From Pseudomonas sp. DC1.2 (lineage in GTDB: Bacteria > Pseudomonadota > Gammaproteobacteria > Pseudomonadales > Pseudomonadaceae), in assembly GCF_034351645.1 (NCBI RefSeq), contig NZ_CP133782.1:2547001-2611000 (forward strand): 64,000 nt of DNA, read 5' to 3'. This document shows, piece after piece, positions 1 to 64,000 of the stretch (position 1 is the stretch's first letter; every line of letters starts with the position of its first letter). The notes beneath the pieces were generated by a model. That model was not told the DNA's origin and did not search any database. It saw only the letters and a program-made list of their open reading frames with translations. The position numbers and the translations under genes were made by a program.

Positions 1-2
1 GG

Positions 3-194
3 CGTTTGTGTGAGGTGCTCGGGGCGTTTTCTCCACCGGGAATGCCCATGACGGCGCTGTACCCTCCCCACCGCCAGTTATCCCGACGCGTGCGTGTATT
101 TGTCGACTGGTTGGTCGAACTCTGCGGGCAGCCGGCGCACTATTTCTACCGCAGCGACTTAAGGGCGCAAGTGGCTGGCGCCGCCGCCAACTAA
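3..194 (+). CDS. LysR-type regulator, C-terminal end only
   Basis: Only the last 63 codons of a gene entering from the left edge are present. The segment around TALYPPHRQLSRRVRVFVDW is the usual closing part of a LysR effector domain, where an R-x-LS-x-RVR-x-FVDWL helix ends the protein. The DNA-binding domain lies outside the window. Its last 36 bases overlap the end of the convergent acyltransferase gene. The position at the end of the LuxE/LuxC-like operon makes it a possible regulator of that operon, but this is context only. Confidence 0.75.
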   Translation, partial: RLCEVLGAFSPPGMPMTALYPPHRQLSRRVRVFVDWLVELCGQPAHYFYRSDLRAQVAGAAAN

Positions 195-1103
195 CGGCGC
201 TGTCGCGAACGTCAGATTGTCTTGCAACTGTTGCATATGCGCACAGTGCAAGTTGAGCGGGCGCGCCTGGGCGCCGCGATGAAACAGGGCGAACCAGTGA
301 ACCTGGCCAGGGGCCGGAATCACCCCGGTGAAGGTGAACCCTTTGGCGCTCATCGCGTGCAAGTCCCTGGCAAAGCCTCTGGACAATGTCAGCCTTACCG
401 AAATAAGCCAATCCTCGGGCAGTTGAATCAACTGCTGGAGGAAATCCAGGGTCAGGCGCCCGATGATGACATCGACCCTTTTGTGATGCTGCTTCATCTG
501 CAGCGACGGTATCGGGCCCCACGGGGCTTCCCTGGTGGTGCCGAACACCGAACACAAGTGCCGCATGAATGCCCGACAGCTTCGCGGCCACGCCACGTCA
601 GGAAGCGGACGGGTGTACCCATTGCGCAGATGGACGCCGATCACGATGCTTTCCGCCCAGGGTTCAGCGAAAGGCGAAGGTACATAGTCCGGTAATAGCC
701 CGGTGCAATGGAATCCGAGACTCTCTGCCATGCGCTGGGTGTAAGGGTGTTGGGTCACTTGCTTGATCAGGAGTTGCCGCGCCGCAGGCGCAGCCTGTTC
801 GATGAGTTCGTGACCCAGCCGAGTGGCGATCCCTTGTCCCTGGCTGTCGTGATGTACCACGCTGAGGGCCAGTTCCGCGTGCTCGGGGTGGAGCGTATGC
901 CGACAGAGCGCGGCATGCCCAACGACACGGGAGCCGTCTACGGCCAGCATCGATTGCCAGCGCCCGTCGCTGTTGTGCTGCGTGATCAGCGCGGGCAGGT
1001 AAACATCTGGCAGCACGTAGTGGTCACCGTAGACCTGACGGAACAGGCTACTGACGGTCTTGGCATCGCTGGCTTTGAAGGGCCGAAACAGCAACGTGCT
1101 CAT
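159..1103 (-). CDS. GNAT-family acyltransferase, last gene of the LuxE/LuxC-like operon
   Basis: A 314-residue protein starting at MSTLLFRPF; its ATG overlaps the TGA of the upstream ligase gene (ATGA), which argues for this start and for translational coupling. The N-terminal half is a recognisable GNAT fold: a substrate-binding start, then the acetyl-CoA loop GQGIATRLG near residue 90 and a YTQRMAESLGF-type helix. The C-terminal half (about residues 160-314) is less typical and may be a degenerate second GNAT unit. GNAT enzymes move an acyl group from acyl-CoA to an amine or hydroxyl. Here it may finish or tailor the product of the pathway. Substrate unknown. Confidence 0.8.
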   Translation of the reverse strand: MSTLLFRPFKASDAKTVSSLFRQVYGDHYVLPDVYLPALITQHNSDGRWQSMLAVDGSRVVGHAALCRHTLHPEHAELALSVVHHDSQGQGIATRLGHELIEQAAPAARQLLIKQVTQHPYTQRMAESLGFHCTGLLPDYVPSPFAEPWAESIVIGVHLRNGYTRPLPDVAWPRSCRAFMRHLCSVFGTTREAPWGPIPSLQMKQHHKRVDVIIGRLTLDFLQQLIQLPEDWLISVRLTLSRGFARDLHAMSAKGFTFTGVIPAPGQVHWFALFHRGAQARPLNLHCAHMQQLQDNLTFATAPLVGGGASHLRP

Positions 1104-2473
1104 CGCTTGGGTTCCGCCGATGTGGCATAGGTGCGCAAGTCCAGAACACGCAGTTGCTTGCCTGAGCGAGGGTGCAGGGTGAGGTCGGTGACGGAGCATG
1201 GCATGACCCGAAAGTCCAGCAGGCCATCGCGTGTCTGTTGGTCTATCTGCGGATAGAGATCCAGCAGCGCTTGATACAGCGCGAGGTTTAGCCGATCAAT
1301 GTCCGTGGTCCCCGGTTCCGGCACCCAATAGATGCTTAACCGGTCCTTGTGGCGGGGGTGTTCGATGAGTAATTGCCATTGATCGCTGTTGCCTAGACGC
1401 TTGATCGTGTCCTGTATGTCTTCGGTCAGCAACGACATGACGCCCACGCGCACGCGCTGACTGTGGAGGCTTCGCCCTCTGAGGGCGAACTTGCGTCTGG
1501 GCGTATTGGCTGGCTCGACCCAGCAGGCGCGGTCTCCTACGGGGTAACGCACTATTGGCATCAGCCGGCGACCCAGATTGGTCACCACCAACCGCCCGAC
1601 ACGATTGCACTCTTCGATAATTTCACCGCTGTGTTCATCGATGATTTCCAGCACGGTGTGTTGGTCAAACGCGCGATGTTCGCCCAAGGCCGCTTCGCGG
1701 TCGCTGCTGCCAATCAGCCCTGCGTCCACGCTGGCGTAACCAATTGAGGCAACACGGGCATTTGGGAACACGTGGGCGAGCACCGCCAGTTGCCCTGCAA
1801 AGAGACTTTCACCACCGTAGAGCACGCTGTCGACCTCGCTCAACACGCGGTTCTGTTGAGTCAGGTAAGCCGCGAACTTCAGTAGCTGTGCCGGCACGCC
1901 GGCCAGCACATTGATTCGATGATCGCCAATGGCGGCTGCCAACCCCTGAAAGTCAACATGACCGGTGAAGGGAAATTCGCTGATCGAGACGGTGGCGTGA
2001 GCCAGTGCGTCGTGGATGAATAAAAAGCTGGCATAGAGATCGCCGGCAAAGAACAGATTGGCTATCCGGTCCCCCTTGTTCAGTTGGCAGGACAGGCTTT
2101 CACCGAACGCACTGACGAGCGCCTGCCATTCTTCGTGAGTGTAAACCGCCAGTTTGATAACCCCGGTCGAACCGCCGGTTTTAAATACCACTGCGTCTTC
2201 AACGGGTGCAGTCAACACGGGCCAATGTGCCAAGTTATGACTGGCTGACCAATAATGACCTACATCGATCAACGGAAGATCGCTTAACGTTAGGTTCTCG
2301 CGAGGGACATCTTTAAAGTGTTCGTTATAAAAGGGTGAGTGTTCACGTATGTAATGCACCAGTTGCTCAAGCGTAGAGAGTCGTTTCAATGGAGTTCCCT
2401 TCCAGTAATCGGATATTTCGAAATGAGTTGTTAGTGGAAAAATAAACCGATTATTTTTGTGTTCGTCGTTCAA
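1100..2473 (-). CDS. PaaK-like (phenylacetate-CoA ligase/CoF synthetase family) adenylate-forming enzyme
   Basis: A 457-residue protein of the PaaK branch of adenylate-forming enzymes. The nucleotide loop is KTGGSTG at residues 98-104; later landmarks are YGGES, the YASVDAG segment and RYPVGD near residue 310. Members activate a carboxylate as acyl-AMP and often pass it to CoA. The start is an unusual TTG, 23 bases inside the end of the preceding fusion gene, because no ATG occurs early in the frame; the exact start is uncertain. It is homologous to the C-terminal domain of the upstream LuxC fusion, so the operon carries two PaaK-like modules plus LuxE. Confidence 0.85.
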   Translation of the reverse strand: MNDEHKNNRFIFPLTTHFEISDYWKGTPLKRLSTLEQLVHYIREHSPFYNEHFKDVPRENLTLSDLPLIDVGHYWSASHNLAHWPVLTAPVEDAVVFKTGGSTGVIKLAVYTHEEWQALVSAFGESLSCQLNKGDRIANLFFAGDLYASFLFIHDALAHATVSISEFPFTGHVDFQGLAAAIGDHRINVLAGVPAQLLKFAAYLTQQNRVLSEVDSVLYGGESLFAGQLAVLAHVFPNARVASIGYASVDAGLIGSSDREAALGEHRAFDQHTVLEIIDEHSGEIIEECNRVGRLVVTNLGRRLMPIVRYPVGDRACWVEPANTPRRKFALRGRSLHSQRVRVGVMSLLTEDIQDTIKRLGNSDQWQLLIEHPRHKDRLSIYWVPEPGTTDIDRLNLALYQALLDLYPQIDQQTRDGLLDFRVMPCSVTDLTLHPRSGKQLRVLDLRTYATSAEPKR

Positions 2474-4859
2474 TAACTAAAGGCACTTTCCCGCTGTGTT
2501 TGTTTCGCTCGAATTGACTGACCGGGCAGGGAATAACTTCAAGTATTAAAAGTTCAGCAGACACCGCCGCTGCCACAGTGGTATCGGCCAGCAATCGGTC
2601 GAGAATCAATTGAGCGTTCGCTTCGGCGCGAACTGACATTCGCTCAACGCCGTCGGGTGCATGGTCCAGCACTATCTGAATGTGTACGCCTGAGCAGTGC
2701 ATTAATTGCGTAGGTGAGATGAACTCGGTGCCAATACGCAGCCATTGACCGTGACGCGCCAGTAATTCGAACCGTGGCGTGCTGAGCCCACACGGGCATG
2801 GTCCTGACACCCAGCGCCCCGTGTCACCCACTTCGTAGCGCAGAACGCTCTGGTTTTGACGCGCTCGGGACGTAAACAGCAGGCGCCCGACGTCTGTGCC
2901 TTGCACCGGTACGTCCTGTTCCAGTTCGACTATTTCCAGGTGCTGGGTGTCGCACATCAAGTGGAATACACCGTCGGGTGTCGCTGCGCAGGCATGCCCC
3001 AAAGGGCCCGCGTCGACGGAGCCATACATTGCCGAGCGGATCGTCGACACGCCGCAACTTTCCATTAACTGCCGACTGGCCAGCCCAAGGTGCTCACCTC
3101 CCAGGAACACTTTGCGGATACCGGCATACGCGCGCAGGGTTGTCTGTTCTTTAAGAAAAAGACGGTGCAGCGTGCTCGGCATGCCGATCAGCACGCAGAC
3201 TTGCTGCTCGACGATTAGCCGGGCTATTTCGCTGAAGTCGTCGTCCGTGGGCGCGCCCATGGGTAAATGGGGGGCGTCGAGGAGTTGCAGAATCCAGGAA
3301 AAGCTGAAAAAGCCGCCGTACAGGTTTCCGCCATGAAACAGGTTCATCACACGGTCGCGTGACGGGTCCAGCCCGGCGGCGAACAACCCGTCAGCGGCGG
3401 CGCGCATTTGCCGTTGAAAGTCACGGTAGCTGAAGCCGGACAAGGCCGGAGTGCCGCTACTGCCCCCGGAACGGAAGTAAAGTTGCGTCGTTTTTTCGAT
3501 GGGCTGGGCGTGGAACGCGGCTTTGTCCATGATGGCCAGGTGCGTCGTGTCCGGCACTGGAGGCAACGCATCCAGGGTGGCCTGCGCGCTCAAGACGTCT
3601 GGCGGCAGACTCACCGAGATGCGACGACTCAGACGAGTCAGCGCGTAAACACCATCGTGAGGTTCGCCCGCGTAGCCTTCATGGATCGCCGAGACCGGCG
3701 TAATACGCGTAACACCTGCATTGATGAGCGCCCGCACCAGCGTCGGTGTCTGGTCTTGCGCGCAAATCAAGGCGCAACTTTGCAGGACGGTACGCCAAGG
3801 TAAGAGGGTTTCGGCCATCAGTTGCTGCGGCACGGGTTTGAGTATTAGGGTTCTAAACAGCGGTGCGGGCGCTAGGGTGCGATGGTGTTCCCAGATCACC
3901 CGCCAGCCGGCGCCGGTCCAGACTTCACCGATGTGCCCGGAAAAACACTGATGCAGTTGCGCGATGGCACGGTGGGTGGTGATTTCCGAGGCCTCCTGCA
4001 ACGTCGGAATCAGTGCTGGCCAGTGTGCTGCGCGGCGGCTGAACGCTTGAGCCAGACGCGCACCCAAGTCGCGCAGAACCGCTGGGTCGTCGCTGTTTAC
4101 CAACACCCATTGAGGGCTGGAGCACGCCTGCTGATCGAGGCGGCAGACTTCATCCACCAGCGCATCGAGTGCGCAGGGTTGCGCGGCATCAGGACAAAGA
4201 TAGGCAAAGCTGATTCGATGCCCCCAATCGATCCAGCGACACCCGGCCGGCAGTTGTTGACGAATGGCTTTCAGTGCCGTTTCGCCTCCCCAGGCGGCCA
4301 CGGCATCAGCGCGGGTGCAGAGGCGTGCGACGTGGGAGGTTGGCACGGGCAGCACCGCGATGTACTCCTTTAGCCGGTTGCTGTCGTCGCACTGGCCCAG
4401 GGCCGCGAGCAATCGAGCTGTCAGCCCCGTGTCGCTGGAACTCGGGCGTAGCCAGTTGATGTTGCCGGCCAGCAGGCTTTCCAGCACTGCGCAAAACGCC
4501 AGCATCGGCGCATTACCCGGAGTGATGTGGACCACCAGCCCCAGCGGGTGCCAGCTTTCGAAACGCGCTTGCCGATAATCGATACGCCTCAGTGAATGAG
4601 GTTGCACGCCCAGTTCACGCTCGATTTTGCTGTGCAGATTATCGGACTGACAGAAGTCGATCAGTGCCAGACGTTGTTCGTCGTCCAGTTCAAGGTCCAG
4701 TTCTCGGCTCTGCAACCGATGGGCAAAGCGAGCTGCCGAGTCGACCACTATGGGTGTGTCTAGAGGCTTTGCCAGCAGTCGTGGCAATGCCTTGTGCAGG
4801 TTGTCCAGGGCTGTATCGAGGAGAAAGTCGGCATGCAATTGGCCGTTGATCAGGTACAT
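2451..4859 (-). CDS. LuxC-like acyl-CoA reductase fused to a PaaK-like adenylation domain
   Basis: An 802-residue two-domain protein. Residues 1 to about 425 read as LuxC: PGNAP at 114-118 and a Cys at 246 in QQACSSPQ, where the LuxC catalytic cysteine lies. LuxC reduces an acyl thioester to an aldehyde with NADPH. Residues about 455-795 are a PaaK-like domain: nucleotide loop SGGSSGTP at 464-471, YGSVDAG at 612-618 and RYEVGD further on. Such LuxC-ligase fusions are known only loosely to me and I cannot name a product. The ATG lies one base after the TGA of the LuxE-like gene. An acid could be activated and then reduced by this single polypeptide. Confidence 0.88.
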   Translation of the reverse strand: MYLINGQLHADFLLDTALDNLHKALPRLLAKPLDTPIVVDSAARFAHRLQSRELDLELDDEQRLALIDFCQSDNLHSKIERELGVQPHSLRRIDYRQARFESWHPLGLVVHITPGNAPMLAFCAVLESLLAGNINWLRPSSSDTGLTARLLAALGQCDDSNRLKEYIAVLPVPTSHVARLCTRADAVAAWGGETALKAIRQQLPAGCRWIDWGHRISFAYLCPDAAQPCALDALVDEVCRLDQQACSSPQWVLVNSDDPAVLRDLGARLAQAFSRRAAHWPALIPTLQEASEITTHRAIAQLHQCFSGHIGEVWTGAGWRVIWEHHRTLAPAPLFRTLILKPVPQQLMAETLLPWRTVLQSCALICAQDQTPTLVRALINAGVTRITPVSAIHEGYAGEPHDGVYALTRLSRRISVSLPPDVLSAQATLDALPPVPDTTHLAIMDKAAFHAQPIEKTTQLYFRSGGSSGTPALSGFSYRDFQRQMRAAADGLFAAGLDPSRDRVMNLFHGGNLYGGFFSFSWILQLLDAPHLPMGAPTDDDFSEIARLIVEQQVCVLIGMPSTLHRLFLKEQTTLRAYAGIRKVFLGGEHLGLASRQLMESCGVSTIRSAMYGSVDAGPLGHACAATPDGVFHLMCDTQHLEIVELEQDVPVQGTDVGRLLFTSRARQNQSVLRYEVGDTGRWVSGPCPCGLSTPRFELLARHGQWLRIGTEFISPTQLMHCSGVHIQIVLDHAPDGVERMSVRAEANAQLILDRLLADTTVAAAVSAELLILEVIPCPVSQFERNKHSGKVPLVIERRTQK

Positions 4860-4860
4860 A

Positions 4861-5991
4861 TCAGGTCCTCCCGATCAGTTCGGCGGCAGCCATTGCACAA
4901 CTGCGGTTGGTGCTGGTGCCGGCTCTTCCCTGTAACTGGAACCAGTCAGTGGTCACGCCACAACCGCATGCACTGCCCGGCTGCAAGGTCGCCAAGTCAC
5001 TCATGACCACGGCGTGGGCCGGGCTCGACGAAATATAGGGTGAGACGAATTCCAACAAGCCGCTTTGGCCGTAGGGCAGGACGCTGAAGTCGGATGGATT
5101 GCGCACGAATACCTTCGAGTAAACCGGCACATGAAAATGATGATGAGCGCATTCGATATAGGGCACCGCGTGTTCTACCGCGCCGTAGCCGTCTCGGCAG
5201 CGGGCCGGCTCGATCCCCAGTTGTCGCCCGACTCGGTCATAGAGCCGAGCCCGTGGAATCTCCTGTGCGGCCTGGTTTTTCCAGCCGCCTCCTAAAAATA
5301 ACAATGACCCGGCAGGCAGTTTTAGTGCTGCGACGCCGGTCGCCTCCATGTGTTGCAACACCTGCCAAAGCAGTGCCGGAAAACCGAAAATGCGCACTGG
5401 AAGAGCGTCTTCGGCAAACGCTTGCAAGGCGCGAATGACCCCGAATACGTCGAATTCGTGACCGTCGCCGGTGCGGCGCAGGGCGTAGGCGATGTGATTG
5501 GCCGGCGCGTATCGACACAGAAACTGGTCGGTGTAAGACGTGCCCAGGTGATTGTCCGCATCGGGTTCATAGCTCAGCAGCAAGTAGTTGCAGGGGCTGT
5601 CCGGTGTGTTCCAGCCGTACTGCTCAAAAATCCGGCTGACCATGCTCTGGGCGGCGTCCATGGTGCGTTTGTCGAAACGCATGCGACTCTGTTGGCCGCT
5701 GGTGCCCGAGGACGTCAGCTCCAACGCGTCTTCGCCGGTGGTGCTGAGCAGCAACTGTTGTTTGAAAAAATTAGCGAATATAGGGGGTAGCCACGCCCAG
5801 TCGTCGATGTCATTCAGCTGGTTGGCATCCAGACCGTGTCTGTTCAGCCAGCGCTCGTAGCCAGGGGTATGTTGACAATGAAACAGGCAGATTTCAGCCA
5901 TGGCTCGATCGAACAGGCCCGCGGGCACGGACGCTAAGTCATAAGGGTGCGCCAGGGCACACAGGGCGTCGGTATGGGGCAGGGAAATCAT
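4861..5991 (-). CDS. LuxE-like acyl-protein synthetase/acyl-adenylating enzyme
   Basis: A 376-residue protein of the LuxE family. The nucleotide loop SSGTSG is at residues 94-99. Near the C-terminus a GCG pair and a GRAG..SCA segment match the end of LuxE proteins, where the acyl-accepting cysteine sits. In bioluminescence LuxE activates a fatty acid and hands it to LuxC for reduction; no luciferase genes are present here, so the aldehyde must serve another purpose. The start MISLPH is chosen because AAAGGAC lies seven bases upstream; the open frame continues further but those residues are antisense to the MFS gene. Confidence 0.87.
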   Translation of the reverse strand: MISLPHTDALCALAHPYDLASVPAGLFDRAMAEICLFHCQHTPGYERWLNRHGLDANQLNDIDDWAWLPPIFANFFKQQLLLSTTGEDALELTSSGTSGQQSRMRFDKRTMDAAQSMVSRIFEQYGWNTPDSPCNYLLLSYEPDADNHLGTSYTDQFLCRYAPANHIAYALRRTGDGHEFDVFGVIRALQAFAEDALPVRIFGFPALLWQVLQHMEATGVAALKLPAGSLLFLGGGWKNQAAQEIPRARLYDRVGRQLGIEPARCRDGYGAVEHAVPYIECAHHHFHVPVYSKVFVRNPSDFSVLPYGQSGLLEFVSPYISSSPAHAVVMSDLATLQPGSACGCGVTTDWFQLQGRAGTSTNRSCAMAAAELIGRT

Positions 5992-6020
5992 AAAAAGTCC
6001 TTTTCTAATCAGTCGGTAAT

Positions 6021-7250
6021 CTAGTTGCAGTGGCTTCGCAGGAAACGTTGCAACGGCACCAGGCTTACAAGCCCAGATACTGCTGCGATCAGCGCGAATG
6101 ACTGAAGGCTGTTCCCGGCGCCCAGCGCGGCGATCATCGACCCCGCGCCGCCCATGATTGCGATTGAAATCATGCCGATCATGGCCGACACCAACCCCAT
6201 GCTGTCTTTGCTGGAGAACAGCGCCAAGCGATACAGCGCGGCATTGCTCATGCCCATGCCGATGGCGTAGATCGACAGGCATCCGACGAGCCAGGCCGTT
6301 GAGGTGCCGAAGAAGCCGGCGATTAATAGTGCGACGAGCCCGCAGCAAAATGGCCAGAGTGCGTAGCGGATCAGTTGAGGCAGAGGGGTCTTTGCAATCA
6401 GTCGGCCGAGCACCAGATTGCCGAGGATGACCCCGCTGAATACCGGGATTTGCCATAGCCCGTAGTGCATAGGCGTCATGCCCTGGCCGTGGATCAGCAA
6501 GATGGGCGCCAAGCTGATCCAGGCAATCAGCGGTAATCCCATCAGACCTAAAGCGATGGAGGAAAGCACAAACCCACGGTTGCACAACAACCTGCCGTAG
6601 CGGCGCAAAGTCCCGCGCCAGTGGAACGGCTCGAGAGTCGTTGGTTGGCGGTCGCGCCTTGAGGCACCCGCGGTTTCTGGCATGAACCAAAATAGCCCGA
6701 CCCAGACTGCCAGAGCGGCAACACCCAACAGCACAAACAGCTCCCGCCACGAAATCCAGGTCAGTAACACGCTGCCCAGCAACGGACCCAACAGCGGAGA
6801 TAGGAGTGCGATGTTCCCCAGCACAGCCATGATCCTGACCGCGTCGGCTTCGCAGAAAACCTCTTGCAGGGCGGGATAGCTGACGGCGATAACAAAACCA
6901 AGGCCCATGCCCTGAATCAGTCGCAGACTATTAAAGGCCTTAATACTTTGCACCGAATAGGCGGCAATGCAGGCGAGTGCAAACAGGGCACAACCGATCA
7001 GCATTAAAGGGCGGCGCCCATATTGATCGGACAGCGGGCCGACTAACCATTGCAGAAGAACACCGCCAATCAAGTAAAGTGTAAACGCATAAGGAATATG
7101 ACTCGGACTGGCCTCTAGTTGCTCGGTCACGGTCAACATCGCGGGCATTATCAAGTCGCTGGCCATGTAGGTCAGTAGTTCGAAAATAGCGATGGCCAAA
7201 CAGAATCCTATCCCTTGAGCGGGACGAATATTTGTTAATGTTTTTTGCAT
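6021..7250 (-). CDS. MFS drug/proton antiporter of the DHA1 (MdfA/Bcr-like) type, first gene of the operon
   Basis: A 409-residue inner-membrane protein with about twelve hydrophobic segments. The hallmark GPLSDQYGRRPLML loop between helices 2 and 3 and the SYPALQEVF motif C-like region around helix 5 place it in the 12-helix drug exporter group. The intact acidic residue in helix 1 (IFELLTYMASD) resembles MdfA. It leads the operon and ends 29 bases before the LuxE-like gene, so it most likely exports the product of the pathway or protects the cell from it. No clear ribosome-binding site precedes the ATG. Confidence 0.87.
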   Translation of the reverse strand: MQKTLTNIRPAQGIGFCLAIAIFELLTYMASDLIMPAMLTVTEQLEASPSHIPYAFTLYLIGGVLLQWLVGPLSDQYGRRPLMLIGCALFALACIAAYSVQSIKAFNSLRLIQGMGLGFVIAVSYPALQEVFCEADAVRIMAVLGNIALLSPLLGPLLGSVLLTWISWRELFVLLGVAALAVWVGLFWFMPETAGASRRDRQPTTLEPFHWRGTLRRYGRLLCNRGFVLSSIALGLMGLPLIAWISLAPILLIHGQGMTPMHYGLWQIPVFSGVILGNLVLGRLIAKTPLPQLIRYALWPFCCGLVALLIAGFFGTSTAWLVGCLSIYAIGMGMSNAALYRLALFSSKDSMGLVSAMIGMISIAIMGGAGSMIAALGAGNSLQSFALIAAVSGLVSLVPLQRFLRSHCN

Positions 7251-7446
7251 AATAGTGGTGTCGGTATTCTAAGTTTTAGAAGAGGTGGTTTTAGTGCGGC
7301 GATAGTAGTCACGAATAAATGATTACTCCAGTCGCTAATTGCTACTGGGTGTTTTGATGGGCGTGCGCACGGTGTTTGCTGTTGTCGTTACAAAAAACGG
7401 CGAGTAGTTCTGGTCGGTAGTTAAAGTAAAAAATATTATAAAAAAA
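7251..7446 (-). promoter_or_regulatory. Upstream region of the MFS-LuxE-LuxC operon
   Basis: This stretch between the exporter gene and the next terminator is clearly richer in A and T than its surroundings and must hold the operon promoter. It includes the palindrome GTGCGCAC at 7363-7370. I could not identify a convincing -35/-10 pair or a clear LysR T-N11-A site by eye. Confidence 0.4.
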
Positions 7447-7466
7447 TGCCCGCTTCATAGCGGGCA
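7447..7466 (-). terminator. Rho-independent terminator of the small lipoprotein gene
   Basis: Perfect 8-bp stem TGCCCGCT/AGCGGGCA with loop TCAT. Read on the minus strand it is followed by a run of seven T. It lies 55 bases after the stop of the 45-residue lipoprotein gene, and A/T-rich flanks on both sides could let it work in both directions. Confidence 0.8.
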
Positions 7467-7521
7467 ATTTTTAAAAATTTTATTAAAGAGTGTCGCGGTT
7501 AGAGTACGTCAGTCGCGTGAA

Positions 7522-7659
7522 TTAACGGTGTTCGTAATATCCGGGTCCGCCATGATCGTAGTGGTGGTCACCGTGCCAGCCCCCGTGGGGGAAAATGATA
7601 CAACCGCTCAGGGCTAGAACAGCAATCAGGGGGATGAGCAGCATAATGCGACGGAACAT
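7522..7659 (-). CDS. Small His-rich lipoprotein (45 aa)
   Basis: A 45-residue reading frame with GAGGA eight bases before the ATG and a terminator after it. The start MFRRIMLLIPLIAVLALSGC is a lipoprotein signal with lipobox L-S-G-C, so the mature protein is about 26 residues anchored by a lipid. The mature part (CIIFPHGGWHGDHHYDHG and onward) holds six His plus several Gly, Tyr and Asp, which suggests metal binding, though this is inference. Expression signals on both sides support a real gene. I know no characterised relative. Confidence 0.75.
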   Translation of the reverse strand: MFRRIMLLIPLIAVLALSGCIIFPHGGWHGDHHYDHGGPGYYEHR

Positions 7660-7815
7660 TTAAAAATCCTCATGGTTAGCGCCGCCATGAAGCTAAAACT
7701 CTTCAGCGGCTGTAACATGAGACCCCGTTTGTTGCCCCTCATCCCCGTTTAAAGGTACAGGCTTGGCATGCAGGCGGATACACATCGGATACATTTAAAG
7801 GCTCAGGAATTCGCA

Positions 7816-8004
7816 ATGACCCAGTCGCAACGTTTGAAATACTCGATTCTGATCGCCCTGTTGGTATTGGGGACGATGCTCGGCCTTTCCTATCTGCAAA
7901 ATGCAGGGATCATCAGCGAGAAGCTGTTCCAGTACATCGCTATTGGGGTGGCAGTGGTCGTGGTGGTCATCAATGGTGTGATGCGGCGCAAGGTCAAGCC
8001 TTAA
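7816..8004 (+). CDS. Small two-helix inner-membrane protein
   Basis: A 62-residue protein starting at MTQSQRLK, chosen because AGGA lies seven bases upstream. It has two hydrophobic segments, about residues 9-26 (ILIALLVLGTMLGLSYL) and 38-55 (YIAIGVAVVVVVINGV), and a positively charged C-terminus (MRRKVKP). This fits a small bitopic or hairpin inner-membrane protein with both ends in the cytoplasm. A strong terminator hairpin follows at 8040. Function unknown. Confidence 0.7.
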   Translation: MTQSQRLKYSILIALLVLGTMLGLSYLQNAGIISEKLFQYIAIGVAVVVVVINGVMRRKVKP

Positions 8005-8398
8005 GCGATGCCCCCGTAGCGAGTTCGCAGCAAAGGATCGCTACAGCCTGTGGATGCAGGCTGTAGCTTTTATCCGGGTTTAGCGTGATAACGCCCTCAC
8101 TGCACAAGCGCTTCAAGACTTCGCGCACGCTCAAAAAAGACAGTGGAATATCCAGCTCCAGCAGATGGCTGTGTACGCCGCGCACCCCCAGACTGCGCTC
8201 GCTTAGTGACGCACTCAGTAAGGCGTCGATAACTTTCAGGCGAATGAGACTGGTGCGCAGGCCAAAGCTCTTGAGCAACAGTCTGATTCGTTCGTTGCCA
8301 TTGCGCTCGGTCGGTCGATCGAAAGCGTCGCCTCCGGCACTCATTGAAACGCTCTTTGGCGCATGACTACCGTCCGTTGGCAGTTGCGAGTTGTACAT
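7994..8398 (-). CDS. Fur-like winged-helix regulator lacking the metal-binding domain
   Basis: A 134-residue protein starting at MYNSQLPTD, where AAGGAG lies seven bases upstream. Residues about 43-115 (LKSFGLRTSLIRLKVIDALL, then GVRGVHSHL and SVREVLKRL) match the helix arrangement of the Fur DNA-binding domain. The His-rich metal and dimer domain that follows in true Fur or Zur proteins is absent, and the protein ends with a short tail rich in Ala and Cys. It is divergent from pvdQ, so a role in iron-related control is possible. Its last codons overlap the convergent membrane-protein gene by 11 bases and contain that gene's terminator. Confidence 0.65.
   Translation of the reverse strand: MYNSQLPTDGSHAPKSVSMSAGGDAFDRPTERNGNERIRLLLKSFGLRTSLIRLKVIDALLSASLSERSLGVRGVHSHLLELDIPLSFLSVREVLKRLCSEGVITLNPDKSYSLHPQAVAILCCELATGASLKA
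8040..8071 (+). terminator. Terminator of the small membrane-protein gene, inside the convergent regulator gene
   Basis: A perfect 11-bp stem GCTACAGCCTG/CAGGCTGTAGC with a 6-base loop, followed by TTTTA on the plus strand. It lies 35 bases after the stop of the 62-residue membrane protein and inside the 3' coding part of the minus-strand Fur-like gene. Confidence 0.75.
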
Positions 8399-8556
8399 GC
8401 AAAAACTCCTTTTCATACCCTGATCATGAAAATGGGGTGGGTGCTCTCAAACAATAAGACGTATGAGCCAAGACGATCATGAAGGCTCTGATGTAGAAAA
8501 TTTGTCGCTATCTCGTCAGCGCCCCGTGAGTCGGGCCTGATGGCGTTGCCGTGCAG

Positions 8557-8583
8557 GCTAAATATCTGATGCGGCATTTCGTT
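8557..8583 (+). promoter_or_regulatory. PvdS-dependent iron-starvation (IS) promoter of pvdQ
   Basis: The sequence reads GGCTAAAT, 16 bases, CGTT, with TAAAT at 8559-8563 and CGT at 8580-8582. It matches the established IS-box consensus for the extracytoplasmic-function sigma factor PvdS, including the 16-base spacing. It lies about 128 bases before the pvdQ start, which would give a leader of roughly 120 bases. Confidence 0.85.
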
Positions 8584-8710
8584 CCTAAGGCCAGGCACAT
8601 TGCGCGTAACGCGCAGGCTGCGATTTTCCCAGGCTGGGTCCGATGCGACTGCGTTGCCATCAAAACCTGCGCCCATCCTGGTTTCAGTCTTTTTAGGATC
8701 AGGAGCGAGT

Positions 8711-11059
8711 GTGATTAATTACAGGCAGTTGACCAGGCTAAGTTTTTTGGGCATGTGGGTAGGCCTGAACCTTGCCGGATGTAGCCTCCGTCAGTCGGAT
8801 CAGGCGTCCATCGATATACGTCGCACCAGTTTCGGCGTGCCGCACATTCTTGCGCACGACGAGCGTGGGCTCGGTTACGGTATCGGCTATGCGTATGCTC
8901 AAGACAACCTGTGCCTGTTGGCCAATGAGGTCGTCACCGTCAATGGCGAACGTTCACGGTATTTTGGTCCGGATCAACTGACCGTTGAGCAGCGCGCAAA
9001 CCTGACCAGTGACCTGTTTTTCAATTGGTTGAATACCCCGCAGGCGGTTAACGGTTTCTGGCAGGCGCAAACCCCTGAGGTGCGTGACCTGATCGATGGT
9101 TATGTTGCGGGTTATAACCGCTCGCTGGCAGAGCGTCGCGCCCAAGGTTTACCACAGCAGTGTCAGGGGGATTGGGTGCGGGCATTGACTGCCCAGGACG
9201 TCGTGAAACTGACGCGTCGCCTGTTAGTTGAGGGTGGGGTGGGCCAGTTTGCCGAAGCCTTGGCCGGCGCCCAGCCTCCTAAAGTCGTGACCCAGGAGGC
9301 GGGCGCTATGGCACCGTCCTTCCAGGTCGCCGCGGAGCGGATGCAGCGGTTTGCGCTGGACCGTGGCAGCAATGCAGTAGCAATCGGCAGTGACCGCTCG
9401 TTCAACGGTCGCGGCATGTTACTGGCCAACCCGCATTTTCCGTGGGTGGGCGGTATGCGCTTCTATCAAATGCACCTAACCATCCCCGGCAAGCTGGACG
9501 TGATGGGGGCGGCACTGCCGGGTCTGCCGATGATCAACATCGGCTTCAACCAACACGTGGCCTGGACCCACACGGTTGACACGTCCAAGCATTTCACCTT
9601 GTATCGCCTGCAACTCGATCCCAAGGATTCGACGCGCTATTTGCTGGATGGAAAGTCTCTGCCGCTGGACAAGCAAACTCTGACGGTGGACGTGAAACAA
9701 CCGGATGGCCAGATCAGGTCGGTTTCCCACGTGGTTTTCAGCTCACAGTTCGGTCCGATCGTGCAGTGGCCCGGCAAACTGGATTGGGACACTCATTACG
9801 CCTACAGCCTGCGCGATGCCAATCTGGAAAACGACCGCGTTCTACAGCAGTGGTACGCCATGAACCGAGCCGAGAGCCTCAAAGACTTGCAGTCCTCGGT
9901 GCAGCGAATTCAGGGCATACCGTGGGTCAACACCTTGGCGGCGGATGACCAGGGCCAGACGCTTTACATGAACCTGTCGGTGGTGCCGAACGTCAATGCC
10001 GACAAGCTAGCCAAATGCAGCGATCCGCGCGCCGGGTTGCAAATGATCGTCCTGGACGGTTCCAACAGTGCCTGCGCCTGGGACATTGACCCGGATGCGG
10101 CGCAACCGGGTATTTATGCGGCCAACCACCTACCGCAACTGTTGCGCAAAGACTTTGTGCAGCACTCCAACGATTCGGCGTGGTTGGCCAATCCGGCGCA
10201 ACCGTTGACCGGTTTTTCGCCATTGATCAGTCAGGACGCTCAGCCGCTAGGACTGCGCTCGCGCTTTGCTCTGGAACGCTTGGGAGCGCTGGCCAAGGTT
10301 GGTCCGGTGGCGGCGCTTGATTTGCAGCAAATGGTGATGGACGACGAGGTGTATCAGGCATCCCAAGTCATGCCAGACCTGCTGCAATGGTGCAGCACGA
10401 ACCTGGGCTCTGACACGGCGGCTCTGACCTCGCTGTGTGCCAGTTTCAAGGCTTGGGATCGTAAGGCGAATCTAGACAGTGGTCTGGGCTTTGTGCATTT
10501 TCAGAACGTTATGCAGTCGTTGGCGCGGCCCCCCGATATCTGGCGGGTGGTGTTTGACGCCAAGGACCCGCAGCATACGCCGCGCGGTTTGGCTATTCAG
10601 CGCCCGGACGTCGCGAACGCTATTCGCGAAGCGATGCTGGCGTCGGTGGAGAAGGTCAGCAAGATGGGGCTTAAGGCTGACAGCCGTTGGGGCGACATTC
10701 AGGTGGTCAGCAGTGGTAACCAACAGACGCCGATCCACGGTGGACCGGGCGGGCTAGGGATTTACAACGCCATTCAAGGCGTTCCAAGAGCTGACGGCAA
10801 ACTCGAAGTGGTCAGCGGCACCAGCTATCTTCAGGTGGTGACCTTCGATGAGACAGGTCCGCATGCTCAGGCTGTGTTGGCGTTTTCTCTGTCGAGTGAT
10901 CCGACGTCGAAATACGCCCTGGACCAGACCTTGGCATTTTCCAGGAAGCAGTTGAGCGTGTTGCCGTTTACCGAGCAGCAGATCAAAGCGGATCCGCAGT
11001 ACCAGCTGCAGACTCTTCGCGAGTCCGATGATAAAACGGGCCGGGTGCTGGCTCAGTAA
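8711..11059 (+). CDS. pvdQ: PvdQ, acyl-homoserine lactone/pyoverdine precursor acylase
   Basis: A 782-residue Ntn-hydrolase precursor. The GTG start follows AGGAG by five bases. PvdQ removes the fatty-acyl chain from the pyoverdine precursor in the periplasm and also cleaves long-chain acyl-homoserine lactones. The sequence follows P. aeruginosa PvdQ closely (RGLGYGIGYAYA, LTRRLLVEGGVGQFA, LLANPHFPW, RDFVQNSNDSAWL-like). The autoprocessing site is G219-Ser220 in DRGSNAVAIG, close to Ser217 of that enzyme; Ser220 begins the beta chain. The signal region ends in LAGC at 21-24, which looks like a lipobox rather than a plain Sec site. A weak hairpin at 11090-11110 may terminate it. Confidence 0.93.
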   Translation: MINYRQLTRLSFLGMWVGLNLAGCSLRQSDQASIDIRRTSFGVPHILAHDERGLGYGIGYAYAQDNLCLLANEVVTVNGERSRYFGPDQLTVEQRANLTSDLFFNWLNTPQAVNGFWQAQTPEVRDLIDGYVAGYNRSLAERRAQGLPQQCQGDWVRALTAQDVVKLTRRLLVEGGVGQFAEALAGAQPPKVVTQEAGAMAPSFQVAAERMQRFALDRGSNAVAIGSDRSFNGRGMLLANPHFPWVGGMRFYQMHLTIPGKLDVMGAALPGLPMINIGFNQHVAWTHTVDTSKHFTLYRLQLDPKDSTRYLLDGKSLPLDKQTLTVDVKQPDGQIRSVSHVVFSSQFGPIVQWPGKLDWDTHYAYSLRDANLENDRVLQQWYAMNRAESLKDLQSSVQRIQGIPWVNTLAADDQGQTLYMNLSVVPNVNADKLAKCSDPRAGLQMIVLDGSNSACAWDIDPDAAQPGIYAANHLPQLLRKDFVQHSNDSAWLANPAQPLTGFSPLISQDAQPLGLRSRFALERLGALAKVGPVAALDLQQMVMDDEVYQASQVMPDLLQWCSTNLGSDTAALTSLCASFKAWDRKANLDSGLGFVHFQNVMQSLARPPDIWRVVFDAKDPQHTPRGLAIQRPDVANAIREAMLASVEKVSKMGLKADSRWGDIQVVSSGNQQTPIHGGPGGLGIYNAIQGVPRADGKLEVVSGTSYLQVVTFDETGPHAQAVLAFSLSSDPTSKYALDQTLAFSRKQLSVLPFTEQQIKADPQYQLQTLRESDDKTGRVLAQ

Positions 11060-11113
11060 CGCTAACTACGGGTCAAGCACCATTGGAAGCCGCACCCCTC
11101 AGGGTTGCGGATT

Positions 11114-12109
11114 TCAGCTTTTTGGTGCCTGCGGGAGCGAATTGAGTACGGGGTTGCCGTCCTGGTTACGGGTCAGGTAGACCGGTAATACGCGCGGTAG
11201 GGACGCCACCAGGTCATTTATCTCCGTAATGTTGTAGATGCCGCCGATGCGTATTGATGCGGCGCTGCTGTCGGCCAGCATCAGCGGTTTGCTGAGGTAG
11301 CGATTGATCAGGGGCAGTGCATCGCTCAGCGGCAGGTCATTAAGTATCAGCTTGCCATTGCGCCAGGCCAGAGCCGTGTCACTGGCGTAGGTCTGAGTGA
11401 CCCGGGGCGAGGCGTCACCGTGCCGATAGCGGGCCTGCATTAAAGGCCCAAGACGTAAACCGTCCGTTGCAACGACATCATTGCTACTGACCAGAACCGA
11501 ACCTTCAATCAGATTAACGCGCACCTGATCTTCATACATCCAGACATTGAAGGTGGTCCCGGTCACCCGAATCCGGCCTTCGCCCGCTTTGACAATGAAG
11601 GGATGCGTGATGTCGTGACTGACGCGGAAGAAGGCCTCACCTTTTTTCAACGTGACCCGACGTTCATCCTTGTAATTACTGAAGGTCAATTCGCTATCCA
11701 GATTCAGCTCCACCTGACTGCCGTCGCTCAGTGTGACTTGACGGACATTGTCGGTGGCCTGGACGTGCTGGTACGCGTTGGGCAACCATCCCAGGTTCCA
11801 GCCGGTATAAGCCGCCAGAGGCAATGCCAGGACGCAGGCGGCGCTAATGCCGAATCGACGCCGAGGCATTGACGGCGTGACCGCCAGCACTGGAGTGGTG
11901 GATTCAGTTCGCGGCAAATCACCAGCGACATCCCAAATCTCCAGCATCGCCTCATACTCGAAAGCATGCAGCGGGTGCGCATCGCGCCATTGCTCAAAAG
12001 CCTGGCGCTCCTGCGCAGTGCAATCACTGGCGTGCAAACGCATGCACCAGTGCGCGGCGGCATCGGTGATAGTGTCGTATTCCACGTCCGAGAGGGTGTG
12101 TTCGGTCAT
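11114..12109 (-). CDS. FecR-family anti-sigma factor/sensor without an adjacent sigma gene
   Basis: A 331-residue single-pass membrane protein. It has a cytoplasmic DUF4880-like start with AAAHWCMRLH and FEQWRDAHPLHAFEY, a membrane segment near residues 87-107, and a periplasmic FecR domain (LSDGSQVELNLDSELTF, GEAFFRVSHD, ITGTTFNV-like). Such proteins hold an ECF sigma factor inactive until a TonB receptor signals siderophore uptake. No sigma factor or receptor gene is beside it. It is convergent with pvdQ; in P. aeruginosa fpvI and fpvR lie near pvdQ, so an FpvR role is a reasonable guess, not shown. A GATGA-type site precedes the ATG. Confidence 0.85.
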   Translation of the reverse strand: MTEHTLSDVEYDTITDAAAHWCMRLHASDCTAQERQAFEQWRDAHPLHAFEYEAMLEIWDVAGDLPRTESTTPVLAVTPSMPRRRFGISAACVLALPLAAYTGWNLGWLPNAYQHVQATDNVRQVTLSDGSQVELNLDSELTFSNYKDERRVTLKKGEAFFRVSHDITHPFIVKAGEGRIRVTGTTFNVWMYEDQVRVNLIEGSVLVSSNDVVATDGLRLGPLMQARYRHGDASPRVTQTYASDTALAWRNGKLILNDLPLSDALPLINRYLSKPLMLADSSAASIRIGGIYNITEINDLVASLPRVLPVYLTRNQDGNPVLNSLPQAPKS

Positions 12110-12319
12110 TGACTCATCCTGATTTGCCGCATTCTAACCTTGAGGAGAAGTTAGCGAGAACCTCCAATCATGGCAATTGCCCATCAATGTGAGCGTATTT
12201 TTCTCGGCAAAGCCTTAAAAACAGCCCGACGCCCGACAGTATCCATAAATGACGTGAAAAAATGATCAAGAAAATTAGGGTGGCGCAGGTTCCCGCGATA
12301 AAGCTGTTGAACGGTTTGA

Positions 12320-15300
12320 TCAAGGGGTGTTGACGTGAAGCTTGCGCCCCAGATAGCTGATGAGCCATGTAACCGAGTCGGCGTTGGCCAGTTGTACAAC
12401 TAGCCTTACCGTGGAGTTGTTCATGAACGTCGTGCGAGCGTCAGTCAGGGTCGCTTGACCGGTCAAACTCAACACCCTGGCCAACACTGCGTCAGTGTTC
12501 TCATACGTTGTGGCACCTAGATCTTCCCAGATATTGTCTTCGTCGTTATAGATCTTGAAGAGCTCGGCCAAAGAAGATTTCTTTGACAGTCCCGTGTTTT
12601 GAATTCGGCTCAACGTGTCCTTGAGCCTTTTGGCACGGGCGCTGGAGGTTTCGATGAGGTCAACAAACGGTCGAGAGGAGTCGAGATAAATGATGTCTTC
12701 TGTGTTGCTGACGATGTGCGAAAGTTCATGTAGCAAGGTGGCCGCGCGGGCATGGGCGCTGATGGGAAACGCCGCGTCAGTCATATAGTTTCGGTAATGA
12801 TCGAAATTGGGTTGGAAAAATTTTTCTGCCAAGTAGATTTTCTGTGCCCTATCCAACAGCACTACAAATCCGAAGACGTTTTCCGGTTCCTCCAGGTTCC
12901 TCCCAACCACAAAACGTTTGGATTTTTCCTTCCTGAGCGTCGGGTCCAGCAAACCAGCAAAAATATCGGTGACTATTTTTTCAAGCAGTACGACGTGCTC
13001 GGGTAATACGGCCGGTACATCGAGAAAGTCCATGATGAGTTGATGCACAGGTGTTACTTGAGTCCCCGGGGCTTTTAACAACTGTAGATTGCGAAAGCTG
13101 TTCCACGCGTAGGTCGTTGCAAGGTCAAGGCCTTCGTTGATCAACCGGGCCCTGATGGGAAACAGCTTACGTATTTCGGACATCCCGTCTGCTTCGACAT
13201 TGATGCTGCTGCGAACAGCGAGCCACGTCCTAACCCGATTGGTCAGGCTGTAGCTACGCACGCTTTCCGCTGAGTGCGTTACCCATCGTTTGGCAACGTC
13301 TTGAACGATAGGCGGGCCATCCATGTTATTAGCTCGGATGCGCCAACGTTGGCCACGCTTGTTGATGGGGTAGACCTTGCCTTCAACTGCGGCGTAATTT
13401 TTTTGGGTGGCGGGGTCGGTGTAGATTCCTTGAGCGTGGTTCGAGGTAAGGTCGCTTAAAGTTACTTCTGTGCTTTCATAGCGCTGCATTCGGGTACGTG
13501 CGGGATCTGTTACGTCGATGTGCTGCCACTCAACTGCAGTCTCTGGCGTTGGCGTTGGCGTTGGCGGCGAAGGTTCATGACGCTCCATCGATAGGCGCAA
13601 CATCGCCAACTGAGTAATGCCGCTGATAAACTTTTTGGCGGCGGGCACCCAGTTGTTTTCCTGCAGGTCTTCTGCAGACTCCTTGAGTTCACCGTAGCTG
13701 CGCCATACGGTCACGGGATAGACAAGCTTGCCTGGCAGTAAGGTAAAAGCCTGGCCACGGTCTTTCCCCAGTACGCGTTTGATTGTTTCCCATTCGCCTT
13801 GTGCATTTGTGTTTGATTGGCAGGCCAATAACCTAGCCAATAGTCGCGCGTTGTCGTTGAACAATTGTTTGAACAGGTTTCCCCGAACAGGATTGGACGC
13901 CAGACTGATCTCGCTAGTTGAGGTCAACCGGCTTTTGCAGTGAACTTGGTCTGCCGGTGACAACGTATTAAGCACCCAGTTTTGCAAGGGCCCGGTTGAT
14001 TTCAGTTCGGCCAGTAAAGCACCCTCTGTTTCATACTCTTTCAAACCGTGCTGCGGACTGTAGGGGGCGAGCAGAATTTGCGGGCCCGTGGTGTCTGGTT
14101 TTGGCCCGATCAGATAAGTACCGGGTATTTGGATGAGTGATTCACTGCCGCTGCCGAGGAGCTCAAGGGGGCGAATGATGGCGTTGGTGCCAACCACGGC
14201 TTCACGGGCGATTGCATCGGGCATGTTCATGATTTGCCGAATCAGGTCAAACCCGCTTTCGCTGAGGCGCTCCTGCAGTTTCTCACCATGGGCGTAGTGC
14301 ATAAGTTGCCAAGGCAATTGGGTGGCGAAGCGTTTTCTGCGCGATGCAGCGTCGGCATTAGTTTCCTCAAAGGCCGCGTGCAGTATTGCGCGCTGGTATT
14401 CACCCGACTTTAAGTTTCGTACCAGGCCCCTGAGGTAGTTTTCGTCCAGCGCGGCCGGCAGGATAGCGGTGTTCAGAGACACCGGCTTGAAACTGAGACT
14501 GTTCAGGTCGTGCCAATGAGTCAATGCAAAGGCTGGCAGGGTTTGCGTCTGTGCGTCGAACAGCGCACGGGGATTTATTTTTATCGCTACGGTGTCCGGG
14601 TCAATGTCGAATTCATCTTCGTTGAGTTGCTTTTTAAGTTCATGGTGCGCTGTGCGCTCCAGCGCGCGGATGCCGCTGAGGTAGTCCTTGTTGTCACTGG
14701 CGTTGTTTACGTATTGCGTTAGCAGTTCGGCATGCAATACCTGATCTTCCATGCTCGCGTTAGCCAGCCATGCAGGGAGTTTTTGCCGGGTAATCAGTGA
14801 CTGAGCAAGATCCATTGCCCGCTGTAACCCGCTCATCGGCGTGGCCAGTGCCGTCAGGCACAGCAGATCAGCTCGCAGGGACGAGGGCAGGGAGCCCGTC
14901 AGTGCTATTTCGACAGACGTTTTGTCCAGTTGAACATAGGGGGTTTGCAGCTGTTCTAGAAAGTGCCCATGGATCAATTGTAGCGGCGCCAGGGAGAACA
15001 ACTGCCCCGGCGCTCGTTCGCTACGTCCAAGATTCTCCAACAGCACCAGACGCTCTACGTCGCTGAGCAGGCGTCTGTTCAGCTCCGCGAATAAGGGTGT
15101 CAGTGACGGATAGGCTTCAAACCCCAGGGCCGGCGTCCAGAGAATGGCTTTTCCGGAATGTTCCAGGTCCAGGCCGCCGCGTTCGGTGGCAACAAAGCAA
15201 CTGGCCAGCTTCAGTAGCGTGTCAGCGCTGCCAGCCTTGAGGGCGAGGGAAAAAACGTCCGGTAGAAAGCCGTTCAGAGTGCCGCGTTGCAGGCGAACGG

Positions 15301-17131
15301 GTGTGTCGAGCACCGTCTGGATTATGGCTTGGTGTTCAGCGCTGAGCGTGCGGCTCTGGCTACGTAGTTTGAGTTCGCTGCGCAAGGCCGTGGACAATGT
15401 GTGAGCAAACTTGGGTCTCAGCAGTTTCAAAGATTCGCTAACGATGCCTTCCGCCTTGGTGACGGTGGTCGTTGAGGCCAGAATAGGCGGATGCTTTTCA
15501 AGCTGCTCTTGAAGGGCGTGATCAACGCTTGAAAGCATTGCCGACTGCACGATTGCCGATGCCGCGCGCACGGTTGCTGGTTGGGCGCTCCATCGCTGAT
15601 CGGCACGCGTACTCCAGCGCCCGTTGGTGCTGGCTTCCAGCAGTCTTTTATCGATCCAGACACGGATATCGAGAACGTTGTCGAGCAAGGCATGAGGATC
15701 AAGGTTGCCTTCACTTTCACGATACTGGCCCAAGGCATAGGCCAGATTCTGCGATTGTTTGCCCTTTATATCGGTCATCAGTTGCTGGAACACCGGGCCG
15801 ACGATCGGCTCACCGGCGATCAAGCGCTCTTGCTGACCCAGTGACACCAGAAGGTCGCGCTCTTCAAGGGCCAGCACGTTGAGCAAGTTGTCCTCGTGGC
15901 CGGCGCTTTTCATCATGTCCAATAATGTTTTCTTGATGTCGGCCAGATTGCCGCTGGTTTCGATGCCCCTGGCCTGGCTGTACAGGAACGCAGTGGTATC
16001 AGAGATGCCAATCATCAATGTCGAGGCCAACTCGATTGGTTTTCTATAGGGTGCAACGACACGTACTTTTTCGATACGAATCGGGTTGCTTGAATCGGCA
16101 CTCTCCTCTTGGCCGGTAATCCGGGGATCCATTAGTTGCAGATATTGGGCTGTACTCAGGATTGCTTTTTGGCGTTTGAGCAAGAGTTCTACGCAATAGG
16201 TGTCGCGCATGCTTTGCGCAAAAAAGTCCGAGCGGGACAGGCCATTGCTCATCGCGCTGTTCCAGAACGTCTCAAGCTGGCTTAACAGGTAAGGGGTGAA
16301 GCTCTGGGCGATCTCTTTTATCGCAAGCTCCCAGGCCTGATTGTCGGCTTCACTGCTCACACGGTGTGCAGGGTGGGCAAATGCTCTTTTGTCACCCTCC
16401 GGCCAACTGTTGCTCAGGTAGAAGTACAGAACAGCATCGTTCAATGACAGTGAAGACAGCTCATGGCGATTTTCAGCACCGCCGGCGTCTGGGTGAGTAG
16501 TAAACGTATTGCCAAAGCTTTTGAGCCGGGTGTAACGCTGGTCCAGTTTAGGGAAGTGACTGGCCAACGCCATTTTTAGGGCGTCATCGAGCATGGACCG
16601 CAACGTCGGGAACTTGAGCAGTTCGCCGAGCATGGCGGTGAGATTTTTTTGTTGGTTACGTTCAATGAGGCCTTCCTGATCCTGAAAAACTGCGCCATTG
16701 ATCTGTTCGATGGTCAGGATTAGGGGTTCAGTCGTCAGGGCCGTATTTCTCTCTTCAATGGAGAGATAGCGCGACAGTTCGCGTTTGCCGGCCGGGTCCC
16801 CCAGCCATTCTCCGACCTTGGCCTTCAGGTCATCCATGTCGGCAAATTTGGTCAGACCCTTCCACGGCGTATAAAGCACGGCCTCGCCGTTGTCGGGTTT
16901 GCTCATCGTAAACACACCGGCCAGTGCAATGGTTGGGGTCAGCAGTAGGCGATCGATGCGCATTCCCGGGACTTGGGCCGCTCGGGCGGCGTGGTTTGGA
17001 AAGTAAACCGCTTTTAACCACTTCAGGTCGGCGACGGTGAAACCCAATGCGTTTTCTCGAGCGTCGGGTTGTTTTTTGTTGGAAGCCAGATCTGCTTCGT
17101 CAAAAAAATACGGAAGAGGGCGAGCCGTCAT
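12320..17131 (-). CDS. Giant toxin-like protein (1603 aa) with C-terminal HELSH zincin motif
   Basis: A 1603-residue protein with no visible signal peptide or membrane helix, starting seven bases after GAGGA. The N-terminal two thirds resemble, from memory, the large dermonecrotic-toxin-like (DUF6543) proteins of pseudomonads: a YFFDEADLAS start, LSRYLSIEERN near residue 130 and a helical body. A Pro/Thr linker of alternating PTPTP residues occurs at about 1195-1205. The C-terminal 200 residues hold AATLLHELSHIV, with HELSH at 1468-1472, the zinc-binding HExxH signature seen in metalloprotease effectors. It stands alone, without a secretion or immunity gene that I can recognise. Effector or toxin function is inference. 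Confidence 0.6.
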   Translation of the reverse strand: MTARPLPYFFDEADLASNKKQPDARENALGFTVADLKWLKAVYFPNHAARAAQVPGMRIDRLLLTPTIALAGVFTMSKPDNGEAVLYTPWKGLTKFADMDDLKAKVGEWLGDPAGKRELSRYLSIEERNTALTTEPLILTIEQINGAVFQDQEGLIERNQQKNLTAMLGELLKFPTLRSMLDDALKMALASHFPKLDQRYTRLKSFGNTFTTHPDAGGAENRHELSSLSLNDAVLYFYLSNSWPEGDKRAFAHPAHRVSSEADNQAWELAIKEIAQSFTPYLLSQLETFWNSAMSNGLSRSDFFAQSMRDTYCVELLLKRQKAILSTAQYLQLMDPRITGQEESADSSNPIRIEKVRVVAPYRKPIELASTLMIGISDTTAFLYSQARGIETSGNLADIKKTLLDMMKSAGHEDNLLNVLALEERDLLVSLGQQERLIAGEPIVGPVFQQLMTDIKGKQSQNLAYALGQYRESEGNLDPHALLDNVLDIRVWIDKRLLEASTNGRWSTRADQRWSAQPATVRAASAIVQSAMLSSVDHALQEQLEKHPPILASTTTVTKAEGIVSESLKLLRPKFAHTLSTALRSELKLRSQSRTLSAEHQAIIQTVLDTPVRLQRGTLNGFLPDVFSLALKAGSADTLLKLASCFVATERGGLDLEHSGKAILWTPALGFEAYPSLTPLFAELNRRLLSDVERLVLLENLGRSERAPGQLFSLAPLQLIHGHFLEQLQTPYVQLDKTSVEIALTGSLPSSLRADLLCLTALATPMSGLQRAMDLAQSLITRQKLPAWLANASMEDQVLHAELLTQYVNNASDNKDYLSGIRALERTAHHELKKQLNEDEFDIDPDTVAIKINPRALFDAQTQTLPAFALTHWHDLNSLSFKPVSLNTAILPAALDENYLRGLVRNLKSGEYQRAILHAAFEETNADAASRRKRFATQLPWQLMHYAHGEKLQERLSESGFDLIRQIMNMPDAIAREAVVGTNAIIRPLELLGSGSESLIQIPGTYLIGPKPDTTGPQILLAPYSPQHGLKEYETEGALLAELKSTGPLQNWVLNTLSPADQVHCKSRLTSTSEISLASNPVRGNLFKQLFNDNARLLARLLACQSNTNAQGEWETIKRVLGKDRGQAFTLLPGKLVYPVTVWRSYGELKESAEDLQENNWVPAAKKFISGITQLAMLRLSMERHEPSPPTPTPTPETAVEWQHIDVTDPARTRMQRYESTEVTLSDLTSNHAQGIYTDPATQKNYAAVEGKVYPINKRGQRWRIRANNMDGPPIVQDVAKRWVTHSAESVRSYSLTNRVRTWLAVRSSINVEADGMSEIRKLFPIRARLINEGLDLATTYAWNSFRNLQLLKAPGTQVTPVHQLIMDFLDVPAVLPEHVVLLEKIVTDIFAGLLDPTLRKEKSKRFVVGRNLEEPENVFGFVVLLDRAQKIYLAEKFFQPNFDHYRNYMTDAAFPISAHARAATLLHELSHIVSNTEDIIYLDSSRPFVDLIETSSARAKRLKDTLSRIQNTGLSKKSSLAELFKIYNDEDNIWEDLGATTYENTDAVLARVLSLTGQATLTDARTTFMNNSTVRLVVQLANADSVTWLISYLGRKLHVNTP

Positions 17132-17362
17132 GGTGTTTCCTCAAGGGCTGCAATGGGCGTTAATTGCAGAAGGCTGGGCTGAGGAAAAACTTTAAGGGCT
17201 TCGCTACCACTGAGTGCGGTACATATTGCTTGCACTGTTGATTGTGCAGAGGCTTGACAGGACACCTCTAAAACAGCACTTAATCGACGCCTATTTGTGG
17301 GGTTGCCCTGCAACCTCGTTTCAGCCTGTTGCCCGTACTCGATAATAAAACTGGAGCCTCAG

Positions 17363-18403
17363 ATGACCGCATCGCCCGAAATGGCCGTCAGTTCGAACAC
17401 GCAAACGCTCGATTTCGATTCCCTTGTTGCGTTGCTCGAGCAGGTCTTCCTGCGTCATGGCACGTCGGCCGACGTCGCCAGGATACTGGCCCTCAACTGT
17501 GCTGGCGCCGAACGCGATGGGGCCCACAGTCACGGCGTGTTCCGTATTCCCGGGTATGTGTCGACGCTGAAGAGCGGTTGGGTCAACGGGCAGGCCGTAC
17601 CGATAATCGAAGATGTGGCCTCCGGGTTTTTACGGGTCGACGCTGGCAACGGTTTTGCTCAGCCCGCGCTGGCCGCCGCCAGGCCCTTGTTGATTGAAAA
17701 GGCCCGCAGCGCCGGTATTGCGGTGTTGGCGATCCGCAACTCTCATCACTTCGCCGCGCTCTGGCCGGATGTCGAGCCTTTTGCCTATGAAGGGCTGGTC
17801 GCCCTGAGTGTGGTCAACAGCATGACCTGCGTGGTGCCTCACGGCGCTGATCGTCCGTTGTTTGGCACTAATCCGATTGCCTTTGCTGCGCCGCGGGCTG
17901 ACGGTGAACCGATTGTGTTCGACTTGGCGACCAGCGCCATTGCCCATGGCGATGTCCAGATTGCCGCACGCCAGGGTGAGCGCTTGCCAGCAGGCATGGG
18001 CGTAGACAGCCTGGGCCAGCCGACCCAGGACCCCAAGGCTATTCTCGAAGGCGGAGCTTTGTTGCCGTTCGGCGGGCACAAGGGTTCAGCGTTGTCGATG
18101 ATGGTGGAACTGTTGGCGGCGGCCCTGACGGGCGGCAATTTCTCGTTCGAGTTCGATTGGTCGAACCACCCCGGAGCCAAAACCCCATGGACCGGCCAGT
18201 TACTGATCGTGATCGATCCGAGCAAGGCGGCCGGGCAGAGCTTCGCCGAACGCAGTCAGGAGCTGGTGCGGCAAATGCACGGCGTCGGGCTTAAACGTTT
18301 GCCCGGCGACCGGCGCCACCACCAGCGGGCCAGGTCCGGCGCTGAAGGGATTGCGCTTGATGGCCACACGTTGGCAAACCTGCGGCAACTGGCCGGACTC
18401 TGA
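17363..18403 (+). CDS. dpkA: Malate/L-lactate dehydrogenase-family oxidoreductase, probably piperideine-2-carboxylate/pyrroline-2-carboxylate reductase
   Basis: A 346-residue cytoplasmic NAD(P)H enzyme starting at MTASPEMAV after GGAG. Family marks are GAERDGAHSHGVFRIPGY, the NSHHFAALWP segment with catalytic His, VPHGADRPLFGTNP and ALLPFGGHKGSALSMMVE. Length and sequence fit DpkA of P. putida (343 residues), which reduces cyclic imino acids in D-lysine and D-proline breakdown. The same family includes other keto-acid reductases, so the gene symbol is tentative. It stands alone on the plus strand and converges with the DUF883 gene at a shared terminator. Confidence 0.75.
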   Translation: MTASPEMAVSSNTQTLDFDSLVALLEQVFLRHGTSADVARILALNCAGAERDGAHSHGVFRIPGYVSTLKSGWVNGQAVPIIEDVASGFLRVDAGNGFAQPALAAARPLLIEKARSAGIAVLAIRNSHHFAALWPDVEPFAYEGLVALSVVNSMTCVVPHGADRPLFGTNPIAFAAPRADGEPIVFDLATSAIAHGDVQIAARQGERLPAGMGVDSLGQPTQDPKAILEGGALLPFGGHKGSALSMMVELLAAALTGGNFSFEFDWSNHPGAKTPWTGQLLIVIDPSKAAGQSFAERSQELVRQMHGVGLKRLPGDRRHHQRARSGAEGIALDGHTLANLRQLAGL

Positions 18404-18426
18404 CCGTCCGGACACCGGAATGAAAA

Positions 18427-18450
18427 AAGGCGAGCTTGATGGCTCGCCTT
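18427..18450 (-). terminator. Terminator of the DUF883 gene, between convergent genes
   Basis: Perfect 9-bp stem AAGGCGAGC/GCTCGCCTT with a 6-base loop. On the minus strand a T6 run follows the stem, so it serves the DUF883 gene; on the plus strand the tail is poor in T. Confidence 0.8.
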
Positions 18451-18466
18451 CTTGACTCAAACGGCT

Positions 18467-18784
18467 TTAACGACGTCCCAGCAGCAGCCCGACCACCAAG
18501 CCAAAACCGGCAGAGATCGCCACGGTCTGCCAAGGATGACCACCGATGTAGGTTTCGGTGGCTTCGACCGCCGGCTTGGTCCGATCCCGAACGCTGGACA
18601 CCGAATCCAGCGCCTGTTGGAGTTTCTGGGCAATTTGCCCACGAAGGGTATCTGCTTCCTCGCCAACCAGTGAGGCGCTGCTTTTGAGCAGTTTGTCCGA
18701 CTCTTCGATCAGCGACTTAAGCTCGCTGAACGCTTGATCCTTGATCTGATCTTCGGCGGCTTGCACGGCGGTTTTACGGGCCAT
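18467..18784 (-). CDS. ElaB/YqjD/DUF883-family membrane-anchored protein
   Basis: A 105-residue protein starting at MARKTAVQAA after AAGGA. It is a long amphipathic helix (LKSLIEESDKLLKSSASL, then DTLRGQIAQKLQQALDSV) followed by HPWQTVAISAGFGLVVGLLL and a final GRR. This is the DUF883 pattern: a coiled helix with a C-terminal membrane anchor. E. coli relatives YqjD and ElaB sit at the inner membrane and bind stationary-phase ribosomes. Whether this one binds ribosomes is not known from sequence. Confidence 0.88.
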   Translation of the reverse strand: MARKTAVQAAEDQIKDQAFSELKSLIEESDKLLKSSASLVGEEADTLRGQIAQKLQQALDSVSSVRDRTKPAVEATETYIGGHPWQTVAISAGFGLVVGLLLGRR

Positions 18785-18948
18785 TGGGTAATTCCTTGAA
18801 GGTGAATGGACAGTGAACAATGGAGTCTTGCGACGTTGAAAAAGTTGCAGCGATTTTACGTATAGCCTCCACTCTGAGGAAAAATCCAGGGCAGGACATT
18901 TCTTCCTACAGTGTAAGATGTCGCCTATTTACGCAGCAGGTAAATCCC

Positions 18949-19200
18949 ATGAGCTTCAATCTGGCCGACAAACCCCTTGCCGAGCGAGCGGCACTTGAAG
19001 ATGAGAAATCCCGTCTTTTCGATCTCTGGCAAAGTAACCTGGGCAAGTCCAAGGGCGAAGCGGCCCGCCTGTTCGGCGAGCGTTCCAAGCGCAAAGGTAA
19101 GTGGGCCGAGTGGGTTCGCGCTGAACTTGACGGCATGTCCCCCCCGGAATTCGCCAATATGGTGCGCAGCGAGGTCAATCGGTTGATGGCCGCCAAGTAA
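18949..19200 (+). CDS. Conserved small hypothetical protein (83 aa)
   Basis: An 83-residue hydrophilic protein starting at MSFNLADKPL. The middle (SNLGKSKGEAARLFGERSKR) reads like a helix-turn-helix or a small DNA/RNA-contacting helix pair, followed by KWAEWVRAELDGM. AGCAGG lies eight bases upstream. The longer open frame upstream of this Met lacks a start signal. I do not recognise a named family. It ends three bases before the stop of the convergent LysR gene. Confidence 0.65.
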   Translation: MSFNLADKPLAERAALEDEKSRLFDLWQSNLGKSKGEAARLFGERSKRKGKWAEWVRAELDGMSPPEFANMVRSEVNRLMAAK

Positions 19201-19203
19201 CGC

Positions 19204-20112
19204 TTACGCAAAACTGCTCACAATCGCTTCGCGCACTTTCAACACCGCTGAGTCGAGCTGCGAGCAGGTGCGCCAGCCCAGTTCGATCGGGTAGCGGGGC
19301 AATGCCAAAGGGCAGGGCAACAGGGTCAAACCGCAGAGTGCCGCGATACTCGCTGCGGCATGGCTCGGGATGGTCGCCACTGCCTGACTACCTTTGAGCA
19401 AATACGGTAACGCCGCAAAGTGGGTGGTTGAGGCGCCCACCCGCCGACTCAGCCCCAGCGCCGCCAGCCCTTCATCGGTGATCCCGATAAAACCACTCGA
19501 CGACACAAGAATGTGCTCACGCGCGACGAACTCCTCAAGGCTGATGGTCTGCTGCCCCTCGGCCAAGCTGGCGGGGTCGATAAGGCAGGCGTAACCGCCT
19601 TCGCCAAGCACCTGGCGGCTGAGCATGCGCTCTGCAAAGCCGCCGGCGGTAATGGCCAGGTCGATACTGCGCTCCATCAATGCCTGGCCCACTATCTGGC
19701 TGTGGGTCTGACGGAAGATCAGGCGCAGCTTCGGTGCGCAGCGGGCTATTTCCTCGATCAATTGCCGCCCGTAGGCGATCTCGAAATCATCTGACAACCC
19801 CACCGTCACTGAACGCCCTTCATAGTGATTCGCTGCCGGATCGACCATCTCCAGGCTCTGCCGGCATTTATTCAGGGCATCGCTGACCACCGGTTTCAGC
19901 TGGTTGGCTTTGAGCGTGGGTGACAAACCGCGGCCGGTGCGCACGAATAACTGATCGCCATAGGCATCTCGCAGTCGGCGTAATGCAGCGCTGACGGCTG
20001 ATTGCGTGACGCCCAGACGTAATGCCGCACGACTGGCGCTGGACTCTTCGTGCAAGGCTTCGAAGACTTTGAGCAGGTTGAGGTCGAGTGTTGCGATATT
20101 TATTTTGCTCAT
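19204..20112 (-). CDS. LysR-type regulator divergent from the nitrilase gene
   Basis: A 302-residue LysR protein. The helix-turn-helix spans about residues 20-60 (SASRAALRLGVTQSAVSAAL, LRDAYGDQLFVRTGRGLSPT), in the NodD/NahR-like style that starts with LDLNLLKVF. The rest is the effector domain (DLAITAGGF, GSQAVATIP). It is transcribed away from the nitrilase gene with an 84-base gap, the usual layout for a LysR regulator and its target. The ligand is unknown; a nitrile or the derived acid is a guess from context. Confidence 0.9.
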   Translation of the reverse strand: MSKINIATLDLNLLKVFEALHEESSASRAALRLGVTQSAVSAALRRLRDAYGDQLFVRTGRGLSPTLKANQLKPVVSDALNKCRQSLEMVDPAANHYEGRSVTVGLSDDFEIAYGRQLIEEIARCAPKLRLIFRQTHSQIVGQALMERSIDLAITAGGFAERMLSRQVLGEGGYACLIDPASLAEGQQTISLEEFVAREHILVSSSGFIGITDEGLAALGLSRRVGASTTHFAALPYLLKGSQAVATIPSHAAASIAALCGLTLLPCPLALPRYPIELGWRTCSQLDSAVLKVREAIVSSFA

Positions 20113-20196
20113 ATCATTCAGCAGTCAATGGGGCTTTATTCATCATCGGGTAGCGACTCAGTATGAGCAACACCCGATACGAATGGAGTCATCGCG

Positions 20197-21120
20197 ATGC
20201 CCAAGTCAATTGTTGCTGCGCTGCAAATCGGCGCCTCGCCCGGCGGCAAGACCGACACCCTGGAACAGATCCTTTCCTGGGAAAACACTATTGCTGAGTC
20301 CGGTGCCGCACTGGTGGTAATGCCTGAGGCTTTACTGGGCGGTTATCCGAAAGGAGAAAGCTTTGGAACTCAACTGGGATACCGGCTGCCGGAAGGGCGT
20401 GAAGCGTTTGCCCGCTACTTCGCCAATGCCATCAACGTCCCTGGCGCCGAGACTGAGCTTTTAGCCGGATTGTCGGCCCGTACCGGCGCTAACCTGGTCA
20501 TTGGCGTGATCGAGCGGGCGGGCAGTACCTTATACTGCACCGCACTGTATTTCGAACCGCAGTCCGGGCTGGTGGCCAAGCACCGCAAACTGATGCCGAC
20601 CGGCACCGAGCGGCTGATCTGGGGCACTGGAGATGGCTCGACGTTAGCCGTGATCGACAGTCAGGTCGGACGGCTAGGCGCGCTGGTGTGCTGGGAAAAC
20701 ATGATGCCGTTGTTGCGCACGGCGATGTATGCAAAAGGGGTTGAAGTCTGGTGCGCGCCGACGGTGGATGAGCGGGAGATGTGGCAGGTCAGCATGCGGC
20801 ACATCGCCCATGAAGGCCGGTGTTTTGTGGTCAGCGCTTGTCAGGTTCAGGCCTCACCCCAGGCGCTGGGAGTGTCCATCGCTCACTGGCCGGCGGACCG
20901 GCCATTAATTGCGGGGGGCAGTGTGATTGTCGGTCCGATGGGCGATGTTCTGGCAGGGCCGCTGCGTGACGGCCCTGGTTTGCTGACTGCTGAAATCGAC
21001 ACCGACGATTTGATCCGCGCTCGTTACGACTACGATGTGGTGGGCCACTACGCCCGTCCGGATGTGTTCGAGTTGACCGTGGATGAGCGGGCCAAGCCCG
21101 GCGTGCGCTTCAACACTTGA
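20197..21120 (+). CDS. Nitrilase (carbon-nitrogen hydrolase)
   Basis: A 307-residue enzyme of the nitrilase branch of carbon-nitrogen hydrolases. The catalytic set is complete: Glu44 in [12 protein letters not shown], Lys131 in [13 protein letters not shown] and Cys165 in LVCWENMMP. The CWEN form is typical of true nitrilases, which turn a nitrile into an acid and ammonia, rather than amidases. The length is at the short end for bacterial nitrilases. It is divergent from a LysR regulator and so likely inducible. The natural substrate cannot be read from sequence. Confidence 0.9.
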
Positions 21121-21156
21121 CGAGCGTTGGAGCGGTGTTGACTCCTTGACTGTGCG

Positions 21157-21630
21157 TCACCAGGCGCCAGTGCTGGACCGAGGCAAGCTGAGTCGGCCAG
21201 TGTCGACAAACCGTCGTGTGCCAATCAACCCGCCCGCCAGTTTGCCCCGCAGTACGTATGGCAGGTTATCCAGGGTTTGGGTCTGGCTCAGGCCTAGGGT
21301 TTGCCGCAACACCGAAAACGCAGAGATGCTCACCGGCACCGTCAACACTGTTTCAGAAAAAGGCGGAATCGAGCCCGACTGATTGCTGACACCAGAAGCT
21401 AATGGACGGTCATTGACCTCCAGATCCAAGGCCACTCCGGTGTAGTCGATGGTGGTTTCGTTAGGGTTTTGCAGACGGATTTTTACCGCGAAGCGCACTT
21501 CCAGGTCCTGGCTTTGTAACGGTTCGATGCCGACCACGTTAATGTTCAGCGGGTCGCGATTGGGAAACAGCGCGCAAGCGCTTAACGAGAGCAGTAACAA
21601 CGCGAGGGGTAGTGCGAGGAATTTGCGCAT
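21157..21630 (-). CDS. LEA14/WHy-domain lipoprotein
   Basis: A 157-residue lipoprotein. The signal MRKFLALPLALLLLSLSAC carries a lipobox L-S-A-C, so Cys19 is the lipidated residue. The mature part has the LEA type-2 (WHy) pattern: NINVVGIEPLQ, RFAVKIRLQNPNETTIDY and LASGVSN, followed by SETVLTVPVSI. WHy domains form a fibronectin-like beta sandwich associated with desiccation or stress; in Pseudomonas the role is unclear. It is followed downstream, on the other strand, by the nitrilase gene end. Confidence 0.85.
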   Translation of the reverse strand: MRKFLALPLALLLLSLSACALFPNRDPLNINVVGIEPLQSQDLEVRFAVKIRLQNPNETTIDYTGVALDLEVNDRPLASGVSNQSGSIPPFSETVLTVPVSISAFSVLRQTLGLSQTQTLDNLPYVLRGKLAGGLIGTRRFVDTGRLSLPRSSTGAW

Positions 21631-21698
21631 GGACAGGGTCTCTTATGAAAAGGGCCGAATGGTCATTGGCTCAGCCCATAAGCATTCTGGCGATTCAA

Positions 21699-23159
21699 CT
21701 ATGCGACCGTTTGGGTGGCGGCGCGTTCACCCTTGAGGGGGAGATCCGGGTTTTCCATGACCTGCAAAATGGAGGCTTCCGGATCGAAATCATCCTCTTC
21801 AAGCTCGATGAATTCTTCGGGCAGGAAAATGTTGAGCACGATGGCACACAACGCGCCGACGGTGATCGGCGATTCGAAGATGATGTGCAGCGCCATCGGC
21901 AACTCTTGCAGGACTTGTGGCACCGCCGCTACGCCCAGGCCCATGCCCAGGGAAATCGCCACAATCAGCATGTTGCGCCGATGCAGGCCGGCCTCAGCAA
22001 GGATCTTGATCCCGGCCACGGCAACGGTGCCGAACATGACCAGCTCGGCGCCGCCGAGCACGGGCTTGGGCATCAGTTGCAGCACTGCGCCAATTATCGG
22101 GAACAGCCCCAGCAGTACCAGCAGGCCGGCAATGAAGAACGCGACATAACGGCTGGCCACGCCGGTGAGCTGGATAACGCCGTTGTTCTGCGCGAAGGTC
22201 ACCATCGGCATGCTGTTGAACACAGCGGCCATGGCCGAGTTGAGGCCATCGGCGAGCAATCCGGACTTGATCCGGCGAATGTAAACCGGACCTTTGACCG
22301 GCTCCCTGGAAATCATCGAGTTGGCCGTCAGGTCACCGGCGGCTTCCAGCGGGGATACCAAAAAAATCACCGCCACGGGCACGAACGCTACCCAATCAAA
22401 GTTAAAGCCGTATTTGAACGGTACCGGCACACTCATCAGTGGCATGGCGGGCAGGCTGGCAAAGTCGACGTCGCCCATGAGCCAGGCCACGACGTAGCCG
22501 AGCGTCAGGCCAATGACAATTGCGCCCAGGCGCAAGAACGGCACATCAATCCGGTTCAGTACCACAATGGTCCCGAGCACCAGCGCCGCGAGCGCAAGGT
22601 GGCGGGACGCGCCGAGATCCGCTGCGCCGAAACCGCCCGCGATGTCGGTCATGGCGACCTTGATCAGCGACAGGCCCATGAGGGTGATGATGGTGCCAGT
22701 CACGACCGGGGTGATCAGCATCCGCAGCTTACCGATGAACTGGCTTAACACCACTTCGATAAAAGCGGCGAAAAAGCACACGCCGAAAATCGTCGAAAGG
22801 ATCTCATCGGTGCCGCCGCCCCTGGCCTTGACCATGAACCCCGCACTGAGGATCACGCTGATGAACGAGAAACTGGTGCCTTGCAGGCACAGCAAACCAG
22901 AACCCACCGGGCCAAACCGCCGCGCCTGAACGAACGTGCCCAGCCCGGACACGAACAGCGCCATGCTGATCAGGTAGGGGACTTCGCTTTGTAGCCCCAG
23001 CGCGCCGCCCATGATCAGGGTTGGGGTGATGATCCCGACGAAGCTCGCCAGTACGTGTTGCAGCGCGGCGAAGACTGTGGCGGTCAAATGTGGGCGGTCA
23101 TTGAGGCCGTAGATGAGGTCGTTTTTGCGTGAGGCGGGTGCTTTTTCGGAGGCGGTCAT
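21699..23159 (-). CDS. NCS2-family xanthine/uracil permease
   Basis: A 486-residue inner-membrane protein with about 13-14 hydrophobic segments, of the nucleobase-ascorbate transporter (NCS2) family. Marks are the LQHVLASFVGIITPTL helix 1, GLLCLQGTSFSFI, VVTGTIITLMGLSL and the substrate-site motif AQNNGVIQLTGVASRYVA. It imports a purine or related base with protons or sodium. The start MTASEKAP agrees with family length. The adjacent LysR and agmatinase-family genes suggest uptake of a nitrogen-rich compound, for example a ureide or guanidino compound, as a nitrogen source. Confidence 0.9.
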   Translation of the reverse strand: MTASEKAPASRKNDLIYGLNDRPHLTATVFAALQHVLASFVGIITPTLIMGGALGLQSEVPYLISMALFVSGLGTFVQARRFGPVGSGLLCLQGTSFSFISVILSAGFMVKARGGGTDEILSTIFGVCFFAAFIEVVLSQFIGKLRMLITPVVTGTIITLMGLSLIKVAMTDIAGGFGAADLGASRHLALAALVLGTIVVLNRIDVPFLRLGAIVIGLTLGYVVAWLMGDVDFASLPAMPLMSVPVPFKYGFNFDWVAFVPVAVIFLVSPLEAAGDLTANSMISREPVKGPVYIRRIKSGLLADGLNSAMAAVFNSMPMVTFAQNNGVIQLTGVASRYVAFFIAGLLVLLGLFPIIGAVLQLMPKPVLGGAELVMFGTVAVAGIKILAEAGLHRRNMLIVAISLGMGLGVAAVPQVLQELPMALHIIFESPITVGALCAIVLNIFLPEEFIELEEDDFDPEASILQVMENPDLPLKGERAATQTVA

Positions 23160-23251
23160 GATGGAGTGCAGGCCAGAAGGCGGGCCGGGTCAGAAAATGG
23201 ACGCGCAGGATGCCAGAAAGACCTTAGGGTAGCGAGTGCCTGGGTTTGCGC

Positions 23252-24145
23252 TTAAGCAAACGCCGCTAGCACATCCTCTTCAAAGGCGATCTGCGCATCC
23301 CCCGGTGTCTGTGCTCGATGGCGTGCCAGATGAAACGGTACGTCGAAACTCATCTCACCTTGGCGCACGGCTTTGAGTAAACCGTTGTTTTCCCAGCTGC
23401 GAGCAAAATGACTCGGCAAATACCCGACGTGCTTGCCGGAAAGAATAAAGGCCAGGGTACCTTCGACTTGTTCCGAACGCGCCGAAAACCGCTTCCCTTG
23501 AAGGGGTTCGTCGCTACGCAAAAAACGATAAGGGTGGTCTACCCGATCACAGGTCTGAAGCGCTTGATCATCGGGGTCGGCATCGGCAAACAACGGATGA
23601 CCCGTAGAGCAGTACAAGTGCTGGGTTTCGCTAAACAGTTCGCGGTAGTCGAAAGCACTTTGCGCTTGTGAGAAATAGCCGATCGCCAGGTCCAACCGCT
23701 GTTGGAGCAGTAGTCGCTCCATTTCACCGGGCATGGCGCTGATCAACTCGATACGCACCGATTCGTCCCGTTCGCGAAAGCGCCGAATCGCTTCGGCGAC
23801 CCGTTGCAGTACGAAGGGGTCGAGGGCCTCGGACAAGCCCAGGCGCACTTCGCCAATCAGGCGTCCGGCTACGCCGTTGGATTGGTGACGAAAAGCTTCA
23901 ATGGACTGGAATAACAGGCGTATTGCGCTAAGCAGTTGCTCACCCTTTGGGGTGATTTTGAATCCGCCCTTGCCACGACTGCAGAGCCGATAGCCGAGAC
24001 GGGTTTCGAGCCGGGCCATTTGCTGGCTGATGCTCGACTGGCTCAAGCCCAGTTCTCCTTGGGCCGCGCTGAAACCACCACACTCCACCACGCACACAAA
24101 CAGTCGCAGCAATTGCAGGTCCAGATCGTGGAGTTGGCCGAGCAT
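23252..24145 (-). CDS. LysR-type regulator divergent from the agmatinase-family gene
   Basis: A 297-residue LysR protein. The helix-turn-helix is at about residues 15-60 (GGFSAAQGELGLSQSSISQQ, LETRLGYRLCSRGKGGFKIT). The effector domain continues to LRLARHRAQTP-like C-terminal sequence. The ATG at 24145 is preceded by AGGAG nine bases away; a TTG directly before it is an alternative start. It is divergent from the agmatinase-family gene across about 270 bases, so it probably controls that gene and perhaps the permease downstream of itself. Confidence 0.88.
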   Translation of the reverse strand: MLGQLHDLDLQLLRLFVCVVECGGFSAAQGELGLSQSSISQQMARLETRLGYRLCSRGKGGFKITPKGEQLLSAIRLLFQSIEAFRHQSNGVAGRLIGEVRLGLSEALDPFVLQRVAEAIRRFRERDESVRIELISAMPGEMERLLLQQRLDLAIGYFSQAQSAFDYRELFSETQHLYCSTGHPLFADADPDDQALQTCDRVDHPYRFLRSDEPLQGKRFSARSEQVEGTLAFILSGKHVGYLPSHFARSWENNGLLKAVRQGEMSFDVPFHLARHRAQTPGDAQIAFEEDVLAAFA

Positions 24146-24417
24146 CAAACATTACTCCTGGATAAAGTCAGGTTAACTAACTTGATATTTTTCCAATGTA
24201 TCTGAGCGTGCATCCTGCCACCACTCCAACCGCTTAGGTGTGCGTCATGGCCGCTGTGTTCCCCAGCACTGGTTTTCGCCATGACCCTGTCGGCGTAGCC
24301 CGGTAGATCAGTGATCTGGCCCATGGCCGCCTGTGCCTTGCGCTTCGCAGCATGAGCCTCAAGGACACTCGTCAGCGTGAACCACCTTCCGTAGCCGCCA
24401 ATAACAAGGAACTCAGC

Positions 24418-25419
24418 ATGGACGTCCCGATGCAAAACGATCAGGCCATGACCCGCGACAGTCTTTACGGGACTGGCGCCGAAAGCACCTACGCCGGCAT
24501 CACCAGTTTCATGCGTCGTCGCTATAGCCGTGACTTGCGCGGTGTCGATGTCGCCGTCAGCGGCGTGCCGTTCGACACGGCCACCAGTAACCGTCCAGGC
24601 GCTCGCTTCGGGCCACGGGGCATTCGGGCTGCGTCTACCGGGATTGCCTGGGAACGTCACTGGCCTTGGACGTTTGACCCGTTCGATCACTTGGCGGTGA
24701 TCGACTACGGCGATTGCGACTTCGATTACGGCACGCCACAGTCGGCGCCCCACAGCATTGAAGCGCATGCCGAACACATTCTTGCGGCCGGCAGCGCGAT
24801 GCTGACCTTTGGCGGCGACCACTTTATTACCTATCCGCTGCTCAAGGCCCATGCGCGCAAGTATGGACCGCTGTCGCTGATCCACTTCGACGCTCACAGC
24901 GACACCTGGCCCGACGAGGACGGACAGCGTGTGGATCACGGCACTATGTTCTGGCATGCGGCGAAGGAGGGGTTGGTGGACCCGTCGCGCTCGGTGCAGA
25001 TTGGACTGCGCACGACTAACGACCACCCCATGGGGTTTCAGGTGCTGGACGCACGCCAAGTCCACCGTCAGGGTTGCGATGCCATCGTTGAGGCCATTCG
25101 GGCAAGGGTGGGTGACCACCCGGTGTACCTGACGTTCGACATAGATTGCCTTGATCCGGCGTTTGCCCCTGGCACCGGGACCCCAGTGTGTGGTGGTTTG
25201 AGCACCGTGCAGGCGCTGGAGATTCTCGGCGGGTTACGCGGTATCAACCTGGTGGGGATGGACGTAGTGGAAGTCGCGCCGGCCTACGACAGCGCGGACA
25301 TTACCTCGCTGGCGGCGGCGACGCTGGCGATGGAAATGCTGTGTTTGTATGCGGCCAAACATAAGGTCGATGAGGTCGCGGTTGGCTCCGGGTACTCTGT
25401 GAAAAACCAGGGCAGGTGA
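24418..25419 (+). CDS. Agmatinase/guanidinobutyrase-family ureohydrolase
   Basis: A 333-residue manganese ureohydrolase. All metal motifs are present: FGGDHF, FDAHSDTW and FDIDCLDPAFAPG, plus GMDVVEVAPAYD near the end. These enzymes split a guanidino compound into urea and an amine. The family includes SpeB (agmatine) and GbuA (4-guanidinobutyrate) and sequence reading cannot separate them. The start MDVPMQND is chosen from AAGGA seven bases upstream. Its divergent LysR and the NCS2 permease beyond form an uptake-and-degradation set. Confidence 0.88.
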   Translation: MDVPMQNDQAMTRDSLYGTGAESTYAGITSFMRRRYSRDLRGVDVAVSGVPFDTATSNRPGARFGPRGIRAASTGIAWERHWPWTFDPFDHLAVIDYGDCDFDYGTPQSAPHSIEAHAEHILAAGSAMLTFGGDHFITYPLLKAHARKYGPLSLIHFDAHSDTWPDEDGQRVDHGTMFWHAAKEGLVDPSRSVQIGLRTTNDHPMGFQVLDARQVHRQGCDAIVEAIRARVGDHPVYLTFDIDCLDPAFAPGTGTPVCGGLSTVQALEILGGLRGINLVGMDVVEVAPAYDSADITSLAAATLAMEMLCLYAAKHKVDEVAVGSGYSVKNQGR

Positions 25420-25549
25420 GCCTGTAGGCAGGTCGTACACTAGGTCGCCCGAGCTTAAGTGCTGTTTTTGTTTCGTTGCTTCCCAAACCCCTGCACGGGC
25501 TTTTTTTGCTGGCATACTGCGCAACTTCAGCCCTGAACGTGCGGCTCTT

Positions 25550-26668
25550 ATGACTTTCGATTCTCCCTTGAGCGCTTGGCAACACGCCATCGAACAGAAG
25601 GGCTTCGTGCAGGACGAAGCCCAGGAAGGTGCGGTGTGGGCGCTGCAACAATGCCATGAAGCACTGCATGAGGGGCGTAAGCCCATAACGGGCGTTTATC
25701 TCTGGGGCCCGGTCGGTCGCGGTAAAACCTGGTTGATGGATCAGTTCTATCAGACCTTGCGTGTCCCGGCCCGCCGCCAGCATTTCCACCATTTCATGGG
25801 GTGGGTGCATCAGCGTTCATTCCAACTGACCGGCACCGCTGATCCGCTGAAGGCGCTGGCGCGTAAGCTGAGCCAGGAAGTACGGGTGCTGTGTTTCGAT
25901 GAGTTGTTTGTCAACGACATCGGTGACGCGATCATTCTCGGACGCTTGTTTCAGGTGATGTTTGAGGAGGGCGTGGTGATCGTCTGCACCTCTAATCAGC
26001 CTCCTGACCAGCTCTACGCCGATGGCTTTAATCGCGACCGTTTCGTACCGGCTATCGAGGCGATCAAGCGGCATATGCAGGTGGTTGTGGTGGACGGCGG
26101 TGAAGATCACCGCTTGCACCCCGGCGCTGGTTTGCAGCGCTATTGGGTGGGTGTGCCGGGGCAGCCCAGTGCTCTGGATAAGGTGTTCACGGCACTGACG
26201 CACGACCAGTCGGTGTCCGGCGACCCGGTCAAGGTCGGCTACCGCACGGTTCACGTCGTGCAGGCCAGCGCCACCGTCCTCTGGTGCCGTTATGCCGAGT
26301 TGTGTGAGCAGCCCTTCGCCGCCATGGACTTTATGGCCCTGTGCGACACGTTCAGTGCGATTGTCATGAGCGAGGTGCCCAACCTCAGTTCACAAAAACG
26401 CGAAGGGCGTATCGCCCGAGGCACCGAAGACGGTATTGAGCGAGTCGTGGCAGGCGATCGCGAGTTGCCGCAGTTGTCGATGCACGATGATGGTGTCCGG
26501 CGTTTTATCGCCCTGGTTGACGAATGTTATGACCGCAAGGTGCCGCTGTACCTAGAAGCGCAAGTGTCGATGGACGCGCTGTACACCGACGGTTATCTGC
26601 AGTTCCCGTTCCGTCGCACCCTCAGCCGTTTACAGGAAATGCAGCTGCAACGTTTCACTGAAGCCTGA
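25550..26668 (+). CDS. zapE: ZapE (AFG1-like) cell-division ATPase
   Basis: A 372-residue AAA+ ATPase with Walker A GPVGRGKT at 53-60 and Walker B VLCFDELFVND, followed by sensor segment IVCTSNQPPDQLY. FRRTLSRLQEMQ closes the protein. ZapE acts at the Z ring in gram-negative bacteria and destabilises FtsZ polymers under some conditions. Length and motifs agree with the family. The preceding 130 bases contain no gene. It is followed 18 bases later by the DinB gene in the same direction. Confidence 0.93.
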   Translation: MTFDSPLSAWQHAIEQKGFVQDEAQEGAVWALQQCHEALHEGRKPITGVYLWGPVGRGKTWLMDQFYQTLRVPARRQHFHHFMGWVHQRSFQLTGTADPLKALARKLSQEVRVLCFDELFVNDIGDAIILGRLFQVMFEEGVVIVCTSNQPPDQLYADGFNRDRFVPAIEAIKRHMQVVVVDGGEDHRLHPGAGLQRYWVGVPGQPSALDKVFTALTHDQSVSGDPVKVGYRTVHVVQASATVLWCRYAELCEQPFAAMDFMALCDTFSAIVMSEVPNLSSQKREGRIARGTEDGIERVVAGDRELPQLSMHDDGVRRFIALVDECYDRKVPLYLEAQVSMDALYTDGYLQFPFRRTLSRLQEMQLQRFTEA

Positions 26669-26686
26669 TCCCCGCGAGAACTGAAT

Positions 26687-27268
26687 ATGAAGCAACCTTT
26701 GTCGCACCATTTACTGACCCTGGCCTATCAAAACGCGTGGGCCAATCACCGATTGGCCCACGCTTGGGGGCAACTGAGCGCGGATGAACTGGTGGCGTTG
26801 CGGGTCAGTTTCTTTCCTGGCATTCGCCAGACGCTCAACCACATCCTCACCTGCGATTGGTTTTATGTGGATGCACTTGAGCGCGAGTTGCGCGGCGCCG
26901 AGCCGCATGCCGATTGCTATGTGTTTTTCAAGGATGATGAGCCGTTTACCGTTGGCGCAGACCTCCGGCGTGAGCAGGTTCAGGTGGACCGACGACTGAT
27001 TGCCTACTGCGAACAACTGCGTGATGCGGACTTGGGGCGCTTGGTGATGATCGCCCGAGACACGCCCCAGCATGACAGCCGTTTGCGCATGCTTTCTCAC
27101 CTGTTTCAGCACCAGACCCATCATCGTGGGCAGGTTCACGCCATGCTCAGCGGCACGTCGATCAAACCGCCGCAACTGGACGAGTTCTTCTGTGCCGGGG
27201 AAGCTGGGGCGAGGGCGCAGGATTTTGCCGAGCTAGGCTGGACCGAGGCTTTGGTTTGGGGGCATTGA
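26687..27268 (+). CDS. DinB-family putative metal-dependent hydrolase
   Basis: A 193-residue four-helix-bundle protein of the DinB family. Metal-binding histidines fit His52 in QTLNHILTCDWFY, and His142 and His146 in LFQHQTHHRGQVHAML. The start MKQPLSHHLLTLAYQNAWAN is standard. Relatives include bacillithiol and mycothiol S-transferases and many of unknown role. It directly follows zapE and may share its transcript. Confidence 0.88.
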   Translation: MKQPLSHHLLTLAYQNAWANHRLAHAWGQLSADELVALRVSFFPGIRQTLNHILTCDWFYVDALERELRGAEPHADCYVFFKDDEPFTVGADLRREQVQVDRRLIAYCEQLRDADLGRLVMIARDTPQHDSRLRMLSHLFQHQTHHRGQVHAMLSGTSIKPPQLDEFFCAGEAGARAQDFAELGWTEALVWGH

Positions 27269-27390
27269 CGATAAAAAGCAGCGCCGTGTCTTCAAGGAAT
27301 CGATTGTCGCCATCGCAGTTGTCGCGATAATGTCCGTCGTCCTTCCAGTGCGCAGAAGACGCATTGAGGCTACTTCAGGTGCAATCGAGT

Positions 27391-27888
27391 ATGGAAATGG
27401 AATCCGTAGAAATTCTTGTGACTCAGGCCAGCTACACCAACCCGGCGCATGCCGAGGCCCTTTTATTAGTGTTGAACCACTACGCTGAAGACCCGATGGG
27501 GGGTTGCGAGCCCTTGTCTGCCGACGTGTTACAGGAACTGCCGGGCGAACTGGCCAAGCGTCCTCACGCCTTCAGCGTACTGGCCTTTGTAAATGGCGAG
27601 CCGGCGGGGCTGGTCAATTGCTTTGAAGGGTTTTCGACCTTTGCCTGTCGGCCGCTGGTCAACGTTCACGATGTCTCGGTGGTGTCGAAGTTTCGCGGGT
27701 TGGGCCTGAGCCAGAAAATGCTGCAAAAGGTCGAAGAGATCGCCCGTCAGCGAGGCTGCTGCAAGATCACCCTGGAAGTGTTGGAAGGCAACGCGATCGC
27801 GCAGGCGTCCTATGGCAAGTTCGGGTTTGCGCCTGGCATGTTCGATCCCGCGCATGGTCGCATGCTGTTCTGGACCAAGGCGCTGTAA
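27391..27888 (+). CDS. GNAT-family N-acetyltransferase
   Basis: A 165-residue GNAT enzyme. The acetyl-CoA loop is KFRGLGLSQKML, followed by GCCKITLEVLEGNAIAQASY and a GFAPG turn near the C-terminus, giving a complete single GNAT domain. ATG at 27391 is preferred; a second ATG two codons later is possible and a TTG lies upstream. Substrate unknown. It ends 16 bases before a hairpin that serves the opposite gene. Confidence 0.85.
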   Translation: MEMESVEILVTQASYTNPAHAEALLLVLNHYAEDPMGGCEPLSADVLQELPGELAKRPHAFSVLAFVNGEPAGLVNCFEGFSTFACRPLVNVHDVSVVSKFRGLGLSQKMLQKVEEIARQRGCCKITLEVLEGNAIAQASYGKFGFAPGMFDPAHGRMLFWTKAL

Positions 27889-27903
27889 CGAAGCCAGAAA
27901 AAA

Positions 27904-27923
27904 GGGCGCCCATCAGGGCACCC
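27904..27923 (-). terminator. Terminator of the small periplasmic protein gene
   Basis: Stem GGGTGCCC/GGGCGCCC (minus-strand reading, one U-G pair) with loop TGAT, followed by TTTTTT. It lies about 60 bases after the stop of the 77-residue secreted protein gene. Confidence 0.75.
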
Positions 27924-27981
27924 AAACGATCATCTCTGGCGGCGGAGCGGGGCCGTCAGAGGTCCATCGGAGCTGCGGGTA

Positions 27982-28215
27982 TCAGGAGTTGGATTGGGTG
28001 ACCTGGGCGGTTTGATCGGTTGGAACCTCGACCTTGGCCTGAGTATTTTTGCTCTTGTCGAGCGACACGGTCGCTTCGGTCTTACCCTGGGTTTGCTGCT
28101 GGTTCAGCGAGAGGTTGTCAAAGTAATACCTCATGCGTTCGGCTCCACCTTCAGCAAATGCGCTGGCCGAGCAGAAGGTAAGCAAGCCGGCGAGGATCAG
28201 AGGTGTAAGTTTCAT
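27982..28215 (-). CDS. Small secreted/periplasmic hypothetical protein (77 aa)
   Basis: A 77-residue protein whose first 21 residues (MKLTPLILAGLLTFCSASAFA) form a Sec signal with an A-F-A cleavage site. The mature 56 residues are hydrophilic and rich in Gln, Thr and Lys (NQQQTQGKTEATVSLDKSKN), probably unstructured. No named family recognised. A terminator follows, which supports an expressed gene. Confidence 0.75.
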   Translation of the reverse strand: MKLTPLILAGLLTFCSASAFAEGGAERMRYYFDNLSLNQQQTQGKTEATVSLDKSKNTQAKVEVPTDQTAQVTQSNS

Positions 28216-28361
28216 AAAGGGTGTCCCACTGAGAATGTGTGATTGCCTTTCGTCCGTGATTTAAGGTCGTGGGCGCAGTATCGGTAGATCTCATTAAGTC
28301 GGGGTTAACACACGCCTCTTTGAGTCAATGGGTACTCCTGGCTTGATTCTTCGCCATGAAA

Positions 28362-28383
28362 AAGGGGCCGGAATCGGCCCCTT
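28362..28383 (-). terminator. Terminator of cptA
   Basis: Perfect 9-bp stem AAGGGGCCG/CGGCCCCTT with loop ATTC on the minus strand, followed by TTTTTC. It overlaps the region just after the cptA stop. Confidence 0.85.
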
Positions 28384-28389
28384 GCAGGA

Positions 28390-30138
28390 TTACTGTTTGA
28401 CCACTGCCGGGTCTGCGGCAGACGCAGGTTTAGGCTTGATCAGGCTGAAGTCGATCAGTGGGCGCTGTTGACGTTCATACGGATTGCCGATCATCAACGG
28501 TCGCGGTTTGAAGCTCTCACTGACCAGGCTTTTGCTGCGGTCCAGCTCATCGAAGCTCAGCCCTGCGAGATCAGCCCACGTGTGGATCAGCTGCGAGCTG
28601 ACGTAAGGCCGACTCAGGTCGGCGGCAAAGCTCCAGTCATGGGTTTCACGCCATTTTGGCGAGGCCCAAGCCATGAACGGAATGGTGTACATCGGCGCCG
28701 TCGGCTTGTTTTCGTTGCGGCCCAAGGTGTTATGCCCTTCGGAGTCGAATACGTCTTCACCGTGGTCGGAGAGGTACAGCAGGAAACCGTTCGGATCAGA
28801 TTTGGCGTAGTCCTTGATCAGGCTCGACACGACAAAGTCGTTGTACAGCACTGCGTTGTCGTAACTGTTGTAGGTGGGGACTTGATCGTCACTCACGCCC
28901 TCCGGCACGCCCTTACGGTCCTTGAACTTGTCGAAGGTCGGCGGGTAACGGTACTGGTAGCTCATGTGCGTACCGAGCAGGTGGACGACGATCAATTTGC
29001 GCGGTGCCGCGTCGGCGAGAGCCTTGTTGAATGGCGCAATCACGTCGCCATCATACTGAGCCGCGTTCTGGTTGCGGTTATTGTTCAAATACACCTGCTC
29101 GTTGGCCTGTTTGGAGAACGTTGTGAGCATGGTGTTGCGTTTGGTCATGGTCTGTTGGTTGGTGATCCAGAAGGTCTTGTAACCGGCCTGTTTCATCATG
29201 CTGACCAGTGACGGCGTGGACAAATACAGGTCCGGGTTCTCTTCGTCAGCGAAGGTCAGCACCTGCTGCAACGCTTCGATGGTGTAAGGGCGCGGGGTGA
29301 TGACGTTATTGAACACCGCCAACTGTTCCTTGAGTTTGTCCAGTTCCGGCGTGGTTTCCCGAGGGTAGCCGTACAGGCTCATGCGCTGACGGTTGGTGGA
29401 CTCGCCGATCACCAGCACCAGGGTCGCCGGTTGATTGGCCATCGAATCCTTGAGGTTTTTCAACGGCGCGATCTTGCTCGCACTGTTAAGCATGTCCTGC
29501 ATGCCGGCCAGTGTTTCGAGGTAGCGGTGATAGGCCACTGCCATTTGCCAAGGGACGGCCGGCTCAATACGGGTTTCGAACTTTTCGAACCCCCCGGCAA
29601 AACTACCGGTGCGGGCGGTCTGTTTGACCAGCGGATAACCGATCACTGCTACCAGAATCGCGGTTGCGACGGCAAACGCTTTCCAGCGCGGCATGTACAC
29701 CGCACGCAAACGGGTCCAGAGGAAATAGGCGAATGCCGTGTGGGCGATGAAGGCCAGCACCATCCACCACGCGAAGTACTGGGTCATGTATTCGCCGGCT
29801 TCAGAAACGTTCGACTCAAACATGATGAAAATGACGCTCTGGGAAAACTCCTGCTGATAGATAAAGAAGTAGCCCAGGCTGGCCATTGAACACGCCCATA
29901 GCACCACACCGATCAGTGCGGCCATCAACCGTGTGCGATTGGGGAACATTAGCATCGGCGCCAGCCAGATCGCGCTCATCACAAACGCTTGACGGAAGCC
30001 GGTAAAACCGGAGGTCCCCGTGAGCTGGATCAGTAGCTGGGTGATGCCGGAAAAGTACCAGAAGAATACAAATAGCCAGATAAGCCCGGCCCAATCGAAA
30101 CCTTTCGCAGACGTTTTGCTGCGTTCAAACACTGCCAT
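28390..30138 (-). CDS. cptA: Phosphoethanolamine transferase CptA
   Basis: A 582-residue inner-membrane enzyme with about five N-terminal membrane helices and a periplasmic alkaline-phosphatase-like domain from about residue 230. Motifs are LVIGESTNRQRMSLYGYPRE, PRPYTIEALQQVL with the likely catalytic Thr, HLLGTHMSY and LSDHGEDVFDSEGH. It moves phosphoethanolamine from phosphatidylethanolamine to the lipopolysaccharide core or a similar acceptor. ATG at 30138 is preferred; a TTG directly before it has a better-spaced GGGAG. A terminator follows. The leader carries an attenuator-like hairpin. Confidence 0.9.
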   Translation of the reverse strand: MAVFERSKTSAKGFDWAGLIWLFVFFWYFSGITQLLIQLTGTSGFTGFRQAFVMSAIWLAPMLMFPNRTRLMAALIGVVLWACSMASLGYFFIYQQEFSQSVIFIMFESNVSEAGEYMTQYFAWWMVLAFIAHTAFAYFLWTRLRAVYMPRWKAFAVATAILVAVIGYPLVKQTARTGSFAGGFEKFETRIEPAVPWQMAVAYHRYLETLAGMQDMLNSASKIAPLKNLKDSMANQPATLVLVIGESTNRQRMSLYGYPRETTPELDKLKEQLAVFNNVITPRPYTIEALQQVLTFADEENPDLYLSTPSLVSMMKQAGYKTFWITNQQTMTKRNTMLTTFSKQANEQVYLNNNRNQNAAQYDGDVIAPFNKALADAAPRKLIVVHLLGTHMSYQYRYPPTFDKFKDRKGVPEGVSDDQVPTYNSYDNAVLYNDFVVSSLIKDYAKSDPNGFLLYLSDHGEDVFDSEGHNTLGRNENKPTAPMYTIPFMAWASPKWRETHDWSFAADLSRPYVSSQLIHTWADLAGLSFDELDRSKSLVSESFKPRPLMIGNPYERQQRPLIDFSLIKPKPASAADPAVVKQ

Positions 30139-30194
30139 CAAATACGTACTCCCGCCCGCGTCATTGTGTCGCTGGCGTCATCATGCCAATTCAT

Positions 30195-30222
30195 AAAAAA
30201 CCAGCGTCCGAGAACCGGACGC
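30195..30222 (-). promoter_or_regulatory. Attenuator-like hairpin with T6 in the cptA leader
   Basis: On the minus strand a perfect 7-bp stem GCGTCCG/CGGACGC with a 5-base loop is followed by TGG and TTTTTT, the form of an intrinsic terminator. It lies about 57 bases before the cptA start and about 80 bases after a possible promoter, so readthrough may control cptA, or a short RNA may end here. Confidence 0.55.
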
Positions 30223-30294
30223 CCACAAGGAGCGGGAGTATCGCCATTAACGTGTGAAAACTTTGTGAGTGTTGTTCAGGTAACTGACAGTTTT

Positions 30295-30311
30295 GGGGGG
30301 GGGTGATTATA
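30295..30311 (-). promoter_or_regulatory. Possible cptA leader promoter with C9 tract at the start site
   Basis: TATAAT (minus strand, 30311-30306) is a perfect -10 hexamer. The expected start about seven bases on falls in a run of nine C (plus-strand G at 30295-30303). No good -35 was seen, so the promoter is tentative. Confidence 0.4.
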
Positions 30312-30476
30312 AATCGAACGGAAGTGGGCGGTTTGATTCGCCAGAACAGATTTGCGCCTGGTTGACCGGAACCGTCAGGTCGCTGCCGTGGCGAGCACGT
30401 TTCAGCAGAAACGCGCTAGGCGATGCCTGAGAAATGGGTCACTAAAGAGGGAGGCGCGACCAGTGTTCGCGACTAA

Positions 30477-30532
30477 ACGCAACGTGGTTAGGCATTGCGG
30501 TTGATGCCGCAATGCAGATGGAAACGTTGCGT
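30477..30532 (-). repeat. Nested double inverted repeat after the 61-residue gene
   Basis: Outer 9-bp arms ACGCAACGT (30477-30485) and ACGTTGCGT (30524-30532) enclose inner 9-bp arms GCATTGCGG (30492-30500) and CCGCAATGC (30507-30515) with a 6-base loop. As RNA this forms a two-tier stem. It lies 11 bases beyond the stop of the 61-residue gene but lacks a T run. Confidence 0.6.
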
Positions 30533-30543
30533 TTGCGGTGTTA

Positions 30544-30729
30544 TCAGCGGTTTGTCGAGATCAAGGCCAGCGGTGTCTGGCCGGCTAGCTGCGCCTGTTG
30601 GAGCAATTCGCGCAGTTGATGCATTTGGTGCTTCAAGGCGTCGCGTTCGTCTTTCAACTGGCGAAGTTCATCACGACGAATCGTGACATAGAGAGTTTGT
30701 GGGGGACGTGCGGTAACGATTGTGTCCAT
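30544..30729 (-). CDS. Small coiled-coil hypothetical protein (61 aa)
   Basis: A 61-residue protein with GAGG seven bases before the ATG. After MDTIVTARPPQTLYVTIRRD it is a continuous charged helix with heptad leucines (LRQLKDERDALKHQMHQLRE, LLQQAQLAG), so a small coiled coil is likely. Function unknown. It is divergent from gnd across 270 bases. Confidence 0.7.
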   Translation of the reverse strand: MDTIVTARPPQTLYVTIRRDELRQLKDERDALKHQMHQLRELLQQAQLAGQTPLALISTNR

Positions 30730-31002
30730 TGCTCACCTCGCGAATGGCATGCATCAACTGTGAAAGTGTCGGTCTTGCAGACGACACAATCACTATCGGC
30801 GCGGATTTTGATTTCTTTTGCCGTCGAAAGGAACTTTTTTATTTTTCAGGGTCGGTGTGTCTTCTGCGCGTTTCCCGACGTTATCCCTCTGTATCGGGCA
30901 CAATGCCCGGAAACTATGTTCCAGCGCTCTGGACTAACTCTCATGGAACGCGTTGGGCTATAACCTTTGACACACATTATTGGCAGTAAGGAGCATCAGC
31001 AC

Positions 31003-31983
31003 ATGCAACTCGGGATTATTGGACTGGGCCGCATGGGCGGCAATATTGCGCGGCGCCTGATGCTCAACGGGCACACCACCGTTGTTTATGACCGCAATAC
31101 CGCTTTTGTCGATACCTTGGCCGAAGAAGGCGCAACGGGGGTCGCCGATTTGCCGGCGCTGGTCGCTGGCCTGGCCAAGCCGCGCGCGGTGTGGGTCATG
31201 TTGCCGGCCGGCGAGCCGACCGAAGACACCATCGAAACCCTGAGTACGCTGCTTGATGCCGGCGATACGATCATCGACGGTGGCAACACGTTCTATAAGG
31301 ACGACATCCGCCGGGCGAAAATCCTCTCCGAGAAAGGCTTGCACTACATCGACGTCGGCACCTCCGGCGGCGTGTGGGGTCTGGATCGCGGTTATTGCAT
31401 GATGATCGGCGGCGAAGCAGAGGTGGTTAAACGCCTGGATCCGTTGTTCGAAAGCCTGGCGCCAGGTGTGGGCAACATCCCGCGCACCAAGGACCGTAAA
31501 TCCGACGATGATCGCGCCGAACGAGGCTACATTCACGCTGGCCCTGCGGGCTCTGGCCATTTCGTGAAGATGATCCACAACGGTATCGAGTACGGAATGA
31601 TGCAGGCCTTCGCCGAAGGCTTTGACATCCTCAAGACCAAGGCCAGCGAAAACCTGCCGGAAGACCAGCGCTTCGACCTGAATGTCGGCGACATTGCCGA
31701 AGTCTGGCGTCGCGGCAGCGTGGTCTCCTCCTGGTTGCTCGATTTGACCGCTGACGCCCTCGCCAGTGATCCGAAACTCGACGGTTACTCCGGTGCTGTG
31801 GCCGACAGTGGTGAAGGCCGCTGGACCATCGAAGCGGCCATGGAGCAGTCGGTGCCCGTACCGGTGCTGTCGAACTCGCTGTTCTCTCGCTACCGCTCGC
31901 GCGGGCAAGGCACCTTTGGCGACAAAATTCTCTCAGCCCAGCGCTTCGGCTTCGGCGGCCACGTGGAGACTCCGAAAAAATGA
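31003..31983 (+). CDS. gnd: 6-phosphogluconate dehydrogenase (short, decarboxylating type)
   Basis: A 326-residue enzyme that oxidises and decarboxylates 6-phosphogluconate to ribulose 5-phosphate. The Rossmann loop is [13 protein letters not shown] at the start; the active-site segment is [20 protein letters not shown]. The length is that of the short, often NAD-linked form (about 330 residues) rather than the 470-residue E. coli form. The start is placed at MQLGIIG after AAGGAG. The last four bases overlap the zwf start (ATGA), so the two are coupled. Confidence 0.93.
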
Positions 31984-33503
31984 CCAACACGATCCGCAAG
32001 AAATCCAAGGCAGAACCCGCACCACCGACCACGTTATTTCTGTTCGGCGCTCACGGCGATCTGGTCAAGCGTCTGCTGATGCCGGCGCTGTACAACCTGA
32101 GCCGCGACGGCCTGCTTGGGGATGGACTGCGGATCATCGGCGTTGACCACAACGCTATCAGCGATGAAGCCTTCGCCCAGAAACTCGAAGACTTCATCCG
32201 CACTGAAGCGGCCACTAAGGTCGGCAAGGGCGATCAAGCGCTTGATCCGCAACTTTGGGGCCAGCTCGCGAAAGGCATCAGCTACGTCCAGGGCGACTTT
32301 CTGGACGACAGCACTTATCAAGCGCTGGCGGCAAAAATTGCCGACAGCGGCACTGGCAATGCGGTGTTCTATCTGGCCACCGCCCCGCGTTTTTTCAGCG
32401 AAGTCGTGCGCCGTCTCGGTGCTGCCGGATTGCTGCAAGAGACCCCTGAAGCGTTCCGCAGGGTGGTCATCGAAAAGCCATTTGGCTCTGACCTGCAAAC
32501 TGCCGAAGCCTTGAATGCTTGCTTGCTCAAGGTGATGTCGGAAAAGCAGATCTATCGGATCGATCACTACCTGGGCAAGGAAACCGTCCAGAACATTCTG
32601 GTCAGCCGGTTCTCCAACAGCCTGTTCGAAGCGTTCTGGAATAATCATTACATCGACCACGTACAGATCACCGCTGCCGAAACGGTCGGTGTCGAAACCC
32701 GTGGCAGTTTTTACGAACACACGGGCGCCTTGCGGGACATGGTGCCCAATCACCTGTTCCAACTGCTGGCGATGGTCGCGATGGAGCCGCCGGCAGCCTT
32801 TGGTGCGGACGCGGTACGGGGCGAAAAGGCTAAGGTGGTTGGCGCGATCCGCCCTTGGTCCGTCGAGGATGCGCGGGCCAACTCGGTGCGCGGCCAATAC
32901 GCCGCTGGCGAGGTTGACGGCAAACCGTTGGCCGGTTACCGCCAGGAAGGCAATGTTGCTGGCGACAGCAACACCGAAACCTATGTCGCGCTTAAAGTCA
33001 TGATCGACAACTGGCGTTGGGTTGGCGTGCCGTTCTACTTGCGCACCGGCAAGCGCATGAGTGTGCGTGATACCGAAATCGTTATCTGCTTTAAGCCTGC
33101 GCCCTACGCGCAGTTCCGCGATACCGAGGTCGATGAGTTGCAACCGACCTACCTGCGGATCCAGATTCAGCCCAATGAGGGTATGTGGTTCGACCTGCTG
33201 GCCAAACGGCCGGGGCCGGCGTTGAACATGGCCAATATTGAGCTTGGGTTTGCCTACAAGGATTTCTTCGAAATGCAGCCGTCCACCGGCTACGAAACGT
33301 TGATCTACGATTGCCTGACCGGCGATCAGACGCTGTTTCAGCGCGCCGACAACATCGAAAACGGCTGGCGAGCCGTGCAGCCGTTCCTCGATGCCTGGCA
33401 ACAGGACTCGAGTGTGCAGAGCTATCCGGTAGGTGAAGATGGCCCACAAGCCGCACAAGACCTGCTTGCACGCGATGGCCGCGTTTGGCACAGCCTCGGA
33501 TGA
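31980..33503 (+). CDS. zwf: Glucose-6-phosphate 1-dehydrogenase
   Basis: A 507-residue enzyme that oxidises glucose 6-phosphate to the lactone and feeds the pentose-phosphate and Entner-Doudoroff routes. The nucleotide loop [11 protein letters not shown] is near residue 20, and [13 protein letters not shown] around residues 193-205 is the active-site signature. In pseudomonads several Zwf isozymes exist; this one is paired with gnd, which points to the pentose-phosphate branch. It overlaps gnd by four bases and the next gene by four bases. Confidence 0.95.
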
Positions 33504-34321
33504 GCAGCGTATTGAAACATCCCATCCGTTTTTTGCTGAGTGACATGGACGGTACCTTGTTGCTGCCGGATCACAGCCTCAGTCCGCGCACCATTGAGGC
33601 GGTCCGAGCCTTGCGTGAGGCGGGCGTGTTGTTCAGCTTGGCCACCGGGCGACCGCCCAAAGCCATGCTGCAACAGATACAGGCTTTGGGTGTTGACTTG
33701 CCCACGGCGGCGTTCAACGGCGGCACGATTGTCCACCCGGACGGCAGTCTATTGGTTGCGCACTATCTGCCGACCGGCGCAGCGCTGACGGCCTTGGCGC
33801 TGTTTGCTGATCGACCGGACATCGAAATCTGGGTGTTCAGTGGCGGCGATTGGTTGTTGAAGGACCCGAACGGGCCGATGGTGCCGCGTGAACAGAACGG
33901 TTTGGGCTATCCGCCGGTGGTGGTCGAGAGTTTTGAGCCGTATCTGGAGCGCATCGACAAGATCGTCGCTACCAGCAACAACACCGAGTTGCTGATCGAG
34001 TTGGAAGGGTTGTTGTCGCCCAAAGTACATGGCCAGGCTCAGGTCTCGCGTTCACAACCGGTTTATTTGGACGTGACGGCGATGCAAGCCAACAAAGGCG
34101 CAGCGCTGGCGACACTCGCCGAGTACCTCGGTGTACCGCTGGAACACACCGCCGCGTTGGGTGACGGCGGCAATGACCCGGCGATGTTTCACCGGGCTGG
34201 TTTGTCGATTGCCATGGGTCAGGCGGAGGACGCGGTGAAGCGTCAGGCCGATGTCGTCACGGGCACCAACACTGAAGATGGCGCGGCGCAGGCGATTGAG
34301 CGCTACATCCTACCTCTATAA
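33500..34321 (+). CDS. Cof-type HAD-IIB sugar-phosphatase-like hydrolase
   Basis: A 273-residue HAD phosphatase. Motif I is LLSDMDGTLL, motif II FSLATGRPP, the conserved Lys is in NKGAALATL, and motif IV is LGDGGNDPAMF. The type IIB cap lies between motifs II and III. Such enzymes dephosphorylate sugar phosphates or cofactors. The ATG overlaps the zwf TGA, so it is the third gene of a translationally coupled operon and may act on a sugar phosphate of the same pathway. A REP-like hairpin follows 16 bases after the stop. Confidence 0.88.
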   Translation: MSSVLKHPIRFLLSDMDGTLLLPDHSLSPRTIEAVRALREAGVLFSLATGRPPKAMLQQIQALGVDLPTAAFNGGTIVHPDGSLLVAHYLPTGAALTALALFADRPDIEIWVFSGGDWLLKDPNGPMVPREQNGLGYPPVVVESFEPYLERIDKIVATSNNTELLIELEGLLSPKVHGQAQVSRSQPVYLDVTAMQANKGAALATLAEYLGVPLEHTAALGDGGNDPAMFHRAGLSIAMGQAEDAVKRQADVVTGTNTEDGAAQAIERYILPL

Positions 34322-34336
34322 GCAGCCCGGCAGCCC

Positions 34337-34360
34337 TGTGGGAGCAAGCGTGCTCCCACA
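34337..34360 (+). repeat. REP-like hairpin/terminator after the gnd-zwf-HAD operon
   Basis: Perfect 10-bp stem TGTGGGAGCA/TGCTCCCACA with loop AGCG, then CTGTTTT. The GTGGGAGCA..TGCTCCCAC form is that of the REP elements common between Pseudomonas genes; the T-rich tail means it could also end transcription. Confidence 0.75.
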
Positions 34361-34383
34361 CTGTTTTGTGTACGGCCAGAAAC

Positions 34384-34578
34384 TCAGTACACACCCGGTA
34401 TCGCCACGCTTGGCAGGTTGGTCCCGGTATTGATCGGTATGGCCAGGGCCTTGAACTGTTCGCGGCTCATGTGTCCGGAGATAAACGCCTGCTTCACTCC
34501 AGTGAGTGTGGGCAGGTGCCGGTCATCGTTGAAGAGAGTGTTCAGCCGAGGATCTTTGCCTGAAGCGACCCAGGAAGA
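34384..34578 (-). pseudogene. Possible C-terminal gene remnant, no start codon
   Basis: A 64-codon open stretch on the minus strand, entered from an in-frame stop, reads as protein-like sequence: ASGKDPRLNTLFNDDRHLPT, then GVKQAFISGHMSREQFKALA and a GTNLPSVAIPGVY ending. There is no credible start except an internal Met 28 codons from the end. It begins just after the delta-60 gene stop in another frame, so it may be the tail of a broken gene. I could not name the family. Confidence 0.3.
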
Positions 34579-34583
34579 TCAGG

Positions 34584-35873
34584 CTAACTGAGGTAACGCG
34601 TCACGATGGCCTTGTAGCTGCCCTCGAGTGAGTAGCCGGCCACGACGATTTTGCCATTGCTCTGCAGGGCGACTGAGGTGGCGGTATCGTGGCTGCGGCC
34701 CTGACGTGTACGCACCCAGCCGATGCCGTTGGCGAACTGGCGGTCCAGATCTCCGTCAGGCAGGTAACGTCCCACAATGAAGTCGGCTTCGAAGCCGCCG
34801 ATCGTCGCACCAACGGTCACGATGCTGCCGTCCGGCTGGACTTGGGCTGCGGTCCATTGGCAGCCGTTGTTGCCGATATCCAGGCGTTGCGGTTGAGCGC
34901 CGTTGCAATGAATGTCCGGTCGGCCGTTGCTGTGTATTTTTAGTGAGAGACAGCGCATCGGATCACGACTGCTGCCAAAACAGTGCAATTCGCCATCGGG
35001 CTGCTGAACGATATGGCTAATCTGAGCGCTTTGTCCCTGCGCGGTAAACGTCATGAAGCCGTCCAGGGCAAAACTTTCGTCGAGCGTGCCGTCAGGGTGG
35101 TAGCGCGCCAGCAAGCCTTCCTGTGGGAAGTTCATCGAGCCCCCCGTCAGGATTCGCCCATCCTGTTGCACCATGAGGCTGCTGAGCCAGGTATTCATCA
35201 GCAAATGTCTGACCAAAACGAAACCGCGGCCGTTGAAGTCAGCGTCCAGTTCGCCATTGGCGGTGAGGCGGATCAGCAAGCCGACGTGATCGGCCAGTTC
35301 GAAATGGTGATTGGCCAGCAGCAGGATTCGGCCGTCCTTCTGCACGCTGATAGCGCAGGCTTCTGCGCCCGGCACGCCTGGTGGCAACCAATCGTCGCGC
35401 AATCCTCTGGACAGGTCGCCGGGCAGGCGCACAACGCGTTTTCCATTGTCGCCAAAGTGCCGGACGGCATGACCGTGCGCGTCGAACAGGGCCAGGGCGG
35501 GGAGCGTGCGGTGGATATTTTCGTAGTGCAGGCCGGCCAGCAAAATGTGCCCGTCAGGCAGGAGGGTAACGCTGCCTGCCATCGCTTCGAAACCGAGTTC
35601 GAACTGGCCGATGAGGCTGCCTTGATGGCCGAACGACAGATCCGCCGAACCGTCCGGTAGCAGGCGAGCCAAGCCGTAGCGACTACCGCCGGGTGTCCCG
35701 ACCTTGGCCGCTACCAACAAACGCCCTTCGGTGTCGATTACGACATCGTTGGCCATGCTTGAGGTGCTGCCCGCGAAATACACCTGGGTTTTACCAGCGG
35801 CGGCGAAGCTCGTGTCCAGTTGCCCGGCCTCATTGATCGAGGCGGGACGGGCAAAAGCGTTGGTGTTTGGCAT
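34584..35873 (-). CDS. Delta-60 repeat beta-propeller-like protein
   Basis: A 429-residue protein made of degenerate repeats of about 50-60 residues, each with a D-x-F..G core and a VQ-x-DGRILLAG-like strand: LDTSFAAAGKT, LSFGHQGSLIG, DADFNGRGFVLVR, LDESFALDGFMTF and DRQFANGIGWV, with QPDGSIVTVG and QSNGKIVVAGYS strands. This is the delta-60 pattern, expected to fold as a beta propeller. There is no signal peptide. Function is unknown; such proteins are often surface or secreted in other bacteria. Transcribed alone. Confidence 0.8.
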   Translation of the reverse strand: MPNTNAFARPASINEAGQLDTSFAAAGKTQVYFAGSTSSMANDVVIDTEGRLLVAAKVGTPGGSRYGLARLLPDGSADLSFGHQGSLIGQFELGFEAMAGSVTLLPDGHILLAGLHYENIHRTLPALALFDAHGHAVRHFGDNGKRVVRLPGDLSRGLRDDWLPPGVPGAEACAISVQKDGRILLLANHHFELADHVGLLIRLTANGELDADFNGRGFVLVRHLLMNTWLSSLMVQQDGRILTGGSMNFPQEGLLARYHPDGTLDESFALDGFMTFTAQGQSAQISHIVQQPDGELHCFGSSRDPMRCLSLKIHSNGRPDIHCNGAQPQRLDIGNNGCQWTAAQVQPDGSIVTVGATIGGFEADFIVGRYLPDGDLDRQFANGIGWVRTRQGRSHDTATSVALQSNGKIVVAGYSLEGSYKAIVTRYLS

Positions 35874-36156
35874 GCACGCATCTCCTAGCGAGTCGACGAT
35901 GTCCCGGAAAAGGGAGGTGACTGCATGAACGACTCATTCAATCCCTGTAAGAGCGGATGTACAACTGTCATAACTAACAGATGGAGAGTCGCGTTGTGCC
36001 AGAACAGTGTCTTTTCGAACCATTGAAAAGCTTGCCAAGCACTTGAGCGCGCGCGGAGTTGAATAAGGACACGAGGAGAAGCATTAAACTCAAAAGATCG
36101 TCCGACGGTGATTCGCGCCTTCAGACGATCTACTTATTTGAATGGGCGCAACGCGC

Positions 36157-36423
36157 TTAGTGCGGCATTGTCCACGATTGCAGTGTGTAACCTTCCTGGC
36201 TTAACGCGGCCCGAGCCTGTTCCAGCAAGTGTTCGAGTTGAACCGGATCGCTATAGGCACTGCTAGGGATCTGCGTGCGGCCGATACGAGTGTTGGTGCG
36301 GTCGATAACGGTCAGGCTGAGTTCGCCGTTACCGTCCTGTGGCGCCCAGGCCACGCATTGAAAAGGTTTAAATGCGCGGTCGGCAATCAAAAGAGCTTCG
36401 TTGATGCGGAGCGGGGCAGTCAT
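36157..36423 (-). CDS. Small hypothetical protein (88 aa)
   Basis: An 88-residue protein starting at MTAPLRINEALL after GAGAAGAC; the longer open frame upstream lacks start signals. The sequence alternates short strands and helices (FKPFQCVAWAPQDGNGELSL, TVIDRTNTRIG, then QLEHLLEQARAAL and a QSWTMPH end). No signal peptide or membrane segment, so it is probably cytoplasmic. I do not recognise a named family. Confidence 0.65.
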   Translation of the reverse strand: MTAPLRINEALLIADRAFKPFQCVAWAPQDGNGELSLTVIDRTNTRIGRTQIPSSAYSDPVQLEHLLEQARAALSQEGYTLQSWTMPH

Positions 36424-36611
36424 GGGGGTCTTCTCTCTGTATGCCCAATCAAGTGATGTGCCGTCGGTTGGGCTTACCGTGCGGCTGGTTACTTGTACTG
36501 ATGCCCGCAACCGGGGTGCAGGTCACACACAATCAAAAGAAATTTCAACTTTCTTTCATATACTCAATGTTCAGGTGTGTTTTGAAAGCGCAAGGAAAGA
36601 TCTAAGTCGTT

Positions 36612-36653
36612 AGGCAACTAACAAAACCACTGCTTATAACTAATTAGTTGCCT
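36612..36653. promoter_or_regulatory. Widely spaced 10-bp inverted repeat upstream of the sigma-54 activator gene
   Basis: Perfect arms AGGCAACTAA (36612-36621) and TTAGTTGCCT (36644-36653), 32 bases apart centre to centre, about three helical turns. TTGCCTATAAT-like sequence follows directly, so the site overlaps a possible promoter. The TAGTTGC/GCAACTA core resembles operators of MarR-type repressors. Confidence 0.5.
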
Positions 36654-36768
36654 TGCCTATAATCAAACGATACAAGCCTGCCGTCAAATTCTTGCTAATG
36701 TTACAGCCAGGTCTGCCAAATGACTGTTTTTAATAATATTTCCTTAAATTTGGCGCCAAGGAACAGTC

Positions 36769-38094
36769 ATGATTGAAGCGCCTGCCTTACGACGTCTGTT
36801 AGTGGTAGATCCCTGCGACGATTGCCATCGTCTATTGCCAGGTTTGCGCGCGGTGGGCTGGGATGTTGATAGCTGTACGTTGGAATCCGCCGCCGATCGA
36901 ACGTGCGATGTCGGCCTGTTGCGGTTGCAGCCTTTTCATCTGGAGCGACCGGAAGCGGTTAAGGAATTGATCAGCCGCAGCGGCACCGAGTGGATCGCCG
37001 TTCTGAATCAGGAAGTGCTGCGAACGCAGAATGTCGGGGACTTTGTCTGCGAATGGTTTTTCGATTTCCACACCTTGCCGTTCGACGTCTCCCGGGTCCA
37101 GGTCACGCTTGGCCGCGCGTTTGGGATGGCGCGGTTGCGCGGGCAGGGCACGATTCACATCGACCAGCCGGAACATGAGCTGCTGGGCGACAGTAAGCCA
37201 ATTCGCGAACTGCGCAAGCTGTTGAGCAAACTGGCGCCGACCGAGTCGCCGGTGTTGATCAGGGGCGAAAGCGGCACCGGCAAGGAGTTGGTCGCCCGCA
37301 CCCTGCACCGACAGTCCCAGCGCCACAGCAAACCCTTTGTCGCGATTAATTGTGGTGCGATTCCCGAACACTTAATTCAGTCCGAGCTGTTTGGCCACGA
37401 GAAAGGCGCCTTTACCGGCGCTCATCAGCGCAAGATCGGACGAATTGAGGCGGCGAACGGCGGCACGCTGTTTCTGGATGAAATCGGCGATCTGCCTCTG
37501 GAACTGCAAGCTAATCTGCTGCGCTTCCTGCAGGAAAAACACATCGAACGCGTCGGCGGCAGTCAGCCTATTCCGGTGGATGTGCGGGTGTTGGCCGCCA
37601 CTCACGTTGACCTGGAAGCCGCCATCGACAAGAAACACTTTCGCGAAGATTTGTACTACCGCCTTAACGTCCTGCAAGTAATGACTGCGCCTTTGCGTGA
37701 ACGTCACGGCGATCTGTCGATGCTGGCCAACCATTTTTCCCACTTTTACAGCCACGAAACCGGTCGTCGTCCGCGCAGTTTTAGCGAAGACGCCTTAATT
37801 GCCATGGGTAAGCACGATTGGCCGGGCAATGTTCGTGAGTTGGCCAACCGGGTGCGCCGTGGTCTGGTATTGGCAGAGGGGCGACAGATTGAGGCGCGAG
37901 ACCTGGGCTTGATGAGCCAGCAGGCGGTAGCCGCTCCGATGGGCACGCTTGAAGACTACAAGACCCGTGCCGAGCGTCAGGCACTGTGCGACGTATTAAA
38001 TCGGCACAGCGACAACCTGAGCGTTGCCGCTCGGGTGCTGGGTGTTTCGCGTCCGACCTTTTACCGGCTGCTGCACAAACACCAGATTCGATAA
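36769..38094 (+). CDS. VpsR-like sigma-54-dependent activator next to the fap operon
   Basis: A 441-residue enhancer-binding protein. Residues 1-125 form a receiver-like domain of the VpsR type (IAVLNQ, then FVCEWFFDFHTLPFDVSRVQ and LGRAFGMARL) that lacks a clear phosphorylatable Asp set. The AAA+ domain has Walker A GESGTGKE, the sigma-54 contact loop GAFTGA and Walker B GGTLFLDEIGDLP. A Fis-type helix-turn-helix ends the protein (SVAARVLGVSRPTFYRLLHK). It faces the fap operon and shares a terminator with it; control of fap is likely but inferred. VpsR-type domains in other bacteria bind cyclic di-GMP. Confidence 0.85.
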   Translation: MIEAPALRRLLVVDPCDDCHRLLPGLRAVGWDVDSCTLESAADRTCDVGLLRLQPFHLERPEAVKELISRSGTEWIAVLNQEVLRTQNVGDFVCEWFFDFHTLPFDVSRVQVTLGRAFGMARLRGQGTIHIDQPEHELLGDSKPIRELRKLLSKLAPTESPVLIRGESGTGKELVARTLHRQSQRHSKPFVAINCGAIPEHLIQSELFGHEKGAFTGAHQRKIGRIEAANGGTLFLDEIGDLPLELQANLLRFLQEKHIERVGGSQPIPVDVRVLAATHVDLEAAIDKKHFREDLYYRLNVLQVMTAPLRERHGDLSMLANHFSHFYSHETGRRPRSFSEDALIAMGKHDWPGNVRELANRVRRGLVLAEGRQIEARDLGLMSQQAVAAPMGTLEDYKTRAERQALCDVLNRHSDNLSVAARVLGVSRPTFYRLLHKHQIR

Positions 38095-38110
38095 TGAGCC
38101 CCCAAACAAA

Positions 38111-38143
38111 AGCCCCGCTGCGGTGTAAATCGCAGCGGAGCTT
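38111..38143. terminator. Bidirectional terminator between the activator gene and fapF
   Basis: Core 8-bp stem CCGCTGCG/CGCAGCGG with outer AGC/GCT pairs and an 8-base loop. On the minus strand TTTTG follows, giving a good terminator for fap; the plus-strand tail CTTTGT is weaker. Confidence 0.7.
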
Positions 38144-38152
38144 TGTGGTGGA

Positions 38153-39460
38153 TCAGAAGTAGTAAGGGAATTTGAGGCTGAAGGTGAAGTCCGGCGCATC
38201 GGGCGTCATGCCCAGTGACAGGTTGGGCACGATGGTCAGGTTCGGTGTGGCCGCGATGGTCATGCCGATGTTGAAGTAACCCGCGTTGGCGTCGCTGGAG
38301 ACGACCGATTGCCAATCCTGGCCGGTGGGCTTGAGCTTGCTTCGGCGTTGGATCAGGTCGGACATCGAGAACGACATGCTCATCTTCTCGTTCAAGGCAA
38401 AGGCTACGCCGGCGCCGATCTGGAAGCTGTCGCCGATTTTCACCTTGCCTGGGGTCGTCTGATTGACGGTAGAACTGATGTCGCTGAAGGATTCCTCCAG
38501 GTTGTGCGTGTAGGAGAAGGTAGTGAATAGCACGGCTGGGTCGTAGGTTTTAACCAGCGAGATCCCTGGAGAGACCGACCACACACCGTTACCGGTCGGC
38601 AGGCTTTCAGGTACAAACAGGTTGGTGTTGTCCGGCGACTGCACCAGCTTGATCCCGAACGGGTCTTTGCCGGTAGGTGCCTTGACGCGGAGGGTGAACA
38701 CCGCATCCGGCGAATTGACTGACTCGTCGAGGAACTTGTACGCCACACCGAAGCTGACATCGCCAATGGTCGGGTCCTGGGTGACGTCGCCCTGGCTGGT
38801 CACGCCCGCTGCGCCGTTGTTAGCCCCGCCCGACTGATACGTCGACTCGCGATAAACCACCGGTACGTCAACGTCGAACTGCCAGCGGTTGTTGTAGTTG
38901 TAGCGGGTGGTGAGGTCCACGGTCCAGGTGTCAGCCTTGATCCGGTCCAGGTTGATGTTGCCAAGGAAGATCGAGTCCAGCGCCAAAAAACCGTTGAGGG
39001 TCAACTGCCGGGTGTCGTAGTGCGAATAGGTCAATCCGGTTTCAAAGCTGAACTTGCCTCCACCAAAAAAGCCGCTGGCTTCGTCATAGAGGTTGGACAC
39101 GCTCTGTGCCGGCTGTGAATCGTCGGCCAGCGATTGACCGTAAGACGCGCCGCTGCCCCCGGCTGCGCCCCCCGAGGCTGCCGCTGCACCGGTGCCGGTC
39201 GCCACTTGCTGGTTACCGCGTAATGAGGCAGGTGATTTGACCAGCCGTTTTGGTGCCGGTGTGACCGGTTGCTCTTCAACCTGGCGAACCCGCTGTTCGA
39301 GCACTGCCAAGGCTTTTTGCTGGACTTCGTAACGTTGTTTGAGGTCCAGAAGTTCTTGTTTTAAGGCTTCTACGGCCGGGTCCGATGCGGCCTGCAACAT
39401 CGCAGCCGGAAAAAGAGTGCTCAAGCATACGACTGCGCGAAGCGATGCCGATCGATACAT
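38153..39460 (-). CDS. fapF: FapF, outer-membrane amyloid secretion pore
   Basis: A 435-residue outer-membrane protein, last gene of the fap operon. [20 protein letters not shown] begins a signal peptide; next comes a coiled coil at about residues 30-62 ([20 protein letters not shown]), a flexible Pro/Ser/Gly-rich linker, and a beta-barrel of amphipathic strands ending in [11 protein letters not shown] with the terminal Phe of outer-membrane proteins. FapF forms the trimeric pore through which Fap amyloid subunits leave, gated by the coiled coil. An upstream in-frame TTG gives a longer frame but lacks support. Confidence 0.93.
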
Positions 39461-39503
39461 AAAAAAGCCGTCCCTTTGAGCCAATGATCGAGGTCAGCGT
39501 AGT

Positions 39504-40250
39504 TCAATATCCTAAATTGCGTAGTCCCTTGAGTTGATTAAGATTCTGCATGGCGCCGGCACTGGCATTGAGGTTGTTATTGAGCACTACATTGAGCTGC
39601 GTCAGGTTGTTGACCGAGTTGCTGCTGCCGAGCAATTTGGTGTTTTGCAGCAGACCACCCTGGGCCACTTGTTGCAGGGCTGAACCTTGGTTGTTGCTGG
39701 CCTGAATGGCCACTTGTACACCACCGCCGGTGGTGGAAACCGCGACACTGCCAGCGCCGTTGCTGCCCGAAATAGTTTGCCCGTTCATCAACAACTGGCC
39801 TTGGCCGGCAACCAGCGCCGGTGCGGTACTGGATTGCGTGACGTTGATGCCTACGTTGTTATAGGCCGTATTGCTATCACCTGCGGCACGCACACTTTGG
39901 GTGACGCCTTCGGTGCTGCTGAGCCCGGCGCCGCCAATCACGTTACCTGTGCCTAGGGACGGGGTGGTGCCGTTGCCTGTTTGTTTGATGGTTGAAACAT
40001 AGAGTTGGGGTTGTACGGTTGCAGCCTGAATTTGCATTGAGGTCGTTGCCCCAATCAGGTCGCCGCTGGCGTTGCGCCAGGTGCTACTCATGATCACGCC
40101 GAAGCTGATAATGCGCCCCGGCATGACAAAACGACCGCGTAGCTGGGAGAGCTCCTGGTCGTTGACCTCGATGGGTCTGAATCCTGCATTGACGTTGCCC
40201 GATACACTTGCTGCCAGGCAGGCGACGGCCAGCCAGTATGAGGTTTTCAT
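39504..40250 (-). CDS. fapE: FapE, minor amyloid-associated extracellular protein
   Basis: A 248-residue secreted protein with signal peptide MKTSYWLAVACLAASVSG.. ending near NVNA. The mature part opens with FRPIEVNDQELSQLRGRFVM, the conserved FapE head, followed by Asn/Gln/Ser/Gly-rich sequence (QVAIQASNNQGSALQQVAQG, LNNNLNASAGAMQNL) like that of amyloid proteins. FapE is found in Fap fibrils as a minor component and may also help assembly. The gene lies between fapD and fapF as usual. Confidence 0.92.
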   Translation of the reverse strand: MKTSYWLAVACLAASVSGNVNAGFRPIEVNDQELSQLRGRFVMPGRIISFGVIMSSTWRNASGDLIGATTSMQIQAATVQPQLYVSTIKQTGNGTTPSLGTGNVIGGAGLSSTEGVTQSVRAAGDSNTAYNNVGINVTQSSTAPALVAGQGQLLMNGQTISGSNGAGSVAVSTTGGGVQVAIQASNNQGSALQQVAQGGLLQNTKLLGSSNSVNNLTQLNVVLNNNLNASAGAMQNLNQLKGLRNLGY

Positions 40251-40294
40251 CTACTGCTCCCGGAGCTTCCTGCCCCTTTTATCATTATTGGGCG

Positions 40295-40975
40295 CTAAAA
40301 GAAGTCGCTCTGAATGAAGCCGAAATCCATCAGTTCGGCGTCTCTGATCGGGCTGAATTCATCGAGTTTATTCTTGGCCGTCAACGGGGCTGGTGGGTTG
40401 AGCAAAGCATTAGCTTTGACGTATCCAGGACCTACGATGGCGAAGACGATGCCGTTCCAGCCTTTGACAAATTCATCATGGGCGTAGCGTTTATGGCCCA
40501 GTACCGGATCGCCGATATAGACCCAGTCCTTATCTGCCCGCTGCATCACCACGAAGTGTTTGTAACCGCGAATCTCCATCAGAACCACAACCGGAATCGA
40601 GACTGCGTCCAGCTTTTCGGGCGGGATCTTGTAGCCCCTGGCGCGCATGCCGATGCTTTCTATGTAGCGCTTCATGTCCAGCATGGAAAAGCCCTGAGTA
40701 CGAACAAGGTTCTGGTCAGCGTTGACCAGCATGCCTTTGATGACGTGCTCCTCATCGACGTCTAGCCAATAGGCCTGGCGTAACACCGTTGCCAGTGCGG
40801 ACGCACCGCAGCTGAAATCGGTTTTCTGTTCGACGATGTCGCTGAACTTGCGCTCACGAATACTTTGCACATGCTTATAGACCAGCATGCCGCCGGGGAG
40901 GGCGGGCACGGGCATTTGGGCAGCCTGAGTCAGGCTAGACAGGCAGAGCAGGACGGTGAGTGCGGCCATACGCAT
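40295..40975 (-). CDS. fapD: FapD, C39-family peptidase of the amyloid operon
   Basis: A 226-residue periplasmic protein with signal peptide MRMAALTVLLCLSSLTQAAQ. It is a C39 (bacteriocin-processing type) papain-like peptidase: Cys56 in TDFSCGASALATVL, His140 in GYKHFVVM and Asp156 in IGDPVLG. FapD is thought to process or chaperone Fap subunits before export. The longer frame upstream of Met has no start signal. The gene begins 65 bases after the fapC stop. Confidence 0.93.
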   Translation of the reverse strand: MRMAALTVLLCLSSLTQAAQMPVPALPGGMLVYKHVQSIRERKFSDIVEQKTDFSCGASALATVLRQAYWLDVDEEHVIKGMLVNADQNLVRTQGFSMLDMKRYIESIGMRARGYKIPPEKLDAVSIPVVVLMEIRGYKHFVVMQRADKDWVYIGDPVLGHKRYAHDEFVKGWNGIVFAIVGPGYVKANALLNPPAPLTAKNKLDEFSPIRDAELMDFGFIQSDFF

Positions 40976-41040
40976 GATCGATACGCCTTTATCCGGACTG
41001 TAGAAAAGCCCCGTTTCCGGGGCTTTGACGACGATCACAA

Positions 41041-41994
41041 TTACATTTTGCTGACCGAAGAGATGGCCAGCGAGTTGCTTTGTTGGTTACCCGAACCCGC
41101 TGAGACGTTGGCGCCGCCGTTGCCGGAGAAGTTGTTCATCGAGTTGGTCATGCTGGCGTTGTTAACCACTGGGTTTTTCCAGCCATCCGGAGTCAGGACT
41201 TGTTGAGTAGTGACGCCGGACAGACCGAAGACGCCTACTGCAATGAAGTCAGAGCTGGTGTCTTTGCCATGATGTTCATCACCGCGACCGCCACGGCCGC
41301 CTTCGGTGGTTGCTTCACCGATGGCCACGAACTCACCAGCGGCATGCACAGTACCGGTCAAGGTCGAAGTTTTGTAGGTTTGTACGCCTTTGTTGTCCAC
41401 GACCAGATTGGTTGAAGACTGGTTAGCCGCCGCCGCTGCTTGGGCTACGCGACCACCGGACGAGGCGATTGCCAGGTTGTTTTTCTGTTGGTTAAAGTCG
41501 CCGGCGGATACGTTCATGCCGATGTTGCCGGAACCGTTGTTGCCAGAGTTGTTAAGTGTGGCGTTGTTTTGAGTAGACGAATTACTCACATAGTTGTTGT
41601 TGTTGACCTGAGTCGCGCTCGAAAGAGCGGTCGAGGTGCCGAAAATAAAGCTCTCGTCCGAGGAGGCGATCGCGGCGGCGTTGTCTTGTTGGTTGCCGTC
41701 GCCGGCTGCACTGTTGGCGCCCATATTGCCGTTGGAGCCATTCAGCGAAGCGTCGATCTTGGCGTTGTTGTTGGTGCCTTGGTTGGTCACCACATTGGTA
41801 TCGCTTTTTTGTGCATCCAGTACGGTAGCGCTGGCGCCTGCACCGATTTGCAGCAGTTGTTCCAGAGTCGGCCCTTTTGGTTGATGACCATGGCCGTGTT
41901 CGCCGCCTTCATTACCACCGCCTGCTTGTGCTGCCATTGCCATCACTGCTGCCAGAGCGAAAACCAGTGGTTTAAGAGCCATTGTAGGTTTCAT
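41041..41994 (-). CDS. fapC: FapC, major functional amyloid subunit
   Basis: A 317-residue secreted protein. A signal peptide (MKPTMALKPLVFALAAVMAM, cleavage after AQA) precedes three imperfect amyloid repeats, each built on an N-rich strand then G-N-x-G-x-N-x-SAGDGNQQxNxxAI: near residues 85-105, 145-175 and 285-310. The linker between repeats 2 and 3 is long and carries a Gly/His/Glu patch (EGGRGGRGDEHHG). The protein has no Cys. FapC makes up most of the Pseudomonas amyloid fibril, which stiffens biofilms. Confidence 0.95.
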   Translation of the reverse strand: MKPTMALKPLVFALAAVMAMAAQAGGGNEGGEHGHGHQPKGPTLEQLLQIGAGASATVLDAQKSDTNVVTNQGTNNNAKIDASLNGSNGNMGANSAAGDGNQQDNAAAIASSDESFIFGTSTALSSATQVNNNNYVSNSSTQNNATLNNSGNNGSGNIGMNVSAGDFNQQKNNLAIASSGGRVAQAAAAANQSSTNLVVDNKGVQTYKTSTLTGTVHAAGEFVAIGEATTEGGRGGRGDEHHGKDTSSDFIAVGVFGLSGVTTQQVLTPDGWKNPVVNNASMTNSMNNFSGNGGANVSAGSGNQQSNSLAISSVSKM

Positions 41995-42056
41995 GGTATT
42001 TCTCCGATCTCATTAGTTGGTTAAGTGTTGGAACGTTTTGTTGCACTGCAATTGGG

Positions 42057-42635
42057 TCAGTCAGCGACCCGGATGCTCAGGGTGTTAGCCATTCGGTTCC
42101 CCACCCCGGCACTCTGGTTCACCTGAATCACTCCCCGGCTGCCGGTGAAGGCCTGGTCACTGATAGCGACCTGGCGGCTGCCTTTTGAAGCGTCAGTTGC
42201 TCCTGAGCTTGGTGACAGCGCCACGTTCTGTTGCGAAAGGGCACTGTCGTCGACGCTTTGCGGTGCAGCTCCGACGCTGATCCGCATGGCGTTGGCCATC
42301 TGGTTATTGGCACCGGCACTCTGGTTGACGCCCAGCGCTCCGTTGCCATTGATGAAAGAAGTACCGCCGATGGTGGCCGTCGCATTCACCGACGGATTGG
42401 CAGCGGTATTGATTTTCTGGATCACACTGGTCGTCGCCGAAGCGTTGGTACCAGTGGCAATGGCGCGCACGTTGGCCTGTTGTGATTGGTCACCGGCGGC
42501 CTGGTTGAGGCTGAAGTTGCCGTTGTACTGCGCGCCGGAATTCAGCAGGTTGGCGTTGTCCTGTACCGCTACGCTGGAGTCGGCCATGGCGCTGGTAGTG
42601 GCAAGCAGGGCAATGAAGATCAGGGAGCGATTCAT
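42057..42635 (-). CDS. fapB: FapB, amyloid nucleator subunit
   Basis: A 192-residue secreted protein with signal peptide ending TSAMA. It has three repeats of the Fap type, each closing on NQAAGDQSQQANVRAIA, NQSAGANNQMANAMRIS and NQSAGVGNRMANTLSIR. FapB is homologous to FapC and is thought to nucleate FapC polymerisation. It starts one base after the fapA stop, so the two are probably coupled. Confidence 0.93.
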   Translation of the reverse strand: MNRSLIFIALLATTSAMADSSVAVQDNANLLNSGAQYNGNFSLNQAAGDQSQQANVRAIATGTNASATTSVIQKINTAANPSVNATATIGGTSFINGNGALGVNQSAGANNQMANAMRISVGAAPQSVDDSALSQQNVALSPSSGATDASKGSRQVAISDQAFTGSRGVIQVNQSAGVGNRMANTLSIRVAD

Positions 42636-42636
42636 G

Positions 42637-43092
42637 TCATTGGCCTCCTGCGATTCTGCCCAGCGGGGCGAGGCCGGTGCTCATGGCGCGGTTGATGGTT
42701 CCTGAAATCGAGCTGCCGCTGCCGACACCGCCACCCGCGGCGCCACCGGGCATGCCGGGTACACCATTGGAGTTAGTCACCGAGTTGACGCCTGACAAGG
42801 TGCCGTACTGGTTGATGTTGCGGTTGATCGATGAACCGCTGGCGACGCCGGCGAAATCGCCATCGCTCAGTTCGGCGTTGCTGGCCGCCGTGGTAACGGC
42901 TACCGAAGGATTGGCGTTGACGGTGGTTGGGTAAGGGTCTTTACCGCCGTTGCGACCAATCGGAACAGCCTGGACCTGACGGTTGAGAACGATCACGCCA
43001 TTCCCGTCGGCCATGACAGGAAGACTGGTCATCGAGCTGACGGCGCAGCCGATCAGCATCAGATTCGTCAAGCCTCTATTGAGAGTTCCCAC
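42637..43092 (-). CDS. fapA: FapA, first gene of the functional amyloid operon
   Basis: A 151-residue secreted protein with a signal-like start (GLTNLMLIGCAVSSMTSLPV) and a mature part rich in Asn, Gly and Ser (VTNSNGVPGMPGGAAGGGVG). FapA is exported and thought to act as a chaperone or regulator of fibril composition. The start is GTG at 43092, with AAGGAA eight bases upstream. It lies about 45 bases after the predicted sigma-54 transcription start. Confidence 0.88.
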   Translation of the reverse strand: MGTLNRGLTNLMLIGCAVSSMTSLPVMADGNGVIVLNRQVQAVPIGRNGGKDPYPTTVNANPSVAVTTAASNAELSDGDFAGVASGSSINRNINQYGTLSGVNSVTNSNGVPGMPGGAAGGGVGSGSSISGTINRAMSTGLAPLGRIAGGQ

Positions 43093-43143
43093 GACGGCAA
43101 TTCCTTCTTCGGTGGGCTGGCCTTTGTCAGCGTTGTGAAGAAG

Positions 43144-43163
43144 AGAGCGAAAGCTGTGCCGCT
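43144..43163 (-). promoter_or_regulatory. Sigma-54 (-24/-12) promoter of the fap operon
   Basis: On the minus strand CGGCACAGCTTTCGCT holds GG at 43160-43159 and GC at 43148-43147 with the required 10-base spacing. The -24 part GGCAC is perfect; the -12 part is CGC instead of TGC. It lies about 55 bases before the fapA start. Confidence 0.65.
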
Positions 43164-43222
43164 TTTTGATTATTGTTTTAATTCAATGAGTTGGCTGGTC
43201 AGGCGAGGAGGAGGATGTCGCG

Positions 43223-43244
43223 ACTGTTTCACGGATGAGACAGT
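43223..43244. promoter_or_regulatory. Dyad at enhancer position upstream of the fap promoter
   Basis: Arms ACTGTTTCA (43223-43231) and TGAGACAGT (43236-43244), one mismatch, 4-base spacer. The centre is about 74 bases before the -24 element, a normal distance for the binding site of a sigma-54 activator. Confidence 0.5.
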
Positions 43245-43450
43245 ACGCAGCCCTGGTAATGGCCTGATGCTGTCGCACAGCTCTAGATCAAGGGTTTTCA
43301 GCGGGGTGTATCAGTACGTTAACAACTGGCGGGGCGTGAAGGTTGGGGGCGCTGAAACGGGCGGTTCAGGCGGTGATGGGTGTAACAGAAACGGACGTTT
43401 CCCCCCCAAAGCAGCCACGACGGACGCAAAATCCGCCCCAAAAGACTGGC

Positions 43451-43975
43451 TCAGGAGGTGAGCAGTCGGCTGACCGTGTGCAACGCTTGCGCCTGGCGTT
43501 CGCTCCAGCTCCCGTGCAGTAACTGAAATGGCTGGTCATGCTGTTCGAGCCATGAACGGGTGGCATTGAAAAAGGCCAGGCGCTGGCTCAGCTCGGGTTG
43601 GCAGCGTTGACCATCGTCCGTCCACTCCACCTGTTCAGGCGACAGCAGCAAGTGCAGATCATAATGTCGGGCCAGCAGCGCCGGTTCGAGCCAGCTCGGG
43701 CAATCGCCGAACAGGGCTTTGCTCCAGAGGATATTGCTCAGTAAGTGAGTGTCGAGAATCAGCAAGCGAGGCTGCCTGGCCCGGGCTTCGTCTTCCCATT
43801 GCAGTTGCCCGCGGGCGATGTCCGGAACGTCTGCCAGGCAGGTGTCTCGTGGATTTTGCTCGATGAACCAACGGACATATTCATCGACCAACTCGCCACC
43901 GAACTGTGCCTTCAGTTCAGCGGCCAGCCAGCTTTTGCCGCTGGATTCTGGACCGGTGAGCACCAGCACTTTCAT
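43451..43975 (-). CDS. NadR-like ribosylnicotinamide kinase (AAA_28 ATPase)
   Basis: A 174-residue P-loop kinase starting at MKVLVLTGPESSGKSW, with Walker A GPESSGKS and a Walker B-like RLLILDTHLL. It matches the kinase domain of NadR, which phosphorylates nicotinamide riboside to NMN; the HTH and adenylyltransferase domains of full NadR are absent. Its ATG overlaps the pnuC stop, so riboside import and phosphorylation are coupled. Confidence 0.82.
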   Translation of the reverse strand: MKVLVLTGPESSGKSWLAAELKAQFGGELVDEYVRWFIEQNPRDTCLADVPDIARGQLQWEDEARARQPRLLILDTHLLSNILWSKALFGDCPSWLEPALLARHYDLHLLLSPEQVEWTDDGQRCQPELSQRLAFFNATRSWLEQHDQPFQLLHGSWSERQAQALHTVSRLLTS

Positions 43976-44535
43976 GTGCGCAATGCCGGATCGGTGCGCC
44001 ACTCCCGCCAGCCTTGTACCGCCAGCAGTGTGAACAGGCCGTAGAGCGCGGCGGTGAGGTACAGGCCTTTATAAGTGAATAGGCCGACGAAGATCACATC
44101 CACGGCGATCCATAGTGGCCAGCATTGCACGCGCTTTTGCGCCATCCATAACTGCGCCACCAGACTGAAACCAGTCAGCGCGGCATCAAGCCAGGGTTGG
44201 GCGGCATCAGTCCAGTGGGCCATGGCTGCGCCCAACAGCAGGCTGCCGACTGCGCCCACTGCCAGCCCCTGCAATATCGAACGGCGATTCAGGGTGCTGA
44301 TGTCGCGCCCCTCATGCGTCGCGCCTGCGCGCGTCCATTGCCACCAGCCGTAGAGTTGCAACGCGGCATAAATCACTTGCAGCAGCATGTCCGAATACAG
44401 CTTCACGTCGTAGAAGATCCAGCTGTAAAGCAGCACCATGACCAGCCCAATCGGCCAGCACCATGGGTTCTGTTTGACGGTCAGCCAGACGGCGATGACG
44501 CCGAGGGCGGCGGCAAACAGTTCAAGCCCGGACAT
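43972..44535 (-). CDS. pnuC: PnuC nicotinamide riboside transporter
   Basis: A 187-residue inner-membrane protein with about seven hydrophobic segments. Family marks are TVKQNPWCWPIGLVMVLLYS, YSDMLLQVIYAALQLYGWWQ and RVQCWPLWIAVDVIFVGLFT, where the W-x-WP and Asn/Trp positions line the channel. PnuC lets nicotinamide riboside diffuse in, trapped by phosphorylation by the kinase encoded next. The pair forms an NAD salvage route. No riboswitch was recognised before it. Confidence 0.92.
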   Translation of the reverse strand: MSGLELFAAALGVIAVWLTVKQNPWCWPIGLVMVLLYSWIFYDVKLYSDMLLQVIYAALQLYGWWQWTRAGATHEGRDISTLNRRSILQGLAVGAVGSLLLGAAMAHWTDAAQPWLDAALTGFSLVAQLWMAQKRVQCWPLWIAVDVIFVGLFTYKGLYLTAALYGLFTLLAVQGWREWRTDPALRT

Positions 44536-44621
44536 GGAGATACCTTGGGGAAGTCGAAGAAGGGGGCGGATTGTACCCAGAGAGCAAGGGAGTGCGTTAG
44601 TGACCCGCCATCCACGACAAC

Positions 44622-44663
44622 CCTGACGGGTGGCGAGGGACAGTTCCCTCGCTACCCGTCAGG
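44622..44663 (+). repeat. REP-like hairpin, 19-bp arms
   Basis: Left arm 44622-44640 and right arm 44645-44663 pair over 19 positions with one G-U, loop CAGT. The GGCGAGGGA/TCCCTCGC core is typical of Pseudomonas REP elements. It lies between pnuC and the chemoreceptor gene. Confidence 0.8.
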
Positions 44664-44738
44664 CGTCATGTCGAATCTATAGGCATCAGGGCTTGCGCCG
44701 TGTCTACCCCAAACGCAGGCGGCTGAGGTAGACAGCGC

Positions 44739-46373
44739 TTAAACGCGAAACTGCCTAAGTAACCCACTCAGCTCTTCACTCACCGCTTTGAGCCGAACAC
44801 TGGCCAGGCTTGACTGCTCGGCTGCCAGGGCTGTGCTGTGCGACAGCCCGGCCGCCTGGGTGACGTTCTGGTTGATGTCTTCCACCACGTGTGCCTGCTG
44901 CAGGGTTGCACTGGCGATCGACGCATTCAGTCCGTTGAGGTTACGCAACGCCTGGCCGATGGCACTCAGACTGGCCCCCGCCAGGCCTGCCTGTTCGATG
45001 GTCAATTGCGACGCTTGGCTGCTGTCGCCGATCACCTTGACCGCCGCTTCGGAATGGTTTTGCAGGCGCTCGATCATCGACTGAATCTCAGCCGTGGATT
45101 TCTGCGTGCGTTGAGCCAGTAGGCGCACTTCATCGGCCACCACGGCAAACCCTCGGCCTTGCTCGCCGGCACGGGCGGCTTCAATAGCCGCGTTGAGCGC
45201 CAGCAAGTTGGTTTGCTCGGCAATCGAACGGATGACTTCCAGGACGCTACCGATCTGGGTGCTTTCGGCAGCCAGCGTTCGAATGACTTCCACCGCCTGA
45301 TTAATCGTGCCCGAGAGCTTGTCGATCTGTTGCAGGCTGCCATCGATGTTGATTTGTCCCTGCTGCGCCTGGGACTCGGCGTTACGCATTTCGCTGGCGG
45401 CATGCTCGGCATTTTTAGCCACGTCCTGTACGCCGTAGGTCACTTCATTGATGGCGGTGGCTACCAACTCCATTTGCTGGGATTGCTGTTGGCTACGTTG
45501 CTGAGCTTGGACGGCGTCGTCGCCCAATTCGCTGGAGGTCTGGCCCAAGGCGCTGGCGGACACCTGTAGCTGGCTGATCACCTGGCGCAACTTGGTGGTG
45601 AAGGCGTTGAAGTGCCGCGCCAGTTGCGTGACTTCGTCCTGGCCGTGGGTATCGAGGCTGCGGGTCAGGTCGCTTTCGCCACTGGCGATGTTAGCCATGG
45701 CGTTCACCGTTTCCTGCAACGGACGCACAATGCTGCGGGCAATCATGATCACCAGCAGCGCCATGATCAGGGCAATCGCCAAGCCGACGATCGAAGCCTC
45801 CCAGACCTGGCCGTAGAACTCGGCCTGCAAGTCATCGATATAAACGCCAGAACCGATCACCCAGCCCCAAGGCTCGAACAGTTTGACGTATGAGGTTTTT
45901 TCCACTGGCGCATTGGCACCTGGTTTCGGCCAACGATAATTGACCATCCCGGCGCCCTTGGCCTTGGCGATGGTGACCATTTCGTTGAACACCGCAAAGC
46001 CGTCCGGGTCACGGATCGCCGAGAGGTTCTGACCTTCGAGTTTAGGGTTGGCCGGGTGCATGACCATCACCGGCGTCAGGTCGTTGATCCAGAAATAGTC
46101 GTTCTGGTCGTAGCGCAGGCCACGAACCACGCTCAGGGCTTGTTTTTGCGCAGCGTCGCGGGTGAGGGTGCCGGCGGTTTCAAGGTCGTGGTAGTAGCTC
46201 AGAATGCCGCTCGCGGTCTGCACCACGTGCTGGGTTTTCTGGGTCTTGGCGTGGTAGAGGTCATCGTGAATCTGCTTGAGCATCAACACGCCCAGCGTCA
46301 ATAACATCACGACGGCCACGATCAAGATGAGCCACAAACGTCGGCTGATCGACACACTGCGCAAGCTGTTCAT
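44739..46373 (-). CDS. Methyl-accepting chemotaxis protein with a single Cache sensor
   Basis: A 544-residue receptor. A membrane helix at about 12-32 ([20 protein letters not shown]) is followed by a periplasmic single-Cache domain ([35 protein letters not shown]), a second helix near 190-210, a HAMP region and the signalling tip [20 protein letters not shown]. Single-Cache receptors of this type often bind small organic acids; in P. aeruginosa a relative senses malate, but the ligand here is not established. The start [12 protein letters not shown] is chosen after GGAG. Confidence 0.9.
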
Positions 46374-46665
46374 AACGCTGTCACTCCGATTTTTTTTCTT
46401 GTAATAGACGATTGCCAGCATCCAACCATGCTTTGCTGATCGAGCCTATGCGACGCAAGTCCAATTACGCTGCGGCGTTATTCAGGCCTGTCTGATAGGA
46501 TTTCGGCCTCGCGCGGAAAAACCTGAATCCAACTTGATTTTTCACGGGATTTTTACCGTTTTGTGTGGATCCTGTGCGCGCACAACTTTAGCGACGTCGA
46601 GCGCATGTCGCGTTCGAAAAAACATTAACGAGGCCTGCGATGACGCAGTGCTTTTTGGGGGATTG

Positions 46666-47496
46666 ATGGATCTTTGGACCGCCTTGCAGGCAGTGATTCT
46701 TGGCGTTGTAGAAGGGTTGACGGAGTTTTTGCCCATTTCCAGCACCGGGCACCAGATTATCGTGGCGGACTTGCTCAATTTTGGCGGTGAGCGGGCCATG
46801 GCCTTCAATATCATCATCCAGTTAGGGGCGATCCTGGCCGTGGTGTGGGAGTTCCGCCGCAAGATCCTCGACGTGGTCATCGGCTTGCCGACTCAGCCCC
46901 GCGCCCGGCGTTTTACTGCGAACCTGCTGATTGCCTTCCTCCCGGCAGTGGTCCTGGGGGTGATTTTTGCCAATGTGATCCACGAATATCTGTTCAATCC
47001 GATCACCGTGGCCACGGCGTTGGTGGTGGGTGGGGTGATCATTTTGTGGGCTGAACGCCGGCAACACGAAGTGCATGCCGAAACGGTTGATGAGATCACT
47101 TGGAAGGATGCCCTGAAAGTCGGTTTTGCCCAGTGCCTGGCGATGATCCCCGGTACTTCACGCTCCGGCTCGACCATCATTGGCGGTCTGCTGTTTGGCT
47201 TGTCGCGCAAAACCGCCACCGAGTTTTCGTTTTTTCTGGCCATGCCGACCATGGTCGGTGCTGCGGTGTACTCGGGCTATAAATACCGTCATCTGTTCGA
47301 GGCGGCAGACTTTCCTGTGTTCGCCATTGGCTTCGTCACCGCGTTCATCTTTGCGATGATCGCGGTCAAGGGGCTACTTAAGTTCATCGCCAGCCACAGC
47401 TACGTGGCGTTTGCCTGGTATCGCATCGCATTCGGCCTGTTGATTCTCGCCACCTGGCAGTTTGGCTGGGTGGATTGGGCCGCTGCCAAGCCATGA
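46666..47496 (+). CDS. uppP: Undecaprenyl-diphosphatase UppP (BacA)
   Basis: A 276-residue inner-membrane enzyme that recycles the cell-wall lipid carrier by removing a phosphate from undecaprenyl diphosphate, and so affects bacitracin resistance. Motifs are [16 protein letters not shown] at residues 12-28 and [14 protein letters not shown] near 160. The start [13 protein letters not shown] follows GGGGG. Four bases overlap the next gene. Confidence 0.94.
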
Positions 47497-47921
47497 GAGA
47501 TTCCAGCGCGTGCAACAGCCCCGGACGCCGGTCTGGGGGCGCGATTCAGTACCCTCGGTTGAAACTGCTGGTGTTCGCAGGCCTCTGCGCGCTGCCGTTG
47601 TACGGGTCGCTGGCGTTGTGGCTGCACGGGGTGTCGCTGATTCCCCTCATGGCCTATGCCATCGTCAGCGTGCTGGCGTTTTTTCTGTACTGGAGCGACA
47701 AGCGCAAGGCTCGCGTCGACAGTTGGCGCACGTCGGAGAAGGTTTTACACGCGGTGGAATTGGCGGGCGGCTGGCCCGGCGCCTTGTTGGCTCAGCAAGT
47801 GTTTCGGCACAAGACTCGCAAAGTCTCTTTTCAACTGCTGTTCTGGATCGTCGTGTTACTGCATCAGGTGTTCTGGATCGATCAGTTGTTCATCGGCGCT
47901 CATCTGCTGGCGCTTTTTTAG
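47493..47921 (+). CDS. DUF1294-family small membrane protein
   Basis: A 142-residue protein with three hydrophobic segments ([55 protein letters not shown]). The sequence [20 protein letters not shown] with [20 protein letters not shown] is the DUF1294 signature. Many relatives carry an N-terminal cold-shock domain; here that is missing. The ATG overlaps the uppP stop. Function unknown. Confidence 0.88.
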
Positions 47922-47931
47922 AACAGTCGAT

Positions 47932-48291
47932 TCAAAGCAGCAGCCCGACCTGGGTCCGCTTGGGCAACTTGCTCACCACCAGTTGATGGGAGCGTTGCAG
48001 CAAACCTTGCAGCTCTTCGGCCCTCAGCGGGTAGGGGGCCTGCATGATGATCCATTGTGCTCGAGCCAGGTAGGGCGCTGGATGGATGCCCGGCCGGTCG
48101 CAATGCCCCAGAAACAGGTCCTTGTCGACCTTGAACGCCAGGGACTCGCCGCGCAGGTTCTGTAACGCAAACATCTTGTTCCCGGCAATCGAAAACACCC
48201 GCACGCCCCCCCATTTGTAGTCCTCTCGGGCTCCAGGCAGGGCTAGGCAAAAATGGGCGACGTCCTTTTCGCTCATGCGTTGTGCCGTCAT
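47932..48291 (-). CDS. MmcQ/YjbR-family protein
   Basis: A 119-residue protein with the CyaY-like fold of the MmcQ/YjbR family: LALPGAREDYKWGGVRVFSI, KMFALQN, LAFKVDKDLFLG and a PAPYLARAQWIIMQ segment. DNA binding has been proposed for YjbR; the biological role is unknown. The start MTAQRMSEKD overlaps the stop of the LysR gene (ATGA), so both are co-translated. Confidence 0.88.
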   Translation of the reverse strand: MTAQRMSEKDVAHFCLALPGAREDYKWGGVRVFSIAGNKMFALQNLRGESLAFKVDKDLFLGHCDRPGIHPAPYLARAQWIIMQAPYPLRAEELQGLLQRSHQLVVSKLPKRTQVGLLL

Positions 48292-49196
48292 AAGAGTCTG
48301 CTCCCACAGGCATTGAATGATTCGACCAAATGGTCGATCCAGGCGCGCACGGCCGGCATCACCCCGCGCCGGTGAGGATAGACCGCGTGCAGCCACCCGC
48401 CGGGTATCGACCAGTCAGGCAGCAGTTGCACCAGTGAGCCGTCTTTCAGTGCCTGCTCGCAATACATCATGGGCAATAGCGTAAAACCCTGGCCGGCAAG
48501 GGTGCAGGCTTTGCGGACGATGAAATCGTCGATACCCAAGCGTGCTTCGAACGTGAGGTCGTAGTGCTTACCCTGCTGATCAAGTAAACGTAGATGGACC
48601 AGGCGATCGGGCTCGAGGGCGCCGAGCGCCGGCAGGTTTTTCAGGTCGTCGGGGTGATTTATTTGCTGTCCCGTCAGGAGCGCCGGACTGGCGACCAAGA
48701 GCATCTGCGCCTGACGCAGGCGTCGAGTGACCAGCAGCGGGTCTTCATCCCCCGACTCGCGAACCCGCAGGGCAACGTCGATGCCCTCGGTCACCAGGTC
48801 CACACGCCGGTTGACCAGGATGACTTCAAGTTGAACCTGAGGAAACTTCTCAATGAAGTCGCTGATGACCCCGGCCAGAATCTCATGCGCCAGCCCCACC
48901 GGGCTTGAGACGCGCAACCGCCCCTTGGGCTCGCTGGACATGCTGGCCACCGCTTCATCGGCCATTTCGGCCTCCAGCAGCATTGCCTGACAGTGGCGCA
49001 AGTAACGCTCGCCCACGGCGGTCAGCTTCAGTTGCCGGGTGGTGCGTTGCAGCAGGCGAGCGCCCAGGCGTTCCTCTAGCTCGGCGATGCGTCGGGACAA
49101 CCGCGACTTGGGAATCCCCAGTAAACGGCCTGCGGCTGCGAAGCCGCCGGCTTCGACCACCTTGGCGAAATAGTAGAGGTCGTTGAGGTCTTGCAT
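48288..49196 (-). CDS. LysR-type regulator divergent from azoR
   Basis: A 302-residue LysR protein of the CrgA/AaeR-like group: MQDLNDLYYFAKVVEAGGFA, the recognition region LLGIPKSRLSRRIAELEERL, and effector domain with GIDVALRVRESGDEDPLLV. It is divergent from azoR across 128 bases, the typical arrangement for a redox-responsive LysR regulator and a quinone/azo reductase. YjbR follows in the same transcript. Confidence 0.92.
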   Translation of the reverse strand: MQDLNDLYYFAKVVEAGGFAAAGRLLGIPKSRLSRRIAELEERLGARLLQRTTRQLKLTAVGERYLRHCQAMLLEAEMADEAVASMSSEPKGRLRVSSPVGLAHEILAGVISDFIEKFPQVQLEVILVNRRVDLVTEGIDVALRVRESGDEDPLLVTRRLRQAQMLLVASPALLTGQQINHPDDLKNLPALGALEPDRLVHLRLLDQQGKHYDLTFEARLGIDDFIVRKACTLAGQGFTLLPMMYCEQALKDGSLVQLLPDWSIPGGWLHAVYPHRRGVMPAVRAWIDHLVESFNACGSRLL

Positions 49197-49324
49197 AGCG
49201 TTTCCCGATTGTTCTATCAGTGAGACAAACTATCGCATTGTTGCCTGCTAATCGACTATTGGTTTCATGCGTAGGATCGCCCCCATCAGATCGCCCTGTG
49301 GCGATCCTCACTTGGAGATCCCAC

Positions 49325-49936
49325 ATGAAACTGTTGCATATCGATTCAAGCATTCTGGGCGACAACTCGGCTTCCCGTCAGTTAAGCAGCGAAGTGGTCA
49401 ACGCCTGGCAAGTCGCCGAGCCTACTGCTGTTGTGACTTACCGTGATCTCGCCGCCGACGCTATCAGTCATTTCTCTGCACTGACCCTGGTCGCTGCCGG
49501 CACCACCGCTGAGCTGCGTGACGCGGCTCAACAGCACGAGGCCGAACTCAGTGCTTCGACGCTGGCCGAATTCATCGCCGCCGATGCTGTGGTCATTGCC
49601 GCGCCGATGTACAACTTCACTGTTCCGACCCAACTCAAGGCCTGGATTGACCGCATCGCGGTCGCCGGTCAGACCTTCCGCTATACCGAAGCCGGCCCCG
49701 AAGGTCTGTGTGGTGGCAAGAAAATCATCATCGTTTCGACCACCGGTGGCATGCACGTAGGCCAAGCGAGCGGCGTCGCTCACGAAGACTATCTGAAAGT
49801 GCTGTTCGGCTTCCTGGGCATCACCGACATCGAGTTCGTGCGTGCGCACGGCCTGGCCTACGGCGATGACGTCCGCGCCAAAGCCATGAACGATGCTCAT
49901 GTGCAGATTCGCGAGCAACTGTTCGCCGCTGCGTAA
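49325..49936 (+). CDS. azoR: FMN-dependent NADH:quinone/azo oxidoreductase AzoR
   Basis: A 203-residue flavodoxin-fold enzyme. [20 protein letters not shown] binds the FMN phosphate, and [19 protein letters not shown] and STTGGMHVG are conserved FMN contacts. It reduces quinones and azo compounds with two electrons from NADH. Pseudomonads carry several paralogues, so a number was not assigned. A strong terminator follows 42 bases after the stop. Confidence 0.93.
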
Positions 49937-49978
49937 GGCTTTAGTAAAGTCTTTAAACAGCTCAGGCACACCCCCAAA

Positions 49979-50023
49979 AACTCTGTATTCTGGTGATCGT
50001 AATAACCAGATACAGAGTTTTTT
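49979..50023 (+). terminator. Terminator of azoR
   Basis: Arms AACTCTGTA and TCTGGT pair with ACCAGA and TACAGAGTT (15 bp with one bulged T) around a 10-base loop, followed by TTTTTTGTTTTT. Confidence 0.9.
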
Positions 50024-50184
50024 GTTTTTGGTGATTTTCAGCTTTTGGCCCAGGTTATGCAGTCGAGGGTTAACGTCCCCGCTCTGCAACGATACTGGTG
50101 GCCGTAATTACGGGCACAAGGCTGTGTCTTCGGCACTTGAAGCAGAACGGGCTTCCCGGTCATGTAATAAAGGTGGGGCATCCT

Positions 50185-51222
50185 ATGGTGCGTCTTTGTG
50201 CAACATTCCTGATTTGTCTGCTCAGCAGCCTGAATTCAGTGCACGCCGCGCCTGCGCCACATCCCCATTGGAGCGTCGGCTTTCATGAGATGACGTTTCT
50301 TGATCCGCTGGATTTGCAGCCGATGCGTGCCATCGCCTTTTATCCTTCCAGCGACAAAGAACACTCCAGTACCCTCGAAGGCTACGCAGTGGCGGCAGGT
50401 GAAGACACCAAGATCGCCATTGGCCGCTTTCCGATGTTGATGCTGTCGCATGGCAACACCGGCACCCCATTGGCTTTGCACGACTTGGCCACGTCACTGG
50501 CGCGCAAAGGATTTGTGGTGGTGGCGGTGTTTCATCCCGGCGACAACTCCACGGACCACAGCCGTCTGGGCACGCTGAGCAACCTCTACGGTCGACCACT
50601 GCAAATTTCCGAAGCGATTACTGCGACTTTGGGCGATCCCATGCTTGCGCCGTTCGTCAACGCCGATCAGGTGGGTGTCATCGGTTACTCCGCAGGAGGC
50701 GAAACGGCACTGATACTCTCCGGCGCTACTCCCGATCTGGATCGCCTGCGCCGCTATTGCCACGAGCGTCCCGACGACCGTGATGCTTGTAACACTCAAG
50801 GTGAATTGATTGTTGATCGTGATGATTTGGCGCCCGTGGCCGACCCGAGGGTGCATGCCCTGCTGCTGATGGCGCCGTTGAGCCTCAAGTTCGGTCGTCA
50901 CACCCTGGCCGGTGTTCATGTGCCGGTGCTGCTGTACAGCGGCGACGGCGACATGCTGGTGCCCTTCGACAAAAACGCCGCTGCGTTGGCGCGTAAATTA
51001 CCGGTCGCACCGGACTTCAAGCTGCTGGTGGGCGCCGGGCACTTTGTGTTCATGGCACCTTGTACCGCAGAACAGATCGCCGCCATGCCGGCCCTGTGCA
51101 CGGACGCTGATGGTGTCGATCGAGAAGACATTCACCGCAATCTGGTGTCCGAAGCCGGGCGCTTCTTCTCCCACTCTTTGGGTAAGCCGAGCCGAGCGGG
51201 CTTACAGACTGCCGACCAATAA
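50185..51222 (+). CDS. Secreted alpha/beta hydrolase (dienelactone-hydrolase/PAF-hydrolase-like)
   Basis: A 345-residue protein with signal peptide MVRLCATFLICLLSSLNSVHA, so probably periplasmic or secreted. The hydrolase fold is clear: the oxyanion strand LMLSHGNTG, the nucleophile elbow GYSAGGE with catalytic Ser, an Asp in LYSGDGDMLVPF and the His in GAGHFVFMAP. Paired Cys residues in the cap (RRYCHERPDDRDACN) could form a disulfide. Relatives are predicted dienelactone or lipase-type hydrolases; substrate unknown. Confidence 0.82.
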   Translation: MVRLCATFLICLLSSLNSVHAAPAPHPHWSVGFHEMTFLDPLDLQPMRAIAFYPSSDKEHSSTLEGYAVAAGEDTKIAIGRFPMLMLSHGNTGTPLALHDLATSLARKGFVVVAVFHPGDNSTDHSRLGTLSNLYGRPLQISEAITATLGDPMLAPFVNADQVGVIGYSAGGETALILSGATPDLDRLRRYCHERPDDRDACNTQGELIVDRDDLAPVADPRVHALLLMAPLSLKFGRHTLAGVHVPVLLYSGDGDMLVPFDKNAAALARKLPVAPDFKLLVGAGHFVFMAPCTAEQIAAMPALCTDADGVDREDIHRNLVSEAGRFFSHSLGKPSRAGLQTADQ

Positions 51223-51237
51223 CGGTCGCGATTCAGG

Positions 51238-52275
51238 TCAGCGTATGTTGGCTGCTTCGGCCATTTTCTCGAGAAAAACCGCGAGTCCGACTTCTTCGGC
51301 TCGCAGCCCTTTGCGCAGCCTTGGTCGAGGTAGTTCGGCCAGGGCACCCAGCAAAAAGCCATCGACCACCGCCGGATGGATGTAGCACTTGCGACAGACC
51401 GCCGGGGTGTTGCCCAACTGTTTGGCGACGTTTTTTACCATCTCCATTACATGCCGTTTGGCATCGGACTCTGGCTCCCACCGTAACTTTCGTAACACCG
51501 CCAGCGCCTGTGCGCTGCCGGCCCAGGTGCGGTAGTCCTTGGCCGTGAAATCGGCGCCGGTGAGCGTTTGCAGGTACGCGTTGACGTCAGACGAGCTGAC
51601 GGTATGCCGCTCGCCGTTTTCGTCCAGGTACTGAAACAGGTTTTGCCCCGGGATTTCCAAACAGCGTTTGACGATGCGCGCCAGGCGCCGGTCTTTGACG
51701 GTGATCTGGTGCTCGACCCCGCTTTTGCCGCGAAATTGAAACAGTATCGCACTGCCGTTGACCTCGACGTGTCGGCTGCGCAAGGTGGTCAGTCCATAAG
51801 AGCGATTGTCTCGCGCGTACTGAGTGTTCCCGACCCGGATTAGCGTTGCATCCAGCAGCGTAATCACGGTGGCCATGACTTTGTCGCGGCTGAAGCCGGG
51901 CGCTGCCAGCAGTGCTTCCAATTGTTTACGCAGTTTCGGCAAGACCCGGCCGAAATCCCGCAGGCGGGAATATTTGTCGGCATCGCGTACTTCGCGCCAG
52001 CGGCTGTGATAGCGATATTGTTTGCGGCCCCTGGCATCGCGTCCGGTCGCTTGCAGATGCCCGCGCGGGTCCGCGCAGATCCACACATCGGTATAGGCCG
52101 GAGGCACCGCGAGGGCGTTGATGCGTTTGATCTCTACAGGGTCGGTGATGCGTTGGCCCGCCTGATTGATATAGCAGAACTTGCCGCGCTGTTTCTTGCG
52201 GCTGATGCCAGGCTGTGTGTCATCGACGTAGTGCAGGTCGGGTGGCAATACACCGGTCAACGCGGGGGCGGGCAT
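51238..52275 (-). CDS. DNA topoisomerase IB (poxvirus type)
   Basis: A 345-residue eukaryotic/poxvirus-type topoisomerase IB that relaxes supercoils through a 3'-phosphotyrosine. Conserved elements are RVGNTQYARDNRSYGLTTLR with the catalytic Arg, FRGKSGVEHQI, the KDYRTWAGS motif and the active-site Tyr in VCRKCYIHPAVV. The start MPAPALTG follows AAGGAC. It converges with the hydrolase gene with a 15-base gap. Confidence 0.93.
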   Translation of the reverse strand: MPAPALTGVLPPDLHYVDDTQPGISRKKQRGKFCYINQAGQRITDPVEIKRINALAVPPAYTDVWICADPRGHLQATGRDARGRKQYRYHSRWREVRDADKYSRLRDFGRVLPKLRKQLEALLAAPGFSRDKVMATVITLLDATLIRVGNTQYARDNRSYGLTTLRSRHVEVNGSAILFQFRGKSGVEHQITVKDRRLARIVKRCLEIPGQNLFQYLDENGERHTVSSSDVNAYLQTLTGADFTAKDYRTWAGSAQALAVLRKLRWEPESDAKRHVMEMVKNVAKQLGNTPAVCRKCYIHPAVVDGFLLGALAELPRPRLRKGLRAEEVGLAVFLEKMAEAANIR

Positions 52276-52349
52276 GGCAGTGGTCCTTGGCAGCGAATCA
52301 GGGTCGTTACAGCCATTGACCACGTGCGACGGCGAGGGTGCCAGCGGAT

Positions 52350-53429
52350 TTAAGCCAGCACCGCGACTGCCTTGATCTGCGCCCAGAGCTGTTGGCCGGG
52401 GTACAGGCCCAATTGGTCGCGGGAGTAGCGGGTGATGCGCGCCAGCAGCGGCGTGCCAGCAGCATCCAGACGGATCAGAACGTGGGCGGCGTTGTCTGCT
52501 CCCAGTTCGCTGACCACGGTGACGGGCAGGCGATTGAGGATGCTGCTCTGCTCGATGCTTTGCAGGCTCAAGCTAACGTCACGCGCTTGTACTTTGCAGC
52601 GCAGGACATGGCCTTGAACCATTGGCGAGTGGGGGACGCGGATGCTCAGTGCGGTCTGCGGCAGTTGCAGGGTCAGCAGTTGATAGGCGGCATCGTAGGC
52701 GCTGACGTGGCCCTCGATCACCACCCCGGCGTCGTCACCCAGCGCCAGTGGTAGATCGAGCCTGGCGAGGGTTTCGCCAATCGGACCGCTGGCCAAGGCC
52801 TTGCCGTCGCTGAGCAGGACGATGTGGTCCGCCAGCCGCGCGACTTCATCCTGCGAGTGGCTGACGTACAGCACCGGAATGTCCAGTTCGTCGTGTAACC
52901 GTTGCAGGTAGGGCAGAATTTCGTTTTTACGCTGGCTATCCAACGCCGCCAATGGCTCATCCATCAGCAACAGTTTCGGGCTGGTGAGCAGAGCGCGGGC
53001 GATGCCAATGCGTTGCCGCTCTCCGCCGGAAAGGTTCTGGGGATGACGCTCCAGCAGGTGGCCGATCCCAAGCAGCTCGGTGGCGTGCGCCATATCGACC
53101 CGGCGCTGCTGTTTGGGTATGCGTTTGAGGCCAAACTCCAGGTTGGCCAACACCGAAAGGTGCGCAAACAGGCTGGCCTCTTGAAAGACGTAACCGAGCG
53201 CACGTTTGTGTGCTGGGACGAAAAGCTTCTGGCTGCTGTCCTGCCAGACCTCTTCGTTGACCTTGATGAAACCCCGGTCGGCCTGCTCCAGGCCGGCAAT
53301 GCAGCGCAGGCACGTGGTCTTGCCCGAACCGGAGTGGCCATACAATGCGGTGATTCCGCGACCGGGCAATTGCAGCGCCAAGTCCAGGGCAAACTCCGAG
53401 TAATTCAGTTTCAAGCGCACTTCAATCAT
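52350..53429 (-). CDS. modC: Molybdate ABC transporter ATP-binding protein ModC
   Basis: A 359-residue ATPase with Walker A GHSGSGKT at 31-38, the signature [17 protein letters not shown], Walker [13 protein letters not shown] and the H-loop VSHSQDEV. The C-terminal third is a molybdate-binding TOBE domain ([16 protein letters not shown]), which separates ModC from other importers. It is the third gene of modABC, three bases after modB. Confidence 0.95.
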
Positions 53430-53432
53430 TGA

Positions 53433-54113
53433 TCAGCTCCAGCCCGCTTTGGTTTTTCGGCTGGAATAGAGCGCCAGCAACACCACAAAGGAGAACACCA
53501 GCATCGCCCCGGCCAGCCAGTGGGCCTGAGCATATTCCATGGCTTCGACGTGATCGTAGATCTGCACCGACACCACGCGGGTTTTGTCGGGAATATTGCC
53601 GCCGATCATCAGCACCACGCCAAACTCACCGACCGTGTGGGCAAAGCCGAGAATGGCCGCGGTGACGAAACCGGGGCGGGCCAGCGGCACGATTACGCTG
53701 AAAAACGTGTCCCAAGGATTGGCGCGCAACGTGGCTGCCACTTCCAGTGGGCGAGTACCGATGGCGGAAAAAGCGTTTTGCAGGGGTTGCACCACAAACG
53801 GCATCGAGTAGAGCACTGAGCCAATCACCAACCCAGCAAAGCTGAAGGTCAACGTGCCGAGCCCCAGTGATTGGGTAAATTGGCCAACGAACCCGTGAGG
53901 CCCGAGCGCCAACAGCAGATAAAAGCCAATCACCGTGGGTGGTAGCACCAGGGGCAGGGCGACGATTGCCCCGACCGGGCCGCGCAGCCATGAACGCGTG
54001 CGCGACAGCCACAACGCTATCGGTGTGCCGATGACCAGCAGGATGGCGGTCGTCAGGGACGCCAGTTTGAGGGTCAGCCAGATGGCAGAAAAATCGGCAC
54101 TCGATAGCGTCAT
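53433..54113 (-). CDS. modB: Molybdate ABC transporter permease ModB
   Basis: A 226-residue inner-membrane permease with five to six helices. The coupling loop [20 protein letters not shown] contains the EAA motif, and [20 protein letters not shown] is the standard ModB N-terminal helix region. It begins directly at the modA stop (no spacer), so the genes are tightly coupled. Confidence 0.95.
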
Positions 54114-55058
<945 letters not shown>

Positions 55059-55079
55059 TCACAGCAGGTTTTGCCTGAC

Positions 55080-56144
55080 TTAGCGCTGAATCAATTTGGC
55101 CAGTGCCTCCTCCGCCAGGCGTCGTGTCAGCTCGGCTGTGGGCAGTTCAATGCCCAGGGTCAATGCCTGGCCGGCCCACAGGTTGCTGAAATTCGCTTCG
55201 TCTTTGGCGCGCAACGGCATTAACGCGCCACCGGCCAATGGAAACGCCGGAGCGGTCGGGCACATCGGTCCGAGTTCGCGCATTAGCCGATTGAGAATTC
55301 CTCGTGCTGGCCGACCGGTGAAGAGGTTGGTGACGGCTGTCTCACTTTCTCTGGCGGTGCGTAATGCCTGGTAATGGGCGCCGCTGATTTTGGCCTCGGG
55401 CGTAAACAAATAGGCGGTGCCCAGTTGTACGGCAGACGCCCCCAGGAGGAATGCTGCCGCGATACCCCGCGCGTCCCCGATGCCACCGGCAGCAATCACC
55501 GGCACGCTTACGGCATCGACGATTTGCGGCACTAGCGCAAAGGTTCCCACCTGGCTGTTCAAATCAGTGCTCAGGAACAACCCGCGGTGACCACCCGCTT
55601 CGTACCCCATGGCAATGATTGCATCGCAGCCATGCCTTTCGAGCCAGACGGCTTCTTCGACGGTGGTCGCCGAGGATAGAATTTTTGCTCCGGTGGCTTT
55701 TACTCGATCCAGCAACGATTTTTCCGGCAGCCCGAAGTGAAAACTGACGACTTCGGGACGAAACGCTTCGACTACCTCGCACGCGGCGTTATCGAAGGGC
55801 GTGCGATTTGATACCGGTGTCTGTGCGTCAAAATCGGCACCCAGTTCCCGGTAATAGGGTTGCAGTAGGTTTTTCCAGTCTTGCGCCCGTTGTTCATCGG
55901 GCACCGGCGGCTGGTGGCAAAAGAAGTTGACGTTGAACGGGTGGCACGTGTGTTCACGGATCGTTGTCAACTCCGCGCGCAACTGCTCGATACTCAACAG
56001 GGCGGCGGGCATTGAGCCCAACCCTCCGGCGTTGCTTGCTGCAATCACCATGGCCGAGGTGGTGGCGCCTGCCAGCGGGCCCTGAATGATCGGCAGTTCG
56101 ATCCCTAGCAGTTCAAGAATGCGGGCGTCTGGCCATTGGCTCAT
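55080..56144 (-). CDS. Nitronate monooxygenase (2-nitropropane dioxygenase family)
   Basis: A 354-residue TIM-barrel flavoenzyme. FMN and active-site motifs are IIQGPLAGATTSAMVIAASN, HFGLPEKSLLDRVKATGAKI, IAMGYEAGGHRG with the catalytic His, and PVIAAGGIGDARGIAAAFLL. It oxidises toxic nitronates such as propionate-3-nitronate. The ATG start agrees with the family. Transcribed alone toward the mod operon. Confidence 0.92.
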   Translation of the reverse strand: MSQWPDARILELLGIELPIIQGPLAGATTSAMVIAASNAGGLGSMPAALLSIEQLRAELTTIREHTCHPFNVNFFCHQPPVPDEQRAQDWKNLLQPYYRELGADFDAQTPVSNRTPFDNAACEVVEAFRPEVVSFHFGLPEKSLLDRVKATGAKILSSATTVEEAVWLERHGCDAIIAMGYEAGGHRGLFLSTDLNSQVGTFALVPQIVDAVSVPVIAAGGIGDARGIAAAFLLGASAVQLGTAYLFTPEAKISGAHYQALRTARESETAVTNLFTGRPARGILNRLMRELGPMCPTAPAFPLAGGALMPLRAKDEANFSNLWAGQALTLGIELPTAELTRRLAEEALAKLIQR

Positions 56145-56814
56145 TTGAATGATGCTCCGGCGTCAATACAGGAAGCCGGATTTGTACCAGCAATGAAGGG
56201 TGCCAGGCCAGGCGATTTTTTACGTTGTCCGATGCTGGCGATGTGTATCTGCGGCAGCAAGCGATGGCCAACGTCATGGTCGCTCTCATGGGTGTTCAAT
56301 GCTATTTCAACGACGATTCGGCCCGCCGCCGCCGCCACTGCCATATGAGCGACTCATGGCCTGTGATGAGTTTTGATAGTTATTCAGCCGTTGGGTGCCC
56401 GCCGAGCGTGCGGCTGATTCGCGGTTGAGGTTCTGGACCTGAGCGGTGTTTGTCGGACTGGCCCTCGTCGTGCCCCCCTTGGGCATGGATTGCGGGCCGT
56501 TGACTCATATTTACCTGACTTTTCTTGATAGCGGAGGTCTGCGGGATGGTCGCGGCAATGGTGGCCTCCCTGGCTTGAGGTGTTCCTGCCACGGACGCTT
56601 TAACGTTCGAAGGTAAGCGAATGTAGTCGATGCATGCTCAGCTCCAACGGCCCGGCGGGTTTTCAGCTATCTCGGGGTCGAGAAAAAAGCATAGTCGCAG
56701 GCCATGCAAACGCCCGGCAGATTTCAGGATTGGATGAAAGTCGGGTAGGGCAATGTGTTGCTTTGTGTTATTTCAAAGGCATGACGGCTTGAGTTAACCC
56801 TGGGGGAGGCGGCG
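56145..56814. other. 670-base stretch without a convincing gene
   Basis: Several short frames occur on both strands, but none combines a good ribosome-binding site with protein-like composition. The best is a 42-codon minus-strand frame at 56380-56508, listed separately. The promoter of the acuI-like gene must lie near the right end; no clear hexamers were identified. Confidence 0.5.
56380..56508 (-). CDS. Possible small hydrophilic protein (42 aa)
   Basis: Starts MSQRPAIHAQGGHDEGQSDK, with CAGG five bases before the ATG. Very rich in Gln, His, Pro and Arg, so probably unstructured if made. No family recognised; the call rests on the start signal only. Confidence 0.25.
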   Translation of the reverse strand: MSQRPAIHAQGGHDEGQSDKHRSGPEPQPRISRTLGGHPTAE

Positions 56815-57798
56815 ATGTTTAAAGGCATTTTGATCGACAAAGACGACAGCGGTTACCGGGCCGCACTGCAAGACATTAGTGACGATCAATTGCCCGAAGG
56901 CGATGTGACGGTGCGCGTTGCCTATAGCACGCTGAACTTCAAGGATGGTCTGGCGATCACGGGCAGCAGTCCGGTGGTGCGTAAATTCCCGATGGTGCCG
57001 GGGATCGACCTGGCGGGCACCGTCGAAGTCAGCGGGCATCCGGACTACAAGGTGGGTGACCAGGTTTTGCTCAATGGCTGGGGCGTCGGTGAAGGACATT
57101 GGGGCGGTCTGGCCCAGAGAGCACGGCTCAACGGTGACTGGCTAATTGCGCTGCCAAAGGCGTTCACGCCAGCGCAGGCAATGGCCGTCGGCACCGCCGG
57201 TTATACGGCGATGCTGAGTATCCTGGCGCTGGAGCACAACGGGGTGACGTCTGAGCGTGGTGAGGTGTTGGTCACCGGAGCCAACGGCGGCGTGGGAAGC
57301 TTTGCCATCGCACTGCTGAGCAAACTCGGCTACCGCGTAGTGGCCTCTACCGGCCGTACCTCGGAGCACGCCTACCTCACGCAGCTGGGCGCCAGCGAAG
57401 TAATTGATCGCGCCACGTTGTCCGAACCGGGTAAGCCCCTGGCCAAGGAGCGCTGGGCAGGGGTGATCGATTCGGTTGGCAGCCACACGCTGGCCAACGC
57501 TTGTGCCGGCACTCGGGCCAATGGCACGGTGGCCGCTTGCGGTCTGGCTCAGGGCATGGATTTCCCCGCGTCCGTCGCGCCTTTCATTTTGCGCGGCGTC
57601 ACCCTGGCTGGGATCAACAGCGTGACTCAACCCAAAGCCAAACGGGAGTTAGCCTGGAAGCGACTCGCCGAGGACCTGGACTTCACCTTGCTGGCCTTGA
57701 TCAGTCACGAAATTGCTTTGAGCGAAGCCATCGAAGCCGCGCCGCGGTTGCTGGCCGGGCAACTGCGGGGAAGGGTTGTGGTGGATGTGAATCGCTGA
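56815..57798 (+). CDS. acuI: Acrylyl-CoA reductase-like (AcuI/YhdH) quinone oxidoreductase
   Basis: A 327-residue zinc-free medium-chain dehydrogenase. VAYSTLNFKDGLAITGSSPV and the nucleotide loop VTGANGGVGSFAIALLSKLG, followed by ASTGRTSEHAYLTQLGASEV, are typical of the YhdH/AcuI group, which reduces acryloyl-CoA with NADPH. GGGGGAGG precedes the ATG. After the stop a structured repeat (TTACGGC/GCCGTAA with outer TAGGC/GCCTA at 57804-57839) separates it from the next gene. Confidence 0.88.
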   Translation: MFKGILIDKDDSGYRAALQDISDDQLPEGDVTVRVAYSTLNFKDGLAITGSSPVVRKFPMVPGIDLAGTVEVSGHPDYKVGDQVLLNGWGVGEGHWGGLAQRARLNGDWLIALPKAFTPAQAMAVGTAGYTAMLSILALEHNGVTSERGEVLVTGANGGVGSFAIALLSKLGYRVVASTGRTSEHAYLTQLGASEVIDRATLSEPGKPLAKERWAGVIDSVGSHTLANACAGTRANGTVAACGLAQGMDFPASVAPFILRGVTLAGINSVTQPKAKRELAWKRLAEDLDFTLLALISHEIALSEAIEAAPRLLAGQLRGRVVVDVNR

Positions 57799-57858
57799 CA
57801 AGGTAGGCGCCTTTACGGCGCTGTAGGGCCGTAAGCCTAAAAAAAGGATGATTCACTC

Positions 57859-58298
57859 ATGGAAATCAAGCAGGTTTACGTAGCGCCGTTCTCCGTTTCC
57901 GGGCTGCGGGTACGAACCCATAACAGCGCCGAACGAACACCCGCAACGGCTAAAATTGGTCCGATGTGGGGGCGTTTTTATAGTGAAGGATTAATTGAAC
58001 GTATTGCGCCGTCGTCAGCCGGCTCTCCGGTCTACGGCGTGTACTCCGGGTACGAGTCTGATGCTTCGGGGGCGTTCGATGTGACGGCGGGCATTGCTGT
58101 CCTTGACCCTGTCCAGGATTACCAGACGGTCCGGATTGAAGACGGTCAGTACCTAGTGTTTGAGGGCAAGGGATCGATGCCTGGCAGCGAATTTGGGACT
58201 ATTTCCAGACTAACCCGCAGATCGAGCGGCGGTTTGCCACTGACTTCGAAGCCTATACCGGCCCGGAGTCGGTGGCGGTGTATATCGGCATCGTCTAA
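57859..58298 (+). pseudogene. GyrI-like (AraC effector-binding) domain gene with an internal frameshift
   Basis: Residues 1-105 read normally as a GyrI-like small-molecule-binding domain (MEIKQVYVAPFSVSGLRVRT, KIGPMWGRFYSEG, YGVYSGYESDASG, YLVFEGKG). At about 58172 the frame is lost. The expected continuation is found in another frame: IDAWQRIWDYFQTNPQIERR, then FATDFEAYTGPESVAVYIGI and a TAA at 58296-58298. Family members have a short MP-x-AV stretch between these parts, so a deletion of about 16 bases is likely. The original frame runs on as nonsense to 58596. Confidence 0.75.
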
Positions 58299-59362
58299 GG
58301 CTGCGCTTCGCGCTCCAACAACTGACGCTTGCGCTCCACGCCCCAGCGATAGCCCGACAGGTTGCCATCGCTGCGGACCACTCGGTGGCAGGGAATGGCT
58401 ACCGCCAAGGTGTTCGCGCCACAAGCCTGCGCCACCGCGCGCATGGCTTTCGGTGCGCCGATACGTTGGGCGATGTCAGCGTAACTGGCGGTGCTGCCGA
58501 CTGGGATCTCCCTCAGCGCTTGCCAGACCCGCTCCTGAAATGCCGTGCCGCGCACATCCATGGGCAAGTCGAGGCCAAGGGCCGGTGCTTCGATGAACCC
58601 AACGACCTTGGCGATCAACTGTTCGAAGGCATGATCGGCGCCAATCAAATTGGCCCGTCGAAATGAGTCCTGAAGCTCGCAAACCAGTTGGTGCGGATCG
58701 TCTCCCAGCAAGATTGCGCAGACACCTCGTTCACTTTGCGCGACCAATATTGCCCCTAGGGAGCATTGGCCGACGGCGAAGCGAATGTCTGTGTTTTGGC
58801 CGGCCGCGCGGTAGTCGGTGGGTTTCATGCCCAATAAATGGTCCGCCGCTTCATAAAAGCGGCTATTGGAATTGAAGCCTGCACCATACAGCGCGTCGGT
58901 GACCGAACTACCGCTCGCCAGGTTTTCGCGAATCCGGCGTGAGCGATGGGCGTTGGCGTACCCCCTGGGTGTCAGGCCTGTCACGGCTTTGAATACCCTA
59001 TGGAAGTGAAAGCTGCTCAGGCCGGCCGCTTCGGCCAGTGCGCTCAGCGTCGGCGGGTTTTGCGCCGATTCGATCTGTCGGCACGCAGAGGCCACCGTGT
59101 TGGCGTGCTGGGCTGCGGCATCGCTTTGATCCTTGGTCGCCCGTTTGCTGGGACGATACCCGGCGGCCTCGGCTTGCTCGGATGTGTCGAAAAACTCGAC
59201 GTTCTGCGGTTTTGGCAAGCGCGCCAGACTGCTGGGGCGGCAGTACACCCCTGTGGTTTTCACACCATAGACAAACTGGCCATCAGCCCGAGGATCCCGG
59301 GCGACGAGGGCGGCCCAGCGTGGATCGTTTTCGATGGTTGAGGTGCTCGAAGGGGGTGTCAT
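58295..59362 (-). CDS. ada: Ada-like DNA methyltransferase/AraC regulator with a degenerate zinc site
   Basis: A 355-residue three-part protein. The N-terminal Ada domain keeps the acceptor Cys41 (TTGVYCRPSS), but the other three zinc ligands of E. coli Ada (Cys42, Cys69, Cys72) align to Ser45, Ser72 and Ala75 (RPSKRA). Next is an AraC helix-turn-helix pair (LSSFHFHRVFKAVTGLTPRG), then an O6-methylguanine methyltransferase domain with the acceptor Cys325 in AIPCHRVV. The last domain should still repair O6-methylguanine; the sensing domain may not. It follows alkB by 88 bases, so an alkylation-repair operon is likely. Confidence 0.9.
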   Translation of the reverse strand: MTPPSSTSTIENDPRWAALVARDPRADGQFVYGVKTTGVYCRPSSLARLPKPQNVEFFDTSEQAEAAGYRPSKRATKDQSDAAAQHANTVASACRQIESAQNPPTLSALAEAAGLSSFHFHRVFKAVTGLTPRGYANAHRSRRIRENLASGSSVTDALYGAGFNSNSRFYEAADHLLGMKPTDYRAAGQNTDIRFAVGQCSLGAILVAQSERGVCAILLGDDPHQLVCELQDSFRRANLIGADHAFEQLIAKVVGFIEAPALGLDLPMDVRGTAFQERVWQALREIPVGSTASYADIAQRIGAPKAMRAVAQACGANTLAVAIPCHRVVRSDGNLSGYRWGVERKRQLLEREAQP

Positions 59363-59450
59363 GAGTTGATGTCCGTTGCCCAAGTTTGACTCAGGTTAAC
59401 CAGCCGGCAGCGTTGCCGCACTCCGGGGCTTGCGGTCGAATTCGACGCGT

Positions 59451-60116
59451 TCATCGCGCGGTGCGAAACGTAAAATTGATCCGTTGCTCGCCCAGTCGCG
59501 GGTGGTGTCCATCCTTGATCGGCAAAATGCCGTGGTAACGCAAGCGATCCACGCCGCCCCAGACCACTATATCGCCATGTAACAGTGGCACGCGGAGGCT
59601 TTTGTCGCTGCGCTCGAAACCGCCAAACAAGAACATCGCGGGTAATCCCAAGGACACTGAAACAATCGGGGCGGCGTAGGAACCTTCGTTTTTGTCCTGA
59701 TGCAACGACATCTTGGCGCCTGGGATATAGCGATTGATCAAGCATGAATCAGGTACGAAATCGGTAAATCCTGCCTCGCGCGCAGCTGATTGCGCTAACT
59801 CGACAAACACCTCGGGCATCGCCGGCCAAGGGAGACCGGTGGCCGGATCTGTGTGGTTATAGCGATAGCCGCTGCGATCAGTGGTCCAGCCTAATGTGCC
59901 GCAACTGCTCAAACCCACGGACATGGTGAACCCCCCCGGCGTGACCATTTGCCGAAAAGGTGCCTCGGCCAGTACCGCTTGCAGCGCCGGTAGCAGGCGG
60001 TCCAGCAAGGGCAGGGCAAAGCCTCTCAGCACCCAGGATTGCTCGCCAATCTGCTCGCGTCGGGCTTGTTGCTCGGGTTCGGCGTCGGCGAACAAATCGA
60101 GGGTGATTGGGCTCAT
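59451..60116 (-). CDS. alkB: AlkB, 2-oxoglutarate/iron-dependent DNA demethylase
   Basis: A 221-residue dioxygenase that removes methyl groups from 1-methyladenine and 3-methylcytosine. The iron triad is His139-x-Asp141 in SLHQDKNEG and His195 in RLRYHGILP; 2-oxoglutarate arginines are Arg212 and Arg218 in RINFTFR. All are shifted by eight from E. coli AlkB. MSPITLDLFADAEP matches the family N-terminus and sets the start, though no good ribosome-binding site was seen. Upstream of ada in the same direction. Confidence 0.93.
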   Translation of the reverse strand: MSPITLDLFADAEPEQQARREQIGEQSWVLRGFALPLLDRLLPALQAVLAEAPFRQMVTPGGFTMSVGLSSCGTLGWTTDRSGYRYNHTDPATGLPWPAMPEVFVELAQSAAREAGFTDFVPDSCLINRYIPGAKMSLHQDKNEGSYAAPIVSVSLGLPAMFLFGGFERSDKSLRVPLLHGDIVVWGGVDRLRYHGILPIKDGHHPRLGEQRINFTFRTAR

Positions 60117-60322
60117 GGGGTCATCACGCATCGTGAAAGATGACTTCGAGGGTATGTCACCGCGACAACCACTCAGAACGCGCCCGACCAGCGGCATGAC
60201 CGCAATCGAGCATCAAAGGTTGGTGGCCCGCTTGGGTCGCGCAGGAGGAGCGAACGCTCCGGCGCTTGCAGTTGAAATTCAGGAGCAGGGAGCCGACGTC
60301 CATTTTGTCGCTCCGCGTCGTT

Positions 60323-60499
60323 TTACAGTGCCTTGCTGACGGTGATGTCGCTGATCACATCATCAGTGGAGCCATGGATGACGTCGAGCGCGGCCTTGGC
60401 TTCTTCTTCGGTGCCCTGTTCAAGCTGGGCAAATTCGAAGCGGCGTTCACCGTTAAGTTTGTATTTGATGACGTACTTGGTTGTTTGGGCCACGGTCAT
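60323..60499 (-). CDS. Small hypothetical protein (58 aa)
   Basis: A 58-residue frame: MTVAQTTKYVIKYKLNGERR, FEFAQLEQGTEEEAKAALDV, ending SDITVSKAL. It reads as a small beta-beta-alpha-beta domain with coding-like composition. AGG lies six bases before the ATG. It sits between alkB and the DUF1883 gene on the same strand. No named family recognised. Confidence 0.7.
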   Translation of the reverse strand: MTVAQTTKYVIKYKLNGERRFEFAQLEQGTEEEAKAALDVIHGSTDDVISDITVSKAL

Positions 60500-60529
60500 G
60501 ATTGCCTGTTTGCGTGCGTCGGACGTTAC

Positions 60530-60832
60530 TCAGCTCAATTTAGTGCTGGAGCGGCGGATGATCTTGATGGAGTGGGTCAGTGTCGGCTTACGCGTTACGC
60601 TGATTGCCTTGCGGCTGACCATGTCGATAGTGATGTTCCAGAAACCGGTGCTTGGTGCAGTGATTCGTGCCGGGAATGTATCAAATGCACCGCCGTGGTA
60701 AGTATGACGTCCGCCATTCTTGAAGCTGCGGAAGTTGGCGTCGTTCATCAAGCGGATGTTGCACGTTTGGGAGCACTGGATGACGACGATGTCGTCTTCG
60801 TTGAGGTGCTCGCGCTGGTGGATAAATTTCAT
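60530..60832 (-). CDS. DUF1883-family protein (100 aa)
   Basis: A 100-residue protein beginning MKFIHQREHLNEDDIVVIQC, with RLMNDANFRSFKNGGRHTYH and FPARITAPSTGFWNITIDMV. This is the DUF1883 pattern, a small beta-rich domain sometimes fused to TIR domains in other proteins; here it stands alone. Function unknown. It lies 30 bases upstream of the 58-residue gene. Confidence 0.85.
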   Translation of the reverse strand: MKFIHQREHLNEDDIVVIQCSQTCNIRLMNDANFRSFKNGGRHTYHGGAFDTFPARITAPSTGFWNITIDMVSRKAISVTRKPTLTHSIKIIRRSSTKLS

Positions 60833-61044
60833 GAGGCGCCTCCAGAAGGGCTTTTTCTACAAAATCAAAACGATAGCAGGTCGATTGGGCGCAGTTTATC
60901 AGCCCGAACGGGTTATTATCCGGCTGTCGAGGTCAGCTTTGACAATTAAAAACAGTTATTCGGAATTCTATGAGCGATAAAAGCAACGAGCCTCGGAGAA
61001 AAACAGCATTTACGCTGTCGGAGGATCTTTATCGGAGGTTTTTT

Positions 61045-61401
61045 ATGAAATGGGGTGTGTTGGTTTTGCCGTTGGCGTTGGCGGTGAGTGGTTGTGCATC
61101 TGTTACAGAGATCAATGCTTCGCTGCCCACCATGAACGTGATTTCAGGCAAGAAGCCCCATGAGTACGCGCAATGTCTGGTCGGGAAACTGGCCAGCAGT
61201 CGTGGGGCCTTGCAGCTTGAGCCGCATAAGGATGGCGTGCGAGTGATCGTTCCCGGTAAATTTTCCTCCGGACCAGCGGCGGTTTTCGATATTGAAGAGC
61301 GCTCCGGCGGCAGCAGTATCAAGCTGCACGAGCGCATGTCCAATGTGCCGGTACGTCCGAAGGATGTACAGGGCGCCGCCAACGCGTGTATTTCCGGCTG
61401 A
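61045..61401 (+). CDS. Small lipoprotein (118 aa)
   Basis: Starts at MKWGVLVLPLALAVSGC after a strong GGAGG, with lipobox V-S-G-C at 14-17. The mature part (SLPTMNVISGKKPHEYAQCL, VRVIVPGKFSSGPAAVFDI) has two Cys that may form a disulfide. Probably an outer- or inner-membrane-anchored periplasmic protein; no named family recognised. The longer frame upstream has no start signals. Confidence 0.78.
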   Translation: MKWGVLVLPLALAVSGCASVTEINASLPTMNVISGKKPHEYAQCLVGKLASSRGALQLEPHKDGVRVIVPGKFSSGPAAVFDIEERSGGSSIKLHERMSNVPVRPKDVQGAANACISG

Positions 61402-61476
61402 TAGACTGTCGAGCATCAGCACCGATGCCGTCAAAGCACACCTGCTTCGACGGCATTGTCATTTTTGGAGTTGCGC

Positions 61477-61707
61477 ATGAAGCGAGAGCAAGTACGGGCA
61501 CGGCATGCAGAGGGCCATATCTCTGCCACGCACGTCATTCAGAACCCGGCGAATCCGGGGGAATGGATCGTGTTTTTCAAGAAAAGCGCCGGGCGTAGTT
61601 ACTTTCTGGTGGATGACAATGACGAAGTCGAATCCTTTAATCGTCTGGATGATTTGATCGAGACAATACGTGGCCTTGGAATCAAATTCGCCGAAATCCA
61701 CATGTAG
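61477..61707 (+). CDS. Small hypothetical protein (76 aa)
   Basis: A 76-residue soluble protein, start MKREQVRARHAEGHISATHV after GGAG. The middle (GEWIVFFKKSAGRSYFLVDD) and end (SFNRLDDLIETIRGLGIKFA) suggest a small alpha/beta domain. It follows the lipoprotein gene by 75 bases in the same direction. Family unknown to me. Confidence 0.7.
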   Translation: MKREQVRARHAEGHISATHVIQNPANPGEWIVFFKKSAGRSYFLVDDNDEVESFNRLDDLIETIRGLGIKFAEIHM

Positions 61708-61718
61708 GGCGCGCCGCC

Positions 61719-62000
61719 TTACTTGCAGACCACCACGACGTTGCGGGTCTTGTAGTTGCCGACATCGACGCCCAGGGTCTTGTCGCTTTCTTTGGTTGAA
61801 GGCGTACCCGCGGTGCTGACGATCCTATAGCCAGTGCCCGCGCAGGAGGCATCTGCTTTTTCATAGCAGGCTGCCCAGTTGTTGGCTTCGCCGGAGCAGT
61901 CGATGGTCAGGCCCTGCTCGCCGTTCTTCAGGTAAGTATGTTCAGACGTGGCACAGCCAGTCAGTGCCAGTACCGCAATCAGTGCCAGAAATTTATTCAT
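61719..62000 (-). CDS. Small Cys-containing lipoprotein (93 aa)
   Basis: MNKFLALIAVLALTGC is a lipoprotein signal with lipobox L-T-G-C. The mature protein (LTIDCSGEANNWAACYEKAD, ASCAGTGYRIVS, ending RNVVVVCK) has four further Cys, probably two disulfides, so it acts in the periplasm. It converges on the 76-residue gene with an 11-base gap. Family not named. Confidence 0.78.
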   Translation of the reverse strand: MNKFLALIAVLALTGCATSEHTYLKNGEQGLTIDCSGEANNWAACYEKADASCAGTGYRIVSTAGTPSTKESDKTLGVDVGNYKTRNVVVVCK

Positions 62001-62098
62001 ATGCTTGTCGTCGTCAGGGAGTGGGGCTAAACGCTGTGACAGCGCCGGTATCGAAAGGTTATAGCGAATGGCCATTTCTTTGCGCTGAATTACAAAAA

Positions 62099-62120
62099 AG
62101 CCCTGCATCAAGGCAGGGCT
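62099..62120 (-). terminator. Terminator of the 62-residue protein gene
   Basis: Perfect 8-bp stem AGCCCTGC/GCAGGGCT with a 6-base loop; on the minus strand TTTTTT follows directly. Confidence 0.85.
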
Positions 62121-62140
62121 ACGGTTTCATCCGGTACGGC

Positions 62141-62329
62141 TCAGGGTTTATCTTTGCCGCGCCGCTTGGGTGCTGCGGGTTGGTCTTGCAGCACCGTAGC
62201 CACTTCGATCGCCAGCGCTTCGGAGGGGAAGGGGCCGGCAATATTCTCGCCAGTGGCATTGTCGACCCACCACTGGCCGTCTTTAGCCTGATTGATCAGG
62301 TAACCGTTTACGCTTTTTGCTGCCGACAT
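62141..62329 (-). CDS. Small hypothetical protein (62 aa)
   Basis: A 62-residue protein, start MSAAKSVNGYLINQAKDGQW with GAGG seven bases upstream. A WWVDNATGENIAGPFPSEAL core suggests a WW-like small beta sheet followed by one helix and a basic tail (PKRRGKDKP). Bounded by its own terminator. Function unknown. Confidence 0.72.
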   Translation of the reverse strand: MSAAKSVNGYLINQAKDGQWWVDNATGENIAGPFPSEALAIEVATVLQDQPAAPKRRGKDKP

Positions 62330-62619
62330 GTATCTGCCTCGTTGGCTGGTTCAATCGCGCAATGATACTGCCAAATGCTCTCATCAGGTGATGATGGGCG
62401 TATGGTGGGTGGATTGACTGCTTGGTTGAGGCCGTGCAGCTCTACTGGTTTGTGCTATCTATTTGGCCGGTGCCATGACTTGTGTAGCGACTTGTGGAAC
62501 TATCGGCAAGAATATTTCTCTATGAAGGCATCGGTTAGCCAGTGCGGGGCATTGTAAGGTGCTCGCCGCCTGATTAGACTGCGCCGAAACTCGTACACAC
62601 AGCCCTTTCAAGGACTTAT

Positions 62620-63459
62620 ATGATCAAGAAATGCTTGTTCCCAGCAGCCGGTTACGGTACTCGCTTCCTGCCAGCGACTAAAGCCATGCCCAAAGAAATG
62701 CTGCCGGTGGTAAACAAGCCACTGATCCAGTACGGCGTCGAAGAAGCACTGGACGCAGGCTTGACCGAAATTTCCATCGTGACCGGTCGTGGCAAGCGCG
62801 CTCTGGAAGACCACTTCGATATCAGCTACGAGCTGGAAAACCAGATCAAGGGCACTGACAAGGAAAAATACCTGGTCGGTATCCGCAAGTTGCTCGACAA
62901 CTGCTCGTTCTCCTACACTCGCCAGACTGAAATGAAAGGCCTGGGGCACGCGATCCTGACCGGTCGTCCGCTGATCGGTGACGAACCGTTCGCCGTGGTA
63001 TTGGCGGATGACTTGTGCGTCAACCTTGAAGGTGACGGCGTTCTGACCCAGATGGTCAAGCTGTACAAACAGTACCGCTGCTCGATCATTGCGATCCAGG
63101 AAGTCGATCCGCAGGAAACCAACAAGTACGGCGTTATCGCCGGCGACTTGATCGGTGATGACCTGTACCGCGTTCGCAACATGGTTGAGAAGCCAGCCCC
63201 TGAAGATGCACCGTCGAACCTGGCGATCATCGGTCGCTACATCCTGACGCCGGACATCTTTGACCTGATCAAGCAGACCGAGCCAGGCAAGGGTGGCGAG
63301 ATCCAGATCACTGACGCTCTGATGAAGCAGGCGCAAAACGGCTGCGTAATTGCCTACAAATTCAAAGGCAAGCGTTTTGACTGCGGTGGTGCTGAAGGCT
63401 ATATCGAAGCAACCAACTTCTGCTTCGAGAACTTCTACAAGACTGGCAAGGCTTACTGA
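62620..63459 (+). CDS. galU: UTP-glucose-1-phosphate uridylyltransferase
   Basis: A 279-residue enzyme that makes UDP-glucose for lipopolysaccharide and exopolysaccharide. Nucleotide loop AAGYGTRFLPATKAMPKEML near the start, then LADDLCVN, VEKPAPEDAPSNLAIIGRYI and FDCGGAEGYIEAT. The 290 bases before it hold no gene that I could support and should carry its promoter. A terminator follows 25 bases after the stop. Confidence 0.95.
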   Translation: MIKKCLFPAAGYGTRFLPATKAMPKEMLPVVNKPLIQYGVEEALDAGLTEISIVTGRGKRALEDHFDISYELENQIKGTDKEKYLVGIRKLLDNCSFSYTRQTEMKGLGHAILTGRPLIGDEPFAVVLADDLCVNLEGDGVLTQMVKLYKQYRCSIIAIQEVDPQETNKYGVIAGDLIGDDLYRVRNMVEKPAPEDAPSNLAIIGRYILTPDIFDLIKQTEPGKGGEIQITDALMKQAQNGCVIAYKFKGKRFDCGGAEGYIEATNFCFENFYKTGKAY

Positions 63460-63484
63460 TAGCGCTTGATTTGTCTGCACTGAG

Positions 63485-63508
63485 AAAGCCACCTCCGGGT
63501 GGCTTTTT
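63485..63508 (+). terminator. Terminator of galU
   Basis: Perfect 9-bp stem AAAGCCACC/GGTGGCTTT with loop TCCG, followed by further T residues. Confidence 0.9.
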
Positions 63509-63590
63509 CGTTTTCTGGCGCCATATTGTTTTGCAACGCTTGCCCAAAGGATGTCGGTCGGTATGCTGGCGTCCTGCCTAGGAGAAAGAA

Positions 63591-64000
63591 ATGGCCTACG
63601 ATTTTGACCTTTATGTGATTGGTGCCGGTTCCGGTGGTGTACGTGCTGCGCGTTTCGCGGCCGGGTTCGGCGCGAAAGTCGCCGTGGCCGAGAGCCGATA
63701 CCTGGGTGGCACTTGTGTGAATGTGGGCTGCGTGCCGAAAAAACTACTGGTCTATGGCGCGCACTTCGCTGAAGACTTCGAGCAGTCTTCCGGTTTCGGT
63801 TGGTCCTTGGGCGAAGCAACGTTCGATTGGGCAACGCTGATTGCCAACAAAGATCGCGAGATTAGTCGTCTTAACGGTATTTACCGCAATTTGCTGGTCA
63901 ACAGCGGCGTGACCTTGCATGAAGGTCACGCCAAGATCATTGGCCCCCATGAGGTCGAGATCAATGGTGAGCGCTATACCGCCAAGAACATTTTGATCGC
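63591..64000 (+). CDS. gor: Glutathione-disulfide reductase, N-terminal part
   Basis: The gene runs off the right edge after 136 codons. AGGAG precedes the ATG. The FAD loop [20 protein letters not shown] and the redox disulfide [13 protein letters not shown] identify a class I disulfide reductase; the absence of long insertions and the galU-gor order fit glutathione reductase. It keeps glutathione reduced using NADPH. Confidence 0.9.

What the first reader, a model, noticed from the sequence alone, without database searches (positions are those of the whole stretch)
159..7250. Uncharacterised MFS-LuxE-LuxC/PaaK-PaaK-GNAT operon: candidate new biosynthetic pathway
Five tightly packed minus-strand genes (overlaps or gaps of 1-29 bases) combine a LuxE-like acid-activating enzyme, a LuxC-like reductase, two PaaK-like ligase modules, a GNAT acyltransferase and an exporter, without luciferase genes. 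Together they could activate an acid, reduce it to an aldehyde, ligate or transfer a second acyl group and export the product. I know of no characterised Pseudomonas cluster with this order.
Basis: partly seen in the sequence, partly recalled or inferred. Interest (0 to 1): 0.85.

Follow-up and report, generated by a model that had tools for sequence, protein, structure and literature searches.

The report
Leupeptin-type protease-inhibitor operon in Pseudomonas
Five neighbouring Pseudomonas genes match, one for one and in the same order, the known Klebsiella genes that make leupeptin, a small peptide aldehyde that blocks proteases, so this looks like a further member of a known pathway and not a new one.

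Summary
In detail: window 159-7250 holds five packed minus-strand genes, in transcription order MFS exporter, LuxE, LuxC-PaaK fusion, second PaaK, GNAT. In all 80 loci kept by a search with the fusion (80 of 129 found) the last four keep that order; in 70 the exporter comes first. 'Uncharacterised' is wrong. Both published PCR primers for the leupeptin genes of Klebsiella michiganensis match exactly in one held genome, 1,235 bp apart as published. Its operon is transporter, LuxE, LuxC/PaaK, PaaK, GNAT, at 48, 61, 52, 50 and 37% identity to the window's proteins. Passages read say this cluster makes leupeptin and that the Xenorhabdus route uses separate AMP-dependent ligases and a reductase. 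The tested catalytic motifs are intact. Best reading: an N-acetylated short peptide aldehyde is built without carrier proteins and exported. Which product Pseudomonas makes is untested; one residue in a conserved motif of the second ligase is fixed differently in this clade. The fusion occurs in 75 of 398 sampled Pseudomonas genomes.

The parts
6021..7250 (-). MFS exporter, MdfA/Bcr-like (first gene of the operon)
   Evidence: Pfam MFS_1 4e-37; NCBIfam MdfA family 1.5e-97, below its cut-off; 48% identical to the transporter gene in front of Klebsiella leupA
4861..5991 (-). LuxE-type acid-activating enzyme, homologue of leupA
   Evidence: Pfam LuxE 5e-28; 61% identical to the Klebsiella gene; solved relative 7xc6_E, LuxE, 3.8e-11
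4897..4899 (-). Cys365 codon of LuxE, in the C-terminal R-S-C-A motif; by recall the acyl-accepting cysteine of LuxE enzymes
   Evidence: motif in 85 of 86 LuxE proteins (window + 85 loci; the miss, L075, is a shortened ORF); alignment A1
2451..4859 (-). LuxC-type reductase fused to a PaaK-type AMP ligase, homologue of leupB
   Evidence: Pfam LuxC 4e-105 on residues 63-413; solved PaaK-type enzymes match the second half; 52% identical to the Klebsiella gene
4122..4124 (-). Cys246 codon, in the QQACSS motif of the LuxC reductase (catalytic cysteine, by recall)
   Evidence: motif in 86 of 86 proteins; aligns with DQQACFS of the solved LuxC 7xc6_A
3453..3470 (-). SGGSSG nucleotide-binding (A3) motif of the fused PaaK ligase
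   Evidence: 84 of 86 proteins fit the pattern, the other two differ by one residue; alignment A2
2487..2495 (-). SGK (A10) motif with the adenylation lysine of the fused PaaK ligase
   Evidence: 85 of 86 proteins; the miss reads SAK, so the lysine is kept
1100..2473 (-). stand-alone PaaK-type AMP ligase, homologue of leupC
   Evidence: Pfam AMP-binding 7e-9; 50% identical to the Klebsiella gene
1736..1738 (-). Tyr246 codon of the second ligase (SIGYASVDAG motif): Cys in 17 of 17 reference proteins from other genera, Tyr in 61 of 61 Pseudomonas proteins (window included)
   Evidence: alignment A3
159..1103 (-). GNAT N-acyltransferase with a C-terminal extension, homologue of leupD

Best explanation
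This is a leup-type operon: a carrier-free pathway for an N-acetylated short peptide aldehyde of the leupeptin kind (acetyl-Leu-Leu-argininal or a variant of it), with its exporter. Proposed mechanism: GNAT acetylates the first amino acid. The two PaaK-type ligases activate acids as AMP esters and form the two amide bonds. LuxE activates the carboxylate of the last residue, or of the finished peptide, loads it on its C-terminal cysteine and passes it to the LuxC cysteine. LuxC reduces the thioester to the aldehyde, and the MFS pump exports the product. SHOWN: gene set, order, homology to the published leupeptin genes, intact catalytic motifs, conservation. INFERRED: which enzyme does which step, and that the Pseudomonas product is a leupeptin or variant.
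For: (1) Exact matches to the published primers leupA_f and leupB_r in genome G1171, 1,235 bp apart as published; the published leup span, laid on that genome from leupA_f, runs from LuxE to GNAT, and a transporter gene precedes it. (2) Gene-for-gene homology and identical order, 48/61/52/50/37% identity. (3) Passages: the leup cluster makes leupeptin, a lysine analogue and derived pyrazinones in Klebsiella, and Xenorhabdus and Photorhabdus leup operons also give a homoarginine pyrazinone (PMC11480411); leupeptin comes from separate AMP-dependent ligases and a reductase in Xenorhabdus bovienii (PMC11212599). (4) LuxE homologues occur in X. bovienii and Photorhabdus. (5) Catalytic motifs are intact. 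(6) No carrier or condensation domain was listed for the five proteins. (7) The GNAT domain model fits an N-acetyltransferase.
Against: No metabolite data exist for this strain. The primary paper (Li et al. 2020) is not held, so enzyme-by-enzyme roles are not taken from it. GNAT is the least conserved gene (37%). Some positions that are constant in the reference group differ in this clade, so side chains of the product may differ. The GNAT fold matches include polyamine and other acetyltransferases, so its substrate is not shown.
Confidence: 0.92

Rival explanations
1. A sub-case of the best explanation: same enzyme family but a different product in the Pseudomonas clade, i.e. a peptide aldehyde, or a pyrazinone or alcohol from it, with other residues or another N-acyl group than leupeptin.
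For: The stand-alone ligase has Tyr246 in 61 of 61 Pseudomonas proteins against Cys in 17 of 17 references, and 24 of 193, 42 of 317 and 16 of 139 reference-conserved positions differ in the window's LuxE, LuxC/PaaK and PaaK. GNAT is only 37% identical to the Klebsiella one. Known operons already vary (Arg, Lys, homoarginine).
Against: 169 of 193, 275 of 317 and 123 of 139 reference-conserved positions are kept in the window. The two Streptomyces-group relatives also carry Tyr at that position, so it does not by itself mark a Pseudomonas product.
Confidence: 0.4
2. A fatty-aldehyde or bioluminescence-type reductase system, or a flagellin or surface-glycan modification set, both of which use LuxE and LuxC.
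For: LuxE and LuxC homology; LuxE, LuxC and a fatty acid CoA ligase or AMP-dependent synthetase occur in flagellin glycosylation islands (PMC4875605 and PMC7874193, passages).
Against: Only weak similarity to the solved LuxE/LuxC pair 7xc6 (4e-11 and 1.6e-8) against 61% and 52% identity to the leup genes. None of the five proteins is a luciferase, glycosyltransferase, acyl carrier protein or pse enzyme; two of the three neighbours scanned are a penicillin-amidase-type acylase and FecR, the third has no match.
Confidence: 0.02
3. A decayed or silent copy that makes nothing in this strain.
For: No sigma-70-like promoter was found by the simple scan in 7200-8000 (0 found, 0.9 expected by chance). 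The Klebsiella operon is silent in typical laboratory culture (PMC11480411).
Against: All five frames are open and the tested catalytic motifs are intact; the operon is kept in many species.
Confidence: 0.05

Closest known systems
Leupeptin gene cluster (transporter + leupABCD) of Klebsiella michiganensis; also reported for Xenorhabdus and Photorhabdus (Li et al. 2020, not held; passages of PMC8283571, PMC11480411, PMC11212599)
   Same: Same five genes in the same order and strand; every protein homologous (37-61% identity); a conserved insertion site is reported in Klebsiella too.
   Different: Other host genus; product not known; clade-specific substitutions, e.g. Cys to Tyr at position 246 of the stand-alone ligase.
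LuxE-LuxC fatty acid reductase of luminous bacteria (PDB 7xc6)
   Same: LuxE and LuxC homology and the LuxC cysteine motif.
   Different: No luciferase gene in the operon, very distant sequence, LuxC fused to a PaaK ligase, second ligase and GNAT present.
NRPS-made peptide aldehydes of Streptomyces (antipain, MAPI, NRPS leupeptin)
   Same: The kind of product expected: short peptide aldehyde protease inhibitors (PMC10548850 and PMC11212599, passages).
   Different: No NRPS condensation or carrier domain listed here.
LuxE/LuxC/ligase genes of flagellin glycosylation islands
   Same: LuxE, LuxC and an AMP-dependent ligase occur together.
   Different: No pse, glycosyltransferase or acyl carrier gene in the operon; no LuxC-PaaK fusion is mentioned in the passages read.

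Membership tests
Leupeptin (leup) operon | Gene set and order: transporter, LuxE, LuxC/PaaK, PaaK, GNAT | tested here: met
   Window order equals that of the primer-identified Klebsiella operon L145.
Leupeptin (leup) operon | Each protein homologous to its leup counterpart | tested here: met
   tblastn 48, 61, 52, 50 and 37% identity.
Leupeptin (leup) operon | The comparison operon is the published leup operon | tested here: met
Leupeptin (leup) operon | Catalytic motifs of both ligases, LuxC and LuxE | tested here: met
   Alignments A1-A3 and motif census.
Leupeptin (leup) operon | Makes leupeptin or a close analogue | not testable with these tools
   Needs metabolite analysis.
Lux fatty acid reductase / bioluminescence | Luciferase genes luxAB with luxCDE | tested here: not met
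   None of the five operon proteins is a luciferase; the rest of the genome was not searched for luxAB.
NRPS peptide-aldehyde cluster | Carrier and condensation domains | tested here: not met
   No such Pfam or NCBIfam domain listed for the five proteins; the only NRPS-type hit is a weak amino-acid adenylation model on the second ligase (2e-4, far below cut-off).
Flagellin glycosylation island | Pse or glycosyltransferase genes with luxE and luxC | tested here: not met
   None among the five operon proteins or the three neighbouring genes scanned; the rest of the window was not scanned.

The most novel reading that the evidence does not exclude
A large Pseudomonas clade, with members named P. 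syringae, P. viridiflava and P. brassicacearum, makes its own variant peptide aldehydes by a carrier-free LuxE/LuxC/PaaK route with altered ligase specificity, and uses them as exported inhibitors of host or competitor proteases or as pyrazinone signals.
Probability: 0.35. Interest if true: 0.55.

Novelty: new member of a known kind. Interest (0 to 1): 0.33.

Why it matters
It gives a function-level name to an operon whose central gene occurs in 75 of 398 sampled Pseudomonas genomes and whose genes databases label piecemeal as acyl-protein synthase, acyl-CoA reductase or phenylacetate-CoA ligase. If the product is a leupeptin, many pseudomonads may export a serine and cysteine protease inhibitor. 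The spread of divergent operons is a natural set for learning how carrier-free ligases choose their amino acids.

Tried and rejected
Early keyword searches listed flagellin islands, lux reporters, a tropolone paper and many off-topic papers; judged by titles and abstract starts (lists were capped at 20 of 25 and 20 of 3,444), none is about this operon. The leupeptin idea came from recall of the abstract of Li et al. 2020.

A false alarm: the published leupA_f primer translates to MKIAIHN in its first frame, which fits no LuxE start seen and made me doubt the identification. In the matching genome the primer lies inside the LuxE gene in another frame, so the objection fell. Before that, the primer gave no true match in 392 family genomes (two genomes with one 2-mismatch hit each) or in two other genera (0 of 6 and 0 of 7 genomes), and no locus of L034 and L096-L137 matched either primer within 4 mismatches except one chance-level match in L116.

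The neighbouring acylase, FecR and 140-aa genes were considered as pathway partners and rejected. Of the 30 acylase loci fetched (86 of 119 genomes had a match), 6 come from genomes without the operon and all 6 keep FecR, the 140-aa gene and the small membrane gene. Of the 24 with the operon, the MFS start was seen within the 1.5 kb flank in 15 and not in 9 (operon presence).

The model of the LuxC/PaaK fusion is too weak to use (mean pLDDT 73.9, pTM 0.43) and was not searched. The C-terminal half of the GNAT model (about 170-300) was barely tested by the fold comparisons; its fold stays unassigned. The scan for defence-system families gave nothing.
Full report
WHAT IS THERE. Searches confirm five packed minus-strand genes at 159-7250. 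In transcription order they are an MFS exporter (6021-7250), LuxE (4861-5991), a LuxC-PaaK fusion (2451-4859), a second PaaK (1100-2473 from a TTG; homology to most relatives starts about 25-35 residues in, so the true start is uncertain) and a GNAT enzyme (159-1103). Pfam and NCBIfam support each name; the AMP-binding match of the fusion's second half is below the Pfam cut-off, but solved PaaK-type enzymes match it. The window lies in a one-contig genome of 5.82 Mb, which holds one copy of the fusion. Its genus is Pseudomonas, judged from named relatives.

IT IS A CONSERVED UNIT. One search found 129 relatives of the fusion in named genomes and kept the best 80. In 80 of 80 the order LuxE, LuxC/PaaK, PaaK, GNAT holds on one strand; in 70 of 80 the MFS gene comes first. 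The other ten are Xenorhabdus, with no such MFS gene in front (one, L107, has an MFS match downstream; in two Xenorhabdus genomes searched whole the best MFS matches are only 24-25% identical). Parachitinimonas, Rugamonas, a Burkholderia and an Enterobacterales bin carry the full set. Counting further records, 73 of the 85 examined (L034-L117 and L145) have the MFS match first; this includes two Salmonella plasmids where it is a remnant of about 121 aa. In two Streptomyces-group plasmids only PaaK, LuxE and the fusion were found by similarity; one of them is annotated PaaK, MFS, GNAT, LuxE, LuxC/PaaK, the other record has no annotation. The fusion occurs in 75 of 398 Pseudomonas genomes at E up to 1e-30, the window's own included, and, with a Xenorhabdus query, in 1 of 369 genomes drawn across the class, the window's own. 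A LuxE relative occurs in 15 of 392 genomes drawn from the family of Xenorhabdus khoisanae.

WHAT IT IS. The gene list (N-acetyltransferase, two AMP ligases, acid-activating LuxE, aldehyde-forming LuxC, exporter) suggested leupeptin, acetyl-Leu-Leu-argininal, whose non-NRPS genes I recalled from Li et al. 2020, a paper not held. PMC8283571 (passages) gives the Klebsiella michiganensis cluster as a transporter plus leupABCD, with its span and two PCR primers (product 1,235 bp). I located a genome group with the flanking primer core_f (within 3 mismatches in 4 of 26 genomes, exact in one), then searched the 20 held genomes of that genus: 1 of 20 carries leupA_f exactly. In the fetched region (L145) leupA_f, leupB_r and core_f all match exactly, and the two leup primers lie 1,235 bp apart. 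The genes there are a transporter (48% identical to the window's), LuxE (61%), LuxC/PaaK (52%), PaaK (50%) and GNAT (37%), in that order. The published span, laid on this genome from the leupA_f site and assuming no length change, runs from the start of LuxE to the end of GNAT. This shows that the published leup operon and the window operon are homologous throughout.

WHAT THE LITERATURE SAYS OF IT. PMC11480411 (passages): the leup cluster makes leupeptin, a lysine analogue and pyrazinones in Klebsiella; Xenorhabdus and Photorhabdus operons also give a homoarginine pyrazinone; the Klebsiella operon is silent in typical laboratory culture. PMC11212599 (passages): leupeptin in Xenorhabdus bovienii comes from separate AMP-dependent ligases and a reductase. 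PMC10548850 (passages) contrasts it with NRPS routes. PMC12542766 (passages) shows an antiSMASH table that labels a Photorhabdus region 'Leupeptin'. X. bovienii and Photorhabdus LuxE proteins are among the relatives found here. The ten paper searches listed no paper that, by title and abstract start, treats such an operon in Pseudomonas; they cover open papers only, and the lists were capped at 20.

HOW IT LIKELY WORKS. LuxC Cys246 sits in a QQACSS motif present in 86 of 86 proteins (window and 85 loci) and aligned with that of the solved LuxC. The fused ligase fits SGG(S/T)(S/T)G in 84 of 86, RYxxGD in 86 and SGK in 85; the second ligase fits its counterparts in 80, 80 and 78 of 81 proteins (five loci whose second-ligase ORF was cut short by my ORF rule were dropped). 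A look at the misses shows single-residue variants that keep the A10 lysine (RAGK, SAK). The second ligase lacks CxCG in 81 of 81, the fused one has it in 86 of 86. LuxE fits TSSGT(S/T)G in 81 of 86 (the five misses read TSSGTGG), GYG(A/S)VEH in 83 and R-S-C-A near its end in 85; that this last cysteine carries the acyl group is recalled. The GNAT model (pLDDT 87.7) has an N-terminal domain like GNAT acetyltransferases, among them amino-acid and peptide ones, but polyamine ones also rank high; fold alone does not show the substrate. No carrier or condensation domain was listed. I therefore propose acetylation by GNAT, two ATP-driven couplings by the PaaK modules, LuxE-to-LuxC thioester transfer and reduction to the aldehyde, and export. 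Which ligase makes which bond is not known from this work.

DIVERGENCE. The tree of 86 fusions places the window with four Pseudomonas relatives (support 99), inside a clade of all 66 Pseudomonas rows (100) apart from the enterobacterial, Xenorhabdus and betaproteobacterial ones (quick method, drawn with a midpoint root). That set holds only the near Pseudomonas relatives: six of the 75 genomes match at only 51-56%, and the P. entomophila LuxE is closer to enterobacterial LuxE (68% to a Yersinia one) than the window's is (60%), so Pseudomonas has more than one lineage. Of positions conserved in at least 90% of the references, the window keeps 169 of 193 (LuxE; 28 references, one of them P. entomophila), 275 of 317 (LuxC/PaaK; 17 references of other genera) and 123 of 139 (second ligase; the same 17). 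The second ligase has Cys246 in 17 of 17 references and Tyr in 61 of 61 Pseudomonas proteins; the two Streptomyces-group proteins, left out of that count, also have Tyr. A changed product is possible but not shown.

PLACE IN THE CHROMOSOME. The genes on the upstream side (small membrane protein, 140-aa protein, penicillin-amidase-type acylase, FecR) also stand together in Pseudomonas genomes without the operon (6 of 6 such genomes among the 30 fetched loci), so they look like backbone. With the operon, the MFS gene starts within the 1.5 kb flank in 15 of 24 loci, so the operon often, not always, sits directly beside them. PMC8283571 reports a conserved insertion site in Klebsiella as well.

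VERDICT. Real, well conserved and of known kind: a leupeptin-type operon. The open questions are its product and role in Pseudomonas.

Noticed in passing
L117 2812-12350 (Streptomyces sp. NBC_00158 plasmid): A leup-like gene set in another order (PaaK, MFS, GNAT, LuxE, LuxC/PaaK; fusion 41.6% identical) stands close to three annotated family I36 peptidase-inhibitor genes. It could be a non-NRPS leupeptin-type route in Streptomyces.
   Followed up: partly
L114 5467-11630 and L115 5467-10749 (Salmonella enterica plasmids typed as conjugative): The core leup-type genes lie on plasmids with the MFS gene reduced to a remnant of about 121 aa (annotated 'hypothetical'); in L115 no GNAT gene is listed although similarity is found.
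   Followed up: partly
G281:C4:271730-274082 and G294:C5:69800-72195: Two Pseudomonas genomes match the LuxC/PaaK fusion in two adjoining pieces, so the fusion may be split or frameshifted there.
   Followed up: no
L046 6774-7990 and L075 6871-7911: LuxE matches in two overlapping pieces in L046 and is shortened at its end in L075, so some copies may be damaged or misassembled.
   Followed up: no
window 8600-11059 (+) and 11114-12109 (-): A penicillin-amidase-type acylase and a FecR gene are conserved neighbours in Pseudomonas genomes with or without the operon.
   Followed up: yes
window 7994-8416 (-): A 140-aa protein without a Pfam match (E up to 0.01), found beside the acylase in 27 of 30 Pseudomonas loci.
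   Followed up: partly
window 7447-7466: A terminator-like hairpin with T-rich tails on both strands lies upstream of the MFS gene and could act in both directions.
   Followed up: no
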